Shown here: positions 1 to 64,000 of the stretch, piece by piece
How the letters are laid out: each line of letters starts with the position of its first letter
Position numbering within the stretch: position 1 is the stretch's first letter
Origin: Natronospira bacteriovora
GTDB lineage: Bacteria; Pseudomonadota; Gammaproteobacteria; Natronospirales; Natronospiraceae
Direction of reading: 5' to 3'
DNA length: 64,000 bases
Assembly: GCF_030848495.1 (NCBI RefSeq)
Contig: NZ_JAVDDT010000009.1
Coordinates: 1 to 64,000, forward strand
Program-made: the position numbers and the translations under genes
Notes under the pieces: generated by a model
Told to the model about the DNA's origin: nothing
Database searches by the model: none
Seen by the model: the letters and a program-made list of their open reading frames with translations, nothing else

Positions 1-20
1 GGTTGATGGACTTGTTAGGC
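1..20 (-). other. attC recombination site of the beta-lactamase cassette, cut by the window edge
   Basis: On the minus strand, ten bases after the beta-lactamase stop codon, the heptamer GCCTAAC (14-20) matches the R'' core of integron attC sites (RYYYAAC). It is followed by AAGTCCATC, a usual L''-side sequence. The rest of the site lies left of the window. The position directly after the gene is where a cassette attC should begin, and the two complete sites at 823-921 and 1337-1414 support the reading. Confidence 0.7.
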
Positions 21-30
21 TCGCGCTGGC

Positions 31-813
31 TCACAGCACACCCAACGCCTTCAGGCTCGCCATGCCCAGTTCAACACGTTTGCCAGCGTCAGATGCTTGA
101 TGAATATCCATGTTCATTGCAAAGGGGAACAAGTTATCCTCTTTCTCGACCCAGCCAACCCACCACCCGACTCCTGGCTCGGGGGCGTTTTCCCAGCCTG
201 TCTTGCCGTAGAGTCTCCAACCCTCCCCCTGCTCTAGCAGCACAATTTCACGAACGGCTGATTGAACCTCTGCAGAGACGGGCAACTGGTTTCGAGCCAG
301 GCGCGACAAGAAACTGGCTTGTTCGATGGCGCTGATCTGGAGGGGGCCATCCAGCCAGAACCTATCAACACGCGCACCAATGTCGTTGTTGCCGAAATTC
401 AAGTTGGCGAGATTGTCGCGCATTGAATCGACGCCGATGCGTCGGGCCAGCTCCTGATACACAGGTACATTGGACATCGTGATGGCCTCTCTCAGCCCCA
501 TATCCATTTCCCATGCCTTGATGACTTGTGTCTGACCACCGTACGGCAACACCTCATCCACACTTTTGACCGCGCCAGCCGAAAGCCCGATAAGACTATT
601 TGGAATCTTGAAAGTGGAGGCGGGGACAAATCGTGTTTTGGCTCTGGACCGGTTATAACCCGTGAGCTTGCCAGTACCGGCATCCAGCAGGACAAAGGTG
701 CCCGTGGCCTCAGCGTCTCGAAACAAGCCTTCAATTTCAGCGCTTTCCTTCCAGCCTGAGGCACAGGCAGAAAGTCCAATAGAAAAGATCAGGGCGACAA
801 GTAGTTTCTTCAT
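31..813 (-). CDS. bla: Class D (OXA-type) beta-lactamase, cassette-borne lipoprotein
   Basis: This 260-residue protein carries the class D serine beta-lactamase motifs in order and at normal spacing: S66-T-F-K69 (acylated serine and the lysine that is carboxylated in the family), S114-N-V116, F140-G-N142 (usually YGN) and K204-T-G206. The segment with W153 and PLQIS, and the GWWVGWVE stretch near 216-223, resemble OXA-10-like enzymes. The product should hydrolyse penicillins and perhaps other beta-lactams; its spectrum cannot be read from the sequence. The N-terminus is a lipoprotein signal with lipobox LSAC (Cys17), so it is probably tethered to a membrane in the periplasm rather than soluble. 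The ATG lies only ten bases after the attC core at 823-829 and the stop is followed by another attC core, which is cassette architecture. No strong Shine-Dalgarno is visible. Confidence 0.93.
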   Translation of the reverse strand: MKKLLVALIFSIGLSACASGWKESAEIEGLFRDAEATGTFVLLDAGTGKLTGYNRSRAKTRFVPASTFKIPNSLIGLSAGAVKSVDEVLPYGGQTQVIKAWEMDMGLREAITMSNVPVYQELARRIGVDSMRDNLANLNFGNNDIGARVDRFWLDGPLQISAIEQASFLSRLARNQLPVSAEVQSAVREIVLLEQGEGWRLYGKTGWENAPEPGVGWWVGWVEKEDNLFPFAMNMDIHQASDAGKRVELGMASLKALGVL

Positions 814-822
814 GGTTATTGA

Positions 823-921
823 GCCTAACGCAAAGCTGAGCGGCGGGCTTGGAGCGGAGCGGAAAGCCCGTCCGGCGCAGGCCCGACCAGGGCCGGAGCG
901 AACTCGAGCGACTGGTTAAGG
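823..921 (-). other. attC site between the beta-lactamase cassette and cassette 2
   Basis: On the minus strand the site begins with CCTTAAC (R'', 915-921) just after the stop of the neighbouring gene. It ends with GTTAGGC (R', 823-829), a perfect match to GTTRRRY. The roughly 99 bp in between hold imperfect inverted repeats, with GCT/GAG pairing to CTC/AGC near the ends and GC-rich internal hairpins. Recombination would occur between G and TT of R'. Length, end motifs and position between two same-strand genes are all typical of attC. Confidence 0.88.
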
Positions 922-922
922 A

Positions 923-1330
923 TCATAAACGCGACTCCTGCAACGCATCGAAAAGCGCTCTATTTGGCCTCGCGGCACTGTAGCCGCCCCTTTCACACCA
1001 AGATTCCGTCTCTAGCCAATTCGTATTCTCTCTGACAAGCTCCACCAACTTGTCATGTTCGATCAAGTACCAGGTATCATCCACCGGGAAGGCCAGGTAG
1101 AGTTCCTTACCCAAATATTTCTGGTACACGGAAACACGGCTCTTCAGTTGGACCTTCAGGGTTTCCTTTCCATCCTTGTGATAGGCAAGGAAATCCGCCC
1201 CCTGCCAGTCATCTGAAAGCTTTATGCAGTTGAAGCCGAAGTCCGCCAGCTCAGACGCCACTTTTTGAAAATTGTAGATCTCTTTCTGCTTGGCGGTCAG
1301 CTCAGAATAGTCAATTCGTCGAAGCTTCAT
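923..1330 (-). CDS. Cassette-encoded PD-(D/E)XK-like hypothetical protein
   Basis: A 135-residue protein of unknown function. Residues 32-65 hold a beta-rich block with GAD (Asp46) followed 15 residues later by Q61-L-K63. This spacing matches the D...(E/Q)xK core of PD-(D/E)XK nuclease-fold proteins, with Glu27 as a possible helix ligand. The fold assignment is an inference from motifs, and catalytic activity is not shown. I chose the ATG at 1328-1330 because it follows AAGGA, a Shine-Dalgarno formed by the attC R' end itself (GTTAAGGA). An in-frame GTG upstream would start inside the attC site. No signal peptide or membrane segment is visible, so it is probably cytoplasmic. Confidence 0.8.
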   Translation of the reverse strand: MKLRRIDYSELTAKQKEIYNFQKVASELADFGFNCIKLSDDWQGADFLAYHKDGKETLKVQLKSRVSVYQKYLGKELYLAFPVDDTWYLIEHDKLVELVRENTNWLETESWCERGGYSAARPNRALFDALQESRL

Positions 1331-1336
1331 GCTGAT

Positions 1337-1414
1337 CCTTAACGCCCGGCTCACGCGCCGGTTTGGAGCTGCGCAGCGGCGGAAAACCGGTCGCTGTGCA
1401 GCCGATTGTTAAGT
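1337..1414 (-). other. attC site between cassettes 2 and 3
   Basis: A 78-bp site read on the minus strand. R'' is ACTTAAC (1408-1414), a perfect RYYYAAC match that contains the stop codon of the upstream cassette gene. R' is GTTAAGG (1337-1343). The interior folds into one long stem: CGGCT, CAC, GCG and CCGGTTT pair with AAACCGG, CGC, GTG and AGCCG, leaving single unpaired bases in one arm and a 19-base loop. Extrahelical bases on one arm are the strand-choice feature of genuine attC hairpins. Confidence 0.92.
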
Positions 1415-2320
1415 TCTCTTCGCAAGCAGCCAACCTATCAAACCTGCGTTTATTACCAAGTCGGCCACTCTTGAAATATCCCACACAGCGATCCTTGGAT
1501 CATCTATGTTCAGGTTCTCAAGATTCCCTGAAAATGTGTGAAAGACAAAATACATCTCGTCATACTGATGGTGTTGGTTGAATATTTCACGGTAGCTTTG
1601 GATTTGATTCGCTGTTGTGGTGGACTTTACCTGGACGAACGCGCGCTTCTGCGTAACAGGAGAAAAGACGTCAAGATCGATATCCTTTTCTGTCTTTCCT
1701 AGCACTGATATCCGCTGCCAACCGGACTGGGAAAAAATCAAGTCAATGAGCAGTTCAAAGTCATTCCACCACAGCCCTTTGATAAGGTTTTCAATATTTA
1801 CCTTCAAGGCTGCCAAAGCTTCTTTCGTTGACTGAATTTCAGGCTGAACTTCGCCGTTAATTTTTCTTAGCAGATATTCTGGAAGCTCGACCCCGCAAAT
1901 AGTGCCACGATACCCCTGAACTTTCGTAATTCTGCCATCGATGTTCTCGATGGAAAGGGGGCTTCCTTCCTTATCGTAACAACTCCAGGAGCCTATGACG
2001 TTTCTGATTCTACTGGCATCTACGAGTTCGTGAACTTCTTTATGAGCATGGCACCAGTACAGCCTTCTCTGGTAAAACGTAATCCAGATATCCGATTCTG
2101 AAAGCTCATAAAAATCACGAATCTGATTCAAGTCGCGGCTCGCCGCGCCTTGATTTCCATTTCTAGCAGAAAGCCAAAAATTGCGAACAGTATCCCAGTC
2201 ACCACTTAACGATGCCTGATGGTGTGGGCTTTCGTACCCGAGTCTAAGCGTCTGCTGTTCTTCGATGCAGTAGCGTTCCCACTTCCCGCCGTCGCCTAGT
2301 TTTATGTATCGAATCTTCAC
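1409..2320 (-). CDS. Cassette-encoded restriction-endonuclease-like (Mrr/PD-(D/E)XK) protein
   Basis: A 303-residue protein. The last 120 residues look like an Mrr-type restriction endonuclease fold: a helix with Glu189 (WNDFEL), then D215-L-D217 and Q230-V-K232 followed by Ser-Thr, which is the E...D...QxK pattern of that family. The N-terminal 180 residues are unassigned and may sense a target. The start is GTG, preceded by GGGAG four bases upstream. The stop overlaps the attC R'' core. The DNA is visibly AT-richer than the chromosomal genes to the right, as expected for an acquired cassette. No partner methyltransferase is present, so a solitary nuclease, a defence factor or an anti-phage effector are all possible; which one is unknown. 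Confidence 0.82.
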   Translation of the reverse strand: MKIRYIKLGDGGKWERYCIEEQQTLRLGYESPHHQASLSGDWDTVRNFWLSARNGNQGAASRDLNQIRDFYELSESDIWITFYQRRLYWCHAHKEVHELVDASRIRNVIGSWSCYDKEGSPLSIENIDGRITKVQGYRGTICGVELPEYLLRKINGEVQPEIQSTKEALAALKVNIENLIKGLWWNDFELLIDLIFSQSGWQRISVLGKTEKDIDLDVFSPVTQKRAFVQVKSTTTANQIQSYREIFNQHHQYDEMYFVFHTFSGNLENLNIDDPRIAVWDISRVADLVINAGLIGWLLAKRT

Positions 2321-2333
2321 GGAACTCCCAAGA

Positions 2334-2400
2334 ACTTAACAGCTGATTGTATGGCTGGCGCGATTATTGGGGATAACGCGCCGGCTAGATAAGTCCGGCG
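2334..2400 (-). other. Right boundary of the cassette array: GTTAAGT core plus hairpin, possibly attI or a degenerate attC
   Basis: On the minus strand GTTAAGT (2334-2340) is a perfect attC/attI R core directly upstream of the last cassette. Next to it (about 2358-2384) is an imperfect inverted repeat with GGCGCG-TTAT arms and one unpaired base. ACTTATC further out (2388-2394) could be a decayed R'' core with one mismatch in the essential AAC. The arrangement suits either a degenerate attC or the array's attI; I cannot decide which. No further GTTRRRY/RYYYAAC pair occurs to the right, so the array ends here. Confidence 0.45.
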
Positions 2401-3045
2401 GCAGATCGTCGGGCTGCCGGCGTTTTTGCCTGTTTATCAGAAACATAGCGCAATTCTTCCATTTCGGGTGTGGGGATACCTCGACAGTCGCATTTTCCCT
2501 TTTCAATAACACTGTATGCCCATACAGTTTTCGTAGAAAGAGGGCGCGCGATGGGGCCGGGCGGAATCGGCAGCTGCGGCAGCCGGTTCATACTCGGAAG
2601 GTGATAGGTGTGCGACGCCTTCTGAGATGGCTGGTGACGGATTGCTCGGATGCTGAGCCAGGGTTTTTGGGGAGGCAGCTGCCCGCCGGGTTGGGGTGGG
2701 GTCTGGTGAGGCTGCTTGTGCGGAGCTGCTTGTCATGGGAATTCGCCCTTTCCCTTTGGCTTGTACCCACTCTAGCTCAATTTATCCGGTTTTTCCTGCG
2801 GCTACTCCGGCGGCTTGTCGAAGCGGCAGGGGGTGGCCTGGGCCGAGGCTCGGGTGCCGAAGTCAGCTTCGAAAGCCTTCAGGCTCGGCATCGCGGGCAG
2901 GTTCATGGGGTTGCGGAATGGCAGCTTGCTGTAGGGCGAGCTTTGCCACCCGACTATTTCCACCTCACTGCTCATGGTTCGCGCCCCCGACTTATCGGTC
3001 GCCAGGCGTGTGGACATTGTCTTGTCGCGTTGAAGCCGCTGTTCC
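2401..3045. other. Gene-poor stretch right of the cassette array
   Basis: About 650 bp between the cassette array and the chromosomal amidohydrolase gene. I see a LexA-type box at 2511-2528 and several open frames on both strands that lack convincing starts or recognisable motifs. An integron integrase would be expected here on the plus strand. I compared all three plus frames with the usual tyrosine-recombinase patterns and found none, so it is either absent or too decayed to recognise by eye. Confidence 0.6.
2511..2528. promoter_or_regulatory. LexA-type SOS box
   Basis: ACTGTATG CC CATACAGT is a perfect 8+8 palindrome with a 2-bp centre. It matches the CTGT-N8-ACAG operator of E. coli-type LexA exactly. 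It lies about 190 bp upstream of the first cassette gene (leftward) and has no clear gene on its right. Integron integrase promoters commonly carry such a box, but no integrase is seen, so the regulated gene is uncertain. Confidence 0.6.
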
Positions 3046-4455
3046 CTACTCTTCTGCTTCATTGGCCCTGGGCATCCAGTAGCTCCTGCCCTCTTCTGAC
3101 CTCGGCCCGATGCGGCCTTCGGCTTGCCGGATGAGGTCCTCGGCGTTGTGCCATTGGCCGGCTTTCATGACGTGGCGGACATTGCGGGTGTGAGTGATGT
3201 CTTCCAGGGGGTTGCCGTCCACGATGACCAGGTCGGCCCATTTGCCGGGTTCGATGCTGCCGAGCTGGTCGCCCATGCCGATGGCGCGGGCGCTGTTGAG
3301 GGTGGCGATGCGCAGGACGGCGTGCTCTGGGAGGCCGGCGCGAACCATGGCCTGCATTTCCCGGTGGATGTAGAAGGGTGAGGTGTATTCACCCCAGAAG
3401 GGATGGTCGGTGGACAGGGTGATGAGGTGCCCTCCCCCGGCGTCGTAAAAGGCCTTGAGGGTGTCTTTCTTGACCCAGTAGAGGATGTCGGCCAGCTCGG
3501 TGAAGTCATCGGCTTCACGGGGCTGGTGGTGTTCGCGGGCGTAGTCGGTGAGGAAGCGCTGCTCGTCGGCGAAATCCTCGAACACGGGGGAATCGGTCTG
3601 GCCGAAGGCACCGAAGGCGGCCAGGGTGGCGCTGAAATACACACCGTGGTCGATATAGAGATCGACGATGTCACGGAAGGCCTTGCTGTCAGTGTCCACA
3701 TGCTTCCAGCTGAGATAGGCATGGCGGTCTTCCTTGAGGGTGTCGCCACCGAGGAAGTGCTCGACCCGGTCGATGCCCATGAGGATGGCGTCTTTGGGGT
3801 TGACGCTGTCGCCGACCCCGGAATTGAGGTGGCCAGTGACGGTGAGGCCCTGTTGATGGGCGGCGTCGATCAGGGCCGCCAGTTCATCGCGGGTGGGGTT
3901 CTTGGCCTTGAAGCCGGCGGTGCCCTGCTCGGCCAGCTGGTGGACTTCCTGGTGGATGGACCCGGCGCTGCGGTCGGCCTCCCAGCCGGGGCGGGCGCTG
4001 CCGAAGTACGGCCCGGAGTTGAGGATGCGCGGGCCGATGCGTTCCCCGCGGTTGATGGCCAGGCGCAGCGCGCGCATTTTCTCCGGCTGCTTTTCGCCAC
4101 CGGGAAAGGTGGTGGTGACGCCATTGCCGAGAAACATCAGCGGGTAGGCTTCGGTTTCATCCACCCGCCCGGCCTGGAAGAGATCAACATGGTAGTGGGC
4201 GTGCAGGTCGATGAAGCCCGGGAGGATGGTCTGATCGTACTCAAGCCGGATGCGTTTGGCATTCTCGATGCGATCACTGCCCTGCCCCACGGCCAGAATG
4301 CGGCCACGCTGAATGAGTATCCCGGGGTTCTCGACGCGCAGCTCACTGCGGCCATCGAAGAGGTGGCCACCGGTAATGAGTGTTGTCCTGGCATTGATCG
4401 GGCCAGGGACCAGCAGCAACAGGGCAATGAGTGACGGCAGGACGTAATGGCGCAT
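3046..4455 (-). CDS. Secreted metal-dependent amidohydrolase
   Basis: A 469-residue protein with a cleavable signal peptide (hydrophobic residues about 5-22), so it probably acts in the periplasm. The amidohydrolase fold is indicated by H85-A-H87 in the PGFIDLHAH strand end, a lysine-rich GFKAKN segment near 182, GHL and VEHF histidines, and the late STDHPF aspartate. The C-terminal GSIEPGKWADLVIVDGNPLEDI block is typical of the imidazolonepropionase/prolidase-like branch. The substrate is probably a cyclic amide or dipeptide but cannot be named. A good Shine-Dalgarno (AGAGG) precedes the ATG. It is the first chromosomal gene beyond the cassette array. Confidence 0.88.
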   Translation of the reverse strand: MRHYVLPSLIALLLLVPGPINARTTLITGGHLFDGRSELRVENPGILIQRGRILAVGQGSDRIENAKRIRLEYDQTILPGFIDLHAHYHVDLFQAGRVDETEAYPLMFLGNGVTTTFPGGEKQPEKMRALRLAINRGERIGPRILNSGPYFGSARPGWEADRSAGSIHQEVHQLAEQGTAGFKAKNPTRDELAALIDAAHQQGLTVTGHLNSGVGDSVNPKDAILMGIDRVEHFLGGDTLKEDRHAYLSWKHVDTDSKAFRDIVDLYIDHGVYFSATLAAFGAFGQTDSPVFEDFADEQRFLTDYAREHHQPREADDFTELADILYWVKKDTLKAFYDAGGGHLITLSTDHPFWGEYTSPFYIHREMQAMVRAGLPEHAVLRIATLNSARAIGMGDQLGSIEPGKWADLVIVDGNPLEDITHTRNVRHVMKAGQWHNAEDLIRQAEGRIGPRSEEGRSYWMPRANEAEE

Positions 4456-4525
4456 TCAGACCTCTAGGCGATGGTCGGGAAATGGGCCTTCATGCTGACG
4501 CAAATGGGGTGGATTGCCAACGGGG

Positions 4526-4921
4526 CTAGTGCTGGCGGCCAAGCTGGGCCTTGGCGGAATAGAAGCTGACCAGACAGATCACGCTGATCAACACGAAAGC
4601 CAGCAAGCGCTGGCCGGAAAGACCCACCGGACCGGAATCGCCAATGGCGCTGCCTGCCGCGAAAATCGGCAGCATGACGGAGAGGCAAAGGAAGAGAAGA
4701 TTGCTGGCGCTTTCCAGTAGCGCCAGCAGCGGGCCGGCTGCCGGCCAGCGCCAGGCGAGCAGACCCAGGCCAAAGCAGAGGCCGTACCAAGCCATGCGGC
4801 CGGCGCTCTGATCCAGGAAGGCGGCACGAAACTCCACACCAAACAACACATCCAGTACCAGAAAGAGGGGCGTCGCCAGGAACCAGGCCTGGATCCATCG
4901 TGCAGACGCTGGATTGGTCAC
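4526..4921 (-). CDS. Small hypothetical membrane protein
   Basis: A 131-residue protein with about four hydrophobic segments (roughly 12-30, 43-57, 66-87 and 104-122), so it is an inner-membrane protein. No family motif is recognised. The start is GTG, preceded by AAGGGG nine bases upstream. It lies 70 bp upstream of the amidohydrolase gene on the same strand and may be cotranscribed with it. Overlapping longer frames on the same strand have arginine-rich, shadow-like composition and were discarded. Confidence 0.7.
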   Translation of the reverse strand: MTNPASARWIQAWFLATPLFLVLDVLFGVEFRAAFLDQSAGRMAWYGLCFGLGLLAWRWPAAGPLLALLESASNLLFLCLSVMLPIFAAGSAIGDSGPVGLSGQRLLAFVLISVICLVSFYSAKAQLGRQH

Positions 4922-4997
4922 GAGTCACATCCCCTTCACCGCTTGGGCACATGGTTACTCTACCCGGCAGCTATCCGACCCGCCAGAAGAAACTGGT

Positions 4998-5684
4998 TCA
5001 TGCCACTGTCGCTGTTTCGATGAACTCGATCTTGCGGTGGCGGTTGAGGCGATAGAAGCGGCGCAGTTCGCGGTTGAGGGCGCCGCCGGCGCGGCGGCGC
5101 ATGCGCTGCAGCAGGCGCTGGCAGTAGCGCCCGGCGTAGCGGCTGGCCCGGGCGTAGCGCTGCCCTTCCTCGTGGCTCAGGTGGCCGTCGAAACGGGGGT
5201 GGTGGAACAACGCCCGGTGCAGGCGCTCGCCGGGAGTATGGCCCTGTTGTCGGGCTAGGAAGAGGTTGGCGAGGACGAACTTGTCCACCTCGGCCTGCAG
5301 TTCCATCTCCAGGCGGCTCACGGGGCGGTCGTAGCGGGCGTTGTGGCCCAGGTAGACGAAATGACTGACGCCTTCCAGGGCGAGCCAGAAGTCGGCCAGA
5401 TTGCCGGCGTGCAGGGATTGCTCCGGCGGCGACCGATCCAGGCGGGCCAGCAGTTCGGCGTCGAGATACAGAGAGACGTTGAGTTCGCCGTCAATCTCGT
5501 ACACCAGGAGCTTTTCCCGGGTGGGACGGTAGCGGCGGCCTTCCATCATCTGCACGAAACGACGGTCGGTGAGCAGGAACTGACTGACGTCCACGCCGAT
5601 GTCGACCTCGTAGAGGCGTTCCAGCATGGCCTGCCAGGCGGACAGGCGCTCGCCACTCCCTTCGGCATGAGCGGAGGCCGCCAT
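4998..5684 (-). CDS. Conserved-looking hypothetical protein, coupled to the upstream gene
   Basis: A 228-residue protein without signal peptide or membrane segments. It is rich in charged residues and has an arginine-rich C-terminal third (around 165-220) that could bind nucleic acid or a membrane surface. I do not recognise the family. Its ATG overlaps the stop of the preceding gene (ATGA), so the two are translationally coupled and probably functionally linked. Confidence 0.75.
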   Translation of the reverse strand: MAASAHAEGSGERLSAWQAMLERLYEVDIGVDVSQFLLTDRRFVQMMEGRRYRPTREKLLVYEIDGELNVSLYLDAELLARLDRSPPEQSLHAGNLADFWLALEGVSHFVYLGHNARYDRPVSRLEMELQAEVDKFVLANLFLARQQGHTPGERLHRALFHHPRFDGHLSHEEGQRYARASRYAGRYCQRLLQRMRRRAGGALNRELRRFYRLNRHRKIEFIETATVA

Positions 5685-6316
5685 CAGTGGCTCCGGCGGC
5701 TGACGGCGTTGTCGTCGGGGGTGATGCCCATGGCTTCCAGCTTGCGCCGGGCGCGCGGGCTGCCGGTGCGCATCCAGGTCTCGTAGAGACGCAGGATGTT
5801 CTGCTCGGAATTGCCGTGGGCCATGCGCCCGACTTCGGCCAGCACGTCCATGAAGGCGGTGAATTTCTCGGCCAACTCCCGGAAGACTTCATTCACTTCC
5901 AGCTGCTCGAAGCTGCGTGGCGGGCTTGCGGCCAGGCTGTTGTAGGCCGCACCACCCATGCCGGCGTAATAGTCCACGTCCACCGCCTTGCGGCTGAGGC
6001 TTTCGGCAAAGTAGCCGGCAATGAACAGGGCCACATCGCCCAGGCGTTGCAGCTGCTGGCGCCGCAGTCCTTCGGAGGGAGATTCCATGGCATCACGATA
6101 GAGGAAGGCCAGCGGTTTGAGGTTGCGGCCTTCCTCGGTGATTTCATAGAGGCTGTCGCTGCGGGCGTACTGCAGGAGCACGCCGGCGAGATAGTTGCCG
6201 GTCTGCTGTTCGGCCTGGATGTCGTTGCGGCTCAGGGCTTCCCTCACGGAGCCCCGGAACCAGCTCTCCAGGTCGTTGACGGTGAGAAGATCGCTGTCCT
6301 GTTCGTGGCCGCTCAT
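5684..6316 (-). CDS. Hypothetical protein, first gene of a two-gene unit
   Basis: A 210-residue, mostly helical, soluble protein of unknown function. I start it at the ATG at 6314-6316 because GGAGGT lies at the right distance upstream. A longer frame to 6439 adds a cysteine- and arginine-rich tail that looks non-coding. The gene ends in an ATGA overlap with the next unknown gene. Nothing in the sequence points to a substrate or partner beyond that coupling. Confidence 0.75.
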   Translation of the reverse strand: MSGHEQDSDLLTVNDLESWFRGSVREALSRNDIQAEQQTGNYLAGVLLQYARSDSLYEITEEGRNLKPLAFLYRDAMESPSEGLRRQQLQRLGDVALFIAGYFAESLSRKAVDVDYYAGMGGAAYNSLAASPPRSFEQLEVNEVFRELAEKFTAFMDVLAEVGRMAHGNSEQNILRLYETWMRTGSPRARRKLEAMGITPDDNAVSRRSH

Positions 6317-6913
6317 CGTGTACCTCCGCTGAACGCTGTGTTCTGACGGCGGGCAAGCATTGCCCGCGCATTCATTATTTCGGCTGTCCGCGCAGGATCT
6401 GCAAATGCCGGTTCGGGCGCTGCGGGCGGCTCTCTTCACACGCGGTGAAATGCGTGCTAATAATGGAAGTCTTGCTGTCTCGACGCCCCGATCGCGGGCG
6501 TTTTCCCTCCCCGCCTCGCTTATCCCTTAGATTTCAGAACCTTGGCCACCGATACCGGCTTGTTGCCGCCCGGCCTGTTAGCACTGGCCGGCAGAGGCTG
6601 ACAAACGCCCGTCGGCCCGCCGCTACCGTCCACCGGATTGGACGGTCTTCCGGCAAACGGCACTGTTTCGGGCGACAAACGTGAAGTCAGGCCTCTGGAT
6701 TCTGTATAATGAGCCCGTTTTCCCGGCGGGAGCCCCCGGTTCCCGCCGCCCCGTCAGTCCGATGCTCGCAGTGACCACCGCTTCCTGTCGGGAATGCCGG
6801 TGGCAGCGTCCTTTGCAGACAGGACCGTGACCATCAACAGGCCGTTCGTCGAAACCGCCTGCTGACGCTGTTTTTTTAGATGCCACATTCAGAGTTCAAC
6901 CCCGGGAGGCCCC
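6317..6913 (+). promoter_or_regulatory. Upstream region of acnA with a candidate sigma70 promoter
   Basis: A 597-bp gene-free stretch. TATAAT at 6705-6710 is a perfect -10 hexamer. TGAAGT at 6682-6687 is a weak -35 at 17-bp spacing. It would give a transcript leader of about 200 nt before acnA, containing GC-rich hairpins around 6720-6755. The acnA start is marked by GGGAGG four bases before the ATG. I see no gene or recognisable riboswitch in the rest. Confidence 0.5.
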
Positions 6914-9673
<2,760 letters not shown>

Positions 9674-9700
9674 GCCTGGCGTTGACTGGCAAGACAAAAA

Positions 9701-9724
9701 GCCCCGCTTCGGCGGGGCTTTTTT
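9701..9724 (+). terminator. Rho-independent terminator of acnA
   Basis: GCCCCGC stem, TTC loop and GCGGGGC stem, followed by six T residues, 27 bp after the acnA stop. A run of A residues before the stem lets it also work in the opposite direction. Confidence 0.93.
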
Positions 9725-9737
9725 GTTTGAAACACTG

Positions 9738-9854
9738 GAACCACCGAACACGCCGAAAACACCGAATTATCAAGTAATCAATCGCGGCGGACGCCGCTCC
9801 CACAACCGTTCTTCCATGCAATGGAATGCTTTTTTCGGTGTGTTCGGTGGTTCC
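9738..9854. repeat. Inverted repeat (21-bp arms) between acnA and the sirtuin gene
   Basis: The 21-bp arm at 9738-9758 is repeated in inverted orientation at 9834-9854 with one mismatch. The arms are built from a CACCGAA-like subrepeat. About 75 bp lie between them and no coding sequence is seen. It looks like a dispersed intergenic repeat or small non-autonomous element. It ends 45 bp before the sirtuin start. Confidence 0.75.
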
Positions 9855-9898
9855 AATGTTTTCAATGTTTCCCTATAGGGCCTGATAGAATCTCCACC

Positions 9899-10624
9899 AT
9901 GCAATCAGCCATCCAGCAACTGGCCGAAGCCATACAGCGATCCCCGCGCGTGGTGGTACTGACCGGCTCCGGCATTTCCGCCGACAGTGGTGTGCCCACC
10001 TTCCGTGATCCCCAGGAAGGCCTGTGGGCGAAGTTCCAGCCACAGGATCTGGCCACGCCGGATGCCTTTCTGCATGATCCCGACTTCGTCTGGCAGTGGT
10101 ATCAGTGGCGGCGCAAGCGCGTGCTGTCGGTGGAGCCGAATGCCGGCCACCGGGCGCTGGCCCGGCTGGCGGAAGTACACCCCTCACTGACTCTGGTCAC
10201 ACAGAACGTGGATGGCCTTCATCAACGGGCCGGGCATCGCGAGGTGATCGAGTTCCACGGCAACATTCATCGCAACCACTGCTTCGACAACGGCCATGAA
10301 GTACGGATCAAGGGGCACCCCGAGAAACCGCCGCGTTGCCCCCTGTGCGAAAGCCTGGCGCGGCCTTCTGTGGTGTGGTTTGGTGAGACCATCCCGGAAC
10401 CGGCCCTGGAACGGGCCGTTGGCGCGGCCCGGCAGGCCGATCTGTTCATTGCCATCGGCACCTCGGCCACGGTCTATCCGGCGGCCGGGCTGGCCGATCT
10501 GGCACGCGGAAACGGTGCCACGATTGCCGAGATCAACCCGGAAGCCACGCAAATGGCCGCGTTGGACATCAGCATCCGAGCCCGCGCCGCCCAGGTGCTG
10601 CCGGCCCTGCTGGAGGAAGGTTGA
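9899..10624 (+). CDS. cobB: Sirtuin-type NAD-dependent protein deacylase
   Basis: A 241-residue sirtuin that removes acyl groups from protein lysines using NAD. Motifs visible in order are GSGISADSG and FRDP for NAD binding, TQNVDGLH, EFHGN with the catalytic His, VVWFGE, and the late GTSATVYPAAGL loop. A YQWR segment resembles the Tyr-x-x-Arg pair of class III (SIRT5/CobB) enzymes that accept succinyl-lysine. The zinc site is unusual: the second CPLC pair is present, but the first pair is reduced to a single Cys in HCFDNGH. I start it at the ATG at 9899 rather than 78 bases upstream, because the extra residues come from repeat DNA. Confidence 0.9.
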   Translation: MQSAIQQLAEAIQRSPRVVVLTGSGISADSGVPTFRDPQEGLWAKFQPQDLATPDAFLHDPDFVWQWYQWRRKRVLSVEPNAGHRALARLAEVHPSLTLVTQNVDGLHQRAGHREVIEFHGNIHRNHCFDNGHEVRIKGHPEKPPRCPLCESLARPSVVWFGETIPEPALERAVGAARQADLFIAIGTSATVYPAAGLADLARGNGATIAEINPEATQMAALDISIRARAAQVLPALLEEG

Positions 10625-10655
10625 ACCCCGGGATTTCTGCCACGGGATCCGAGGC

Positions 10656-11504
10656 TCAATCCCTGGCCACCGGACGCGCGGGATCACGGATCCATTCGCT
10701 CCAGGAACCGGCGTACAGGGCAGAACCACCGAGGCCGGCATATTCCATGGCGAACAGATTATGGCAGGCGGTCACGCCCGAGCCGCACATGTGAACCACG
10801 GTGTTGACCGGCCAGTCACCGATCAATGTCTGGTAGAGGGTCTTGAGCTCGGCGGGTGTTCGCCAGCGGCCCTGTTCATCAAGATTGTGTGCAAAGGGAT
10901 GATTGATGGCGCCCGGGATGTGTCCGGCAACCGGGTCGATCGCTTCCTTCTCACCCCGGAAGCGCTCACCGGAACGGGCATCCAGCAGCAATAGCGCCTG
11001 TTGCCCCAGGCCTCGCTGCAGTGATTCCGTGCTCAGCGAGGGCATGGCCTCACGCTGGCCGCGATAGGTGGTGGGCTCGGTACGGACAGGACCCGTCTCG
11101 ACCACGCCGCCGGCGACACGCCAGGCCTCAAGGCCTCCATCCAGAACCCGGACATTCTGGTGGCCCAGCCATCGCAGCAACCACCAGCAGCGCACCGCAA
11201 AGATACCGCCATCGTTGTCATAGGCGACCAGGGGCTGAGCGGGATGAATGCCACTCCGGCCCAGGGCCATTTCCAGGTCCTCCGGGCGTGGCAGCGGGTG
11301 ACGGCCGGTCTCGGCCGTGATCGTGCCGCTGAGGTCCTGCTCCAGATCCAGGTGAACCGCGCCCGGCAAATGGCCGCTGAGCCAGTCGCGCCGGCCCTGA
11401 AGGTGATCGGCCAGACTGGCCTGACAATCAATGAAGCGGATGTCTTCACCGTCACCGGAGTTTTGCTGAAGCGCTTCGACGCTGACCAGTGGGCTCACGC
11501 TCAT
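10656..11504 (-). CDS. sseA: Thiosulfate/3-mercaptopyruvate sulfurtransferase
   Basis: A 282-residue protein with two rhodanese domains: an inactive N-terminal one (about 10-130) and an active C-terminal one. The catalytic loop is Cys240-Gly-Ser-Gly-Val-Thr, the form typical of 3-mercaptopyruvate sulfurtransferases rather than thiosulfate rhodaneses. It moves sulfane sulfur to acceptors such as thioredoxin or cyanide in the cytoplasm. GGGAG precedes the ATG. It follows the metallopeptidase gene by 9 bp and is probably in the same transcript. It converges on the sirtuin gene. Confidence 0.93.
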   Translation of the reverse strand: MSVSPLVSVEALQQNSGDGEDIRFIDCQASLADHLQGRRDWLSGHLPGAVHLDLEQDLSGTITAETGRHPLPRPEDLEMALGRSGIHPAQPLVAYDNDGGIFAVRCWWLLRWLGHQNVRVLDGGLEAWRVAGGVVETGPVRTEPTTYRGQREAMPSLSTESLQRGLGQQALLLLDARSGERFRGEKEAIDPVAGHIPGAINHPFAHNLDEQGRWRTPAELKTLYQTLIGDWPVNTVVHMCGSGVTACHNLFAMEYAGLGGSALYAGSWSEWIRDPARPVARD

Positions 11505-11513
11505 TTTTGCTCC

Positions 11514-12155
11514 CTACCAGCCCAGCCAGCCCGGGATGCCACCCGCTGGCTGACTGAGTTCACGATCCAATGCCTGCCACTGTGGTTCGAGCCGGCTCAT
11601 CAATGCGCGAAAGCCTGGGCCGTGATTCATGTGACGTGTATGGGCAAGCTCATGCAGGATCAGATAATCACGAACCGCCGGACGATGAAACAGGATGCGA
11701 AAATTGAGACTGATGGTGCCACGCTGCGAACAACTGCCCCATCGGCTGCGCTGATCCCGCACTTGCAAGCGGGCGTACGCCAGCCCGGTCACCTCGGAAA
11801 GCCGGGCAAGCTGCTCCGGCAGATGGTGCCGGGCCCGGTCCATGAGCCAGGGCTTGAGGATGCGCCGCGCCACTCCGGCTTCCGCCGGGCCGGGCAGGAA
11901 AAGCGCCGCATCCTGCTCGCGCAGGCGCTGACGCCCGGGCTCATAGTGCAGTTGCCAGGAACAACCCAGCGCTGGCAGTGACAGCGTCCGTGGTGCGGTG
12001 CATTCGAAGGCCTCGGGCACACGCTGGCGCAGACGGGCCCAGGCCTGCTCCATCCACTCACGCCGGCTGTCCAGAAACGCCCGTCCGGCCGCATCGCTGA
12101 CGCCGCGGGGCAGTACCAGCTCCACCCCGCGCCACGGGCATAGCGCAATCTTCAT
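11514..12155 (-). CDS. YgjP/SprT-like (DUF45) M48-family metallopeptidase
   Basis: A cytoplasmic zinc-peptidase-like protein of about 213 residues. The family signature is clear: RSRWGSCS, then LILHELAHTRHMNHGPGF containing HExxH plus the distal zinc His. Its physiological substrate is unknown. The start is uncertain: family-like sequence (VRWRRSPRARR) extends about a dozen residues upstream of the first plausible ATG at 12155, but no ATG, GTG or TTG is available there before the preceding gene. A rare start codon or a sequence change is possible. It follows the beta-helix lipoprotein gene and precedes sseA. Confidence 0.85.
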   Translation of the reverse strand: MKIALCPWRGVELVLPRGVSDAAGRAFLDSRREWMEQAWARLRQRVPEAFECTAPRTLSLPALGCSWQLHYEPGRQRLREQDAALFLPGPAEAGVARRILKPWLMDRARHHLPEQLARLSEVTGLAYARLQVRDQRSRWGSCSQRGTISLNFRILFHRPAVRDYLILHELAHTRHMNHGPGFRALMSRLEPQWQALDRELSQPAGGIPGWLGW

Positions 12156-12213
12156 GCGCCGGGCCCGGGGGCTGCGACGCCAGCGGACTTCGGGCAGGGG
12201 TTTGTGGCTGCGA

Positions 12214-12933
12214 TCAGGAATCGGGCTCGTCCCCGGTGAAGCGCCGAGGCTCCGCTCCCTTGATCTCGCCGACCGTGGCCGATTCATGCACGTAGAGATC
12301 GACCTCCCGTTCCATGCGAACCTCCCCTTCCACCACGGCATCACGGCCGATCACGATACGCGGAATGCGGTCATGGCCACCCCGGCGAACCGGCCCCACC
12401 TGCAGGTCGCCGGCAAGATGGGCGGCGTTGATCAGGCGAACATCGCCCGTGGTGGTGAGCAGATCGCCTTCGATGCGCGCGGCATCCACGGTAATGGCGC
12501 CATTGATGTTGCTCACCGTGCCGGCAACCACTGTGCCGTTGCCGAAACCGATGGCACCGTTGACCGCGGTGACCTTGCCGCTCACCAGCACATCGCTGCC
12601 CACACGCACGCTTCCGTTCACCGTGGTCAGCGCACCCAGTTCGGCGTTGTCACCCACACGAATGCTGCCGTTGACGGTGTCCGCCGTACCGGCGCTGGCG
12701 CCGGATTCAATGCGGATACCACCATTGACGGTGGAGAGGTTGCCGTTGACCGTGGCGCCCTCGCGCAGGGTGATGGTTCCGTTCACCGACGACAGATTCC
12801 CGTCGTGGTGCTGACCGGCACCCACTTCATGGGATTGATTGACCGATCCACCACAACCCGCGAGAAGGCCAAGCAGAATCAGGCCGGCCATGATGGCCGT
12901 TCCCTGCATAATCCGAGACGTCCTGTTGTTCAT
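12214..12933 (-). CDS. Polymer-forming (bactofilin-like) beta-helix lipoprotein
   Basis: A 239-residue protein with a lipoprotein signal ending in LLAGC (Cys27). Residues 45-205 are a run of about ten imperfect repeats of 17-18 residues carrying a VNGxI or INGAI signature with spaced glycines. This pattern forms a right-handed beta-helix, as in polymer-forming cytoskeletal (bactofilin) domains. Because it is lipidated it should sit on a membrane face in the periplasm or outer membrane, unlike classical cytoplasmic bactofilins. Its function is unknown; a structural or scaffold role is inferred. Confidence 0.85.
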   Translation of the reverse strand: MNNRTSRIMQGTAIMAGLILLGLLAGCGGSVNQSHEVGAGQHHDGNLSSVNGTITLREGATVNGNLSTVNGGIRIESGASAGTADTVNGSIRVGDNAELGALTTVNGSVRVGSDVLVSGKVTAVNGAIGFGNGTVVAGTVSNINGAITVDAARIEGDLLTTTGDVRLINAAHLAGDLQVGPVRRGGHDRIPRIVIGRDAVVEGEVRMEREVDLYVHESATVGEIKGAEPRRFTGDEPDS

Positions 12934-13093
12934 GCGTCGCTCCCCCTGGAGTCATTCGGAACCCGACGGGCTCCACTCGGTCACAGTTTAGAATCCTTTG
13001 TCCGGATGCGATAGTCTCTCTGCCTGGGCTGAGCGCCGCCAGGCACGGTGGCCGCCCTCCCCTGTTTCTTCTGAACCCGCCAAGGAGTGATCC

Positions 13094-16000
13094 ATGCGAT
13101 ATTGCAAGGCTTTGACGCTGGCCGCCGGTTTTGGCCTGGCGACGGCGCTGAGTGCCGCAAGCGCTTCAGCCGACGAGAACGAGGGCTGGGACGTCAACAA
13201 CCCGCCGGGCCCTTCGGAAACCATCCGACTGGATGTCACCGAGGGAACCTGGATGAACCTGGACGTCAGCCCGGACGGTGAAACCATCGTCTTCGATCTG
13301 CTGGGCGACATCTACCGCATGTCGCATTCCGGTGGGGACGCCGAAGCCCTGACCTCCGGCATGGCCTGGAACATGCAGCCGCGCTTCAGCCCGGATGGGA
13401 AATGGATCGCCTTCACCAGCGACCGCAGCGGCGGTGACAATATCTGGATCATGCGCGCCGATGGCTCGGATGCACGCCAGATCACGGACGAGAGCTTCCG
13501 TCTGCTCAACAACCCCACCTGGACCCCGGACGGCGAATACATTGCCGCCCGCAAGCATTTCACCGGTACCCGCTCCCTCGGGGCCGGCGAGATCTGGCTC
13601 TACCATCGCTCCGGCACCAGCGCCGGCATGCAGATGATCGAGCGCCCCAATGACCAGCAGGATCTGAATGAACCGGCCTTCTCGCCCGATGGCCGCTACC
13701 TCTATTTCAGCCAGGACGCCACCGCCGGTGACCTGTTCCAGTACGATAAGGATCCGCATCCCGGTATTTACGACATCCGTCGCCTGGACCGTGAAACCGG
13801 TGAACTGAGCACCTACATCAGCGGCACCGGTGGGGCCATCCATCCGCGCCCTGCTCCGGATGGCGAATCCATTGCCTTCATTCGCCGCGTGGGCGCCAAC
13901 ACGGCCATTTTCGTCAAGGACATCCGTTCCGGCCGCGAACGCATGGTGGTGGATAACCTGGAACGGGACATGCAGGAAATCTGGGCCATCCATGGCGTCT
14001 ACGCCAACATGGCCTGGACTCCGGACAGCGAGCGCCTGATCTACTGGGCCGGCGGCAAGATCCACGAAGTGGATGTGGCCAGCGGCGAGACGGATCAGAT
14101 TGCCTTCCGGGTACAGGACGAGCGGGAGATCCGAACCGCCCAGCGCCCGCCCATCAACCCGGCCCCGGATGAGGTCGAGGCCCGCATGCTACGCTGGGTC
14201 ACTGTCTCCCCCACGGGTGATCAGGTGGTGTATGAATCGCGCGGGCATCTCTACACCCGCAGCCTGCCGAACGGCGAGCCCAGCCGCCTGACTCGTCAGA
14301 ACGACCATTTCGAGTTCTACCCGACCTTTTCCCGTGACGGCCGGCACATTGCCTATGTGAGCTGGAGCGATTCCGATCACGGTGCCGTGCGGGTGATTCG
14401 CGCCCGTGGAGGACGGGAAGGTCGCGTCATCACCGAGGAGCCGGGCCATTATGTGGAGCCCACATTCTCCCCCGATGGCGACACCGTGGTGTTCCGCAAG
14501 CTGTCCGGCAACATGCAGCGTTCGCCCTGGTGGGGCGAGACCACCGGCGTCTTCCGTGCCTCCGCCCGTGGCGGCGACATGGAAAAGATCACCGACGCCG
14601 GCCAGAACCCCCATTTCGGCAAGGACAACGACCGGGTCTTCCTGCTGCGCTACCAGGGCTATGACACCCGCAACCTGGTCAGCGTGAACCTGGACGGTGC
14701 CGAGGAACGCACCCACTTCACCACGACCTGGGCGACCAACTTCCGGGTGTCACCGGACCAGAAATGGGTGGCCTTCCAGGAGCGTTACAACGCCTACGTG
14801 GCGCCCTTTGCGGTGAGTGGTCGGACCATCCAGCTTGGGCCCAACACCCGCGCCCTGCCCCTGCAGCGGGTCTCCCGCGAGGCCGGGGACTATATCCACT
14901 GGTCGGATGAATCGACCCTGCACTGGTCCACCGGCCCCGAACTCTACACCGCGGGCATGGGCAAGGTCTTCGATTTCCTCAATGGAGACCGTGACCAGGC
15001 GGAGATGCCCGTGGCCGATGGCCGTCACATCGCTTACAGCACCCCGGCGGACATCCCCGAGGGTGCCGTGGCCCTGGTGGGCGGCCGCATCATCACCATG
15101 AACGAGAACCTGGACGTCATCGATGACGGCACCGTGGTCGTCGAGCGCAACCGCATCGTGGCGGTGGGTCCGCGGGATGAGGTGGCAATTCCCTCCGGTG
15201 CCCATGTGCGCGATGTCTCCGGCAAGACGGTCATGCCCGGCCTGATCGATGCCCACTGGCATGGTTCCCAGGGCAGCAATCAGATCATCCCGCAGGAGAA
15301 CTGGGTCAACCACGCCAGCCTCACCTTTGGCGTGACCACCTACCACGACCCCTCCAATGACACCCACACGGTGTTCGCGGCGCACGAAATGGGCCGGGCA
15401 GGCAAGATCACCGCTCCGCGCATCTTCTCCACCGGGCGCATCCTGTACGGCGCCACCACCGATTTCACGGTGGAAGTGGACAGTCTGGACGATGCCCGCA
15501 TGCACCTGGAACGTCTGCAGAAGGCCGGTGCCTTCAGCGTCAAGAGCTACAACCAGCCGCGACGTGACCAGCGCCAGCAGGTCATGGAGGCCGCCCGTGA
15601 GCTGGGCATGCATGTGCACCCGGAAGGTGGCGCCCTGTTCCAGCACAACATGAACATGATTCAGGACGGACACACCGGGATCGAGCATTCTCTCAGTCTG
15701 CCCCATACCTATGAGGACGTGCTGCAGTTCTGGGGGCAGACGGATGTGGCCTACACCCCCACCATGGGTGTCGGCTATGGCGGTTTCCGTGGTGAAAACT
15801 TCTGGTATCAGCACACCAATGTGTTCGAACATGAGCGCCTGCTTGGCTTCGTGCCCCGGGAAATCATCGATCCGGTGGCTCGTCGCCGCGCCAAGGTGGA
15901 AGCTGAGGAGTACGTGCATTTCGACATCGCCAACCACTCCCGTCAGCTCATGGACCGGGGTGTTCTGGTGAACATCGGTGCTCACGGTCAGCGGGAAGGC

Positions 16001-16300
16001 CTGGCGGCCCACTGGGAGATCTGGATGTTCGCCCAGGGTGGCATGTCACCCATGGAGGCCCTCAAGACCGCCACCGTCAATCCGGCCGCCTACCTGGGCA
16101 TGGATGAGCATCTGGGCAGCCTGGAGGAAGGCAAGCTGGCTGACGTGATCGTCCTTGAGCGCAATCCCCTGGAGAACATCCGCAATACGGAGTTCGTGGA
16201 TTACGTAATGGTCAACGGCCGTCTCTTCGATGCCCGCACCATGAACCAGATCGGCAATCACCCCCGCGAGCGCGGGCTGTTCTGGTGGGAACGCGACTGA
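13094..16300 (+). CDS. Secreted TolB-like beta-propeller/amidohydrolase fusion
   Basis: A 1068-residue exported protein with a signal peptide (cleavage near ASA-DEN, about residue 27). The first two thirds hold PD40/TolB-type propeller repeats recognised by recurring SPDG-like turns (for example SPDGETIVF, SPDGKWIAF, SPDGRYLYF). From about residue 655 an amidohydrolase domain follows, with GLIDAHWHG, MHVHPEGG, IEHSL and NIGAHGQ metal-site segments and a GSLEEGKLADVIVL C-terminus. Related proteins are common in protein-degrading gammaproteobacteria and are thought to hydrolyse cyclic or acylated dipeptides; the substrate here is unknown. A strong terminator follows at 16323. Confidence 0.93.
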   Translation: MRYCKALTLAAGFGLATALSAASASADENEGWDVNNPPGPSETIRLDVTEGTWMNLDVSPDGETIVFDLLGDIYRMSHSGGDAEALTSGMAWNMQPRFSPDGKWIAFTSDRSGGDNIWIMRADGSDARQITDESFRLLNNPTWTPDGEYIAARKHFTGTRSLGAGEIWLYHRSGTSAGMQMIERPNDQQDLNEPAFSPDGRYLYFSQDATAGDLFQYDKDPHPGIYDIRRLDRETGELSTYISGTGGAIHPRPAPDGESIAFIRRVGANTAIFVKDIRSGRERMVVDNLERDMQEIWAIHGVYANMAWTPDSERLIYWAGGKIHEVDVASGETDQIAFRVQDEREIRTAQRPPINPAPDEVEARMLRWVTVSPTGDQVVYESRGHLYTRSLPNGEPSRLTRQNDHFEFYPTFSRDGRHIAYVSWSDSDHGAVRVIRARGGREGRVITEEPGHYVEPTFSPDGDTVVFRKLSGNMQRSPWWGETTGVFRASARGGDMEKITDAGQNPHFGKDNDRVFLLRYQGYDTRNLVSVNLDGAEERTHFTTTWATNFRVSPDQKWVAFQERYNAYVAPFAVSGRTIQLGPNTRALPLQRVSREAGDYIHWSDESTLHWSTGPELYTAGMGKVFDFLNGDRDQAEMPVADGRHIAYSTPADIPEGAVALVGGRIITMNENLDVIDDGTVVVERNRIVAVGPRDEVAIPSGAHVRDVSGKTVMPGLIDAHWHGSQGSNQIIPQENWVNHASLTFGVTTYHDPSNDTHTVFAAHEMGRAGKITAPRIFSTGRILYGATTDFTVEVDSLDDARMHLERLQKAGAFSVKSYNQPRRDQRQQVMEAARELGMHVHPEGGALFQHNMNMIQDGHTGIEHSLSLPHTYEDVLQFWGQTDVAYTPTMGVGYGGFRGENFWYQHTNVFEHERLLGFVPREIIDPVARRRAKVEAEEYVHFDIANHSRQLMDRGVLVNIGAHGQREGLAAHWEIWMFAQGGMSPMEALKTATVNPAAYLGMDEHLGSLEEGKLADVIVLERNPLENIRNTEFVDYVMVNGRLFDARTMNQIGNHPRERGLFWWERD

Positions 16301-16322
16301 GCTCCTTCCGGCAAAACGAAAA

Positions 16323-16350
16323 ACGGCGGCCCTCGGGCCGCCGTTTTTAT
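16323..16350 (+). terminator. Rho-independent terminator
   Basis: An ACGGCGGCCC / GGGCCGCCGT stem with a 2-base loop and a following TTTTTATTT tract, 22 bp after the amidohydrolase stop. A run of A residues upstream makes it potentially bidirectional for the converging MAPEG gene. Confidence 0.93.
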
Positions 16351-16427
16351 TTGATCTTACTGCGTGTTTCCTACCACCCCCTGCAGGCGCGCATTCATCC
16401 GCGCAATGGCCCAAATTCACCGCCCAA

Positions 16428-16832
16428 CTAACTCAACAATTGGAGCAGACAAACCACGACCAGAATCAGGGTGCAGGCGATTCCAACACAGTAAAAGAGG
16501 AACCGCGGCCAGAACCAGCCGCCAATGTAGCTGGCCATATGCCCCAGCCGTGCCAGGGGGAACAGCACGGCGGCCCAGGCGGTGGCGGCGTTCTGCCAGT
16601 CCAGGGCAATCACCAGCAGCACAAGGGCCGCCCAGGCGGGAAAGTTTTCCTTCAGGTTCTCATGAGCTCGGATGGCACGCTCGCCCCACCGGGGCATTGG
16701 CGGCAGATCCTGTTGATCGCGATTGGAGGCCAGCCAGCCGGTGCCGTAGGTCTGTTGCTTGGCAACGGAGGCGGGGAACCAGGCCAGGGCGAACAGCAGG
16801 CTCGCCCCGACCAGGCCCCAGGCTTCCCACAT
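16428..16832 (-). CDS. MAPEG-family membrane protein
   Basis: A 134-residue inner-membrane protein with four transmembrane segments. The ERAIRAHENLKENFP motif at about 51-65 is the hallmark of the MAPEG family (membrane-associated proteins in eicosanoid and glutathione metabolism). Bacterial members are glutathione transferase-like or of unknown role. The start overlaps the stop of the DUF4389 gene (TGATG), implying coupling of the two membrane proteins. Confidence 0.88.
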   Translation of the reverse strand: MWEAWGLVGASLLFALAWFPASVAKQQTYGTGWLASNRDQQDLPPMPRWGERAIRAHENLKENFPAWAALVLLVIALDWQNAATAWAAVLFPLARLGHMASYIGGWFWPRFLFYCVGIACTLILVVVCLLQLLS

Positions 16833-17251
16833 CAGCGATCGTCTCCGCCGGACGGCGTCGAGCGGCTGCCAGAGGCCGCCCCGGAAGTGGACGAAGCAGT
16901 CTTTTTCTTCTTGCTCGCCTTTTTGCGGGACCGCGAAGTGCCACCGCCCGTTTTGACCGACCCACTGGGCCAGGCATCAAAGGGAAACGGCAGATCTTCC
17001 GAGTTGAAACTCAGGAAACGCAGCACCTGATAACCCCAGGTACTGAGGTTGTCACCGAATGCCCGCAATTGCGCGTTGGGCTGGCCCGCAAAAAGCTGCC
17101 ACAGGAACAACACGAGAATCACCACACCGAAGACAAAGGTGGCAACCCAGGCAAAGAACAGGAAGATGATCATGTAGACCAGGCGCAACCAGGTGGCGCG
17201 TGACTTCACATGCTCCCTGATTTCATCAGGGTCGAACTCGTCAGCCTTCAT
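16832..17251 (-). CDS. DUF4389 membrane protein
   Basis: A 139-residue protein with two adjacent hydrophobic segments (about 20-55), an amphipathic region carrying the family-like RFLSFNSEDLPFPF segment, and a lysine/serine-rich low-complexity tail. The match to DUF4389 is from memory of the family pattern. GGGAGG precedes the ATG at 17251; an upstream in-frame extension was discarded. Function is unknown. It is coupled to the MAPEG gene. Confidence 0.8.
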   Translation of the reverse strand: MKADEFDPDEIREHVKSRATWLRLVYMIIFLFFAWVATFVFGVVILVLFLWQLFAGQPNAQLRAFGDNLSTWGYQVLRFLSFNSEDLPFPFDAWPSGSVKTGGGTSRSRKKASKKKKTASSTSGAASGSRSTPSGGDDR

Positions 17252-17334
17252 GGAACCTCCCGGGTGGTTGTCTTTTGCCAAAAGACTAACACAGGCCCTA
17301 ACATGAGCAAGTTTTTTCGACACTGTGAGCGCGC

Positions 17335-18138
17335 ATGTTCAGCCTATTCAGACACTGGCGCGAGAACCGCCGCCTGGCCCGCCTGCCCGTCACCAGGGCC
17401 GAATGGGAGAACGCCGTGGCGGACTGGTCTGTGGCCCGGCGCTACCAGGGCGCGGATCGGGAGCGTTTGTGCAGGCTGGCCCTGCGTTTTCTTGTGCGAA
17501 AGCGTTTCGAGTCCGGCGGGCAGCTGGAACTGAGCAATCACATGCAGCTACGGGTCGCGACCATGGCCGCGGTGCCGATCCTCAACCTCGGGCTGGACTG
17601 GTACGACAACTTCTATTCCGTGATTCTCTACCCGGCCGAGTTCATCCCCGAGCATGAATACGAGGACGATTTCGGGGTGATACATCGTGATCGTCACCCA
17701 CTCAGCGGTGAGGCCTGGCAACAGGGGCCTGTCATCCTGTCCTGGGAGGATGTTCTCAAGAGCGGCCGGGAACCGGGGTACAACGTGGTCATCCATGAAA
17801 TGGCCCATAAGCTGGACATGCTTCACGATGGGCCCAACGGCTCCCCGCCCCTGCATCGCGGCATGGATCCGGAAGCCTGGCGTCGTGCCTTCACGGAGGC
17901 CTGGCAAGCGCTTGAAGCCCTGGACGAGGCCGGCGAGGAAGAATGGCCCATTGACCCCTATGCCCTGGAGAACCCGGGTGAATTCTTCTCGGTGGTCTGC
18001 GAGGTCTTCTTCGAGACACCGGCCCATCTCAAGCAGCTCTGGCCAGCGGTCTATGCGCAGCTCTGCGCCTTCTACCGCCAGGACCCACTGGCCGAGGCCC
18101 CCGCATCCCACGCCATTCATGGCGCCCTTGAGGCCTGA
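17335..18138 (+). CDS. mtfA: MtfA-type zinc peptidase (M90)
   Basis: A 267-residue cytoplasmic protein. H154-E-M-A-H158 in the VVIHEMAHKLD segment, preceded by a conserved SW(E/D)DV motif and followed by EFFSVVCEVFFE, identifies the M90 family. In E. coli MtfA binds the Mlc repressor and thereby modulates glucose phosphotransferase genes, and it has aminopeptidase activity. Whether an Mlc partner exists here is unknown. It is divergent from the DUF4389 gene. Confidence 0.92.
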   Translation: MFSLFRHWRENRRLARLPVTRAEWENAVADWSVARRYQGADRERLCRLALRFLVRKRFESGGQLELSNHMQLRVATMAAVPILNLGLDWYDNFYSVILYPAEFIPEHEYEDDFGVIHRDRHPLSGEAWQQGPVILSWEDVLKSGREPGYNVVIHEMAHKLDMLHDGPNGSPPLHRGMDPEAWRRAFTEAWQALEALDEAGEEEWPIDPYALENPGEFFSVVCEVFFETPAHLKQLWPAVYAQLCAFYRQDPLAEAPASHAIHGALEA

Positions 18139-18187
18139 TAGAATACCGGCCTTTCGTTTCCAGCCTTTCACCTGACAGCGAGCAACC

Positions 18188-19036
18188 ATGACGGCACTCG
18201 AAACGTCGCCCCATCCGCTGATCGACATCGGCGCCAACCTGACCCACGACAGCTTCGACCATGACCGCGAACAGGTCATCCAGGACGCCGAGGCCGTCGG
18301 TGTGAGCCGGATGATCCTGACCGGCGCCAGCGTCAAGGGCAGCCGCCAGGCCCTGGCCCTCGCCGAGCAGTGGCCGCAACGCTTCTGGAGCACGGCCGGC
18401 GTGCACCCCCACATGGCCAGGCACTATGTGGACGAGACCAATGACATCCTGCGGGGCTTTCTGGCCTCGGAGAAATGCGTCGCCGTGGGCGAATGCGGCC
18501 TGGACTACTTCCGCAACTTCTCCGAACCGGACGATCAGCAGCGAGCCTTCCGGGCGCAGCTGGAGATCGCCTGCGACCTCAACTACCCGGTCTTTCTGCA
18601 TCAACGCGACGCGCACGAGGATTTCCTGGCGATACTGGATGAGTATCTGCCCAGGCTGCCCCATGCCGTGGTGCATTGCTTTACCGGCAGTGGCGAGGAG
18701 CTGGATCACTACATCGAGCGGGATCTCTACGTCGGGATCACCGGCTGGATCTGCGATGAACGCCGCGGCACGCACCTGCGGGACATCGTCGATCGCATAC
18801 CCGACGACCGCATCATGGTGGAAACGGACGCGCCCTATCTCCTGCCCCGGGACCTGAAACCAAAACCATCAACCCGGCGCAACGAACCCAAGTGGCTGCC
18901 CCATGTGCTATTCCGGGTGGCCGAATGCCGTGGCGTCTCCCACGAGACCCTGGCCCGCCAGACAACCGCCAACGCCGAACGCTTTTTTCGACTTGGTGAG
19001 GAAAATCAAATGCGCCGCGAAATGCACGCAAAATGA
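18188..19036 (+). CDS. tatD: TatD-family 3'-5' exonuclease/hydrolase
   Basis: A 282-residue metal-dependent hydrolase with a TIM-barrel fold. The N-terminal IDIGANLTHDSF is the TatD sensu stricto form, which lacks the HxH found in YcfH/YjjV. The GECGLDYFRNF, FLHQRDAHEDF, HCFTGS and ETDAPYL metal-site segments are all present. E. coli TatD is a 3'-5' exonuclease linked to DNA repair; that role is inferred here. The final eight or so codons (RREMHAK and stop) lie inside the left arm of the inverted repeat at 19010-19281, so the repeat seems to have supplied the C-terminus. Confidence 0.92.
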   Translation: MTALETSPHPLIDIGANLTHDSFDHDREQVIQDAEAVGVSRMILTGASVKGSRQALALAEQWPQRFWSTAGVHPHMARHYVDETNDILRGFLASEKCVAVGECGLDYFRNFSEPDDQQRAFRAQLEIACDLNYPVFLHQRDAHEDFLAILDEYLPRLPHAVVHCFTGSGEELDHYIERDLYVGITGWICDERRGTHLRDIVDRIPDDRIMVETDAPYLLPRDLKPKPSTRRNEPKWLPHVLFRVAECRGVSHETLARQTTANAERFFRLGEENQMRREMHAK

Positions 19037-19281
19037 ACGCTAAATAATGCAAAAGAAAACCAGCCACAGATGGACACAGATGCACACAGATAAAAGCAGA
19101 CCGGGGCGAACACCCCAAACTACTGATACCGCTTCTCATGCCATGCTGGCTGGGAAGGCCTTTCTGCGAATGGCACGCTCATCTCGGATTGGCATCCAGC
19201 CAAAACATCTGTGTCCATCTGTGTTCATCTGTGGTTAATTAATATTTCGCGTTTATTTTGCGTCCATCTCGCGGCGCTTTT
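19010..19281. repeat. Large inverted-repeat element overlapping the end of tatD
   Basis: The left end (about 19010-19050) and right end (about 19237-19281) are inverted copies sharing CGCAAAAT-type blocks. Just inside, 19060-19091 and 19207-19236 are inverted arrays of an ACACAGATG-like subrepeat. Roughly 115 bp of unique sequence separate the arms. Such CACAGATG repeats occur as dispersed intergenic elements in many bacteria. The outer left arm contains the tatD stop codon. Confidence 0.8.
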
Positions 19282-19310
19282 AACAGGTTTTAACCAGAGA
19301 GGTCTGTGTC

Positions 19311-20732
19311 ATGGACAGCAAGGTGCTTAGGGAATTTGTGGATGGGAAGTGGGATGATGAAATCATTCCGGAGCTGGTGGAGTACATCCGGATTCCGGCC
19401 AAGTCACCCCATTTCGATCCCGACTGGGAGAAGCACGGCTACATCGATCAGGCCATTGAGCAGGCCGAAGCCTGGTGCCGCCGGCAGCCCGTCAAGGGCA
19501 TGTCGGTGGAAGTGGTGAAGCTGGAAGGCCGGACGCCACTGCTGCTGGTGGAAATCGAGGGCCAGAAGCCGGGCACGGTGGTGCTCTATGGACACCTGGA
19601 CAAGCAGCCGGAGTTCACCGGCTGGGAAGAGGATCTGGGGCCCTGGAAGCCGGTGATTCGTGACGGAAAGCTCTACGGCCGTGGTGGCGCTGACGATGGT
19701 TACGCGGTGTATGGCTCACTCACCGCCATTGCTGCCCTCCAGCAGCAGGGCATTCCCCACGCCCGCTGCGTGGTACTGATCGAGACCTGCGAGGAATCTG
19801 GCAGTTATGACCTGCCGCCCTATATCGATCATCTCAAGGATCGCATCGGCAGCCCCGACATGGTGGTCTGCCTGGATGCCGAATGTGGCAACTACGAGCA
19901 GCTCTGGACCACCACCTCCCTGCGGGGCAACCTGGTGGGCACCCTGCGCGTGGATGTGCTGACCGAAGGCGTTCACTCGGGCAGTGCCAGCGGCATCGTG
20001 CCCTCCAGTTTCCGCGTGCTGCGGGAAGTGATGGCCCGTATCGAGGATCCGGCCACCGGCGAGATCAAGGTGCCGGAAATGAATGTGGACATCCCCCGTG
20101 ACCGACTGGAACAGGCGCAGCAGGCGGCCGATGTGCTGGGTGACAGCATCCGCCACAAGTATCCCCTGGCCGCGGAGGACATGACCACCGTTTCCGAGGA
20201 CCCTCTGGAACTGCTGCTCAATAACAGCTGGCGCCCTACCCTTTCGGTCACCGGCGTTGACGGCATCCCGGCCTTTTCCGATGCCGGCAATGTGCTGCGT
20301 CCCTACACGGCACTGAAACTGAGTTTCCGCCTGCCCCCCACCTGTGATGCCAGAAAGGCCGGCGAAGCAGTCAAGAAGATCGTCGAGACTGACCCGCCCT
20401 ATGGCGCGAAGGTCACGTTCAGCCTGGATTCACCCCAGGGTGGCTGGAACGCCCCCGAGTTCGCCGACTGGCTCACCGACGCCATGCAGAAGGCCTCGGA
20501 GAAATACTTCGGCAAGGATGCGGTCTGCATGGGCATGGGCGGCAGCATTCCCTTCATGGGCCTGCTGGCGGAGAAATTCCCCGAATCCCAGTTCCTGGTC
20601 ACCGGCGTACTCGGCCCCAAGTCCAACGCCCACGGCCCCAACGAGTTTCTGCATATCGAAAAGGGCAAGAAGCTGACGGCCTGTGTGGCGGAAGTACTGG
20701 CAAGGCATGCCGAGGTTCGAAGTGCTGAGTGA
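19311..20732 (+). CDS. M20-family metallopeptidase (dipeptidase/carboxypeptidase)
   Basis: A 473-residue protein of the M20 di-zinc family. It has the YGHLDKQPE metal His/Asp, GRGGADDGY with the bridging Asp, ETCEESGS with the catalytic Glu and metal Glu, a lid domain (about 210-330) with GVHSGSASG, and the late metal-His region FLHIEKGKK. It lacks a signal peptide, so it acts in the cytoplasm on short peptides. An AGAGG sequence precedes the ATG. The last residues (RSAE and stop) fall within the repeat element at 20715-21196. Confidence 0.93.
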   Translation: MDSKVLREFVDGKWDDEIIPELVEYIRIPAKSPHFDPDWEKHGYIDQAIEQAEAWCRRQPVKGMSVEVVKLEGRTPLLLVEIEGQKPGTVVLYGHLDKQPEFTGWEEDLGPWKPVIRDGKLYGRGGADDGYAVYGSLTAIAALQQQGIPHARCVVLIETCEESGSYDLPPYIDHLKDRIGSPDMVVCLDAECGNYEQLWTTTSLRGNLVGTLRVDVLTEGVHSGSASGIVPSSFRVLREVMARIEDPATGEIKVPEMNVDIPRDRLEQAQQAADVLGDSIRHKYPLAAEDMTTVSEDPLELLLNNSWRPTLSVTGVDGIPAFSDAGNVLRPYTALKLSFRLPPTCDARKAGEAVKKIVETDPPYGAKVTFSLDSPQGGWNAPEFADWLTDAMQKASEKYFGKDAVCMGMGGSIPFMGLLAEKFPESQFLVTGVLGPKSNAHGPNEFLHIEKGKKLTACVAEVLARHAEVRSAE

Positions 20733-21196
20733 TTTAATGGAAAGTGCTGAGTTCTGAGTGCTGAGTGGGTGCCGGTCGGAGGGGCCGGGGTGGATCGGAG
20801 GGCCGGGGCTTTCGGTTGGCACCTCGTGAATCGTGAATCGGAAGGCGGCGTTAGAAGTTGCCGGGGCACTGGGAGTGTTGCGGCCTCGAAAGTGAGGGGT
20901 GAGGCGTGAGGTGTGAGGGGACGACCCGAAGCCTTCGGCTTCCGCGCTTCGCGCGAATCAGGCCGGCCATAGGCCGGCCGTCGGGCGCCGCAGGCGCCCC
21001 GCCTTTCACCTCACGCCTCACGCCTTACGCCTCACATTCGAGGCCGTTCAACAATGAGCGCCCCGGCAATTCTGAGGCCCCCTTCCGTTTCACGTTTCAC
21101 TATTCACTCGAAATGCCGATTACGACTACGACTACGATTACGACAACGAGGGCACTGCCCGCTCAGCACTCAGAACTCAGAACTCAGCACTAATCA
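20715..21196. repeat. Nested inverted-repeat element of about 480 bp between two genes
   Basis: Several pairs of inverted arms lie one inside another: AGTGCTGAGT-type repeats at 20720-20768 against 21158-21191; GTGAATC/GGAAGG/CCGGGGC blocks at 20825-20890 against 21038-21110; and GTGAGGCGTGAGG-type tandem repeats at 20892-20918 against 21010-21035. Small GC palindromes (20926-20980) occupy the centre. A short ACTACG-type tandem repeat sits at about 21117-21150. The whole element could extrude as one long imperfect hairpin. It touches the stop codons of both flanking convergent genes. No coding potential is seen in it. Confidence 0.85.
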
Positions 21197-21736
21197 CTCC
21201 GCATGCCCTGCCACCTTGCCCCACATCGCCTTCCAGCCATCCGGGATGCCGCCTTCCACGGGCTCGAGTTTGTCGATGAGATCATCAGCGACCAGGGTGC
21301 GGGCCGGGCGGCCCTTGGGGAACTCAACATTGCCGCTGACGAGAATGTAGCCCTCCACGCGAATACCGCCAACAAAATTGGCCAGGGCGCTGACCCGCTC
21401 ATCCAGCGCGCCCAGAGGGTTGCGAAAGCCGAAGCGCTTGCCCCGGTCGAGCATCACCCATTCTTCCATGCGTTCGCTGCCGAACACCGCCCCGTTGAGG
21501 CGCTTGATATCCAGAACCACCAGGCCGCGGCGGGTCAGGATCACGCAATCCAGGTGCACATGGGCGTCCATGCCGTCCGGGATGACCACATCTTTTGCCT
21601 GCCCCCACGTCCGCCCCTTGAGCGCATGCTTGAGCGTGGCTCGCCGGCGGCGCAGGTACCAGACCAGGGCAGCCAGCAGAACCAGGGCGATGGGCAAAGC
21701 GATGACCAGCAACAGGGCGATTTCTTCCGATTCCAT
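21194..21736 (-). CDS. NERD-domain membrane-anchored protein
   Basis: A 180-residue protein with one N-terminal transmembrane helix (about 6-28) followed by a NERD (nuclease-related) domain. VHLDCVILTRRGLVVLDIKRLNGAVFG has the strand pattern and the D-x-K pair of that fold, and FRNPLGALDERVSAL is the conserved distal block. NERD domains are predicted to have a PD-(D/E)XK-related fold; an enzymatic role is unproven. It sits 7 bp downstream of rarD on the same strand. Confidence 0.88.
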   Translation of the reverse strand: MESEEIALLLVIALPIALVLLAALVWYLRRRRATLKHALKGRTWGQAKDVVIPDGMDAHVHLDCVILTRRGLVVLDIKRLNGAVFGSERMEEWVMLDRGKRFGFRNPLGALDERVSALANFVGGIRVEGYILVSGNVEFPKGRPARTLVADDLIDKLEPVEGGIPDGWKAMWGKVAGHAE

Positions 21737-21742
21737 GCGGTG

Positions 21743-22651
21743 TCAGTCTCTCTGAGGATGAATCCTGGGGCGACGGCGATTGCGGATTGTATCAGCCATC
21801 AATAGCGCAAGGGCCAGCCAGATCAGGCCAAAGGTGACGCCGTGGGCGGTGGTAAAGGTCTCACCGAAGAGGAAGACGGCAAGGCACAGGGTCACGGTCG
21901 GTGCGATGTACTGGAAGAAGCCGATCACGGACAGGGGCAGGCGTCGTGCGGCGTTGGCAAACCAGATCAGGGGCAAGGTGGTGATCACCCCGGCTGCCAG
22001 CAGCAACAGATCCGTCCGCAGGTTCAGATTGAGAAAGACCAGTTGCCCGGCTTGCCAGGCCCACAGCCCGGCCAGGATGACGGCTGGCAACAGAAGCGCC
22101 GTCTCCACCAGCAGACCACTGGCGGCGCGCACGGCCACGCGTTTACGAACCAGGCCATAGAAACCGAAGCTGAATGCCAGGGCCAGGCCGGCCCAGGGGA
22201 CGATCCCCTGGGCAAGCACCAGTGTCAGGGTGCCGGTGGCCGCCAGACCCACGGCGACCCACTGAACCGGACGCAGTCGCTCACCCAGAAAGATGAGCCC
22301 CAGAAGAATGTTGACCAGCGGGTTGATGTAATAGCCCAGGCTGGCCTCAAGGACCCGATCCGCATGCACCGTCCAGATGAACACGCCCCAATTGAAGCCG
22401 ATGATGGCGCCGCTGAGCAGCAACCAGGGCAACACGTCACGCCGCCACAGCCCGCTCAGACCGCGCCCGAGCCCGCCCCACCAGGCCATGAGCAGGATCA
22501 GGAAGAGCACGGACCAGACGATTCGGTGCCCCAGCACCTCCAGCGCACTCACGTGCTGAACCGCCTTGAAATACAGGGGCGTCAGGCCATAGAAGCAGAA
22601 AGTCGCGGTGGCGTAGATGACCCCGCTGCGCTCTTGCTGGTCTCGAAACAT
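21743..22651 (-). CDS. rarD: RarD-type EamA-family transporter
   Basis: A 302-residue inner-membrane protein with ten hydrophobic segments and the RarD-specific YGLTPLYFKAVQHVSALE, HRIVWS, INPLVNILLG and FFQYIAPT patterns. Members of this drug/metabolite transporter branch export or import small molecules; the substrate is unknown. I start it at the ATG at 22649-22651, preceded by GGGGAAA, because the upstream extension is arginine-rich and overlaps the suf regulator promoter. Confidence 0.92.
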   Translation of the reverse strand: MFRDQQERSGVIYATATFCFYGLTPLYFKAVQHVSALEVLGHRIVWSVLFLILLMAWWGGLGRGLSGLWRRDVLPWLLLSGAIIGFNWGVFIWTVHADRVLEASLGYYINPLVNILLGLIFLGERLRPVQWVAVGLAATGTLTLVLAQGIVPWAGLALAFSFGFYGLVRKRVAVRAASGLLVETALLLPAVILAGLWAWQAGQLVFLNLNLRTDLLLLAAGVITTLPLIWFANAARRLPLSVIGFFQYIAPTVTLCLAVFLFGETFTTAHGVTFGLIWLALALLMADTIRNRRRPRIHPQRD

Positions 22652-22759
22652 GGAAACGGTTTCCCCGGGCTGGGACGGTCGTCGGGCCGGGGATACTAAC
22701 GCCTGGCGGCGGTTTCGGCCAGTCGCGGGACCGGCCCGTCTTGCCCGCGAACTCAATTC

Positions 22760-22774
22760 GGACTAAAATAGTCC
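22760..22774 (+). promoter_or_regulatory. IscR-like operator upstream of the suf regulator
   Basis: GGACTAAAATAGTCC is a perfect palindrome with a 3-base centre. It fits the core of the type 1 IscR binding site, GACT-R-WWW-Y-AGTC, with no mismatch in that core. It lies 24 bp before the ATG of the Rrf2-type regulator, in the divergent region with rarD, and is probably the autoregulatory operator of the suf operon. Confidence 0.7.
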
Positions 22775-22797
22775 CGATTCTTCGGAGACCGTCCAGA

Positions 22798-23271
22798 ATG
22801 CTGAAACTGAGCCGACTGACAGACTACGCGACCCTGGTCCTGGCCCACCTGGCCAGCCAGCCCCAGCGCCGCCATTCGGCCGCGGAAGTCGCGGAACGGA
22901 CGGGCCTGGCCGGGCCCACCGTGAGCAAGGTGCTCAAGGCCCTGGCGCGGGACGGTCTGGTCAGCAGCACACGCGGCGCCACCGGCGGATACGCCCTTTC
23001 CCGCACGGCGCGGGAAATCACCGCGGCCGACATCATCGACGCCATTGAAGGCCCGGTGGCGGTGACTGAATGCAGCCATGAAGACGGCGATTGCAGCCTG
23101 GAAGCCGTATGCGGTGTCGGTCAGGGCTGGCAGAGAATCAATCGACTCATTCGAGGCACGCTGGAACAGATCACCCTTGACGAATTGCTGCGACCGGCCA
23201 CGCCGCTGCAGTGGTTCCCAAAGGGCTCGTTCAATCCGGCGGCCGATGCAGGTCCGGAACGCAAGGCCTGA
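22798..23271 (+). CDS. sufR: Rrf2-family Fe-S-responsive regulator of the suf operon
   Basis: A 157-residue Rrf2-family winged-helix repressor of the Xanthomonas-type suf regulator group. The helix-turn-helix is at about 28-50. C92, C99 and C105 (ECSHEDGDC and VCGVG) are the Rrf2 cluster-ligand cysteines, so it should sense Fe-S status. It is the first gene of the suf operon, preceded by a perfect IscR-like palindrome and by GGAGA near the ATG at 22798. The symbol is used for position and role; the cyanobacterial SufR is an unrelated protein. Confidence 0.93.
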
Positions 23272-23315
23272 TCCGGAATCAACGAAGCGACGTGGATCGC
23301 GACGGGAGAAGACCC

Positions 23316-24776
23316 ATGGCCACCAATCAGAAGGAAATGGACGAACTCGTCAGCCGTGAATACAAGCACGGCTGGGTGACGGATATCGAACAGGACACCC
23401 TGCCCCCGGGGCTGGACGAGGACGTGATTCGCCACATCTCCGCCAAGAAAGGCGAGCCGGAATGGCTGCTGGAATGGCGACTCAAGGCCTATCGTGCCTG
23501 GCTGGAGATGAAGCACCCGAGCTGGGCCAAGGTCAAGCATCCGCCCATCGATTACCAGTCCATCTCCTACTACTCCGCGCCCAAGAGCAAGGAGCAGATC
23601 GAGGCCGAGGCCCCCAAGAGCCTGGACGAGGTGGACCCCAAGCTGCTGGAAACCTACGAGAAGCTCGGCATTCCCCTGCACGAGCAGGAGAAGCTGGCCG
23701 GCGTGGCCGTGGATGCGGTCTTTGACAGTGTCTCCGTGGCGACCACCTTCAAAAGCAAGCTCAAGGAAGCCGGCGTCATTTTCTGTTCCTTTTCGGAAGC
23801 GGTGAAAGACTATCCGGAGCTGGTACAGAAGTATCTGGGCACCGTGGTGCCGCACCGGGACAACTTCTTTGCGGCGCTGAATTCGGCGGTATTTACCGAC
23901 GGTTCCTTTGTCTTCGTGCCCAAGGGCGTGAAGTGTCCCATGGAGCTGTCCACCTACTTCCGCATCAATGCCTCCAACACGGGCCAGTTCGAGCGCACCC
24001 TGATCGTGGCCGAGGAAGGCGCCAGCGTGTCCTACCTGGAAGGCTGCACAGCGCCGCAGCGCGACGAAAACCAGCTGCATGCCGCCGTGGTGGAACTGGT
24101 GGCCCTGGACGATGCCACCATCAAATACTCCACGGTGCAGAACTGGTACCCGGGCGACGAGAATGGCGTGGGCGGCATCTACAACTTCGTCACCAAGCGC
24201 GGTGACTGCCGGGGTGACCGCTCCAAGATCACCTGGACCCAGGTGGAGACTGGCTCGGCCATCACCTGGAAGTACCCCAGCTGCATTCTGCGCGGTGATG
24301 ACTCCGTGGGCGAGTTCTACTCGGTTGCGGTGACCAGCAATCATCAACAGGCCGACACCGGCACCAAGATGATTCACATCGGCAAGAACACCCGCAGCAC
24401 CATCATCTCCAAGGGCATTTCCGCCATGCAGGGTGACCAGAGTTATCGCGGTCTGGTGCGCATTACGCCCAAGGCCGATGGTGCGCGCAACTACACCCAG
24501 TGTGACTCCCTGCTGATCGGTGATCGCTGTGGCGCACACACCTTTCCCTATATCGAAGCACGCAACCCCAGTGCCCAGGTGGAACACGAAGCCACCACTT
24601 CGCGGGTGAGCGAGGATCAGCTTTTCTACTGCCGGCAGCGCGGCATTTCCGAGGAAGATGCGGTCAACATGATCGTCAACGGCTTCTGCAAGGAAGTCTT
24701 CAAGGAACTGCCCATGGAGTTTGCCGTGGAAGCGGAGGCCCTGCTGGGCATCACGCTGGAAGGCGCCGTCGGCTGA
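23316..24776 (+). CDS. sufB: Fe-S cluster assembly scaffold subunit SufB
   Basis: A 486-residue SufB, the scaffold subunit of the SufBC2D complex on which nascent clusters are built. It has the family's beta-helix core with [39 protein letters not shown] and the C-terminal [21 protein letters not shown] block. The ATG at 23316 is chosen because GGGAGAA precedes it and [19 protein letters not shown] is the usual N-terminus. It lies 44 bp after the regulator. Confidence 0.97.
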
Positions 24777-24812
24777 TCAACGGACTACGAATTCAAAGAC
24801 AGGTAACGAATC

Positions 24813-25568
24813 ATGCTCAAGATTGAAAACCTCAAGGTCAATGTGGAAGGCAAGGAAATCCTGCGCGGGCTGAACCTGGAAGTGAAGCCGGGGGAAGTGC
24901 ACGCCATCATGGGGCCCAACGGCTCGGGCAAGAGCACCCTGGCCCACATTCTCGCCGGCCGGGGTGATTATGAAGTCATCGAAGGCAGCGCTACCTGGAA
25001 CGGCAAGGACCTGCTGGAGATGGAGCCGGAGGAACGGGCCCATGAGGGGGTGTTCCTGGCCTTTCAGTACCCGGTGGAAATCCCGGGCGTGAACAACGTC
25101 TATCTGCTCAAGGCCGCTCTCAATGCCATTCGCGAGCATCGCGGGGAAGAGCCGATCGATTCGGCGGATTTCCTGATGCTAGTGAAGGAAAAGATGAAGC
25201 GCATGGGCATGGACGAAAGCTTCATTCGCCGCAGCGTCAATGAAGGCTTCTCCGGCGGTGAAAAGAAGCGCAATGAGATCTTCCAGATGCAGGTACTCGA
25301 ACCCACCCTGGCCATTCTGGATGAAACCGATTCCGGCCTGGACATCGATGCCCTCAAGGTGGTGGCCGAAGGCATCAACCAGATGCGGGATCCCAAGCGG
25401 GCTTTCGTGATGGTGACCCACTATCAGCGCCTGCTGAACTATGTGGAACCCGACAAGGTGCACGTGCTTTCCGGTGGACGCATCATCAAGACCGGCGACA
25501 AGAACCTGGCGCTGGAACTGGAGCGGGACGGTTACGAAGGCATCCAGAAGGAGGCGGCATCGGCATGA
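24813..25568 (+). CDS. sufC: Fe-S assembly ATPase SufC
   Basis: A 251-residue ABC-type ATPase that powers conformational changes of SufB-SufD. Walker A is GPNGSGKST (about 33-41), the signature is SGGEKKRNE, and Walker B is LAILDETDSGLD, followed by the H-loop VTHYQR. Length matches the family. The stop overlaps the sufD start (ATGA). Confidence 0.97.
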   Translation: MLKIENLKVNVEGKEILRGLNLEVKPGEVHAIMGPNGSGKSTLAHILAGRGDYEVIEGSATWNGKDLLEMEPEERAHEGVFLAFQYPVEIPGVNNVYLLKAALNAIREHRGEEPIDSADFLMLVKEKMKRMGMDESFIRRSVNEGFSGGEKKRNEIFQMQVLEPTLAILDETDSGLDIDALKVVAEGINQMRDPKRAFVMVTHYQRLLNYVEPDKVHVLSGGRIIKTGDKNLALELERDGYEGIQKEAASA

Positions 25569-26917
25569 GTGGCGAGGACACCGCACGCTATAACTTCCTG
25601 ACCCAGTTCGACCGGGCGGTGGGCACCCTGCCCGGTCAGGGCTGGCTGTCGACCCTGCGTCGGGATGCCCTCGAGCGTTTCCGTGAACAGGGCCTGCCCA
25701 CCCAGAAGGATGAGGACTGGAAGTACACCAGTGTAAGACCGATCACCGAGGGTCAATTTGCCCTGGGGACCACCCACCCGGCCCCCGCCGTGAGCCGGGA
25801 GGTGATGGAACAGTCCCGGGTCCCGGGCCTGGATGCCGCTCGCCTGGTCTTCGTCAACGGTCGCTACCAGAGTGAACTGTCCGATCTCGACGGCTTGCCT
25901 GATGGGGTGAGCCTGCGTTCCCTGGCGGAAGTCATGGAGAACGACAGTGAAGCGCTGGCGACCCGCCTGAGCCGGCAATCGGGCCTGGACTACACCCCGT
26001 TTACCGCGCTGAACAATGCCTTCGTGGCCGACGGTGCGGTTCTGGAGATTGCCGCGAACGTGCAGTGCAAGACGCCCATTGAACTGCTGTTTCTGTCCGT
26101 TCCCGGCGACGAGGCCTTCGTCTTCCATCCCCGGATCCTGATCCAGATGGCCCAGGGCAGCGAAGCCACCGTACTGGAACACCATGTGGGTCTGGACGGT
26201 GCGGCCAACTTCAACAACGTGGTCAGTGAAGTCGCCCTTTCTGCCCAGGCACGCCTGGATCACTACCTGCTGCAACGGGAATCCAGCGCCGGCTTTCATA
26301 TCGGCGGCATTCACGTCCATCAGGCGCGGGACAGCCGCTATGTCAGCCACAACGTCAACCTGGGTGGCGCGCTGGTGCGGCATGACATCAATGCCCGCCT
26401 GGCCGAACAGGGCGCGGAGGCCATTCTGAATGGCCTTTATCTGGTTTCCGATCGGCAGCATGTGGACAATCACACCTGCGTGGATCACGCCGCACCCCAC
26501 ACCAACAGCGACGAAACCTACAAGGGCGTTCTCGATGGTCGTGGCCGGGCCGTTTTCAACGGCCGTGTCGTCGTGCACAAGCATGCCCAGAAGATCGATG
26601 CCGGCCAGAAGAACGACAATCTGCTGCTGAGCAAGCTGGCGGAAGTGGATACCAAGCCGGAACTGGAGATCTACGCGGATGACGTGGCCTGCAGTCACGG
26701 TGCCACCATCGGGCAACTTGATGAACATGCCCTCTTCTACCTGCGCTCCCGCGGCATCGATGCCGACAAGGCGCGAGATCTGCTGACCTATGCCTTTGCC
26801 GAGTCGGTGGTGGAGCGCATGGACATCGCCGAGATCCGTGACTGGCTGAGTGGCCTGATCGTCAATCGCGTCTCCGGCGAAGGTCGTCTGGCGGATCTGG
26901 AGGCACTGGAAGAATGA
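25565..26917 (+). CDS. sufD: Fe-S cluster assembly subunit SufD
   Basis: A 450-residue SufD, the partner of SufB in the SufBC2D scaffold and needed for iron acquisition. Recognisable segments are KDEDWKYTSVRPI near the N-terminus, the FHIGGIHVHQ and DNHTCVDHAAPHT beta-helix blocks (the latter with the conserved His/Cys pair), and CSHGATIGQLDEHALFYLRSRG at the C-terminus. It overlaps both neighbours by ATGA junctions, so synthesis is coupled with SufC and SufS. Confidence 0.97.
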   Translation: MSGEDTARYNFLTQFDRAVGTLPGQGWLSTLRRDALERFREQGLPTQKDEDWKYTSVRPITEGQFALGTTHPAPAVSREVMEQSRVPGLDAARLVFVNGRYQSELSDLDGLPDGVSLRSLAEVMENDSEALATRLSRQSGLDYTPFTALNNAFVADGAVLEIAANVQCKTPIELLFLSVPGDEAFVFHPRILIQMAQGSEATVLEHHVGLDGAANFNNVVSEVALSAQARLDHYLLQRESSAGFHIGGIHVHQARDSRYVSHNVNLGGALVRHDINARLAEQGAEAILNGLYLVSDRQHVDNHTCVDHAAPHTNSDETYKGVLDGRGRAVFNGRVVVHKHAQKIDAGQKNDNLLLSKLAEVDTKPELEIYADDVACSHGATIGQLDEHALFYLRSRGIDADKARDLLTYAFAESVVERMDIAEIRDWLSGLIVNRVSGEGRLADLEALEE

Positions 26918-28164
26918 ACACGGCCGCAAACAAGCTGAAGGCATTGTCGCTGGATGTGGCGGCATTGCGTCGGGATTTCCCGATCCTGCATCAGACGGTG
27001 GGCGACAAGCCCCTGTGCTATCTGGACAACGCCGCCACCTCGCAGAAACCCCGTGCGGTCATCGAGGCAGTCGAGCGCTACTATCGCCAGGACAATGCCA
27101 ACATCCACCGGGGTGTACATACCCTGGCAGAACGGGCCACCGCAGCCTACGAATCGGCCCGTGAGCGCATCGCCGGCTTCCTGAATGCGGCCCACAACGA
27201 GGAAGTCGTCTTCCTGCGGGGCACGACCGAGGCCATCAATCTGGTGGCCCAGAGCTGGGCACGGCCGCGTCTGCAGCCTGGCGATGAAGTGCTCATCACC
27301 GAGCTTGAACATCATTCAAACATCGTGCCCTGGCAGCTGGTCTGCGAGCAAACCGGTGCCACCCTGCGGGCTGTCGAAGTCAACGAGGCCGGTGAGCTGG
27401 ACCTGGACAGCTTCGAGGCGGCCATTGCCCGTCGGCCACGACTGTTTGCCGTGGGACATGTTTCCAACGCCCTTGGCACCATCAACCCCTTGTCTCACCT
27501 GATTCAACGGGCACACGCCCATGGCGTGCCGGTTCTGGTGGACGGTGCCCAGGCCACTCCCCATCTGGCCGTGGATGTGCAGGCCCTGGGCTGTGATTTC
27601 TACGCCTTCTCCGGCCACAAGATGTACGGCCCCACCGGCATCGGTGCCCTCTGGGCACGCCGTGAGCTGCTGGAGGAAATGCCGCCGTGGCAGGGCGGTG
27701 GCGAGATGATCAAAATGGTGAGCATTGATCGCAGCATCTGGAACGACGTGCCCCACAAGTTCGAGGCCGGCACTCCCAACATTGCCGGCGCGATCGGCCT
27801 CGCGGCGGCGGCCGATTACATCGAATCGGTCGGCATCGAGGCCATTGCCGCCCGTGAGGATGAACTTCTTTCACACGCCACAGAGGCACTGAATGACCTT
27901 GGCGGCATCCGCATCATCGGCACGTCGGAGAAAAAGGCGGCCGTTGTGTCCTTCGTGGTCGAGGGTGTGCACCCTCACGATCTGGGTACGATCCTGGACA
28001 GTGAAGGCGTGGCTATCCGTGCCGGGCATCACTGCGCCATGCCACTGATGGAAAAGCTGGGCCTGGTGGCAACGGCCCGAGCCTCCATGGCCTTCTACAA
28101 CACAAAGGAAGAAATCGACACTCTGGCCACTGCGCTGCAGAAGGCAAAGAATATTCTGGGTTGA
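26914..28164 (+). CDS. sufS: Cysteine desulfurase SufS
   Basis: A 416-residue group II PLP-dependent cysteine desulfurase that supplies sulfur for cluster assembly. Lys236 in SGHKMYGP is the Schiff-base lysine. Cys374 in RAGHHCAMPLM is the persulfide-carrying cysteine. The N-terminal FPILHQTVGDKPLCYLDNAATSQKP is typical. Its sulfur acceptor here is probably the SufU-type protein encoded next, as no sufE is present. Confidence 0.97.
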   Translation: MNTAANKLKALSLDVAALRRDFPILHQTVGDKPLCYLDNAATSQKPRAVIEAVERYYRQDNANIHRGVHTLAERATAAYESARERIAGFLNAAHNEEVVFLRGTTEAINLVAQSWARPRLQPGDEVLITELEHHSNIVPWQLVCEQTGATLRAVEVNEAGELDLDSFEAAIARRPRLFAVGHVSNALGTINPLSHLIQRAHAHGVPVLVDGAQATPHLAVDVQALGCDFYAFSGHKMYGPTGIGALWARRELLEEMPPWQGGGEMIKMVSIDRSIWNDVPHKFEAGTPNIAGAIGLAAAADYIESVGIEAIAAREDELLSHATEALNDLGGIRIIGTSEKKAAVVSFVVEGVHPHDLGTILDSEGVAIRAGHHCAMPLMEKLGLVATARASMAFYNTKEEIDTLATALQKAKNILG

Positions 28165-28176
28165 GGCAGTCAATCA

Positions 28177-28620
28177 ATGGATCTCAAAGACCTGTATCAC
28201 GAAATCATCGTTGACCATAATCGACGGCCCCGGAACTTTCGGCGCATCGAGAACCCGACCCGGGTCAGCGAGGGCTATAACCCGCTGTGCGGCGACAAAC
28301 TGAAACTGTACGTGGTGATCGAGGATGGCATCATCCAGGATGTGGCTTTCGAAGGTTCCGGCTGCGCCATCTCCATGGCTTCGGCATCACTCCTGACCGA
28401 ACGCCTCAAGGGCAAGCCGGCGGCCGAAGCGGAAGATCTCTTCGGGCAGATGCACGATCTGCTCACTGGCAAGGGTGAGGGTGCCGATACCGAAAAACTC
28501 GGGAAGCTGGCGGCCCTGGAAGGTGTGAAGGAGTACCCCTCCCGGGTGAAATGCGCCACATTGAGCTGGCATACACTTCACGCAGCCCTGCATGGCGAAG
28601 ATATCGCCACCACGGAATAG
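28177..28620 (+). CDS. sufU: SUF-type NifU-like (SufU) sulfur-transfer protein
   Basis: A 147-residue IscU-fold protein with the three conserved cysteines in NPLCGD, GSGCAISMAS and RVKCATLSWHTL. Between the second and third it carries the roughly 20-residue insertion that separates SufU from IscU scaffolds. In organisms where it has been studied SufU accepts sulfur from SufS with a zinc-bound active site. It lies 12 bp after sufS, in the slot where sufE would otherwise be. Confidence 0.95.
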   Translation: MDLKDLYHEIIVDHNRRPRNFRRIENPTRVSEGYNPLCGDKLKLYVVIEDGIIQDVAFEGSGCAISMASASLLTERLKGKPAAEAEDLFGQMHDLLTGKGEGADTEKLGKLAALEGVKEYPSRVKCATLSWHTLHAALHGEDIATTE

Positions 28621-28650
28621 ACAAGCGCGGACAGGACGGAGAGGCGGCTT

Positions 28651-29199
28651 ATGTATACACGCGGAGACCCGATAGCGCTGACACGCGACTGCGAGGCAAC
28701 GCTCATTCCCTCGGGAAGCCGGGTGGTCATTCCCGAGCACACGGAAGTGGTGATCGCTCAGGCGCTGGGCGGCAGTTATACGGTCTATGTCTCCGGCAAC
28801 ATGGCTCGCATCGAGGGGTTTGACGCCGATGCACTCGGCATTGAACCCGAGCCGGAGCCGGACATGGACGATGATGCCTCCGAAGAGGAAGTGGAGGCTT
28901 ATTGCTGGGAGCGGATGAAGAGCTGTTTCGACCCGGAGATCCCGATCAATATCGTTGATCTCGGCCTGGTCTATGAATGCAATCTGACGCCCATCGGCAA
29001 CAAGCGTTATCATGTGGACGTTCTGATGACGCTGACCGCACCGGGTTGCGGGATGGGCGACGTCATTGCACAGGACGTGAAGATCAAGCTTGAACGCATC
29101 CCCCAGGTGGATCAGGCGCGTGTGGACCTGACATTTGACCCGCCGTGGCATCGGGACATGATGACCGATGAGGCGAAACTCCAGACCGGCATGCTCTGA
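28651..29199 (+). CDS. sufT: Putative Fe-S assembly protein SufT
   Basis: A 182-residue SufT-type (long DUF59/MIP18) protein. The N-terminal 70 residues form the SufT-specific extension. The C-terminal domain shows ERMKSCFDPEIPINIVDLGLVYE and the TAPGCGMGD loop with the conserved cysteine. MIP18-family proteins help mature Fe-S enzymes. It closes the recognised suf operon, and the next gene follows without a gap. Confidence 0.93.
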   Translation: MYTRGDPIALTRDCEATLIPSGSRVVIPEHTEVVIAQALGGSYTVYVSGNMARIEGFDADALGIEPEPEPDMDDDASEEEVEAYCWERMKSCFDPEIPINIVDLGLVYECNLTPIGNKRYHVDVLMTLTAPGCGMGDVIAQDVKIKLERIPQVDQARVDLTFDPPWHRDMMTDEAKLQTGML

Positions 29200-29814
29200 A
29201 TGAAGGCGAAACGACCCATCCGATTGTGGCTGACGGCCCTGCTATCGCCACTGTTTTTTCTCGATTCGGCGATCGCGCTGGAGCTGAAGCAGCCCCTGCA
29301 CGTCATTACGGTCTGTTCGGACAAGACCTATGTGGATGGCATGCTCTTCAATGAAACGACCATGGCTGACGAGTCCATGGCTCTGCCGGCAGCCGTCCGT
29401 GAGCTGGATCCCCGAGCCTTTCGAAATCCTGCCTTTCGCTCCATCCCCTCCCCTCATGGTTTCATCGTCATTGAGGAAAGTGGCGGCACCCTGCATGGGC
29501 GCGCCTCGTTCCGGAAGAATGGCGTTGAAATCGAGATGGCCTTCAGACCCGGCAACGACGGCCAGCTGAAATGGGATCGGCTCAGCGGCCGGACACTGGA
29601 AGGTGAATTCCTGGGTCTCTTCGCGGACGGTTTTTTCCTCCGCCCGGCCAGTGACCTGACCACTTCTCCACTGGTCAAGCCCACACTGGACAAGGTCTTG
29701 CGGGAAGGTGATTCACTGCGCCTCCAGGACCGTGACTCCCGTGACTACGTCATCTTCGACACCGCAAAGATCTCCAGGGCCTACGAGTCCTCACGCCTGC
29801 TCTGCGAAGGCTGA
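29200..29814 (+). CDS. Hypothetical secreted protein at the end of the suf operon
   Basis: A 204-residue protein with an N-terminal signal-like segment (about residues 8-27, ending near AIALE). The rest is beta-rich with two cysteines (39 and 202). No family is recognised. The ATG directly follows the sufT stop, so it is translationally linked to the suf genes although it appears exported. It may simply ride on the operon, and a role in Fe-S metabolism is not supported. A terminator follows at 29882. Confidence 0.72.
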   Translation: MKAKRPIRLWLTALLSPLFFLDSAIALELKQPLHVITVCSDKTYVDGMLFNETTMADESMALPAAVRELDPRAFRNPAFRSIPSPHGFIVIEESGGTLHGRASFRKNGVEIEMAFRPGNDGQLKWDRLSGRTLEGEFLGLFADGFFLRPASDLTTSPLVKPTLDKVLREGDSLRLQDRDSRDYVIFDTAKISRAYESSRLLCEG

Positions 29815-29881
29815 AGGTAAAGGGCCCACCAAGCGGGCACCCCCAAACCGCTTGCCGCCCCCCGTTTTTCCGCGAACAACC

Positions 29882-29911
29882 AAAAAAGCCCGGGTAATCC
29901 CCGGGCTTTTT
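29882..29911. terminator. Bidirectional rho-independent terminator between the suf operon and ppa
   Basis: AAAAAAGCCCGGG, a 4-base loop, then CCCGGGC and TTTTT. The A run on one side and the T run on the other let it stop transcripts from both convergent directions. Confidence 0.93.
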
Positions 29912-29937
29912 CAATGCTTCGTCGAGCCGGCGTCGAT

Positions 29938-30573
29938 CTACTGATTAGCGGCTTTCACTTCGCTTCCGCCCACCAGCTCTTCGTAATCGGCAATCGCCGC
30001 TTCCACGACCTTGAGCGCCTGTTCACGGCCATAGACACTGTTCACCACGCAGGGCGACTTGTCCATGCCGGGCAGCCACTTGTAGGTCTCGAAATAATGG
30101 CGCAGACGCTCGACGAACACTTCCGGCAATTCGGAAATATCGGCAATCCCGCCATATACCCGGTCACTGGGCAGCACGGCCACGATCTTGTCGTCGGCTT
30201 CGCCCTTGTCCACGGTGCAGAGGCCGCCGACCACCTTGGCTTCCGCCAGTACATCCGCCTGGCCGATGGGGCGCTCGCTGAAGATCACCACATCCAGCGG
30301 ATCACCGTCCCCTTCCAGGCCGTCACCGGTCAGGGCCGCCACACGACTGCCGCAATAGGTACGGGGCACCAGGCCGTAGACCGCCGGCGGCAGGGAGGAC
30401 GTTCTCTGAACACGGTCAACCACCAGGTATCCCGTGTCCTTGTCGATCTCATACTTGATGGGATCGTTGGGCGTAATTTCGATGAACACATTGACCGTGC
30501 CCGGAAGATCCGGCCCGGCTTCGATTCCGTGCCAGGGATGGGCGCGGAACTGCGAAAATTTCTTTGCAGACAT
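29938..30573 (-). CDS. ppa: Inorganic pyrophosphatase (family I)
   Basis: A 211-residue soluble family I pyrophosphatase that hydrolyses PPi to phosphate. The signature DGDPLDVVIF, the YEIDKDTG region and the late KWLPGMDKSP block are present with their metal-binding aspartates. The length is slightly above the roughly 175 residues of E. coli Ppa because of a C-terminal extension. AGGGG precedes the ATG. Confidence 0.95.
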   Translation of the reverse strand: MSAKKFSQFRAHPWHGIEAGPDLPGTVNVFIEITPNDPIKYEIDKDTGYLVVDRVQRTSSLPPAVYGLVPRTYCGSRVAALTGDGLEGDGDPLDVVIFSERPIGQADVLAEAKVVGGLCTVDKGEADDKIVAVLPSDRVYGGIADISELPEVFVERLRHYFETYKWLPGMDKSPCVVNSVYGREQALKVVEAAIADYEELVGGSEVKAANQ

Positions 30574-30616
30574 TTTAAAAACCCCTGAAAACGAATGGAT
30601 CTGAAAACGCTGTGAG

Positions 30617-30940
30617 CTATTTGTCGTCGTGGTGGCGGTATTCGCCTTCGATCACGCGGCCGTTAGAACCTGAAGCCCGCTTCCGGGAGCCGGATGCCTG
30701 CCCCGCCCGGCGCCTTTGACGTTGTGTCCGGGCAATTCGGCGACGAATCCACCACAGCCGGAGCTGGAAGACGATAAACGCCATCACAGCCAGGCCGAGA
30801 AAGGCCATCAAGGTGATTGCACCCACAAGAACGGCCAGGACCGCCAGCAGGACGGCGCCCGCCGCAGCGAGGACGCGGAGCAACGGATTCTGATGCATCG
30901 GCTGCCGCATGGCGGCCCCCAGCTCTTGTCGGACGCCCAT
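30617..30940 (-). CDS. Small hypothetical membrane protein with basic tail
   Basis: A 107-residue protein with one or two hydrophobic stretches (about 18-57), then a strongly basic segment (WIRRRIARTQRQRRRAG) and an acidic end VIEGEY. That is a common pattern for small inner-membrane proteins of unknown role. I chose the ATG at 30940, preceded by CAGGT, over the longer frame to 31126, which overlaps the divergent gene. Function is unknown. Confidence 0.65.
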   Translation of the reverse strand: MGVRQELGAAMRQPMHQNPLLRVLAAAGAVLLAVLAVLVGAITLMAFLGLAVMAFIVFQLRLWWIRRRIARTQRQRRRAGQASGSRKRASGSNGRVIEGEYRHHDDK

Positions 30941-31068
30941 TCTACCTGAGCGGGCCCGGGCGGGCGAGTCTTTCACCACGGCGACACTGACTGGCTGATG
31001 CGGTCGCTCTGGGTTATCGTAAGGCCTCACGCAGCATTCCGCCGAGCTGGCGACAGGAGGGCGCGGCC

Positions 31069-33084
31069 ATGCACAGACAGCAGAAGGGCCCCGCTGACAT
31101 CGATACCGAGCTGCTGAACCGGGCACGGGAACGCTTCACATCGGCACTGGAACGCCTGGCCGCCGCCCGGGATTTTGCCAAGGCCAATCATCAGATTCAG
31201 GTTCTGGATGCCGCCGCTCGCTTGATCAGACAGCCCGGTGGCCTGGATATCCTCCATGAGCTGGCACCCCGCTTCCATGAGGCCGGGGTCTTTTATGGTA
31301 CCGACTGGCAGTATCCGGAGCGCCTGCAGGCCGAACTGGTGCGAGGCTCCCTCACCGGGCCAATGCGCACCATCGCCCTGGAATGCCTCAGTGAACTCAG
31401 ACTGCTCGCTGTGGCAGAACATACCCACGACATGCCGGGACTGGAGCCGGACACCGCACGCGCCTTTCTCGAACGTGTTCTCGCCTTGAACATCCAGTTG
31501 ACGCTTTCGGATTTTTCCGAGGCGTCCAGGGAACGGCAGGACAGTCAAAGGGAGGCCGCCAGCGCCCATATTAATTTTCTCATGCAACGACTGGGTGATG
31601 CCGGTGTCATGGCCACCCTGGTGGACGAATGCGAGAAGATTCTCAAGCAACGTCCCATCGACGTGGGCCCGGTCCGCCACATGCTCGAGCGGATCGAAGC
31701 ACGACTCGGCGAAATTGGCGATGAAGGCCTGCGACGGCGTGCGCAGCGCATGGTGGATGCCTGGCGTGGGCCGGATGAGCTGGCGCGACGCGATGCCGCT
31801 TCCTGGGCGGAATCCGTCCTGTCCGCGGCATCGGACGAGCGTCTGGCGAATCTGGAGCGTCTGGGCACCAGCCTTGCCAGCAGTGGTCTGGCGTGCCCGG
31901 CGCACGGTGAACTGCTTCGGCAGATGGCCGGTGCGCCTCTGGACGAGCTCGCTACCCTGCTCTGGCTGGACAATGTGGGCCGTGACAGCCTGGATGCCTA
32001 TGAAGATCTCTGCCGACGTCTGATCGCGGATGCCATTGGCGGCCAGACCAGTCAGGCGGTGTATGGCCTGCATTGCCTGCTTAACCGGGGCATACTCTTC
32101 TTCCCGCCCATCGCGCCGGCCCTGTGGCGTCTGACTCGCCTGGATCCCAGCGAGGAGATCTCGGCCACCCTGCACCGTGAATCCGGTGCCGACAGCAGCA
32201 TCTCCGGCCACAGCCTGCTGATGGCCGGTGTCATCAGCGTGCTGGGGCAGCCACTGGGCCTCGGACAGGGCAACAACCCCACCTGCCAGTCCGCCCGCGC
32301 CATCAGTCTCTGGGCCCAATGTGACCCCGGTTATCTCCTGGAACTCATCATGTGGGCCGCCCGTGACGGGGAAATCGACATGCATTTCGAAGGCGCGCTT
32401 ATCCGATCCAGCGAACTGACCGAAGGCCTGATCGAGGACTTGCACACCGAGCTGGACATGGTCTCCCTGCTGCTGGTGCCCCACCTGGACAAGATTTACT
32501 GGGAGATGGGGCGCCGCATCATGGGGCGGGGTGAAGATGGTCACCGCTGGATCAATCCCGAGTTCCACGGCTGGTGGGTTCATCGCGGCTTTGCCAGCTG
32601 CATCCAGTACAGCACTGGCGCAGTGATCGACTTTGAAGGCTTCATTCGGCAATTCCACGCCACCTATCACCCCCTGTTCAATGGCGGAGCGGAATTGATC
32701 TATCCGCAACCCGCCGGAATCGTTGCCACGGATTCCTTTGGCAGCTTCATCGGCTGGCACGCCATTGCCATCCAGCGCGTGGCAATGGATCAGCAGGGTG
32801 AAATGCGCGTCTATTTCTTCAACCCGAATAATGAGAGTCGCCAGGACTGGGGCATGGGTGTGGTGACCTCAACCGAGGGGCATGGTGAAATTCCGGGTGA
32901 ATCCTCACTGCCCTTTCGACAGTTCGCCTCACGATTGTATGTCTACCATTTCAATGAGCGTGAGATTGGTGACATCAATGCCATTCCCGCCGAAGACATT
33001 GCGGAGATCGTCAACCTGGCACGTGAAAGCTGGGCAGCGGAGAAACCCTGGCACGAAGTTGTCCCGGCCCCCGGCTACGATTGA
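31069..33084 (+). CDS. Large uncharacterised protein with a possible papain-like Cys-His-Asn site
   Basis: A 671-residue cytoplasmic-looking protein with no signal peptide. The first 300 or so residues are almost entirely helical. In the C-terminal half, Cys406 (GNNPTCQSARA, at a predicted helix start), His564 (GWHAIAI, in a strand) and Asn585 (FFNPNN) are spaced and placed like a papain/transglutaminase-fold catalytic triad. This reading is an inference from motifs; I do not recognise the family. AGGAGG nine bases before the ATG supports the start. It is monocistronic and divergent from a small membrane-protein gene, and lies upstream of the Mrp operon. Confidence 0.8.
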   Translation: MHRQQKGPADIDTELLNRARERFTSALERLAAARDFAKANHQIQVLDAAARLIRQPGGLDILHELAPRFHEAGVFYGTDWQYPERLQAELVRGSLTGPMRTIALECLSELRLLAVAEHTHDMPGLEPDTARAFLERVLALNIQLTLSDFSEASRERQDSQREAASAHINFLMQRLGDAGVMATLVDECEKILKQRPIDVGPVRHMLERIEARLGEIGDEGLRRRAQRMVDAWRGPDELARRDAASWAESVLSAASDERLANLERLGTSLASSGLACPAHGELLRQMAGAPLDELATLLWLDNVGRDSLDAYEDLCRRLIADAIGGQTSQAVYGLHCLLNRGILFFPPIAPALWRLTRLDPSEEISATLHRESGADSSISGHSLLMAGVISVLGQPLGLGQGNNPTCQSARAISLWAQCDPGYLLELIMWAARDGEIDMHFEGALIRSSELTEGLIEDLHTELDMVSLLLVPHLDKIYWEMGRRIMGRGEDGHRWINPEFHGWWVHRGFASCIQYSTGAVIDFEGFIRQFHATYHPLFNGGAELIYPQPAGIVATDSFGSFIGWHAIAIQRVAMDQQGEMRVYFFNPNNESRQDWGMGVVTSTEGHGEIPGESSLPFRQFASRLYVYHFNEREIGDINAIPAEDIAEIVNLARESWAAEKPWHEVVPAPGYD

Positions 33085-33194
33085 TAAAGCGATTACCTTG
33101 AACGCTGCCTGCTTGGATCGGTCGAGCTGGCTGGTTACCATGTAGTATCCGACCCGGTGACCGGCGGGTAGCCTTTCTCCAGAGACAGGGACCG

Positions 33195-33689
33195 ATGATG
33201 TTCGATCGCATTGCGGCCAACATCCCTCTCGCAGCCGTGCTCATGCTGCTCTGGTTCGGCCTGAGTGGCAATCAGGGCTGGCTGTTCGGCACCGCGGCCG
33301 TTCTGTGCGCGTTGCTCGTCACTAACAGGCTATTGCATCAGGATCCGGAGCGGCTTTCCCTTGCCGGCCTGCTCCGCTTTTCGGCCTGGTTTGTCTCGCG
33401 ATCCTTTCTTGGGGGACTGGATGTCGCCTGGCGCGCCCTGTCACCCGGCAAAAACATCGACAATGCCCTCTTTACCCACCGCTTCAAGACCGCGAACCCC
33501 TCGGCAAGAACCGTCGTCATCGGTGCCTTGAGCCTGATGCCCGGAACGCTTTCCGTCGCCGTGGAAGATGATCACCTGACCGTACACAGCATCGCTGGCG
33601 ATGTTCACGGGCAGGTGGAGTCGCTGGAAGCGCTAGCGATCGACATTTTTCGGCCGGAACATGTACACAAGGGCAGTGAAGCCAGATGA
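33195..33689 (+). CDS. mrpE: Mrp-type Na+/H+ antiporter subunit E
   Basis: A 164-residue MnhE/MrpE family membrane protein. It has two N-terminal hydrophobic segments, then the conserved SLMPGTLSVAVEDDHLTVHSI block and a short C-terminal cytoplasmic domain. It is the first gene of the eight-gene antiporter operon. Its stop overlaps the start of subunit F (ATGA). Confidence 0.93.
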   Translation: MMFDRIAANIPLAAVLMLLWFGLSGNQGWLFGTAAVLCALLVTNRLLHQDPERLSLAGLLRFSAWFVSRSFLGGLDVAWRALSPGKNIDNALFTHRFKTANPSARTVVIGALSLMPGTLSVAVEDDHLTVHSIAGDVHGQVESLEALAIDIFRPEHVHKGSEAR

Positions 33690-33970
33690 TGCAGAACCTC
33701 CTCACCGGCATGGCAGTGTTCCTGATGGCCAACCTGGTGGTAGGTCTGCTACGCGTCCATCTGGGGCCAACACCGGCTGATCGCATGCTTTCCATGCTGC
33801 TGTTCGGCACCACCACCGTTGCCACCATGTTGCTGCTGGCCTATGCCCAGGCCATGCCGGCACTGGTGATCGTGGCCCTGGTCTTCGTGATGTTGGCCAC
33901 CATCGGCAGCATCGCATTCGTACAACTCCCACCGCGACTCAAGCCCACGAACAGGAACGAGAAACCGTGA
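33686..33970 (+). CDS. mrpF: Mrp-type antiporter subunit F
   Basis: A 94-residue MrpF/PhaF protein with three transmembrane segments and the GPTPADRM motif of the family after the first helix. It is coupled on both sides by overlapping stop/start codons. Confidence 0.93.
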   Translation: MMQNLLTGMAVFLMANLVVGLLRVHLGPTPADRMLSMLLFGTTTVATMLLLAYAQAMPALVIVALVFVMLATIGSIAFVQLPPRLKPTNRNEKP

Positions 33971-34272
33971 ATCTTGACGAGCTACTGGCAATCGCCATTC
34001 TGCTGCTGGGCTGCTTTTTCTTTCTGGCCGGCACGGTCGGGCTACTGCGGTTCCCCGACACACTCAGCCGTCTGCACGCACTCACCAAGGCTGACAACCT
34101 GGGTCTTGGGCTGATCTGTCTGGGTCTGGCCATTCATGACGCCACGCTGGCCGGCATTGTTCTGCTGCTTTTCATCTGGATGATGGCCGTGCTGTCCTCG
34201 ACCCTGTCGGCCTTCCTCATCGCCCGGCGTCATCATGCCCGAAAGGAGTATCCGGAGGCCGGGCATGATTGA
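33967..34272 (+). CDS. mrpG: Mrp-type antiporter subunit G
   Basis: A 101-residue MrpG/PhaG protein with three membrane segments and the LRFPDTLSRLHALTKADNLG block typical of the family. The start is GTG, overlapping the mrpF stop; the end overlaps the next gene by 8 bp. Confidence 0.93.
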   Translation: MNLDELLAIAILLLGCFFFLAGTVGLLRFPDTLSRLHALTKADNLGLGLICLGLAIHDATLAGIVLLLFIWMMAVLSSTLSAFLIARRHHARKEYPEAGHD

Positions 34273-35227
34273 TGCCGGCCTTCTCTTCGATACACTGCTT
34301 TGCCTGGGCCTTCTTGGTCTGGGCTGGAGTGCCGTCACCTCAAGCGGCCAGTTTCGCGCCACCGTCATGTTCATGATCTTCGGCCTGTTGATGGCGGCCG
34401 CCTGGGCACGGCTGGAATCACCGGACCTGGCATTGGCGGAAGCCGCCATTGGCGCAGGCCTGACCGGTGCCCTGCTGCTCAATGCCTGCAAGGCCGCCTA
34501 CTCCCAGCGCCGTCAAAGCATTGAGCTGGACCAGGAAGGCCCGGTCGGCAAGCTATTTCGCGTCATGGCGGCGATCTTCTGCGGCACGCTGGCCCTGACC
34601 CTGACCTGGCTGATGCACGATTTGCCGGGGCGGGCCGGCCCGGTTCCGGATACCGTGACACAGGTTCAGCCGGATCATTTTCTTGGCAATCCAGTGACGT
34701 CGGTTCTACTGGATTACCGTGCCTATGACACCCTGCTGGAGATGGTGGTCCTGCTTCTGGCAATCATTGGTGCGCGTATTCTGCTGCATCAGATGACGCT
34801 CCCGCCCCTGCATCCACCAAGAGAGCAGGATCCGCCCATGGTGGCGCCACTTCTTCGGGCCGTCACACCCTTGATGCTGGCAACCGGGCTGTACCTGTTC
34901 TGGGCCGGCAGCCACTCACCCGGTGGTGCCTTCCAGGCCGGTGCACTGCTGGCAGCCCTGGGTGTCATGTACCGCCTCACGGGGCGGCTGCAGCCCTGCA
35001 ATGACACTGCTCCGATACTGCGATTCATGCTCATCATCGGCCTGGGTCTGTTCAGCCTGTTTGCCGTACTCGCGCTGTTCTGGTCGGATGCCCCGCTGAC
35101 GTATCCGGACGTGCTGGCCTATGAAATCGTTCTCGCCATCGAATTTGCGCTGACCGTTTCCATTGCCACCACACTGATTCTGATGTTTTCCGCCAGCCCG
35201 GGGATGACACTGGAGCGGCGCCAATGA
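34265..35227 (+). CDS. mrpB: Fused DUF4040 (MbhD-like) and MnhB domain antiporter subunit
   Basis: A 320-residue membrane protein. Residues about 1-85 match the DUF4040/MbhD module (the piece normally found at the C-terminus of MrpA), with ESPDLALAEAAIGAGLTGALLL. After an MbhE-like linker with a VTSVLLDYRAYDTLLE segment, residues about 195-315 form an MnhB domain with SHSPGGAFQAGALLA. The fusion shows that the MrpA C-terminal part lives here rather than in a full MrpA. ATG at 34265 is favoured over an upstream in-frame ATG inside mrpG. Confidence 0.9.
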   Translation: MIDAGLLFDTLLCLGLLGLGWSAVTSSGQFRATVMFMIFGLLMAAAWARLESPDLALAEAAIGAGLTGALLLNACKAAYSQRRQSIELDQEGPVGKLFRVMAAIFCGTLALTLTWLMHDLPGRAGPVPDTVTQVQPDHFLGNPVTSVLLDYRAYDTLLEMVVLLLAIIGARILLHQMTLPPLHPPREQDPPMVAPLLRAVTPLMLATGLYLFWAGSHSPGGAFQAGALLAALGVMYRLTGRLQPCNDTAPILRFMLIIGLGLFSLFAVLALFWSDAPLTYPDVLAYEIVLAIEFALTVSIATTLILMFSASPGMTLERRQ

Positions 35228-35511
35228 ACACCACGCTATTTGTCTTCACTGCGGCATCACTCTTTTCTCTTGGCTTCTACGGCGTGCTGACACGAACGAG
35301 CCTGATTCACCGGCTGCTGTCGGCAAACATCATGGCCACAGCGGTATTTCTGTTTCTAATTCTGATCTCGGCGAGCAATCCCGGCGGGGTTGACCCGATT
35401 CCACAAGCGATGGTGCTGACCGGAATCGTGATCTCGGTGAGTCTGACGGCCTTTGCCCTGGCTCTCATTCGCTACTTTCATGCATCCAGCAATGATGGAG
35501 AGGATCACTGA
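35224..35511 (+). CDS. mrpC: Mrp-type antiporter subunit C (NuoK-like)
   Basis: A 95-residue protein of three transmembrane helices homologous to NuoK/MnhC. The DPIPQAMVLTGIVISVSLTAFALAL segment is the conserved core around the membrane acidic residue. ATGA overlap with the upstream gene and a one-base overlap with the next. Confidence 0.93.
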   Translation: MNTTLFVFTAASLFSLGFYGVLTRTSLIHRLLSANIMATAVFLFLILISASNPGGVDPIPQAMVLTGIVISVSLTAFALALIRYFHASSNDGEDH

Positions 35512-36989
35512 TGGACGGTGAGGGCCTGCAGACGCTGATTCTCACGTTGCTGGTATTCGCGCCACTGCTGACAGGCATGCTGGCCTTCGCGCTAGGCGCT
35601 CGGGGGCTGGCGGACGCCTTGGGGATCGCGCTCAGTCTGGGCTTGCTCCTGCTGCTTGTTCCGCTCAGCGGCACCGTGCTGGAACAGGGGCATCTGCACA
35701 TTGATCTCGGGGGCCATGGCGGGGGACTGGGTATTCCACTGTACGTGGACGGACTCACCCTGGCCATGCTCTGGTTAACGGCCATTCTCTCCCTTTCAAT
35801 TCAGGTCTATTCCGCCGGCTGGCTGCGAAGCAACAGCCTGTCCGCCGACATCGAGTTTCGCTGGCTCTGGTTCTTTCTGTGGTCAGGGCTCAATGCCCTG
35901 TTTCTGTCCGGTGACCTCTTCAATCTCTATGTCACCCTCGAGATCACCACACTGGCCGCCGTACCCCTGGTCATACTCAGTCGAGGGCGGCAGGCCATGG
36001 AGGCGGCCATGCGCTACCTCCTGTATGCCCTGGTCGGCTCGATCCTGTTTCTCCTGGGTGTCGCGCTGACTTACGCATACAGCGGCTTTCTGTCCCTGCC
36101 TGAAATCAGCGCGCGATCCATCAACGGATCGGTCGCCACCGCCGCTCTTTTGTTGATGACCGCCGGCACGGCAATGAAGGCCGCGCTCTTCCCTGTCCAT
36201 GGCTGGCTGCCCAGGGCTCATTCCACGGCCCCATCACCGGCCAGCGCGCTGCTCTCCGCCATCGTCGCCAAGGCCGGGGCCTATCTGCTCATTCGACTCT
36301 GGATGGGCCCGTTTGAGCAGGCGTGGAACCTGCCAATGGCTCAGGCCATGGGTGCTGTGGGGGCTGCCGGGATTTTCTTCGCTTCCTTCCAGGCCCTGCG
36401 GCAAACCCGTCTCAAGCTCGTGATCGCCTATTCCACCGTGGCACAGCTTGGCTATCTGCTCCTGCTGATTCCACTGGCGACACTCATGGCCTGGAATGGC
36501 GTGATCTATCATGCATTGAGTCATGGCCTGGCCAAGGCTGCCCTGTTTCTGGCAGCTGGCAACCTGATCATGGCCATCGGAAACGATCGCCTGGAATCCC
36601 TGGCCGGATGTGACCGCATATTGTCCAAGAACATCATGGCCATCGGACTGGCCGGGGTGGCCATTGCCGGCTTGCCGCCCAGCGGTGGTTTCATCGCCAA
36701 ATGGTGGATGATCCAGAGTGCGCTGCAAAGCGGTCAATGGTGGTGGGCGGCGGTCATTTCCACCGGCGGCCTCATGGCAGCACTCTATATTTTCCGCATT
36801 CTGGCCCATGCCTTCCACGCGCAAGATCCCTATTCCCATACGCCGCGTCACCATGCCGGCACAACGCTTTCCCGATGGCTGGTGTGGCCACCCGTTCTGC
36901 TGGCCCTGGCCGCCATTGCCCTCGGCGTGACGGGTAACCTGCTGGCGCCGTTCATCGAGGCCGGTTCTCCACTGGGAGGGCAGCCATGA
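35511..36989 (+). CDS. Antiporter-like proton-conducting subunit (MrpD/NuoN type), first copy
   Basis: A 492-residue, roughly 14-helix ion-pumping subunit of the NuoL/M/N-MrpA/D family. The proton-channel region contains LEITTLAAVPLV (helix 5 Glu), AMKAALFPVHGWLPRAHSTAPSPASALLS (broken helix 7 Lys) and LSHGLAKAALFL. It is one of three related subunits encoded in a row. Which corresponds to MrpD and which to the MrpA N-terminal part cannot be settled without alignment. Confidence 0.92.
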   Translation: MDGEGLQTLILTLLVFAPLLTGMLAFALGARGLADALGIALSLGLLLLLVPLSGTVLEQGHLHIDLGGHGGGLGIPLYVDGLTLAMLWLTAILSLSIQVYSAGWLRSNSLSADIEFRWLWFFLWSGLNALFLSGDLFNLYVTLEITTLAAVPLVILSRGRQAMEAAMRYLLYALVGSILFLLGVALTYAYSGFLSLPEISARSINGSVATAALLLMTAGTAMKAALFPVHGWLPRAHSTAPSPASALLSAIVAKAGAYLLIRLWMGPFEQAWNLPMAQAMGAVGAAGIFFASFQALRQTRLKLVIAYSTVAQLGYLLLLIPLATLMAWNGVIYHALSHGLAKAALFLAAGNLIMAIGNDRLESLAGCDRILSKNIMAIGLAGVAIAGLPPSGGFIAKWWMIQSALQSGQWWWAAVISTGGLMAALYIFRILAHAFHAQDPYSHTPRHHAGTTLSRWLVWPPVLLALAAIALGVTGNLLAPFIEAGSPLGGQP

Positions 36990-38470
36990 TGGATGTCTAC
37001 GCCGCCATGCCCCTGTGGGTGGTGCTGAGCTCCCTGCTTGCCGCCGTTATCATCCTGGTGCTTGGTGAGCCATGGTACCGAAGCCGAATCGTGATCAATC
37101 TGCTGGCAGCGGGGGTCAAGATCGTACTGGTGTCGATCATGCTCTGGGGAGTGGCGCGCGGGGATGTGTTTTCCTTTCATCTCACGTTGCTGCCCGGCGT
37201 CGAGTTACAGCTGCATGCCGATGCCCTGACCATGCTGCTGAGCACATTGTCGGCAATCCTCTGGCTGGTGACCACAATCTATGCCATTGCCTATCTCAAG
37301 GGCTCTCCCAATCATGCCCGCTTTTTCGGTTTCTTCAGTCTCTGTGTCGCCGCCACCATGGGCGTGGCGACTGCCGGCAACCTGTTCACCTTCTTCCTTT
37401 TCTACGAATTACTGACGCTCGCCACCTGGCCACTGGTCGTTCACCGCGGCACTCGTGATGCGCTTCGCTCAGGTGCCCTATATTTGCTGTTCACCCTGGG
37501 TGGCGGCGGCCTTCTTCTGCTCGGCATCATCGCCGTTCAGTCCCTGGCTGGAACCACGGTGTTCCAGCCAGGTGGCTTTCTCCACACCCTCGACACACCT
37601 CCGGCAATACTGACGGGTGTATTCATCCTGCTTTTCAGCGGCTTCGCGGTGAAGGCGGCCATTGTGCCACTGCATATCTGGTTGCCGCGGGCCATGGTTG
37701 CACCGGCGCCGGTCAGTGCCCTGTTGCATGCGGTGGCGGTCGTGAAAGCGGGTGCATTCGGTATCGTGCGGCTGGTTTATGACGTGTACGGCCTGGACCT
37801 CACCGCCCTGCTCGGCCTGAATCATCTCATCGCCGGGCTCGCCGCCTTCACCATTCTCTATGGCTCAATCCAGGCTCTGCGCCAGCAGGACCTCAAGCGA
37901 CGACTGGCCTATTCCACGGTGAGCCAGGTTTCCTACATCGTCCTGGGCGTCGGTATCGGTGGCCCGCTGGCAACCATTGGCGGACTGGTGCACCTTGTTC
38001 ATCAGGGCCTGATGAAGATCACGCTGTTCTTCTGTGCCGGAAACGTGGCCGAGACTCACGGAGTGAAGACGGTCGCGGACATGAACGGCATTGGCCGACG
38101 AATGCCGTGGACCATGCTCGCCTTTACCGTGGCGGCCCTGGGGATGATCGGCATCCCGCCCATCGCCGGTTTCCTCAGCAAATGGTATCTGGGTCTGGGT
38201 GGCATTGCTGCCGGGCAGTACTGGGTCATTCCGGTATTGGTCGCCAGCACTTTGCTGAATGCCGCCTACTTTCTGCCGGTACTCAAACGGGCGTGGTTTG
38301 ACGAGCCGGATCCGGCGCAACGGGGCACGGGAATTGCCGAGGCCAGTCCCGGCCTGCTTTGGCCTGCCCTGTTCACTGCGGCACTCGCGCTTGGTTCCGG
38401 GATACTCGCCGGCATGCCCTTGAGTCCACTGCAGTGGACCACACTCATTGTGGACAGGTTCTACGGATGA
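36986..38470 (+). CDS. Antiporter-like proton-conducting subunit, second copy
   Basis: A 494-residue member of the same NuoL/M/N-MrpA/D family. FYELLTLATWPLV carries the helix 5 Glu. VKAAIVPLHIWLPRAMVAPAPVSALLHAVAVVKAG carries the channel Lys residues and VHQGLMKITLFF the downstream Lys. ATGA overlaps at both ends couple it to its neighbours. Confidence 0.92.
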   Translation: MMDVYAAMPLWVVLSSLLAAVIILVLGEPWYRSRIVINLLAAGVKIVLVSIMLWGVARGDVFSFHLTLLPGVELQLHADALTMLLSTLSAILWLVTTIYAIAYLKGSPNHARFFGFFSLCVAATMGVATAGNLFTFFLFYELLTLATWPLVVHRGTRDALRSGALYLLFTLGGGGLLLLGIIAVQSLAGTTVFQPGGFLHTLDTPPAILTGVFILLFSGFAVKAAIVPLHIWLPRAMVAPAPVSALLHAVAVVKAGAFGIVRLVYDVYGLDLTALLGLNHLIAGLAAFTILYGSIQALRQQDLKRRLAYSTVSQVSYIVLGVGIGGPLATIGGLVHLVHQGLMKITLFFCAGNVAETHGVKTVADMNGIGRRMPWTMLAFTVAALGMIGIPPIAGFLSKWYLGLGGIAAGQYWVIPVLVASTLLNAAYFLPVLKRAWFDEPDPAQRGTGIAEASPGLLWPALFTAALALGSGILAGMPLSPLQWTTLIVDRFYG

Positions 38471-40158
38471 TGCTCCCGTCAGTCACACAACTGTTTGCCC
38501 TGCTGCTTCCGTGCCTGCCATTGGCGGTCGCGGCGGCATTGTATGTTCGGCCCCTTCAGGCTCGAGCTTGCCGTCTTTCCGCCTGGATTCCTCTCAGCGG
38601 CCTGGCCCTGCTCTTCCTTTACGGCGAGGTTGTAGAGTTCCCCTGGTTGCTGCTGGGCGCAAGGGTGGGTGTTGACGACCTTGCCGCCCCCTTGCTGATT
38701 CTGGCTAGCCTTGCCTGGACGCTGGCCGGCCTGCATGCCCGTTCACGCATCCCCGACAAGGATCAGCCGCGTTTCTTTCTGTTCTGGCTCCTGACGTGGA
38801 CCGGCAATCTCTGTGTGTTCATCACCCTGGACGCCGCCAGTTTCTATGCCGCCTACGCCATGATGAGTGTCTCCGCCTACGGCCTGATCATCTTCTACCG
38901 TCGGCCCGACGACTACCGAGCGGGCCGCATCTATCTGGCCATGGCACTTCTGGGTGAAGCCTTCATACTTGCCGGCCTGTTTCTGCTCGGCAGCAGCATG
39001 GGCAACATCGCTTTCGACCAGCAACCCGATGCCATCGCACAACTGCAACAGCCCTTGCTGGTGGCCGGCCTGTTTGCAGCCGGTTTCGCCGTGAAGATGG
39101 GTATGGTGCCACTGCATATGTGGCTGCCACTGGCCCATCCGCAGGCCCCCGTTCCGGCCAGTGCAGTGCTGAGCGGTGTCATTCTCAAGGCCGGGCTGAT
39201 GGGTTGTATACGCTTTCTGCCGTTTGAGGTCGATGGATTTGCCCTGCTGGGCGCATCCCTGCTGGCAATCGGCCTGGTAAGTGCCTTTTTCGGCGTGGTG
39301 ATTGGCTTGACCCAGACCCGCATGAAGACGGTACTGGCCTACTCAAGCATCAGCCAGATGGGCCTGATTTCCGCAGGTATCGGCGCAGCGCTGATGGATC
39401 CTGCGATTGCGCCGGCATTGCTGGCGGCCGTGACCCTTTTCGCCCTCCATCACGGCCTGGCCAAGACCGCGCTCTTTCTGAGTGTGGACATGGCCACTGA
39501 AAGGCCTGTTCTCGCCCGACGACTGGTCTGGCTGCCCGCCATCGCTCTGGCAGGCGCCCCGCTCAGCAGTGGCGCACTGGCCAAGGTCAATCTGAAATCA
39601 CACTGGCCGGACTTCCTCACCGGCCTGGAGCCTCTGCTGCTGATCAGCTCTGTTGCCACGACACTGCTGCTGACCCGTTTTCTTGTGCTGCTCTGGCAAT
39701 CAGGCAATGAAGCGGCCAGTGACAGGGACGGCGTGCCGGCGGCCATACCCTGGTTGCTCCTTCTGCTCGCTGGTCTGACAGTGCCGTGGGTTGCCACCCA
39801 TGGCTTTGCTGGCCTTGCCCCTCTTTCCACGACCGCGCCGTTTCGTCCGGACTACCTGCTTGAGACATTGCTGCCGGTGGTGGCCGGCCTGATGCTGGCG
39901 ACAGCGGCCTGGAGGCTGAACGGTGAACGCTGGCGACCGAACATCCCGCCCGGGGATCTCATCAACATACGGCTGTCATGGTCGCGAGCACCCGGTTTGC
40001 TGCCCGGCTTCGGAAGCCTTAAAGACGGCTTGTCACCACTGCTGGAGACGTGGGAGCGGATGATGGGCCATTCGGAACAGGCCCTGTCCCGAATGGCCAC
40101 CAGTCTCCTGGTCCTGATGTCCGGGCTTGGCCTTCTGCTTCTGGCGGTCACCCTTTAG
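38467..40158 (+). CDS. Antiporter-like proton-conducting subunit, third copy (HyfB/NuoL-like)
   Basis: A 563-residue member with a longer C-terminus that looks hydrogenase-4 component B-like (a soluble SRAPGLLPGF segment followed by a final helix). VKMGMVPLHMWLPLAHPQAPVPASAVLSGVILKAG holds the channel lysines. However, the helix 5 region reads DAASFYAAYAMMSVS, without the glutamate seen in the two preceding copies, so its pumping competence is worth checking. I start it at the ATG overlapping the previous stop (38467); an upstream in-frame extension lies inside that gene. Confidence 0.88.
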   Translation: MMLPSVTQLFALLLPCLPLAVAAALYVRPLQARACRLSAWIPLSGLALLFLYGEVVEFPWLLLGARVGVDDLAAPLLILASLAWTLAGLHARSRIPDKDQPRFFLFWLLTWTGNLCVFITLDAASFYAAYAMMSVSAYGLIIFYRRPDDYRAGRIYLAMALLGEAFILAGLFLLGSSMGNIAFDQQPDAIAQLQQPLLVAGLFAAGFAVKMGMVPLHMWLPLAHPQAPVPASAVLSGVILKAGLMGCIRFLPFEVDGFALLGASLLAIGLVSAFFGVVIGLTQTRMKTVLAYSSISQMGLISAGIGAALMDPAIAPALLAAVTLFALHHGLAKTALFLSVDMATERPVLARRLVWLPAIALAGAPLSSGALAKVNLKSHWPDFLTGLEPLLLISSVATTLLLTRFLVLLWQSGNEAASDRDGVPAAIPWLLLLLAGLTVPWVATHGFAGLAPLSTTAPFRPDYLLETLLPVVAGLMLATAAWRLNGERWRPNIPPGDLINIRLSWSRAPGLLPGFGSLKDGLSPLLETWERMMGHSEQALSRMATSLLVLMSGLGLLLLAVTL

Positions 40159-40163
40159 GGCGA

Positions 40164-41717
40164 TCAATCACCGCCGGCCCCGGAAGCCTCCAGGCGCTCG
40201 GCCATCTGACGGAAGATTTCCGCGTGGCTAAGGGGAATCCAGCAGTGGCCTTGCAAGCGCCCCCAGGTAAAGCGGGCTTCCGGATCGGGGTCGGATAATT
40301 CAGCCATCAATTCGGCGAAACGATACATACCCGGGTTCAGGTAGTAGTCGTCCATATCCCCCATCCAGATATTGAGCTTGCCAACGAGATCCTCTCCGAT
40401 CTCAGGCCAGTTCTCCTTCAGGTACAGCCTGAGGTCATAGTCCTTCCAGTACGCCACCACCTCCGGGTCAATCTCACCGGTGTGCTCATCCCAGGCGGGA
40501 ACCGGCAGACCATCGTCACCGCGGGGCCCGTACAGGGCATGCCAGGCTCCCCATTGCTCACCACCGGTCAGGAAGGTGTCACCCCGGCCCATGACCCGCT
40601 CCATGGCAATTTCAGCCTTGATGGAGAACTCCGGGTCCCCTTCAATGGATCGCTTGGATGGAATCAGATAGCCGTGGCGGTTGTAATAGGCATTGTCGTC
40701 TTCATACAGATCAATGAGCTGGAAACGGCGAAAATCCGGGCTATCGGCACAGAAGGACCACGCACCGTTGAAGGTTTCCGGGTAGAAGATCTGCATGGCG
40801 AGCGATGCCCAGCCACCGGTGGAACCACCATCCAGGAAACGCGCCTCGGGCTCGGCAATGGCACGGAACTTGGATTCGATGTGGGGAATGAGTTCCTCAA
40901 CCACCGCGTCACCCCAGGGCCCGCTGTTGCGGGAATTGATCTGGTAGGGATCACCGAAAGGGCCGGTTCCATCCAGCAATACCATCAGAAATTTCGGATT
41001 GGCGGGGTCGTACCAGTCATTGCGAAAATCGCTGCCCGCTTCCATCAGCCCCAGTGCCCGGGTATAGCGGGAGCCGTAACCGCCGATATTGTAGCGAACC
41101 GGGTAGCGGGCATCGCTGTCTTCCCAATCACTCGGGAGGATTACCGCAGCCCGGAGGTGAATATCCTCACCCCAGAACTCACTCAACAATTCACTTCGAA
41201 TGCGAACGAAACGCAGATTCGGGCGATCGGCCGGCAATTCATCCGGAAGCAACTCGCCCAGTCGCAGTTCAATTTTCCCGCGATCCTCCGGCCACTCCAC
41301 CTCGAGCGGTTCCGACACCCAGCTGCCCTCGGCAACCGGCTGGTGAAAGAAGAAGTCGGTCTTGTAGATTGCCTGCAGCTGGTAGCGGCCGGGTGGCACC
41401 CCGTCCAGGCTTTCACGCGGAAAGCCTGTCATGCCGGGCATCAGCCGGAGGGGCTGTTCACCACGCCAGCCATCCACATCCATGGCAAAGAAGGGATCCG
41501 AATCGGACCACGGCGGGAACCCCATGTGGACATGCGGCACCTCCGCGCCCTCCGGCGCGAAAACCACGAAGAGCCGGCCTTCCCGGGCAAAATCCTCGGG
41601 CAGCCGATCCGGCCCGTGAACCGTGGCCCAGGCCTCCGGTGGCGCCTCCCGTTCACAAGCGGTCAAGCCCAAAAGGGCGACCAACACCAGCAACCACCAC
41701 AACTGCCTTGCCTTCAT
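40164..41717 (-). CDS. Exported esterase-like alpha/beta-hydrolase lipoprotein
   Basis: A 517-residue lipoprotein (lipobox LTAC, Cys21) with an N-terminal beta domain (about 30-155). A putative-esterase (esterase D/Fes-like) alpha/beta-hydrolase domain follows, with nucleophile elbow G297-G-S299-T-G301 and a candidate catalytic His in LQGHCW near the C-terminus. It should act in the periplasm on an ester substrate that cannot be named. It converges on the Mrp operon with only 5 bp between the stops. The tRNA-Ser locus lies upstream in the divergent direction. Confidence 0.87.
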   Translation of the reverse strand: MKARQLWWLLVLVALLGLTACEREAPPEAWATVHGPDRLPEDFAREGRLFVVFAPEGAEVPHVHMGFPPWSDSDPFFAMDVDGWRGEQPLRLMPGMTGFPRESLDGVPPGRYQLQAIYKTDFFFHQPVAEGSWVSEPLEVEWPEDRGKIELRLGELLPDELPADRPNLRFVRIRSELLSEFWGEDIHLRAAVILPSDWEDSDARYPVRYNIGGYGSRYTRALGLMEAGSDFRNDWYDPANPKFLMVLLDGTGPFGDPYQINSRNSGPWGDAVVEELIPHIESKFRAIAEPEARFLDGGSTGGWASLAMQIFYPETFNGAWSFCADSPDFRRFQLIDLYEDDNAYYNRHGYLIPSKRSIEGDPEFSIKAEIAMERVMGRGDTFLTGGEQWGAWHALYGPRGDDGLPVPAWDEHTGEIDPEVVAYWKDYDLRLYLKENWPEIGEDLVGKLNIWMGDMDDYYLNPGMYRFAELMAELSDPDPEARFTWGRLQGHCWIPLSHAEIFRQMAERLEASGAGGD

Positions 41718-41833
41718 GCCTACATCTCCCTGAAGTCAGTGCTGCAAAATCGACAGCGGATCATGTTATCCTTTCAACCCGCGTCTGCCCAGACGCCGGC
41801 CAGAAAATCCGACTTGGCGAGACCACACCATTT

Positions 41834-41923
<90 letters not shown>

Positions 41924-41932
41924 TATCTGGAT

Positions 41933-41965
41933 CGGGGCCGTCACAAAAAGACGGCCCCGTTTTTT
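41933..41965 (+). terminator. Rho-independent terminator after tRNA-Ser
   Basis: A perfect 10-bp stem (CGGGGCCGTC with GACGGCCCCG), a 7-base A-rich loop, then six T residues. Confidence 0.92.
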
Positions 41966-42014
41966 CTTCGAAGTCGTATTCGAACCCACGGTCCATCAAC
42001 AATCGGGTTTGAAC

Positions 42015-42275
42015 GGATTGCCGGGAGCAATCCATCGCGAGGGACAAAGTTCCGAGTCCGGAACGTAGTGGAGGATGAGGCGCAGGGATGCGCCGGACAA
42101 TGGATTGCCGGGAGCAATCCATCGCGAGGGACAAAGTCCCGAGCCCGGAACGCAGTGGAGGATGAGGCGCAGGGATGCGCCGGACAATGGATTGCCGGGA
42201 GCAATCCATCGCGAGGGACAAAGTCCCGAGTCCGGAACGCAGTGGAGGATGAGGCGCAGGGATGCGCCGAACAAT
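42015..42275 (+). repeat. Three tandem copies of an 87-bp structured repeat downstream of tRNA-Ser
   Basis: Units at 42015-42101, 42102-42188 and 42189-42275 are nearly identical (only a handful of substitutions). Each unit contains three short hairpins in order: GGATTGC/GCAATCC, GGGAC/GTCCC and GGCGCA/TGCGCC. The array starts about 90 bp after the tRNA and runs straight into a copy of the tRNA 3' end at 42273-42294. Because 87 is a multiple of three, several frames stay open through it, but they look like shadows. The arrangement resembles the tRNA-associated repeats downstream of E. coli tyrT. Confidence 0.93.
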
Positions 42276-42294
42276 CCCACCCTCTCCGCCATAT
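42273..42294 (+). repeat. Duplicate of the tRNA-Ser 3' end (22-bp direct repeat)
   Basis: The 22 bp from within the T arm to three bases past CCA (41905-41926) occur again, identically, at 42273-42294. The two copies are 368 bp apart and enclose the terminator and the 87-bp repeats. A second hairpin follows this copy just as a terminator follows the tRNA. This is either an att-like footprint of a past integration or a duplication product of the tRNA tail. Confidence 0.9.
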
Positions 42295-42296
42295 AT

Positions 42297-42330
42297 CGAA
42301 GGGGCCGCCTGGCATCAGGTGGCCCCTTCG
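42297..42330 (+). terminator. Second hairpin after the duplicated tRNA tail
   Basis: CGAAGGGGCC-CCTG with CAGG-GGCCCCTTCG forms a strong stem with one mismatch-like interruption and a 4-base loop. Only a weak T tract follows (TCATTT), so termination is possible but not certain. Confidence 0.55.
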
Positions 42331-42472
42331 TCATTTCGAAGCCCCATTCGAACCCGCGTTCTCTCAGTTCGACCACTCGTCCCCAATCTGCCACCATCCA
42401 CAGTGTGAAACTGGAAAGCAGGGTTAAACTGTACGATATTGAAATCAAGGCCAATGGCCAGGCGATGCGCGG

Positions 42473-43462
42473 ATGGAACAGTCGCAACGCACTGATGACA
42501 AGGGCATCGGCCTGCTCCGAGGCCGCGACGGACTGCGTCTGCTCCTCAGCCTCTGGGATAACTTTCCCGAACACATGTTCATCATCCGGGTGGACGGCCC
42601 GGATGAGTTCATTGTCGAAGCCATCAACCCGGCCCACGAGAAAACGCTCGGAAAATCCACCGATATCACCGGCCAGAGAATCGACGCCATTCTTCCCAGA
42701 GATGCGGCGGAACCCGTCATCCAGCGCTACCGCCATTGTGTCGCCACTGGCGAACCTTACCGCTATGAGGAATGTGGCTACTTCGTGGATGAACAAGGCA
42801 TGAGACAGGAGGGCCATTGGCTAACTCTCCTGGTTCCGATCAGCGACATGAATGGCCGCGTCCACCATCTGTTTGGCATCTCGAAAAATATTACGGAAGT
42901 GATTCGCGCCCGCCAGGAAGTGGAAGCGCAAAATCGCATTCTGGAAGAACGGGTGGCCGAGCGAACCCGGGAACTGGAAAAGGCCAATGCCGAACTCAAA
43001 CATCAAGCAACCAGGGACTTCCTCACGGATTGCTACAATCGACGCCATCTTACAGAGATTGCCCGTCTGGAAATGGAAAGGGCCCGACGTTATGACATGC
43101 CCTTCACGCTCGCACTCATTGATATTGACAAGTTCAAGGCGATCAATGATCAGCATGGTCACAATGAGGGTGACCGGACCCTAAGAGCCCTGGCCACCTG
43201 CCTTCGCAAGGCCATGAGACGTCCGGACATACTGGGGCGGTATGGTGGCGATGAATTCCTGGTTCTCATGCCGGAGACCGACATCACCGGCGCCAGGGTG
43301 ATTTCAGGCCGTCTTCAGGACACTGTTCGGAAACAATGCGGTCAGACTATCAGTATTGGTCTCGCCCAATTGAAACCCAGTGATGGCAAGCTCGAGTCGA
43401 TCATCGAACGGGCCGATCGGGACCTGATGTCTGTCAAGGAGAGCAGAAAGAAATCACCTTGA
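42473..43462 (+). CDS. PAS-GGDEF diguanylate cyclase
   Basis: A 329-residue cytoplasmic protein with a PAS/PAC sensor domain (about 25-145), a coiled coil (about 145-180) and a GGDEF domain. The active-site loop G258-G-D-E-F262 is intact. RRPD at 249-252 is the RxxD inhibitory I-site five residues upstream, so it should make cyclic di-GMP and be feedback inhibited. No membrane segment is visible. The signal sensed by PAS is unknown. It converges on a large GGDEF-EAL gene. Confidence 0.93.
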   Translation: MEQSQRTDDKGIGLLRGRDGLRLLLSLWDNFPEHMFIIRVDGPDEFIVEAINPAHEKTLGKSTDITGQRIDAILPRDAAEPVIQRYRHCVATGEPYRYEECGYFVDEQGMRQEGHWLTLLVPISDMNGRVHHLFGISKNITEVIRARQEVEAQNRILEERVAERTRELEKANAELKHQATRDFLTDCYNRRHLTEIARLEMERARRYDMPFTLALIDIDKFKAINDQHGHNEGDRTLRALATCLRKAMRRPDILGRYGGDEFLVLMPETDITGARVISGRLQDTVRKQCGQTISIGLAQLKPSDGKLESIIERADRDLMSVKESRKKSP

Positions 43463-43517
43463 GATGGCGCTGGAGTAGTCGGATATTCCCAACCCGACGA
43501 CCTGAACGGGGAAATCA

Positions 43518-46500
43518 TCAGTCCAGTTCTTGCAGTATCATCAGCGCCTCTGCAGGGGCTGGTCGATGAAACAGAAAGCCCTGCATGTAATGGCAACCTC
43601 GCTCGAGCAGGAACTCTTTTTGCGCTTCGGTTTCTACGCCTTCGGCAATAACATCCAGGCCAAGATTGCCGGCCATGTTGATGGCCGTCTCCGCGATGGC
43701 GGCGTCTTCCGGATCGTCCGGCAGATCCATCACGAATGAGCGGTCCAGCTTGATCTGCGTGATTGGCAGGCGCTTCAGATAGGAGAGGCTGGAATAGCCG
43801 GTGCCGAAATCATCCAGCGACAGGGTCAGGCCCAGATCACGAATGGTTCTGAGACGATCCACCAACTCTTCGGACAGCTCCATCAACGCACTTTCCGTCA
43901 GCTCCAGCTTCAAATGGGTGGGGTCAGTCCCTGTTTCCAGCAGGATCTCACGAATGAAACCCAGAAAATCGGGCCGCTCGAACTGTAGTGCTGAAATGTT
44001 TATGGAAACATCGAGATCCTGCCACCCAGCCTCGTGCCAGCGCACCTGCTGAATGCAGGCCGAACGAAAGACCTGTTTGCCCAACGGCACCACAAGTCCG
44101 GATCGCTCGGCGGCGGGAATGAAAGTTCCCGGCATCAGCAACCCCTTGTCCGGATGATTCCAGCGCACCAGTGCTTCCGCACCGACAACGCGCCCCGACC
44201 GTACGTCAACCTGCGGCTGGTAGTGCAGAATGAATTCACGCCTATCAAGAGCCCTCCGAATACCGCTTTCCAGATAAAGACGTTCCCGCGCCTCCTCGTT
44301 CATGCGCGATTCGAAGAACTTCAGGTTATCGCGGCCTGCCTCCTTGGCCTGATACATGGCGGTATCCGCATGCTGGATCAGCGTCGCCACGTCACTCCCA
44401 TCGTCGGGGTAACGGGCAATGCCAATACTGACAGAGAGCTTCAGCTCGTGGCCGCTGACATCAACAGGCCGATCCAGAGAGTTCAATAATTTCTCAGCCA
44501 CAACGGCGGCATCCGTGCCATTGCGGATTCGCGGAAGAAGGACAACGAATTCGTCCCCACCCATTCGGGCCAGCACATCCTCCTCCCGGAGGCAGGCAGT
44601 GAACCGAGTGGACAGCTTTATCAGCAGTTCGTCGCCCACCGCATGACCGAGAGAGTCATTGATGGTCTTGAATTGATCCAGATCCATGAACAAAACCGCC
44701 ATCTGATGCCCGTAACGGGAAGCCGACTTGAGTGCGGATTCGGCGCAAACCATCCACAGGAAGCGATTGGGAAGCTCCGTGAGTGAATCGTAGTGAGCCA
44801 GGCGTTCGATTTCTCTTGCATGCTCCCGTGACTCACTCACATCCTGCGCTGTTCCGCGAAGTCGATAGGGCCGATCACCGGACCAGTCGCACTCCATGAT
44901 CAAACGGATATAACGTGAATGATCCCTGGAGAGACGGCATTCCAGCTGTCTTGACGCCGGTGATAGCTGGACTTCGTGCAGGACTTCGCGCAGATGGGGC
45001 CGATCATCCGGGTGCAAGGCCAGAACAAGGTCTTCGAGAGTCGCCTTGCTCGAAGTGTCCAGTGCCAACACGGCCGGGAGGCTGTCTGAGTACTGAAGTT
45101 CATTGCTGGACAGATCCAGTTCCCAGCTGCCCATTTGTGCGATGCGTTGCGCTTGCGACAAGGCATGGGTCACCGAGGCCAACTCCCGGGTTCGCCGACC
45201 AACCAGGTTTTCCACTCGCCTGGTCTGTCCACTCACCATCAAGAGAAAACCACCCAGGCTGCTGATCACCAGCAGGCTCAACAACCCGGTAGTCCAGAAC
45301 GGCCATTGGCTGGAGCGAGAGTAGAAACCTTCATGATCCATGAAAACAGCTCGCCATCGGCGACCGGCAAACGTCAGCTCGCGACTGGCATGACGATTGA
45401 CATTGTTCCAACTGGCCTGGTCGCATTGAGCAGGCCCCACAAGGCGACGATTACCGGGAAGCGCATCACGATCAAGCAGACAGAAGCCCATTCCGGCTGA
45501 AGCAAGGTCATCAAGCACTGTACTGATGACATCGCCCATGCGAAACGCGCCCGTCACCAGACCCAGCACGGATTCATCCTGCCCCGCCTGCGACGGATCA
45601 TTTGAATGAATCGCGTAATAGACAACCACGCCCCTCTGCTCACCGGGCTCCTGGGTAAGGGTGAATGCTTCACTTGCCTGGGGAAGCCGTTGACGACGAC
45701 TTGCCTCGATCGCTGCCCGAGGTGCCGGGATGGTCAATGGATCAAGGCCGATCACCGATCGGTTGTCGCGCACCGGTTCGACGAAAAGAATCGGGAAATG
45801 CTCTCTGGCCGTGTCGGCCGACCGAGTCCGATCCGGACTTGTTTCATCCCGCGCAAGAATGGTGAAGTCATCTCCATGGATCGCGCTTGCCATGTGTTCA
45901 AAGGCTTCCCGTTCCGCTGCAAGGACACGAGGATTGAAGGTCAGGTTCTGTGAGCCAGGATGGCGCTCGAGAAACAGCGTGCTGAACTGTCGAAATCTGT
46001 CCGCACTCAATTCCGGATCAAGGGCGACAAAGCGCTCCAGCGCCATAAGAATCTCGACCTGCGCTTCCAGGCGACGCTCGAGCTGAAACGTCAGTGTATC
46101 CACTTCACGCTCAAAGCTCGTTGCCAGGCGACTGTTTTCCGTCACGTCGATCTGTCGGAACAACAACAGAGTAAGTATTGCCGCGGCAAGCATCGGTATG
46201 GCAACCATTGGCCATCTTGGTCGCCAGACGTGGCCGGGCTTCCCGAACAGTACCAGCAGGATCGGACTCATGATCAGCATTCCGAGGGCGTCACCAAGAC
46301 TCCATTGCAGCCAGACCGCCCAGACGGGGAAGGACTGGATCGAATTGAATTCATTCAGAACGGTGACGGCAATGCTGGCGCTCACCAATGAGGATAATGG
46401 AATGACCAAAAGCAGAAAAACCAGGATGCTGCCGGCACTGTCCAGGGGATGCGGAAATCGCAGAAGTCGGCGAGCAAGCCAGGCACCCATCCACGCCTGC

Positions 46501-46814
46501 ATGGTAATGCCGGCAGTCACCAGCAATACCCGTACCGCACCGACCACCTGAATGCCTTCGGGAATCAGAGTGACAACCAGCAGCGCGCCGGCGAATACCG
46601 CGGGTAGCGCTCTGGCGCCGAGGACGAGAACCGCACACAGGGCGAGACCAGAAGCAAGGTAGGCTGGAGCAAGCCCCTCCACCGGCCCTGGCACCTGAAG
46701 GGAGAGCCACGCCAACAGGACATAGGCAGGTGCAACCAGCAACAGCAGAATTCGGTCCACAGAAAATGTCCACTTGTCCGGCAATGCCCCGCCCCCCTGC
46801 CAGAAACCTGCCAT
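43518..46814 (-). CDS. MASE1-CHASE-PAS-GGDEF-EAL cyclic-di-GMP protein
   Basis: A 1098-residue membrane protein. It has an N-terminal MASE1-like block of about eight hydrophobic segments (15-230) and a periplasmic CHASE-like region (about 250-490) flanked by a transmembrane helix near 520. A PAS/PAC domain, a GGDEF domain (RMGGDEFVV intact) and an EAL domain follow; the latter has GAEALVRW, DDFGTGYSSL and the late GVET block. Both catalytic motifs are intact, so either synthesis or hydrolysis of cyclic di-GMP is possible. The ATG at 46814 is favoured because GGAGG lies upstream; an in-frame GTG lies 30 bases earlier. Confidence 0.92.
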   Translation of the reverse strand: MAGFWQGGGALPDKWTFSVDRILLLLVAPAYVLLAWLSLQVPGPVEGLAPAYLASGLALCAVLVLGARALPAVFAGALLVVTLIPEGIQVVGAVRVLLVTAGITMQAWMGAWLARRLLRFPHPLDSAGSILVFLLLVIPLSSLVSASIAVTVLNEFNSIQSFPVWAVWLQWSLGDALGMLIMSPILLVLFGKPGHVWRPRWPMVAIPMLAAAILTLLLFRQIDVTENSRLATSFEREVDTLTFQLERRLEAQVEILMALERFVALDPELSADRFRQFSTLFLERHPGSQNLTFNPRVLAAEREAFEHMASAIHGDDFTILARDETSPDRTRSADTAREHFPILFVEPVRDNRSVIGLDPLTIPAPRAAIEASRRQRLPQASEAFTLTQEPGEQRGVVVYYAIHSNDPSQAGQDESVLGLVTGAFRMGDVISTVLDDLASAGMGFCLLDRDALPGNRRLVGPAQCDQASWNNVNRHASRELTFAGRRWRAVFMDHEGFYSRSSQWPFWTTGLLSLLVISSLGGFLLMVSGQTRRVENLVGRRTRELASVTHALSQAQRIAQMGSWELDLSSNELQYSDSLPAVLALDTSSKATLEDLVLALHPDDRPHLREVLHEVQLSPASRQLECRLSRDHSRYIRLIMECDWSGDRPYRLRGTAQDVSESREHAREIERLAHYDSLTELPNRFLWMVCAESALKSASRYGHQMAVLFMDLDQFKTINDSLGHAVGDELLIKLSTRFTACLREEDVLARMGGDEFVVLLPRIRNGTDAAVVAEKLLNSLDRPVDVSGHELKLSVSIGIARYPDDGSDVATLIQHADTAMYQAKEAGRDNLKFFESRMNEEARERLYLESGIRRALDRREFILHYQPQVDVRSGRVVGAEALVRWNHPDKGLLMPGTFIPAAERSGLVVPLGKQVFRSACIQQVRWHEAGWQDLDVSINISALQFERPDFLGFIREILLETGTDPTHLKLELTESALMELSEELVDRLRTIRDLGLTLSLDDFGTGYSSLSYLKRLPITQIKLDRSFVMDLPDDPEDAAIAETAINMAGNLGLDVIAEGVETEAQKEFLLERGCHYMQGFLFHRPAPAEALMILQELD

Positions 46815-46917
46815 CAGGCACCTCCAGACTCTATCAGCATGCACCCGTGACCGGAATATGGAATGGCGGGTGGCCCGGGCCCCATGAAGCGATCGCCAAC
46901 GAATGTGACAGGCCGTG

Positions 46918-49137
46918 TCAGCTCAATGCACGGCCGGTACCCGGGAGGAGATCCAGGTCACCAATGCGGGACATGGTCTGTCGATAGCCCTGTGTGATCA
47001 GGGCATCGGTGTCCACGACGGCCTCCCCTTTTCCGGACGCGACCGAAAGCACTATGCTCAGATCCATGTTGCCGCGAAGCTGTTGGATTGCCCGGCTTCC
47101 ACCGGCCATGACGGTTTCGATCAGCCTGGCATGCTCCTTCTTCCGCTGACCGGCCTCATCACGGCGACCGAAGAAACGGGACCACAGTGACTGTTCCGCA
47201 GATCCCGACCCGTCGGGGCGGGCAAGGTCCTCAGGCATTACACCGGTTGACGAGATGCTGTCGATGGAAATGCAATGGCGTGAATGGCGTCTCAGGAACT
47301 CATCCGGACCTGAAAGCAGGTTACCGCTGTTGACGTGCAGCTCATTGCCCATGGCAACCGGCTTGTGCACCCCTGGAACGGCCATGGCGGCCATGACGGC
47401 CTGCTCAAGCATTCCCTGACGATGAATCTGGACTGCCTGGCGGGAGAGATTGGTACTGGCACAACTGAATGGTTGCCAGAGATCCTCGATACGCATGTCA
47501 GCGAACAGATCACGGCAGAGCGCAGGGATTTTCTGCCGATCATCCAGTCGCTGCCAATCGAGAGCGGTTTTCATTTCATCCACGGATCGGCCACTGGCGC
47601 GCAGGGCGGCCACCAGAGTAGCTGTGCCGCTACCGGCCAGATAATCAATCACCACACCCTGTTCCTCGAGTGCCTGCAATGCGCCCAGGTGGGCGATGCT
47701 GCCCGGGCCCTGACCGCCCAGCAACAGGCCCACGGCGCGGTTTTCCAGAATCCGTGCGATCCGTTCCAGGTCGCTCTGCGACTTTCGACGCAAGTGGTAA
47801 TACCCTTCGGGAGAGCGTTGACGCAGCCAGCGATCCGTCCGCTCCGGCAGGGGCACCTCCCCTTCATGCAGGAGAATGAGGCGGGTGTGCGGGAGCTTGC
47901 GCAAACCCGTGGCTGCCTGACGTTCACGATACAGCGCCCGCTCCAGATTGACCGGTTCGTCATGCCCCCCGGCATCGGCCACAATGAGCACTTCGTCAGC
48001 TCGGCTGAGGCAATGTCGTGTCCACTGTGTTGCCTGACCATCGCCCTGGAGAGGCTCGGTCAGGTAGAAGATCATGTCGAATACGCAGGCTTGCTCTTCC
48101 AGCCATACGCCCAGCCCCACGTGACCTGGCTCCCCCGCACGGGCATCGGCCAGGTCGGCGCGCCCCAGCTGGCGTTTGATATCCGGCCGACCGATCACGG
48201 CTGCTGATGCCTGCAGTTTCAGGGCAAGCTGGCGAATCAGTGAATCCGTGTCCATTCCAGGATCGGCCGCCACCACGGCGATCTCGCGGGAGCCACCACG
48301 GGAAGCGCGACGGCTCCGCTGGGTCTTTCGCAGCTTGCCGATCAACTCCCGGGTGATGGTCAGCATCAGTTCCGGGTGATCCGCCGCCAATGCTTCAAAG
48401 GTGGTTCGTGAGAGCCGCACCAGAGTACTCTGCTGCGCGGCGACCACAGCGGCATTCCGATCTTCATTGGACAGCAGGCCCATCTCGCCCACCACATCCT
48501 GTTCCCGCAGGGTGGCAATCGGCACCTCGTTGCCCGCTTCATCCTCCCCGACCGCCCACAACTGGCCATTGACCACGATGTACAGGCTGTCTCCCGGATC
48601 TCCCTTGCGAAAGAGGATTTCGCCGGGCGCCACCGTCAGCCACTCCAGGTTCTCGGCCAGATCGCGCTGAGCGCCATCGTCCAGAACCCCGAAATAACGC
48701 AGCACTATGGCCGCGAGTTGATTGCGTTGCAGGCGCTCCCTCGCCAGGCCTTCCAGGGCATCCTGGAGCGCCGGCGATCGCTCCAGCCATGGACGCAGGC
48801 TCTGTGCCGGTATTTTTGCGAGGGTTGCCGGCGAGGTTGCACGGATGGTGGCGCTGCGCTGCCCACCGAGCAAAAGGGCCAATTCCCCCACCGGGTCACC
48901 CGGGTCGATCATGCCAAGCAGGACATCGCCTCGATCGCCGTCCTCGGCCACGGCCTGTAGCTGCCCATCCAGGACCACGTAGACGGCGTCGGCCGGCTCC
49001 CCCTGACGAAACAGGGTTTCACCGGCAGCAAGCTGCCTGGTGGTGGCCAGTTCCGCCAATTGTTCCAGATCCTGCCCATCCACGGAGGCAAACAGGGAGG
49101 ATCTCAGAAAGGCGTCAGTGACAGGGCTTCGGTGCAT
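46918..49137 (-). CDS. Dual cyclic-nucleotide-binding protein with a catalytically degenerate patatin domain
   Basis: A 739-residue protein of neuropathy-target-esterase-like architecture. It has two cyclic-nucleotide-binding domains (about 10-130 and 140-265, each with an RNAAV/RSATI-type pocket end), a middle domain (about 285-440) and a C-terminal patatin-like domain (about 470-700). The hydrolase site is broken. The nucleophile elbow GxSxG reads G502-S-G504-T-A, with Gly in the serine position. The catalytic DG(G/A) reads Asn603-Ser604. The oxyanion glycine loop is GGQGPGS instead of GGGxRG. It should not be a phospholipase; a nucleotide-regulated scaffold is the likely alternative. It lies 103 bp upstream of the c-di-GMP gene on the same strand. 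Confidence 0.9.
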   Translation of the reverse strand: MHRSPVTDAFLRSSLFASVDGQDLEQLAELATTRQLAAGETLFRQGEPADAVYVVLDGQLQAVAEDGDRGDVLLGMIDPGDPVGELALLLGGQRSATIRATSPATLAKIPAQSLRPWLERSPALQDALEGLARERLQRNQLAAIVLRYFGVLDDGAQRDLAENLEWLTVAPGEILFRKGDPGDSLYIVVNGQLWAVGEDEAGNEVPIATLREQDVVGEMGLLSNEDRNAAVVAAQQSTLVRLSRTTFEALAADHPELMLTITRELIGKLRKTQRSRRASRGGSREIAVVAADPGMDTDSLIRQLALKLQASAAVIGRPDIKRQLGRADLADARAGEPGHVGLGVWLEEQACVFDMIFYLTEPLQGDGQATQWTRHCLSRADEVLIVADAGGHDEPVNLERALYRERQAATGLRKLPHTRLILLHEGEVPLPERTDRWLRQRSPEGYYHLRRKSQSDLERIARILENRAVGLLLGGQGPGSIAHLGALQALEEQGVVIDYLAGSGTATLVAALRASGRSVDEMKTALDWQRLDDRQKIPALCRDLFADMRIEDLWQPFSCASTNLSRQAVQIHRQGMLEQAVMAAMAVPGVHKPVAMGNELHVNSGNLLSGPDEFLRRHSRHCISIDSISSTGVMPEDLARPDGSGSAEQSLWSRFFGRRDEAGQRKKEHARLIETVMAGGSRAIQQLRGNMDLSIVLSVASGKGEAVVDTDALITQGYRQTMSRIGDLDLLPGTGRALS

Positions 49138-49251
49138 CCAGTGAACTCCGTGATATCTGTGCTTAATCTAGCGGGCAAGCCCTGGGGGGCACAACGGCCC
49201 GTGTGGAGCCCCCCATTTCGCGCATAATGTTATCAGATGTTCGGCAAGTGC

Positions 49252-49275
49252 TTGATTTGATTAATATCAAATCAA
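49252..49275. promoter_or_regulatory. FNR/ANR-like palindrome in a divergent promoter region
   Basis: TTGATTTGAT - TAAT - ATCAAATCAA has perfect 10-bp inverted arms with a 4-bp centre. Its core TTGAT-N4-ATCAA (49257-49270) is the FNR/Anr consensus without mismatch. It lies about 115 bp upstream of the pseudo-patatin gene and 145 bp upstream of the YccA-like gene, so it could control either. Confidence 0.65.
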
Positions 49276-49419
49276 CTCCGGAACCATCCCCCGGATTCGG
49301 CATCCAATGACCCCGCCGGCTACCGTGTCTGTGGTAGGATTTGACGGTAAACCAGCCTCACACGGCTGGGCTGACCGTTTGCCAGCAACCCATCATCCGA
49401 AGATCGGAGATCAAAAATC

Positions 49420-50094
49420 ATGCGCACGACCCGTGAGAACCCGTACGAAGCCATCAGTCGCCAGGAATCCGCCCTGGCAAGCAACAAGGTGCTCCGGAAT
49501 ACCTATGCCCTGCTCTCCATGACGCTGCTCTGGGCCGCCATGGTGGCGGGTGTGGCCATGATGCTGAATCTGCCCCACCCCGGCATGCTGATTACCCTGG
49601 CCGGCTTCTTCGGCCTGCTGTTCCTGACCCACAAGACCGCGGACAGCGCCTTTGGCCTGGTCTCCGTGTTCCTGTTCACGGGCTTCCTGGGGTACACCCT
49701 GGGCCCGATCGTCAGCGCCTACATGCAGTTCCTGCCCAATGGGGGTCAGGTGGTGGCCATGGCGCTGGGCGGTACCGGTGCGATCTTCCTGGGCCTGTCC
49801 GCCTATGCCCTGAGCAGCCGCAAGGACTTCAGCTTCATGGGCGGATTCCTGTTCGTCGGCATCCTGACCGCCTTCCTGGCGGGTATTGCGGCTTGGGCTT
49901 TCTCCATGCCCGGCCTGTCGCTAGCGGTTTCGGCCATGTTCGTCCTGTTGATGTCCGGCCTGATCCTTTTCGAAACCAGCCGTATCATCCATGGCGGTGA
50001 AACCAACTACATTCGGGCCACCGTCACGCTGTTCGTGAGCATCTACAACCTGTTCCTGAGTCTGCTTCACCTGCTCGGCTTTGCCAACGACTGA
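49420..50094 (+). CDS. yccA: Bax inhibitor-1/YccA family membrane protein
   Basis: A 224-residue protein with seven transmembrane segments and the ETSRIIHGGETNYIRATVTLFVSIYNLFLSLL C-terminal block diagnostic of the UPF0005/BI-1 family. E. coli YccA modulates the FtsH membrane protease; other members conduct calcium. The length and N-terminal NPYEAISRQESALASNKVLRNTY match bacterial YccA closely. A terminator follows directly. Confidence 0.94.
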   Translation: MRTTRENPYEAISRQESALASNKVLRNTYALLSMTLLWAAMVAGVAMMLNLPHPGMLITLAGFFGLLFLTHKTADSAFGLVSVFLFTGFLGYTLGPIVSAYMQFLPNGGQVVAMALGGTGAIFLGLSAYALSSRKDFSFMGGFLFVGILTAFLAGIAAWAFSMPGLSLAVSAMFVLLMSGLILFETSRIIHGGETNYIRATVTLFVSIYNLFLSLLHLLGFAND

Positions 50095-50121
50095 GCCGCA
50101 AGGCCAGGCGCACGAAACCCG

Positions 50122-50150
50122 GCCGGCCCTTATCGAGGGCCGGCTTTTTT
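50122..50150 (+). terminator. Rho-independent terminator of the YccA-like gene
   Basis: A GCCGGCCCT / AGGGCCGGC stem with a 5-base loop and six T residues, about 28 bp after the stop. Confidence 0.93.
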
Positions 50151-50223
50151 GTCCCAGGCGGGAAATCAGCTGGTAAACTCGGTTCATTCCCATTCATTTC
50201 GACACCAAAAATAAAGCGGCATC

Positions 50224-51111
50224 ATGGCAAAGCGAAAAGGACAACACGGCAAACGCGGCGGCTCGACCGCCAAATCCGCCCAGCGCAGAAAACGCCAGCC
50301 CGACCGGCCGGTACTGGGCCTTGCCCTGCTGGGCATGCTCATCACCCTCTACCTGACAGTAACCGCCTCCACCAGCGCCGGTCTGCCCCTGTGCGCCGAA
50401 GGCTCTGCCTGTGACATCATCCAGGGCAGCCGCTGGTCCACTCTGTTCGGTATTCCGGTGGCGCTGTTCGGCTTTCTCACCTACGGCCTGATTGCCTTTG
50501 TCAGCTTCGAGATGAAACCCACCCTGCGCCGCTGGCGCTGGCAGTGGGCGGTGAGCCTGATTGGCCTGACCGTTAGCCTCTATCTCACCGCCCTGGGGCT
50601 ATATCATCTTCAGGCGGTCTGCCTGTGGTGTCTGGCCTCCCTGGCAGTCATCACCGCCATCTTCATCTGGCTCACCGTGCGGCGCCCCGAAGCCGCCCCC
50701 GGCCGCCCCTGGAAGGACTGGCTGATCAATACCGGTGCCGCCGCCCTGGTCGTCGTGGGCGTGATGCAACTGCACTACAGCAATCTGCTGAGCCCCGGGT
50801 TCGGCCGGGCGGATCCCCAGCTGCAGGCCCTGGCCACCCACCTCGCCGAGCAGGATGCCCGTTTCTTCGGTGCCTCCTGGTGTCCGGCCTGCCAGCAGCA
50901 GAAGGATCTCTTTGGCGCGGCTTCCGAGGAACTGCCCTATGTGGAATGCTCACCACGGGGACGTGGCGGCCTGATGGCCAGCGTTTGCGTAACAGCCGGC
51001 ATCGAGTCCTACCCGACCTGGGTCATCAACGGGCAGCGGCATGAGGGCGTGCTGGAACCGGAACGCCTGGCCCGTCTCTCTGGCTTTCGCTGGGCAACAA
51101 CCCAGGACTGA
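50224..51111 (+). CDS. VKOR-thioredoxin-like fusion disulfide-forming protein
   Basis: A 295-residue inner-membrane protein. A basic cytoplasmic N-terminus is followed by a four-helix vitamin K epoxide reductase domain with loop cysteines C57 and C63 and the quinone-side C133-L-W-C136. A periplasmic thioredoxin-like domain has C220-P-A-C223. Such fusions oxidise protein thiols and pass electrons to quinone, replacing or supplementing DsbB/DsbA. The late segment YPTWVINGQRHEG carries the cis-proline loop. Confidence 0.92.
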   Translation: MAKRKGQHGKRGGSTAKSAQRRKRQPDRPVLGLALLGMLITLYLTVTASTSAGLPLCAEGSACDIIQGSRWSTLFGIPVALFGFLTYGLIAFVSFEMKPTLRRWRWQWAVSLIGLTVSLYLTALGLYHLQAVCLWCLASLAVITAIFIWLTVRRPEAAPGRPWKDWLINTGAAALVVVGVMQLHYSNLLSPGFGRADPQLQALATHLAEQDARFFGASWCPACQQQKDLFGAASEELPYVECSPRGRGGLMASVCVTAGIESYPTWVINGQRHEGVLEPERLARLSGFRWATTQD

Positions 51112-51176
51112 ATACTTCCTGGGCCGGGCAGGCAATTACCTGCCCGGCCACACCGGGATAAACTGATACCCAGCTC

Positions 51177-53090
51177 ATGCAACCACTGCTCCAGCTCGAC
51201 AAGCTGTCTCTCGCCTATGGCCCTCAGATTCTCCTGGATCACGCCGACCTGACGCTGCAGGAAGGACGTCGAGTGGCGCTTCTGGGCCGCAATGGTGCCG
51301 GCAAATCCACCCTGATGCGAGTGATTGCCGGGCAACTCAATCCTGACGACGGTTCCCTCTGGTGCCGCCCGGGCCTGCGTCTGGCCTATCTGGAACAGCC
51401 CCTGCCGGAAGCCGAATCATTGTCCGTTACGGAGTATGTTGCCGGCGGACTGGGCAAGGAGGCCGAACTGCTGAAGCGCTATCATCAGTTGGCCCAGGAC
51501 GGTAGCGAGCAGGCATTGAATGAACTGGCGCATGTCCAGCAGGAGCTGGAGGCCAGCAATGGCTGGGCGATCCAGCAGCGTATCGAGCAGACATTGACCC
51601 GCCTCGACCTGAACGGTGAGGCGTCCATGCAATCCCTCTCCGGTGGCTGGCGCCGGCGTGCCTCCCTCGCCCGTGCACTGGTCAGCGATCCAGATGTCTT
51701 GCTGCTGGACGAGCCCACCAACCATCTGGACATTCTTTCCATTGAATGGCTTGAAGGCTTCCTGAAAGCATTTCCCGGAACCCTGTTGTTCGTAACCCAC
51801 GATCGGGCGTTTCTGAGGAATCTGGCCACCGATATCCTGGAACTCGACAGGGGCCACCTGACCCTGTGGCCGGGTGATTACGAGCAGTATGAGCGTGAGC
51901 GCGAACACCGCCTTGAAGTTGAAGCACGCCATCAAGCGGAGTTCGACCGCAAACTGGCTCAGGAAGAGACCTGGATTCGGCAGGGCATCAAGGCCAGAAG
52001 AACTCGCAATGAAGGGCGTGTTCGCGCCCTGAAAGCCATGCGGGAAGAACGCCGCCAGCGCCGGGAGCTTCAGGGCAAGGCACGTTTCGATGTTCAGGAT
52101 GCGGAACGATCTGGCAAGCTGGTGATTGAGGCTCGCGAACTGGCTCACCGCCAGGGGCAGTGGGCGCTCAAACCGCTCGATCTTCGGGTCATGCGGGGTG
52201 ACAAGCTTGCGCTGGTCGGACCCAATGGTTGCGGCAAGACCACTCTGCTGCGTCTCTTGCTCGGCGACATCGCACCCGAACAGGGAGCTGTCCGATTGGG
52301 CACCAACCTTGAAGTCGCCTATTTCGACCAGCAGCGGGCAGCACTCAAGCCCGGCATGACGCCCATCGATTTTGTCGGTGAAGGCCGGGATTTCATCAGC
52401 ATCAATGGCCAGTCACGGCATGTCATCAGTTATCTGGAGGATTTCCTCTTCGCTCCGGATCAGGCGCGAGCCCCCATCGATAAACTCTCTGGCGGCGAAT
52501 CAAACCGCTTGATGCTGGCACGCCTTTTCAGCCAGCCTGCCAATCTGCTGGTTCTGGACGAACCTACCAATGATCTGGATCTTGAAACCCTGGAATTGCT
52601 GGAAGACCGACTGGTCTCCTACCAGGGCACCCTGCTGGTGGTGAGCCATGACCGTGATTTCATCGACCAGGTGGCCACCAGTGTCCTGGCCTTCGAAGGG
52701 CCGGGCGAAGTGCGTGAGTACGTGGGTGGCTACAGCGATTGGCGTGACCAGGGTGGCTCAATGGAAACATGGTTGCAGGCGCAGCAGGCCGGTGGCACGC
52801 GAACGGTGGCTGATGACACGACCCCGCCCCGGCAGCAGACCTCGCAGAAGAAACCCGGAAAACTCAGCTACAAGCTGCAACGGGAGCTGGATGCCCTGCC
52901 GGCGGAAATCGAGGCGCTTGAAAGCCGCCTGGCGGAGCTGCAGAAAGCGGTTTCCGACCCGGCCTTCTACCAGCAGGAACAGCCTGTGGTGCGGGAACAG
53001 CTGAAAGCCATGGAAGACACCGAGATGGAACTGGAACGAAAGACCGAGCGCTGGCTGGAGCTGGAAGAGCGCAGGGAAGCAGGCCGCTGA
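51177..53090 (+). CDS. uup: ABC-F family ATPase Uup
   Basis: A 637-residue soluble protein with two ABC domains. Walker A motifs are GRNGAGKST (about 39-47) and GPNGCGKTT (about 348-356). Signatures are LSGGWRRRASLA and LSGGESNRLMLA, with LLDEPTNHLD and VLDEPTNDLD Walker B segments. A charged C-terminal coiled coil (about 555-635) distinguishes Uup from EttA. It is thought to act on ribosomes or branched DNA. No strong Shine-Dalgarno precedes the ATG. Confidence 0.95.
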   Translation: MQPLLQLDKLSLAYGPQILLDHADLTLQEGRRVALLGRNGAGKSTLMRVIAGQLNPDDGSLWCRPGLRLAYLEQPLPEAESLSVTEYVAGGLGKEAELLKRYHQLAQDGSEQALNELAHVQQELEASNGWAIQQRIEQTLTRLDLNGEASMQSLSGGWRRRASLARALVSDPDVLLLDEPTNHLDILSIEWLEGFLKAFPGTLLFVTHDRAFLRNLATDILELDRGHLTLWPGDYEQYEREREHRLEVEARHQAEFDRKLAQEETWIRQGIKARRTRNEGRVRALKAMREERRQRRELQGKARFDVQDAERSGKLVIEARELAHRQGQWALKPLDLRVMRGDKLALVGPNGCGKTTLLRLLLGDIAPEQGAVRLGTNLEVAYFDQQRAALKPGMTPIDFVGEGRDFISINGQSRHVISYLEDFLFAPDQARAPIDKLSGGESNRLMLARLFSQPANLLVLDEPTNDLDLETLELLEDRLVSYQGTLLVVSHDRDFIDQVATSVLAFEGPGEVREYVGGYSDWRDQGGSMETWLQAQQAGGTRTVADDTTPPRQQTSQKKPGKLSYKLQRELDALPAEIEALESRLAELQKAVSDPAFYQQEQPVVREQLKAMEDTEMELERKTERWLELEERREAGR

Positions 53091-53170
53091 CCTCAAGGCC
53101 CTGCCAGCCGTCAACAGAACAATTTGAGCAGAGGTTCCGGAATACCCGGCCGGCACCATTCAGTGCTTGC

Positions 53171-53614
53171 CTAGATCGTCTCCCCGCCGTAGATATAGCT
53201 GATCAGATCATCGATGGTGTGCTGCTTGTCGCGTACCACCGCTTTCGTCAAGTCCCCCGCGGACACCAGACCCACCAGCTCCTCGCCATCGAAAATAGGC
53301 AAGTGCCGAATCCGACGCTCAGTGCACAGACTCATGGCCTCACCTACGGTCACGTCCGGACCAACAGCCATGACTTCTGTGGTCATGACCTGGGAGACCG
53401 GCAAACTGGCAGGATCACGGTTTTCGGCGACCACCTTTCGCATGAGATCACGCTCGGTGAACAAACCACGCAGGCCGCCTTCATCCATCACGAGCACACA
53501 ACCCACGTTGCCACTCACCATGGTGCGAACCGCCTCGCGAACCGTGTCATTCGGGCCGACCACCACCAGCTTGGCCGCTTTTCCCGACAGAACCGATCTC
53601 AATGTCATGTCCAT
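53171..53614 (-). CDS. Stand-alone CBS-domain-pair protein
   Basis: A 147-residue protein made of two CBS domains (about 8-62 and 74-130), each ending in an RHLPI or GLFTERDL pattern. CBS pairs bind adenosine nucleotides and usually regulate a partner; none is evident nearby. The ATG at 53614 is preceded by GGGGAG; an in-frame upstream start would add seven residues. Confidence 0.9.
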   Translation of the reverse strand: MDMTLRSVLSGKAAKLVVVGPNDTVREAVRTMVSGNVGCVLVMDEGGLRGLFTERDLMRKVVAENRDPASLPVSQVMTTEVMAVGPDVTVGEAMSLCTERRIRHLPIFDGEELVGLVSAGDLTKAVVRDKQHTIDDLISYIYGGETI

Positions 53615-53748
53615 AACAAGCTCCCCGCGGTTCAATGGATGTCGCCGTCTGTCGATGCCCCTTCACCAATCATAGCCCATAGTATCAGCAGCTGAAATGC
53701 CTCCCCGGTGATCACAACCCTCACTCCCGGCGGTTTCGTCGATGAATC

Positions 53749-53779
53749 AAAAAAGCCCCGCCCCTGGAAGGGGCGAGGC
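53749..53779 (-). terminator. Rho-independent terminator of the S9 peptidase gene
   Basis: Read on the minus strand: GCCTCGCCCC, 4-base loop, GGGGCGGGGC (one mismatch pair), then six T residues. It lies 27 bp after the stop of the peptidase gene. Confidence 0.88.
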
Positions 53780-53805
53780 TGGATGGCGGCGGCAGAAAAC
53801 CGCAA

Positions 53806-55833
53806 TCAGCGGGCGCCAGGCTCGGCGTAGCGGCTGATCCAGTCACGCACCGATTCATACCAGTGGATGGAATTGTTGGGCTTGAGTATCCAGTGGTTCT
53901 CATCCGGGTAATAGACCATCTTCGAATCCACACCGCGGTGTTGCAGAGTACGGAAGAGTTCGAAACCCTGCCCCACCGGCACGCGGTAGTCGAGCTGGCC
54001 GTGGATGACCAGCGAGGGAGTATCGAAGCTCTCGGCGTAGTAATGGGGCGAGAGCTCGCGATAGATGCTCGGGTCATCCCAGTAGTCGCCGAAGCGGACC
54101 GAATGCACGGCGAAGTCGGCCGACATCTGGGAATACAGGTTGTACACCGCCGCATGGATCACCAGGGCGTTGAAGGGGTGATCACGGCCCAGCAGGATGC
54201 TGGACAGATAACCACCGTAGCTGCCGCCACCGGCGGCCATGCGATCACTGTCGATCCAGGGCTGTTCCTTGAACCACTCGGCTGCCTTGATGGTGTCGGT
54301 GTAGGGCCGGGTGATCCAGTCCGGGTTGATGGAATCGGTGAATTCCTGCCCGAAGCCGGAGGAGCCATGGAAATTGTGCCAGGCGGTGACATAGCCCCAG
54401 GAGGCAAAGGTCTGGGCGTTCCAGCGGAAGTGGAAGCCGTCGGTGATGCCACTGTGGGGGCCGCCGTGGATCAGCAGGAAGAGCGGGTATTCCCTGCTGC
54501 GATCGAAGCCGGGCGGATAGTGCACCCACATCTGGATTTCCTGGCCGTCGTAGCCTTCGTAGGTCACCGACTCATAGGTGCCCAGATCCACTTCGGCAAG
54601 GATATCGTCGTTGATGTCTTCCAGGCGACGGGTCTCGCCCGTCTCGGTGTCCACCAGCACGATCTGCGCCGGATGCAGGAAGCTCTCGTTGGCGGCCACC
54701 AGGCTGCCGTCCTCGGCAATACTCAAGCCACTGAAGCTGGTCTCGCCGGTGATCGGTCGCGGCGCGTCACCGTTGACGGGAATGAACCACACGCGGCGGG
54801 TGCCGGCATCGTCGATGGCGCCATAGAGGCCGCTGGCATCGGGCGCCCAGACCAGGCCATCGGCGGAGCGATCCCAGTCCTCGGTGACCACGGTCTGCTC
54901 GCCGCTTTCCAGGTCGTGCAGAACCAGACGGCGGGTGTCGGCGTAGAAACCGAGGATACGCTGCTGCGTGAAGGCCAGAGTGCGGCCATCCGGGCTGAAC
55001 AGGGGGTTGCCATCCGGGGCGCGGTTGCCCTCGGTGATGTTGCGGGCGCGGTCGGAGCCGGGCTCGATCAGGAAGATGTCGTTCTTGGGCGCCACACCAT
55101 CCTGAATACTGTCGGAGACAAAGGCCACCAGGCTTTCATCGGGCGCCACATCGTAGGTGCCGGTGCCCTGAGTTGACCGGGGCAGTTCAATGCCGGCCTT
55201 GTAGGTGATGGCTTCGACATCGCCACCCTCGGCCGGAATGCGATAAAGATGGGCCTGTCGGCTTTCATCCAGCCAGTGATCGAAGTGGCTGTAGGGCAGC
55301 TCGGTCCACTCGTGGGCGGAAACATGGGACTGGCGCTCTTCCTCGATCTTCTCCTTCATCTCGTCCCAGCCCTTGCCCGGCCAGATGCGGGTGATGAAGT
55401 AGAGGTGATCACCGACCCACTTGGGGGCGGAAACCCCGGTGGGGATATCGGTCAGGCGGGTCGCCTCGCCGGGGCCGTCCATGGGCAGGATATAGATCTG
55501 GCCGGCCTTGTCGTCGTCACGGGCGCTGATGAAGGCCAGCTTGCGACTGTCCGGGCTGAACACGGCCTGGCTGACGGAATTGCCGGCCTTGGTCAGGGGA
55601 CGCTTGACGCCCTCTTCCCGGTCCAGCAGCCAGAGACGGGTTTCGGATTCATCCGTGTCCACATCAAAACGGGTGCGCGGCACCACGATATGCTCGCCAT
55701 TGGGTGAAATCAGGGGCGAGCCCAGACGGTCCAGATCCCAGAGCACCTCCTTGGACAGGGGGCGGTAATCGCCTGCCGTGGCGCACCCGGCAAACAGCAG
55801 GGTCAGCAGAAACAGCAAAGCCACTCTCTTCAT
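53806..55833 (-). CDS. Exported S9-family prolyl oligopeptidase-like lipoprotein
   Basis: A 675-residue lipoprotein (lipobox FAGC, Cys17). A TolB-like beta-propeller (about 40-410, with SPNGEH, SPDSRKL and SPDGRTL turns) is followed by an alpha/beta-hydrolase domain. The nucleophile is in GGGSYGGYLSS, the acid in GQLDYRVP and the His in DENHWI, all consistent with an active serine peptidase that cuts short peptides in the periplasm. It is one of several exported peptide-degrading proteins in the window. Confidence 0.95.
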   Translation of the reverse strand: MKRVALLFLLTLLFAGCATAGDYRPLSKEVLWDLDRLGSPLISPNGEHIVVPRTRFDVDTDESETRLWLLDREEGVKRPLTKAGNSVSQAVFSPDSRKLAFISARDDDKAGQIYILPMDGPGEATRLTDIPTGVSAPKWVGDHLYFITRIWPGKGWDEMKEKIEEERQSHVSAHEWTELPYSHFDHWLDESRQAHLYRIPAEGGDVEAITYKAGIELPRSTQGTGTYDVAPDESLVAFVSDSIQDGVAPKNDIFLIEPGSDRARNITEGNRAPDGNPLFSPDGRTLAFTQQRILGFYADTRRLVLHDLESGEQTVVTEDWDRSADGLVWAPDASGLYGAIDDAGTRRVWFIPVNGDAPRPITGETSFSGLSIAEDGSLVAANESFLHPAQIVLVDTETGETRRLEDINDDILAEVDLGTYESVTYEGYDGQEIQMWVHYPPGFDRSREYPLFLLIHGGPHSGITDGFHFRWNAQTFASWGYVTAWHNFHGSSGFGQEFTDSINPDWITRPYTDTIKAAEWFKEQPWIDSDRMAAGGGSYGGYLSSILLGRDHPFNALVIHAAVYNLYSQMSADFAVHSVRFGDYWDDPSIYRELSPHYYAESFDTPSLVIHGQLDYRVPVGQGFELFRTLQHRGVDSKMVYYPDENHWILKPNNSIHWYESVRDWISRYAEPGAR

Positions 55834-55929
55834 ATCTCTCTCCGTAAAGGGATTCAGCCCCTCCCCTTCCCCCGAAAACCAGCTCGATGAGCGGTCAAAG
55901 AGTCGTTACAATATAACACTTTATCGGCT

Positions 55930-57219
<1,290 letters not shown>

Positions 57220-57248
57220 TCAGTGTGAGGTTTAAATTTGTTGTTCAA

Positions 57249-58619
57249 CTATTTGTTTTTTCGCTTGTATTCCCTGTCCAGATCGCGCAGCTGATCAAGC
57301 TTCTCCGCGATCCGGCTCTCCAGTCCGCGTGCAACCGGGCGATAGTACTGCCGCCCTGCCAACTCGTCCGGAAAGTACTCTTCCCCGGCCGCATAGGCAT
57401 CCGGCTCATCATGGGCATAGCGGTAGTCGTGACCGTAACCCAGCTCCTTCATCAGGCGGGTCGGCGCATTGCGCAGGTGCACCGGGACCTCCAGAGAGCC
57501 ATGTTCACCCACATCCCGCTGGGCCGCCTTCCAGGCCATGTATACGGCATTGCTCTTGGGCGCCACCGCCAGATAGACCACCGCCTGGGCCAGGGCCAGC
57601 TCCCCTTCGGGGCTGCCCAGGCGCTCCTGGGCTTCCCAGACATTGAGCGTGAGCTGGAGAGCGCGGGGGTCGGCGTTGCCAATGTCCTCGGACGCGACAC
57701 GGACCAGCCGCCGGGCAATGTACAGGGGATCACAGCCGCCGTCCAACATGCGGGCGAGCCAGTAGAGCGAGGCATCCGGGTCCGAGCCCCGAATGGTCTT
57801 GTGCAGTGCCGAAATCTGGTCGTAGAAATCGTCACCCCCCTTGTCGAAACGCCGACGATCGCCACCCGCCGCCGTCTCGATCACGGCCTCGGCCGTGACA
57901 TTCGCCCCCGCTGGCAGACCATCAGCAACCACCTCCAGCAGGGTCAGCGCACGACGGGCATCACCATCGGCAACTTCGGCCATGGCATCCAGGGCGGCAT
58001 CATCCACCTTGAGGGAAAGGCTGCCGAGTCCCTGCCTTTCATCCTGAAGGGCGCGTCTGAGCAGGGACAGCAGATCGGAATGCTCCAGGCGTCCCAGGCG
58101 ATAGACACGGGCCCGTGAGAGCAGCGCGTTGTTGAGTTCGAAGGAGGGGTTTTCGGTCGTGGCCCCGATGAAGATCAGGGTGCCGTCTTCCACCCAGGGG
58201 AGGAAGGCATCCTGCTGGGCCTTGTTGAAACGGTGCACCTCGTCCAGAAACAGCAGCGTGGATCGACCCTCGTATTGCCGCCGCTGACGGGCCGCGTCCA
58301 CGGCCGCGCGGACATCCTTCACGCCGGCCATGACCGCCGACAGACTGACGAATTCGGCACCGGAGGCGGCCGCCACCATCCGGGCCAATGTTGTCTTTCC
58401 GGTTCCCGGCGGCCCCCAGAAGATCATGGAATGGGGCTTGCCACCCTCCAGAACCCGCCGCAAAGGCGCATGTTCACCCAGCAGCTTTTCCTGCCCTACC
58501 ACATCGGTGGCGGTTCGAGGGCGCATGCGTTCCGCCAGTGGGGTCAGGCGGGCGTCGGAGGCAGACTCGGGGGCGTCGCCACTGGCGGCAAAATCCATCT
58601 GTTCGGGGGGGTGCTTCAC
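57249..58619 (-). CDS. rarA: Replication-associated recombination protein A (MgsA/RarA)
   Basis: A 456-residue AAA+ ATPase acting at stalled replication forks. Walker A is GPPGTGKTT, the sensor region is [24 protein letters not shown], and the C-terminal tetramerisation part has [17 protein letters not shown] and [17 protein letters not shown]. The start is a GTG that overlaps the lolA stop (GTGA), indicating coupling. A later in-frame ATG lacks a good Shine-Dalgarno. Confidence 0.96.
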
Positions 58620-59263
58620 CGCTCGATCACGTCGGTGCCTTCAGGCGGAGAGAATTGAAAGCGGCCGTCATCAATCGGCGGGTTGAGCTCGATGCTGTGG
58701 AACTCGATACGGGTGGTCTGTCCGATGTTGTCGCGCAGCTCCATCAACTCGATGGTTTGTTCACCGATCCCGATTCGCACCGATTCGAATTCACTGTCCT
58801 GAACACGGGGAACCAGCCGCACCCAGTAAAGGCGCCCCTGGCGACCCTCGTCTTCAAGGTGAAAGCCCTCATCCAGATCCGCGGAGCCGGTCAGCAGCAT
58901 GGCCGGGCTGCTGGCCAGGGTTTCATCCATGGACTGCACCGTAGCCTGTTCCAGATCGGCCTCGTAAATCCACATGCGTTCACCGTCAGCAACGATCAGC
59001 TGTTCGTAGGGGTCCGTATAGTCCCAGCGGAAACGCCCGGGGCGCTTGATCTCAACGGTCCCCGAGGACACCTCGTCCACCGTGAACTCCGAATCCAGCA
59101 CGGTCTGTTCGAAACCGGCACTCAGGCTGTCCAGATTCGCCAGGGCCTGGCGCAGGCGCTCGACACCGTCATCCTGGGCACTTGCCGTCACCGGCAAAGC
59201 GATGAGCGATAGCGCCAGCAGACAGGTGGCAAGCTTCGACAGGTGGCGCAGGACATGCTTCAT
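58616..59263 (-). CDS. lolA: Outer-membrane lipoprotein carrier LolA
   Basis: A 215-residue periplasmic chaperone with a signal peptide (cleavage near ASA-QDD, about residue 29). It carries lipoproteins from LolCDE to the outer membrane. The GTVEIKRPGRFRWDYTDPYEQLIVADGERMWIYEADLEQ region is the family core. The window encodes several lipoproteins that would depend on it. It lies 53 bp downstream of ftsK. Confidence 0.95.
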   Translation of the reverse strand: MKHVLRHLSKLATCLLALSLIALPVTASAQDDGVERLRQALANLDSLSAGFEQTVLDSEFTVDEVSSGTVEIKRPGRFRWDYTDPYEQLIVADGERMWIYEADLEQATVQSMDETLASSPAMLLTGSADLDEGFHLEDEGRQGRLYWVRLVPRVQDSEFESVRIGIGEQTIELMELRDNIGQTTRIEFHSIELNPPIDDGRFQFSPPEGTDVIER

Positions 59264-59316
59264 GGATCATCCTCGATTCAGTGAAATCATCTCGGCAGGT
59301 GGCCACTTGGGCCACG

Positions 59317-61626
59317 TCACTCGGAACCCGGCGGCGGCGCCGCCAGCACCTCTCGTGAGCCGTTGGGCTGGAGCGGACCAACGATGCCGGCCTCCTCCAT
59401 CTGTTCGATCATGCGGGCGGCCCGGTTGTAACCGATCTTCAGGCGCCGCTGGACACCGGATATGGAGGCCTTGCGGGTCTCGGTCACCAGCCTGACGGCC
59501 TGATCATACAGCGGGTCGCTTTCATCGCCACCGTCATTGCCCTCTCCGGGTAGACTGGGCATGCCGGGCACGGGTTCCGACGGGCCGTTGAGCACATCCT
59601 CGTCGTACTCCGGCTCTCCGCTCTTCTTGAGCTCCGCCACCACACGGTGAACTTCCTGATCCGACACGAACGCCCCGTGAACTCGCTCGGGCATGCTGGT
59701 GCCCGGCGGCAGGAAGAGCATGTCACCGTGACCCAGCAGGGATTCGGCGCCCATCTGGTCGAGAATGGTGCGGGAATCTACCCGGGAGCTCACCTGGAAG
59801 GCGATACGGGCCGGGATGTTGGCCTTGATCAGGCCGGTGATCACATCCACCGAGGGGCGCTGGGTGGCCAGGATCAGGTGGATGCCGGAGGCACGCGCCT
59901 TCTGCGCCAGGCGAGCGATGAGCTCCTCCACCTTCTTGCCCACGATCATCATCATGTCGGCCAGCTCATCGATCACCACCACGATCTGCGGCATGGTGCC
60001 GAGGATCTCCGGCTCGGGCAGGTCGCCCGGCTCGGCATCCGGGGGTGCATCGCGGTTGGCCAGGGGATCCCTGATGGGCTCGCCCGCCTTCTCCGCGTCC
60101 CGAATCTTGCGGTTGTAACCTGCCAGGTTGCGCACCCCCAGGGCCGCCATCAGGCGATAACGCCGCTCCATCTCCCCCACGCACCATTTGAGGGCATTGG
60201 CGGCATCCTTCATGTCGGTCACCACCGGCGCGAGCAGGTGGGGAATGCCCTCATAGACCGACAGCTCCAGCATCTTGGGGTCGATCATGATCAGGCGCAT
60301 GTTCTCGGGCGTGTCCTTGTACAGGAGGCTGAGAATCATGGCGTTGATGGCCACCGATTTACCGGAGCCCGTGGTACCGGCGATGAGCAGATGAGGCATC
60401 TTCTGCAGATCGGCCACCATGGGGCGGCCACTGATGTCCTTGCCCAGCGCCAGGGTCAGCGGAGAACGGGAAGCGTCGTAGGCCTCGGACTTGAGGATCT
60501 CGCCCAGGGTCAGCAACTCGCGATCTTCATTGGGGATCTCCAGGCCCACCACCGACTTGCCGGGGATCACCTCCACCACGCGCACGCTGATGGCCGACAT
60601 GGCCCGGGCCAGATCCTTGGAGAGATTGCTGATCTGGCTGACCTTCACGCCGGGCGCGGGCTGCAGCTCGAAGCGGGTTACCACCGGGCCGGGATTGACC
60701 GCCACCACTTCCACTTCGACCCCGAAATCCTTGAGCTTGTGCTCCACCAGGCGGCTCATGGCCTCCAGGGCCGACTCGGAATAGCCCCCCTTGCGGGCCG
60801 GCGGGCTGTCCAGCAGGGACAGCGGCGGCAGGCTGGTGGCCCCCGGCGTGACCGGCGAAGGCTCGAACAGGGTCTGCTGGCGTTCCCGCTCGCTGCGCTG
60901 GCTGGGCTTGACGTCGCGGAGCACGGGGGCAATCTTCGGCGGCTTGCGCTTCTGGGCTTCCCGGGTCTTTTCCCGCAGTTCGGCCACCTGATCCCGGCGC
61001 TTGCGACGATCCGCCAGCCACTGCCGGAAGCGCTGCCAGCGGTTCCGAAGCCGCTCGGCCTGCAGCAGGGTGAAACGGCCGGTGGCATCCATCACGGCCA
61101 GCCAGGACAGGCCGGTGAACAGGGTCACCCCGGTGAAGAACAGGGCGAGGAGAATCAGGGTACTTCCCACGTAGCCGAGGGTGTCGCTGGCAAAGCTGCC
61201 CAGAGCAGCGCCCAGGACACCGCCGGCATCCAGCGGCACGCGCGCCGGGTCAACGGCCCAGTTCATGGAGCACAGGGTGCTGGCCGTGGCCACGGCGAGA
61301 AGCAGCCCGACAAAGCGCAACCCGAGCGCCAGGCCGTCCAGCCCTTCACCATCATTGCTCGGCGCGCGAAAGATCAGCCAGCCACTCCAGACCACCAGCA
61401 CGGGGAGCAGATAGGCCGGGTAGCCCAGCAGGAAAAGGAGGAAATCAGCGATCCAGGCCCCGGTGGGGCCGACCCAGTTAGAGACGCCCCCGAATCCACC
61501 GGTGTGGGAGAAGCCGGGATCATTGGGGTTGTAGCTGGCAAGCGCCGCCAGCAGAACGAGCGCCAGGGCCAGGCAGATCCAGAAGGCCGACTCCCGCAGT
61601 CCATGCGCCAGACGCTCCCGCGTCAC
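59317..61626 (-). CDS. ftsK: DNA translocase FtsK
   Basis: A 769-residue translocase of the short type without the long proline/glutamine linker of E. coli FtsK. Four or more N-terminal membrane helices (about 10-175) anchor it at the septum. The motor has Walker A GTTGSGKS and Walker [13 protein letters not shown]. The C-terminal gamma domain ([29 protein letters not shown]) reads KOPS polarity signals. I start it at a GTG (61626) because GGGGAG lies seven bases upstream; an in-frame TTG at 61704 is possible. Confidence 0.95.
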
Positions 61627-61845
61627 CGAGCGCTCCCCTTTTTTGCTCTTCGCCTGCGCCAAAGCTCGGCTCTCCACAGAATCGGTATCAAACAGAACGG
61701 GCAAATACCCGGCAGGACTGAAATTTTACCCTGCCCGGCCCCTCGGCCCAAACCCCCATTTTGTGCTGCCCCGGCCAATCACACAAGGGCAAATCATTCC
61801 CCGCGCCGCACCGATCTCTACAATCCTTTTCCAGAGCGGTGATTC

Positions 61846-62226
61846 GGCGGGTTGGCGGGGGTGTGCCCGGAAGCGTAGCGGGAACCACTGCCCGCTCCCC
61901 TTGTACCCGCAGCCAACGGGATTTTTCCTCTCGCGAGGCGCGACGAACGTCGTGTAGCCACTGCGCTACATGAGTGAGGAGCAACGACGTCGAGAGGGAA
62001 AATCCCGTTGGCCCGAAGGGTTGGCGCTGAGAGTGCCTGCTTCTGCGTTGCATCGCTTGCCCGTAGCACAGAGGCTACTGTGCTGCGCAATGCGCCTTGA
62101 ATCAGCCACTCTCAGCGCCAACTGCGGGTACAAGGGGAGCGGGCAGTGGTTCCGAACAGGACGTTGATTACGCAGCCTACAGGGACGTACTTGCGGCGGT
62201 TCCGGGCACGCCCCCACCAACCCGCC
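61846..62226. repeat. Cloverleaf-like inverted-repeat element upstream of ftsK
   Basis: A 381-bp element bounded by 27-bp inverted arms (61846-61872 and 62200-62226, two mismatches). A second, perfect 32-bp inverted pair lies inside (61881-61912 and 62122-62153). Within it are two side-by-side hairpins: 61913-62011 (about 25-bp imperfect arms) and 62021-62121 (15-bp perfect outer arms plus an inner palindrome). The folded shape would be a long stem ending in a two-armed junction. No reading frame with coding character was seen. It looks like a mobile non-autonomous element. Confidence 0.85.
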
Positions 62227-62270
62227 GCCCCCTAACCGCTCGGCGCTCCCCGCTTTTCCGCGAAGAGCAT

Positions 62271-62303
62271 AAAAAAACCGACCGGCAGTGGCTGCCGGCC
62301 GGT
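62271..62303 (-). terminator. Rho-independent terminator of ald
   Basis: On the minus strand ACCGGCCGGCAG, a short loop, CTGCCGGTCGGT and seven T residues, about 20 bp after the ald stop. Confidence 0.92.
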
Positions 62304-62324
62304 TTCCTGAGCACGAGCGGGGCT

Positions 62325-64000
<1,676 letters not shown>

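Follow-up and report, generated by a model that had tools for sequence, protein, structure and literature searches.

Background

The genes for the lipoprotein OXA enzymes of Acinetobacter (OXA-23, OXA-24/40/72, and OXA-58) owe their mobility to insertion sequences or Xer modules and not to attC sites. Lipidated beta-lactamases stay attached to the membrane and leave the cell in vesicles, which protect neighboring cells; this was demonstrated for OXA-58, a protein that undergoes lipidation in vivo and is packaged into vesicles (PMC12691667). According to the same study, OXAs outside Acinetobacter have conventional signal peptides, and lipoprotein signals are restricted to Acinetobacter (PMC12691667). 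The carriage of resistance cassettes by sedentary chromosomal integrons is likewise established (PMC8352920).

The DNA analyzed here (the window) is a stretch of 64,000 nucleotides from Natronospira bacteriovora, the first base of which is also the first base of its contig, C9. Near this contig start, three minus-strand genes each terminate in an attC-type site (the third site being a 20-base stub). The third gene from attI, at positions 31 to 813, is a 260-amino-acid open reading frame with an ATG start that encodes a class D (OXA-type) beta-lactamase, and there is good reason to regard it as a mobile integron cassette whose product is a functional serine beta-lactamase of class D, on the OXA-50-like branch. 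Enzymes of this type are well known, and the modest twist is a putative lipid tether on a branch separate from that of Acinetobacter. A membrane-anchored OXA is not new as such, given OXA-58, but is unexpected outside Acinetobacter. If the prediction holds, the existence of a cassette-borne clade of lipoprotein OXAs elsewhere would mean that the trait extends beyond Acinetobacter and can travel by integron. The points of most interest are a conserved lipobox in a non-Acinetobacter cassette clade, a diverged twin within one genome, and an array lacking its integrase. A preliminary description of this DNA was accurate in what it described, but its emphasis was partly misplaced, falling on an FGN motif that proves routine and on a clinical link that is a matter of general plausibility.

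Identity and predicted function of the OXA protein

The window protein scored 291.9 bits against the NCBIfam class D model NF012161 (cut-off, 250) and 117.9 bits against PF00905 (cut-off, 22.1), so the class D match is not a chance one. The motifs S-x-x-K, S-x-V, [YF]-G-N, and K-[ST]-G are all present and in order, starting at residues 66, 114, 140, and 204. They occur on the minus strand as STFK (residues 66 to 69, with catalytic Ser66 and Lys69; positions 607 to 618), SNV (residues 114 to 116; positions 466 to 474), FGN in the YGN position (residues 140 to 142; positions 388 to 396), and KTG (residues 204 to 206; positions 196 to 204). Residues S66, K69, S114, G141, N142, K204, and G206 are invariant across an alignment of 41 homologues. 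The AlphaFold model of the protein has a mean pLDDT of 93.4, and its top Foldseek matches are the crystal structures of OXA-85, OXA-48, and OXA-10 (TM scores of 0.86 to 0.90). The description of the gene product as a class D enzyme with intact OXA motifs is thus borne out by family scores and motifs alike. The same description had singled out FGN as a departure from YGN, which it hardly is: FGN is also found in the sequences of OXA-23 and OXA-72 (OXA-24 family) and in 9 of 65 family rows for which a match to the motif could be made.

The best NCBIfam subfamily was OXA-50 (NF000432), matched over its full length with 328.1 bits. This is below the curated cut-off of 580, so membership was rejected and the window protein is not filed as OXA-50. 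The OXA-50 family, the chromosomal oxacillinase of Pseudomonas aeruginosa (represented by strain PA7), resembles the window protein in motif spacing, with 58% identity; unlike the window protein, the PA7 protein has YGN and no lipobox, and attC was not seen around its gene. From the intact motifs and the predicted fold, Ser66 would attack the beta-lactam ring in the periplasm with carboxylated Lys69 as the general base, and Ser114 and Lys204-Thr-Gly would assist.

Cassette structure and the twin cassette

The cassette-borne character of the gene, proposed in the preliminary description, is supported by the sites on its 5' side. An attC of 99 nt belonging to the preceding cassette lies at positions 823 to 921 (minus strand), and its R' core, GTTAGGC (positions 823 to 829), bounds the OXA cassette on its 5' side; the gap between the core and the OXA start codon is 9 nt, and the gene is in attC orientation. 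Over 99 nt, this attC shares 97% identity with one in the array that adjoins the integrase on contig C7, and it is 92 to 95% identical to two attC sites on contig C14. Taken by itself, it is hardly more strongly folded than shuffled sequences (z of −0.76), so its identity as an attC rests on repeats and core sites. The OXA cassette's own attC starts at positions 1 to 20 of the minus strand (GCCTAACAAGTCCATCAACC, with R'' GCCTAAC at positions 14 to 20) and is cut by the contig end; only 20 nt of it are present because contig C9 starts there. The attC search combined heuristics, which missed the 99-nt type or most relatives, with a covariance model, and the model applied to relatives was built from sites of the window's own genome.

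Between this boundary and attI are two further cassette genes on the minus strand. The nearer one (positions 923 to 1330) encodes 135 amino acids that matched no family and is left without an assigned function. It is preceded by a strongly folding attC of 78 nt at positions 1337 to 1414 (minus strand; z of −4.0 versus shuffles). The first cassette open reading frame (positions 1409 to 2320; 303 amino acids) gives a weak match to the catalytic domain of Mrr-type restriction endonucleases (24.1 bits against a cut-off of 21) and may represent a defense cassette.

A second OXA cassette is found in the same genome. Contig C14 (3,872 bases) carries further cassettes and then, at its end, a twin of the window gene (L023:3060-3842) with 86% protein and 83% DNA identity to it, the lipobox LSGC, and FGN. 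Like C9, C14 is interrupted within this type of attC and at an identical point, the same 20-mer pattern following the twin gene. The dN/dS ratio between the twins is 0.105 by NG86 and 0.142 by YN00, and a value of about 0.1 indicates that the protein has been under constraint (purifying selection) since the two parted.

The expression of the gene is less certain than its identity. No promoter or ribosome binding site of its own was recognized for the OXA gene, promoter-like sites being no more frequent than chance, and expression may therefore be low or nil. A core only 9 nt from the ATG leaves no room for a promoter belonging to the OXA gene, and this gap suggests that any expression would occur by read-through from the attI-side promoter. 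The third position from attI, the promoter that was not seen, and the loss of the integrase from the window's array would all suit a cassette that is silent or has a non-resistance role (e.g., penicillin binding, cell wall, or other acyl-transfer functions) and does not act as a resistance determinant in the host. Such a role is nevertheless improbable, as the dN/dS of the twins points to selection on the protein, and both motifs and fold match those of true class D beta-lactamases. A cassette for a functional beta-lactamase remains the preferred reading.

Integron platforms and the missing integrase

An intact integron integrase is encoded elsewhere in the genome, on contig C7 (395 bits against a cut-off of 265). 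There, intI is accompanied by a LexA-box-like palindrome, attI, and six cassettes, and the contig ends inside an attC. One cassette of the C7 array (L022:5557-6093) has a weak PADLOC match to PD-Lambda-3_A (E value of 1.4e-6). Joins of the end of C7 to the start of C14, which would plausibly make a single attC, and of the end of C14 to the start of C9 were considered but are not asserted, as the breaks lie in repeats.

The array in the window begins at an attI/promoter region at positions 2334 to 2530 (minus strand; core GTTAAGT at positions 2334 to 2340) that is ∼79% identical to the attI leader beside the C7 intI. A perfect LexA-box-like palindrome, CTGTATGCCCATACAG (positions 2512 to 2527, no strand), lies between attI and the place of the lost intI. 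The integrase would be expected to start within positions 2551 to 2741 on the plus strand, where intI is present in a sister genome (L138:2543-3508), but the frame is absent, and tblastn of positions ∼2300 to 4300 found no similarity to an intI remnant behind attI. The window locus is thus not a complete integron, as no intI stands beside its attI. In this same-genus genome (G001), a gene for an 84%-identical amidohydrolase is followed by a glutathione S-transferase (GST)-like gene, the intact intI, and a LexA-like box. The window has the homologous amidohydrolase gene at positions 3046 to 4455, and in its genome the GST-like gene is truncated, the 3' part (positions 2742 to 2924) being all that was found. 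The syntenic intI in G001, the truncated GST-like gene, and the absence of intI here together indicate that intI was probably deleted or replaced in the window's array.

The window attI is closer to that of the other integron of the genus (C7 and G001:C80) than to G001:C48, and this resemblance suggests a rearrangement between the two integron platforms. Sedentary chromosomal integrons with resistance cassettes (PMC8352920) likewise comprise IntI, attI, and attC arrays, as does this environmental gammaproteobacterium; unlike those integrons, the array in the window has kept its attI and LexA-box promoter but not intI. With no intI in the array, further movement of its cassettes would need the C7-encoded integrase, presumably acting in trans.

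Predicted lipoprotein signal

The N terminus of the window protein, MKKLLVALIFSIGLSA/CASGW, matches a PROSITE-type pattern for a lipobox where the signal h-region ends (LSA/C17). The lipobox, LSAC, spans residues 14 to 17 (positions 763 to 774, minus strand), and C17 is the sole cysteine in the protein, so the earlier observation that the signal ends in a lipobox stands and the protein is a predicted lipoprotein. All four members of the clade to which it belongs carry the form L-[SA]-[AG]-C (LSAC, LSGC, LSAC, and LAGC), the other three being 74 to 86% identical to the window protein. From its lipobox we infer that the window protein is a lipoprotein. Sec would export the precursor, Lgt would attach lipid to Cys17, and signal peptidase II would cleave off the signal; as there is no Asp at position +2, the Lol system would then sort the product to the outer membrane, on its inner face.

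The enzyme could instead be soluble in the periplasm, with Cys17 incidental and signal peptidase I cutting nearby, as in most OXA-50-like relatives. The lipobox is absent in 63 of 72 family rows, the sister sequences L033 and L036 have Tyr in place of the Cys (LQGY), and several relatives have cysteines in their signals that are not part of a lipobox. Retention of L-[SA]-[AG]-C by four of four clade members and the singularity of C17 speak against this, and we give a soluble enzyme a low probability relative to the lipoprotein that is favored here. The strict lipobox set used below leaves out L071 and L100, whose pattern matches were judged doubtful.

Origin of the lipobox

The window protein, its C14 twin, and the Vreelandella and Alcanivorax homologues form a clade (support of 100/100 for full-length proteins and 100/99 for the mature domain) in which all members have a lipobox and FGN and which lies near OXA-50. 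A second lipobox set, with LQGC signals, comprises Halothiobacillaceae, Methylobacter, and Thiohalomonas sequences (L039, L041, and L063) and falls in a separate supported clade of 11, beside LQGY sequences. OXA-23, OXA-72, and OXA-58 of Acinetobacter make a third group, set apart on a starred branch of its own; OXA-48 and OXA-10 fall on the Acinetobacter side of the tree, and the window protein falls outside the Acinetobacter OXA clade. Changes in the lipobox were counted on the mature-domain tree, with signal columns left out and all rows included; the strict label requires four changes, of which at least three are forced by starred branches.

Descent of the lipoprotein OXA from the Acinetobacter carbapenemases, followed by movement into an integron, would account for the lipobox and FGN that they have in common, and a forced single origin with Acinetobacter gave a p-AU of 0.0515, which is borderline and does not strongly exclude joint grouping. 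Three observations make such descent highly improbable. First, the window protein is 37 to 44% identical to OXA-72, OXA-58, and OXA-23, compared to 55 to 66% for OXA-50-like enzymes that lack a lipobox. Second, the Acinetobacter OXAs sit on their separate starred branch. Third, the starred branches impose their minimum of three lipobox changes. Apart from the lipobox, the class D fold, and, in OXA-23 and OXA-72, FGN, the Acinetobacter lipoprotein OXAs differ from the window protein in the low identity and separate branch just described. Forcing the union of the window clade with the LQGC set was also borderline (p-AU of 0.0487). The borderline AU values mean that an independent origin of the lipobox is favored but not proven. 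We lean, with some reserve, toward anchoring having arisen independently of Acinetobacter in environmental gammaproteobacterial cassettes, at least once here and probably again in the LQGC group, which would make lipoprotein OXAs a recurrent and cassette-mobile phenomenon.

Close relatives differ at the lipobox cysteine (L033 and L036 with LQGY versus L041 and L063 with LQGC) and provide natural gain/loss pairs. Natural relatives of this kind make the question of why OXAs become lipoproteins a testable one.

Relatives and probable cassette transfer

Two same-genus genomes were searched for the OXA gene: G001 lacks it, and G002 yielded no more than a class D gene with 37% identity. The closest relatives are instead in Vreelandella nigrificans (L031; 82% identity) and a metagenome-assembled Alcanivorax genome (L032; 74%), both with lipobox and FGN as in the window. 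The Vreelandella copy is flanked by predicted attC sites at L031:3893-3991 (44 bits) and L031:4794-4856 (a low score of 21 bits), and a candidate complete attC is thus available 3' of the OXA gene, where that of the window is cut. No integrase above the cut-off was found in the V. nigrificans genome, and no attC was seen near the Alcanivorax gene. For the window-Vreelandella pair, transfer in the form of a cassette is likely. The cassette, which has several others beside it in a chromosomal integron, would have been exchanged between gammaproteobacterial families, a reading supported by the predicted attC sites that flank the Vreelandella gene. Candidate attC sites also occur near the less similar OXA genes L033, L036, and L041.

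The preliminary description had viewed such a gene as part of a precursor pool for clinical resistance. This retains a general plausibility, but no close clinical counterpart was found. The viral contigs searched held no relative of the OXA, and E. coli genomes gave no DNA match to its gene. Among 72,556 plasmids, the best match was 61% identical, from a soil Azotobacter, and was the sole record above 60%. The best clinical plasmid match among these was the blaOXA of Providencia rettgeri pPROV002-IMP (L030; WP_172693599.1), which is OXA-50-like, lies in a class 1 integron with attC on both sides, and is 56% identical to the window protein. In contrast to the window protein, it has YGN and a non-lipobox signal and groups with a Marinimicrobium sequence instead of the window clade. 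On that plasmid, the OXA-50-like cassette occurs alongside IMP-4, and the plasmid gene table labels it just "class D beta-lactamase."

Follow-up and report, generated by a model that had tools for sequence, protein, structure and literature searches.

What are the three tandem units that stand behind a tRNA-Ser(TGA) gene of Natronospira bacteriovora, and how did they come to end in a copy of that gene's own tail? In the window, by which we mean the whole stretch of 64,000 nucleotides that was analysed (contig NZ_JAVDDT010000009.1, positions 1 to 64,000 of the forward strand), TRF finds four tandem arrays, and the best score (494) belongs to an 87-bp repeat at 42015-42275 with 3.0 copies and 97% matches. 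The copies are spaced 87/87 and share 95.3–97.7% pairwise identity, in agreement with an earlier reading made from the letters alone (the sequence-only reading), which had described a triple, nearly identical repeat of 87 bp. DNA-level searches located additional copies next to tRNA genes of the host genome. Since blastn of the unit came back nearly empty among relatives, with one further genome found in 94 besides the host, a covariance model (R1) was needed, and it was built from nine copies of the host genome. The features of the locus are as follows, with R1 scores given for the units.

41834..41923, plus strand: intact tRNA-Ser(TGA) with encoded CCA (ARAGORN; Rfam RF00005, 62.8 bits)
41905..41987, plus strand: 83-bp module, copy 1, made up of T-loop AATCCC, tRNA 3′ end, T1 and an inverted T-arm half, ATTCGAACCC
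41933..41965, plus strand: terminator T1, a stem of 10 pairs (9 GC) with a T run (41933-41959 in the terminator scan)
41973..41994, minus strand: inverted partial repeat of the tRNA's T-arm and variable arm, with 91% complementarity to 41891-41912
42005..42012, plus strand: GGGTTTGA, the 5′ half of a second T-arm, with the insertion point directly 3′
42013..42098, plus strand: element unit 1, with hairpin 2 disturbed (R1 95.5 bits)
42100..42185, plus strand: element unit 2 (R1 97.9 bits)
42100-42122, 42128-42140 and 42166-42181, plus strand: hairpins H1, H2 and H4 of unit 2, the H4 loop being AGGGAT at 42171-42176 (fold and pair counts)
42187..42272, plus strand: element unit 3 (R1 101.4 bits)
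42273..42355, plus strand: 83-bp module, copy 2, made up of an exact 22-nt tRNA-tail copy, a diverged terminator region and ATTCGAACCC
42297..42330, plus strand: hairpin of 15 pairs at the T2 place (−32.4 kcal/mol over 42290-42335)

The array starts 90 nt downstream of the tRNA gene and is flanked on either side by the 83-bp module of tail, terminator and inverted T-arm half. At its right end, AATCCCACCCTCTCCGCCATAT at 42273-42294 equals 41905-41926 exactly over 22 nt, 19 of them tRNA, and the repeats do run into a copy of the tRNA 3′ end, as had been read from the sequence. The array sits within the T-loop of a second, partial tRNA copy, in the order GGGTTTGA, units, AATCCC at 42273. The hairpin at the T2 position has no T run, and the terminator scan of the window did not call it a terminator. 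Open frames traverse the array because 87 = 3 × 29; no evidence of coding was found.

The unit is dispersed in the host genome. R1 gives 25 matches there at E ≤ 1 and 24 at E ≤ 0.01, the match at C2:253308 (E 0.078) being excluded from the host-genome counts. Ten of the 43 tRNA genes carry the element, namely Ser-TGA (three units), Ser-CGA, Ser-GCT, Gln-CTG (2), Lys-CTT (2), Arg-ACG, Arg-CCG, Arg-CCT (three units), Val-GAC and Thr-CGT. At eight further loci, away from tRNAs, it lies within simple repeats of (CGACAA)n type, and these copies form a second subfamily of 85 bp, the nine copies of which are 82–100% identical with unrelated distal flanks. The 87-bp unit thus occurs off tRNAs as well; it does not derive from a tRNA but represents one member of a dispersed family. 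The idea of a tandem duplication derived from the tRNA tail, raised by the sequence-only reading, holds for the flanking 83-bp module and fails for the unit itself.

Several other features accompany these loci. Simple repeats, (GAGTTCT)n and (CGACAA)n, are plentiful between host genes (L031 2780-2850, L032 2500-2690, L044-L055), and some (CGACAA)n arrays in the host genome have no element. A second dispersed repeat of ~130 bp, a long inverted repeat around GTGGGAAACAGGGATGTTTCCC, accompanies the element at two loci, where it is found close to element copies or immediately after them (L008, minus strand, about 5840-5990; L054, from 1585). At G000 C7:158451-159440 (L029, L189), csrA (PF02599, 90.3 bits) immediately precedes tRNA-Ser(GCT) and tRNA-Arg(ACG), each with an element copy behind it; the gene order csrA-serV-argV is that of E. 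coli.

The element is 65–90 bp long and consists of four hairpins, with an NNGGA loop in H1, mostly GNA loops in H2 and H3, and an ANGGAN loop in H4. Three small hairpins per unit had been noticed at first; covariation raises the number to four, the second being disturbed in unit 1. Among the nine own-genome copies, 93.7% of cells are paired and 16 of 25 pairs have changed at both positions; none of 500 shuffles does as well, and when the structure is slid out of register, pairing is 41% at most. In an alignment of 91 copies, which had been fitted to the structure, the corresponding values are 92.7% of cells, 20 of 25 pairs and at most 47%. The H1 and H4 stems differ in sequence among copies, whereas the GGA of their loops is retained. 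At the orthologous Lys locus of the congener G001, H1 differs in four of its nine pairs, each of them compensated. Folding energies of single units are modestly below those of shuffles (z −1.8 to −2.7), and the whole 422 nt folds better than shuffles (z −5.75), but covariation is the stronger structural support. The scarcity of G-U pairs (~20 of ~1800 paired cells) was considered as a sign of DNA-level selection and dropped as non-discriminating; in the tRNAs at these loci, G-U pairs make up 5/517 in acceptor stems and 21/360 in T-stems. GNA loops are very stable in DNA, and their presence in H2 and H3 is noted here without being decisive for a DNA-level reading.

The family extends well beyond the genus. 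At class level, R1 finds it in 75 of 370 sampled genomes and 65 of 273 genera at E ≤ 0.001, a lower bound given the strict filters, and at order level in 12 of 19 genomes at E ≤ 0.01. A phylum-wide search matched 18 of 299 genomes, 13 within the class (host included) and five outside it, the latter weakly (E-values 2.5e-4 to 9.4e-4). A strict pattern search of genome contigs returned four records, from Sulfuricaulis, Candidatus Muproteobacteria, Dokdonella and one gammaproteobacterium. Searches of low sensitivity gave no plasmid or phage relatives (blastn of the unit) and no matches in viral contigs (one exact pattern), and the five blastn matches listed for E. coli are all tRNA. The sequence-only reading had named a lack of similar repeats near the tRNAs of relatives as part of what would refute it; such repeats are present beside tRNAs in many relatives, so this condition does not refute it.

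The insertion sites follow a pattern. We surveyed 167 copies at 150 sites, from 68 + 60 locus sources picked from the matches listed and thus not all of them. GA closes the left flank at 119 of the 150 sites (background ~6.5%) and AA opens the right flank at 106 (background ~6.6%); among the 86 sites without strict tRNA linkage, the counts are 60 and 62, respectively. The usual site reads TTCGA^AATCC and belongs to an incomplete second T-arm; at 64 of the 150 sites a flank matches a portion of an intact tRNA close by. Unit-unit junctions in the window array lack GA, so the GA belongs to the target and not to the unit. Nine (CGACAA)n copies have ACA on the left instead of GA. Other tRNA sites lie in anticodon loops of tRNA-Ser copies (L061, L086, L103, L134) and in a D-arm (L082); the former are partial tRNA-Ser copies, split in the anticodon loop and located upstream of the intact gene. 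Joining the flanks restores a full tRNA at three of the 150 sites (L094, L115, L116). At four loci (L096, L107, L109, L131) element copies appear to lie within protein-coding sequence.

Orientation follows T-loop residue 59. Among distinct genome-tRNA pairs, 41 copies are sense and one is antisense where this residue is A, and none is sense and seven are antisense where it is G, C or T (Fisher p 9e-8, n = 49 pairs, not all independent by descent). For this table, nine of the 64 linked sites were omitted because their left flank is not in the T-loop, and the rest collapsed to the 49 pairs. Where residue 59 is not A, the sense strand has no GA^A and the antisense strand has one. The 41 of 42 sense copies at tRNAs that permit both orientations are not predicted by a pure target rule; this excess could stem from selection that favours co-transcription, or from a target preference finer than the rule describes.

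The same locus can be compared within the genus. In G001, tRNA-Ser(TGA) is followed by one unit, 61% identical to window unit 2 and flanked by two exact copies of the 83-bp module; in G002, it has one tail, one terminator and no element, an absence that could reflect loss. The end points of the module are identical in the two element-filled genomes, the host and G001. No exact, dated jump was caught. The duplication of tail and terminator around the single element of G001 (L182, contig C48) is exact over its 83 bp and hence either recent or homogenised. An inverted tRNA-tail copy also follows tail and terminator at L184, L186 (G002) and L008, giving a long palindrome over the tRNA 3′ end even without an element.

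Taken together, we read the array, with a probability of roughly 0.62, as a three-unit copy of a gammaproteobacterial family of hairpin elements that includes rrA, rrB, rrF and probably rtT, and that is non-autonomous and mobile-like. The element is found 3′ of (T/C)GA and ahead of AA(Y). Its favourite target is the tRNA T-loop TTCGA^AAY, but it also occupies GA^A-like positions, both in anticodon loops and within simple repeats. An insertion at a tRNA is accompanied by another, incomplete copy of the gene's 3′ end together with its terminator; the intact tRNA is thereby kept and the element comes to lie between two terminators, where it would be tolerated because a complete tRNA remains alongside. 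The palindromic stems, the strand-specific insertion and target sites with no clear duplication point to an intermediate that is single-stranded and folded and to a trans-acting enzyme, and it is in this sense that we infer mobility. No mobilising enzyme was found.

One candidate for such an enzyme is a Y1 transposase of IS200/IS605 or RAYT type, which would move the element in trans and make it REP-like. The element resembles the products of IS200/IS605-type chemistry in its hairpins, in inserting 3′ of a short motif in one orientation and in leaving no clear duplication of the target, and Y1_Tnp occurs in 62 of 75 genomes that have the element and in 192 of 295 that lack it (odds ratio 2.6, p 0.003, uncorrected for kinship or genome size). 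However, 13 of the 75 positive genomes have no Y1 match, and the sole Y1/RAYT-like gene of the host is flanked by a different hairpin repeat. IS608-type geometry has a guide sequence at the left end, and H1 begins so close to that end of the element that no space is left for one; we regard this candidate as unlikely. Less probable still is local tandem duplication only, in which slippage copied tail and terminator and the 87-bp units arose between them by chance. It would fit the module duplicated in the window, and exactly so in G001, as well as the tandems of 213 bp at Lys and 194 bp at Arg-CCT in the host genome, but it is already disfavoured by an element with covarying stems at ten host tRNA genes and in non-tRNA repeats. 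We give still less credence to the idea that the tRNA 3′ end preserves a remnant of the site where an integrative element was once attached. The T-loop is a known integrase site, and the breakpoint there with its displaced 19-nt tail resembles an attR; against this, none of the five neighbouring genes tested encodes an integrase, and the element is gene-free and also found in non-tRNA repeats.

A further alternative, doubtful in our view though it has more in its favour than those above, is a selected small-RNA gene, in which RNA made by read-through of T1 titrates CsrA/RsmA and couples it to tRNA transcription, the three units multiplying the binding loops. GGA is present in both the H1 and H4 loops of 151 of 159 distinct copies, in a sample biased by having been gathered with R1, itself built from GGA-loop copies; each window unit has 7–8 GGAs, and CsrA is encoded in the host genome. 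In E. coli, RrA/B/F are reported to arise by T1 read-through and to bind CsrA by way of GGA motifs; RrB is processed and binds CsrA with a KD of ~100 nM, binding that is lost when three GGAs are changed (PMC8144298). The excess of sense copies at tRNAs permitting either orientation also agrees with such a gene. On the other side, within the same biased sample GGA loops are kept equally well in antisense copies (9/9) and in those not strictly linked to tRNAs (92/96), where such transcription is unexpected, and no promoter-like site was found. Moreover, the other 19 E. coli TLRs are reported to have CsrA-binding scores under 0.01 (PMC8144298). Returning to the family of mobile-like elements, the small-RNA explanation overlaps with it for sense, tRNA-linked copies. 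Placed between T1 and a second hairpin, these are well placed for T1 read-through and probably transcribed by it, and by analogy with RrB the resulting RNA with its GGA loops may bind CsrA; three units together would present six such loops.

The rules for target and orientation are new, and so is the extent of the family; the literature searched, which covered few subscription papers, held no earlier account of them. The GA^AA T-loop rule, orientation by residue 59 and the copies off tRNAs make the origin of TLRs a testable question, and the family would tie the CsrA network and the architecture of tRNA genes to a mobile repeat. A wider proposal, which we advance tentatively, is that a mobile element without genes, spread across the class, gave rise to the E. 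coli TLRs, including that of rrnB T1-T2, as copies that are now fixed; the element would insert as a folded strand at GA^AA, have in the T-loop a safe harbour by tail rebuilding, and bring CsrA-binding loops into tRNA and rRNA operons.

The rrnB T1-T2 segment is carried on many plasmids, and R1 matches it in E. coli K-12 between T1 and T2 (44.6 bits, E 4.8e-9), where the rrB sequence runs GTAGGA/CAAATCCGCCGGGAGC...CCAT/AAACTGCC. According to PMC8144298, E. coli TLRs have been known since 1978 and comprise 22 genes spread over ten K-12 loci, with 18–19 bp of the upstream gene at their ends; function is given there only for rrA/B/F, and RrA/B/F are reported from 31 species of 12 genera, exclusively Enterobacteriales. 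The window array lies downstream of a tRNA gene, its 3′ end repeats 19 nt of tRNA-Ser where the TLR definition asks for 18–19 bp identical to the end of the upstream gene (PMC8144298), and R1 relates it to rrB. By location, tail and model match it is a member of the TLR family, with the variant features of three units within one tail and of antisense and non-tRNA relatives. It shares with rrA, rrB and rrF (rrnA, rrnB and rrnD, T1-T2) the four hairpins and the 3′-end copy of the upstream RNA gene, and rrB, which lies between terminators, has CGGGA and AGGA loops. Unlike the window array, these stand behind 5S rRNA as a single unit of 72 bp; for the two-terminator subtype that they represent, the window offers a clear T1 and a strong second hairpin without a T run.

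The parallel with E. coli rtT drawn by the sequence-only reading turns out to be one of family, through the R1 match to rrB and a full-length match of the Rfam RtT model (RF00391) to a relative's copy, which at 35.1 bits is under the gathering score of 45; in the window the model reaches 14.5 bits against the same 45. RtT (tyrT rttR) shares the plan GGTTCGA[hairpins]AATCC-tail, in E. coli rttR AAGGTTCGA[hairpins]GAGTAATCC-tail, and the preceding inverted T-arm half. It differs in that each unit, 178 bp long, has its own tail and that its loops are without GGA. The R1 search did not find rtT itself; on Rfam similarity and plan, rtT is probably a family member. AaHKsRNA22 of Aggregatibacter (RF02902) matches relatives' copies over its full length at 28–33 bits, below its gathering score of 39.8, and is not among the matches listed for the window. 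Sponges of the CsrB/RsmZ type share several loop GGAs per RNA, and their Rfam models stay below gathering in the window (RsmV 12.7 vs 100; PrrB_RsmZ likewise); the array differs from them in being tied to tRNA genes. The single Y1/RAYT-like gene of the host (L085, G000 C5:201536-201865) lies between hairpin repeats of its own, TGTGGGAGAGGCTTTAGCCTCG, and not between copies of the element, which would flank it if they were its REPs. REP/BIME sequences with RAYT share with the element the form of short, dispersed intergenic hairpins, whereas the element has the tRNA T-loop as its target.
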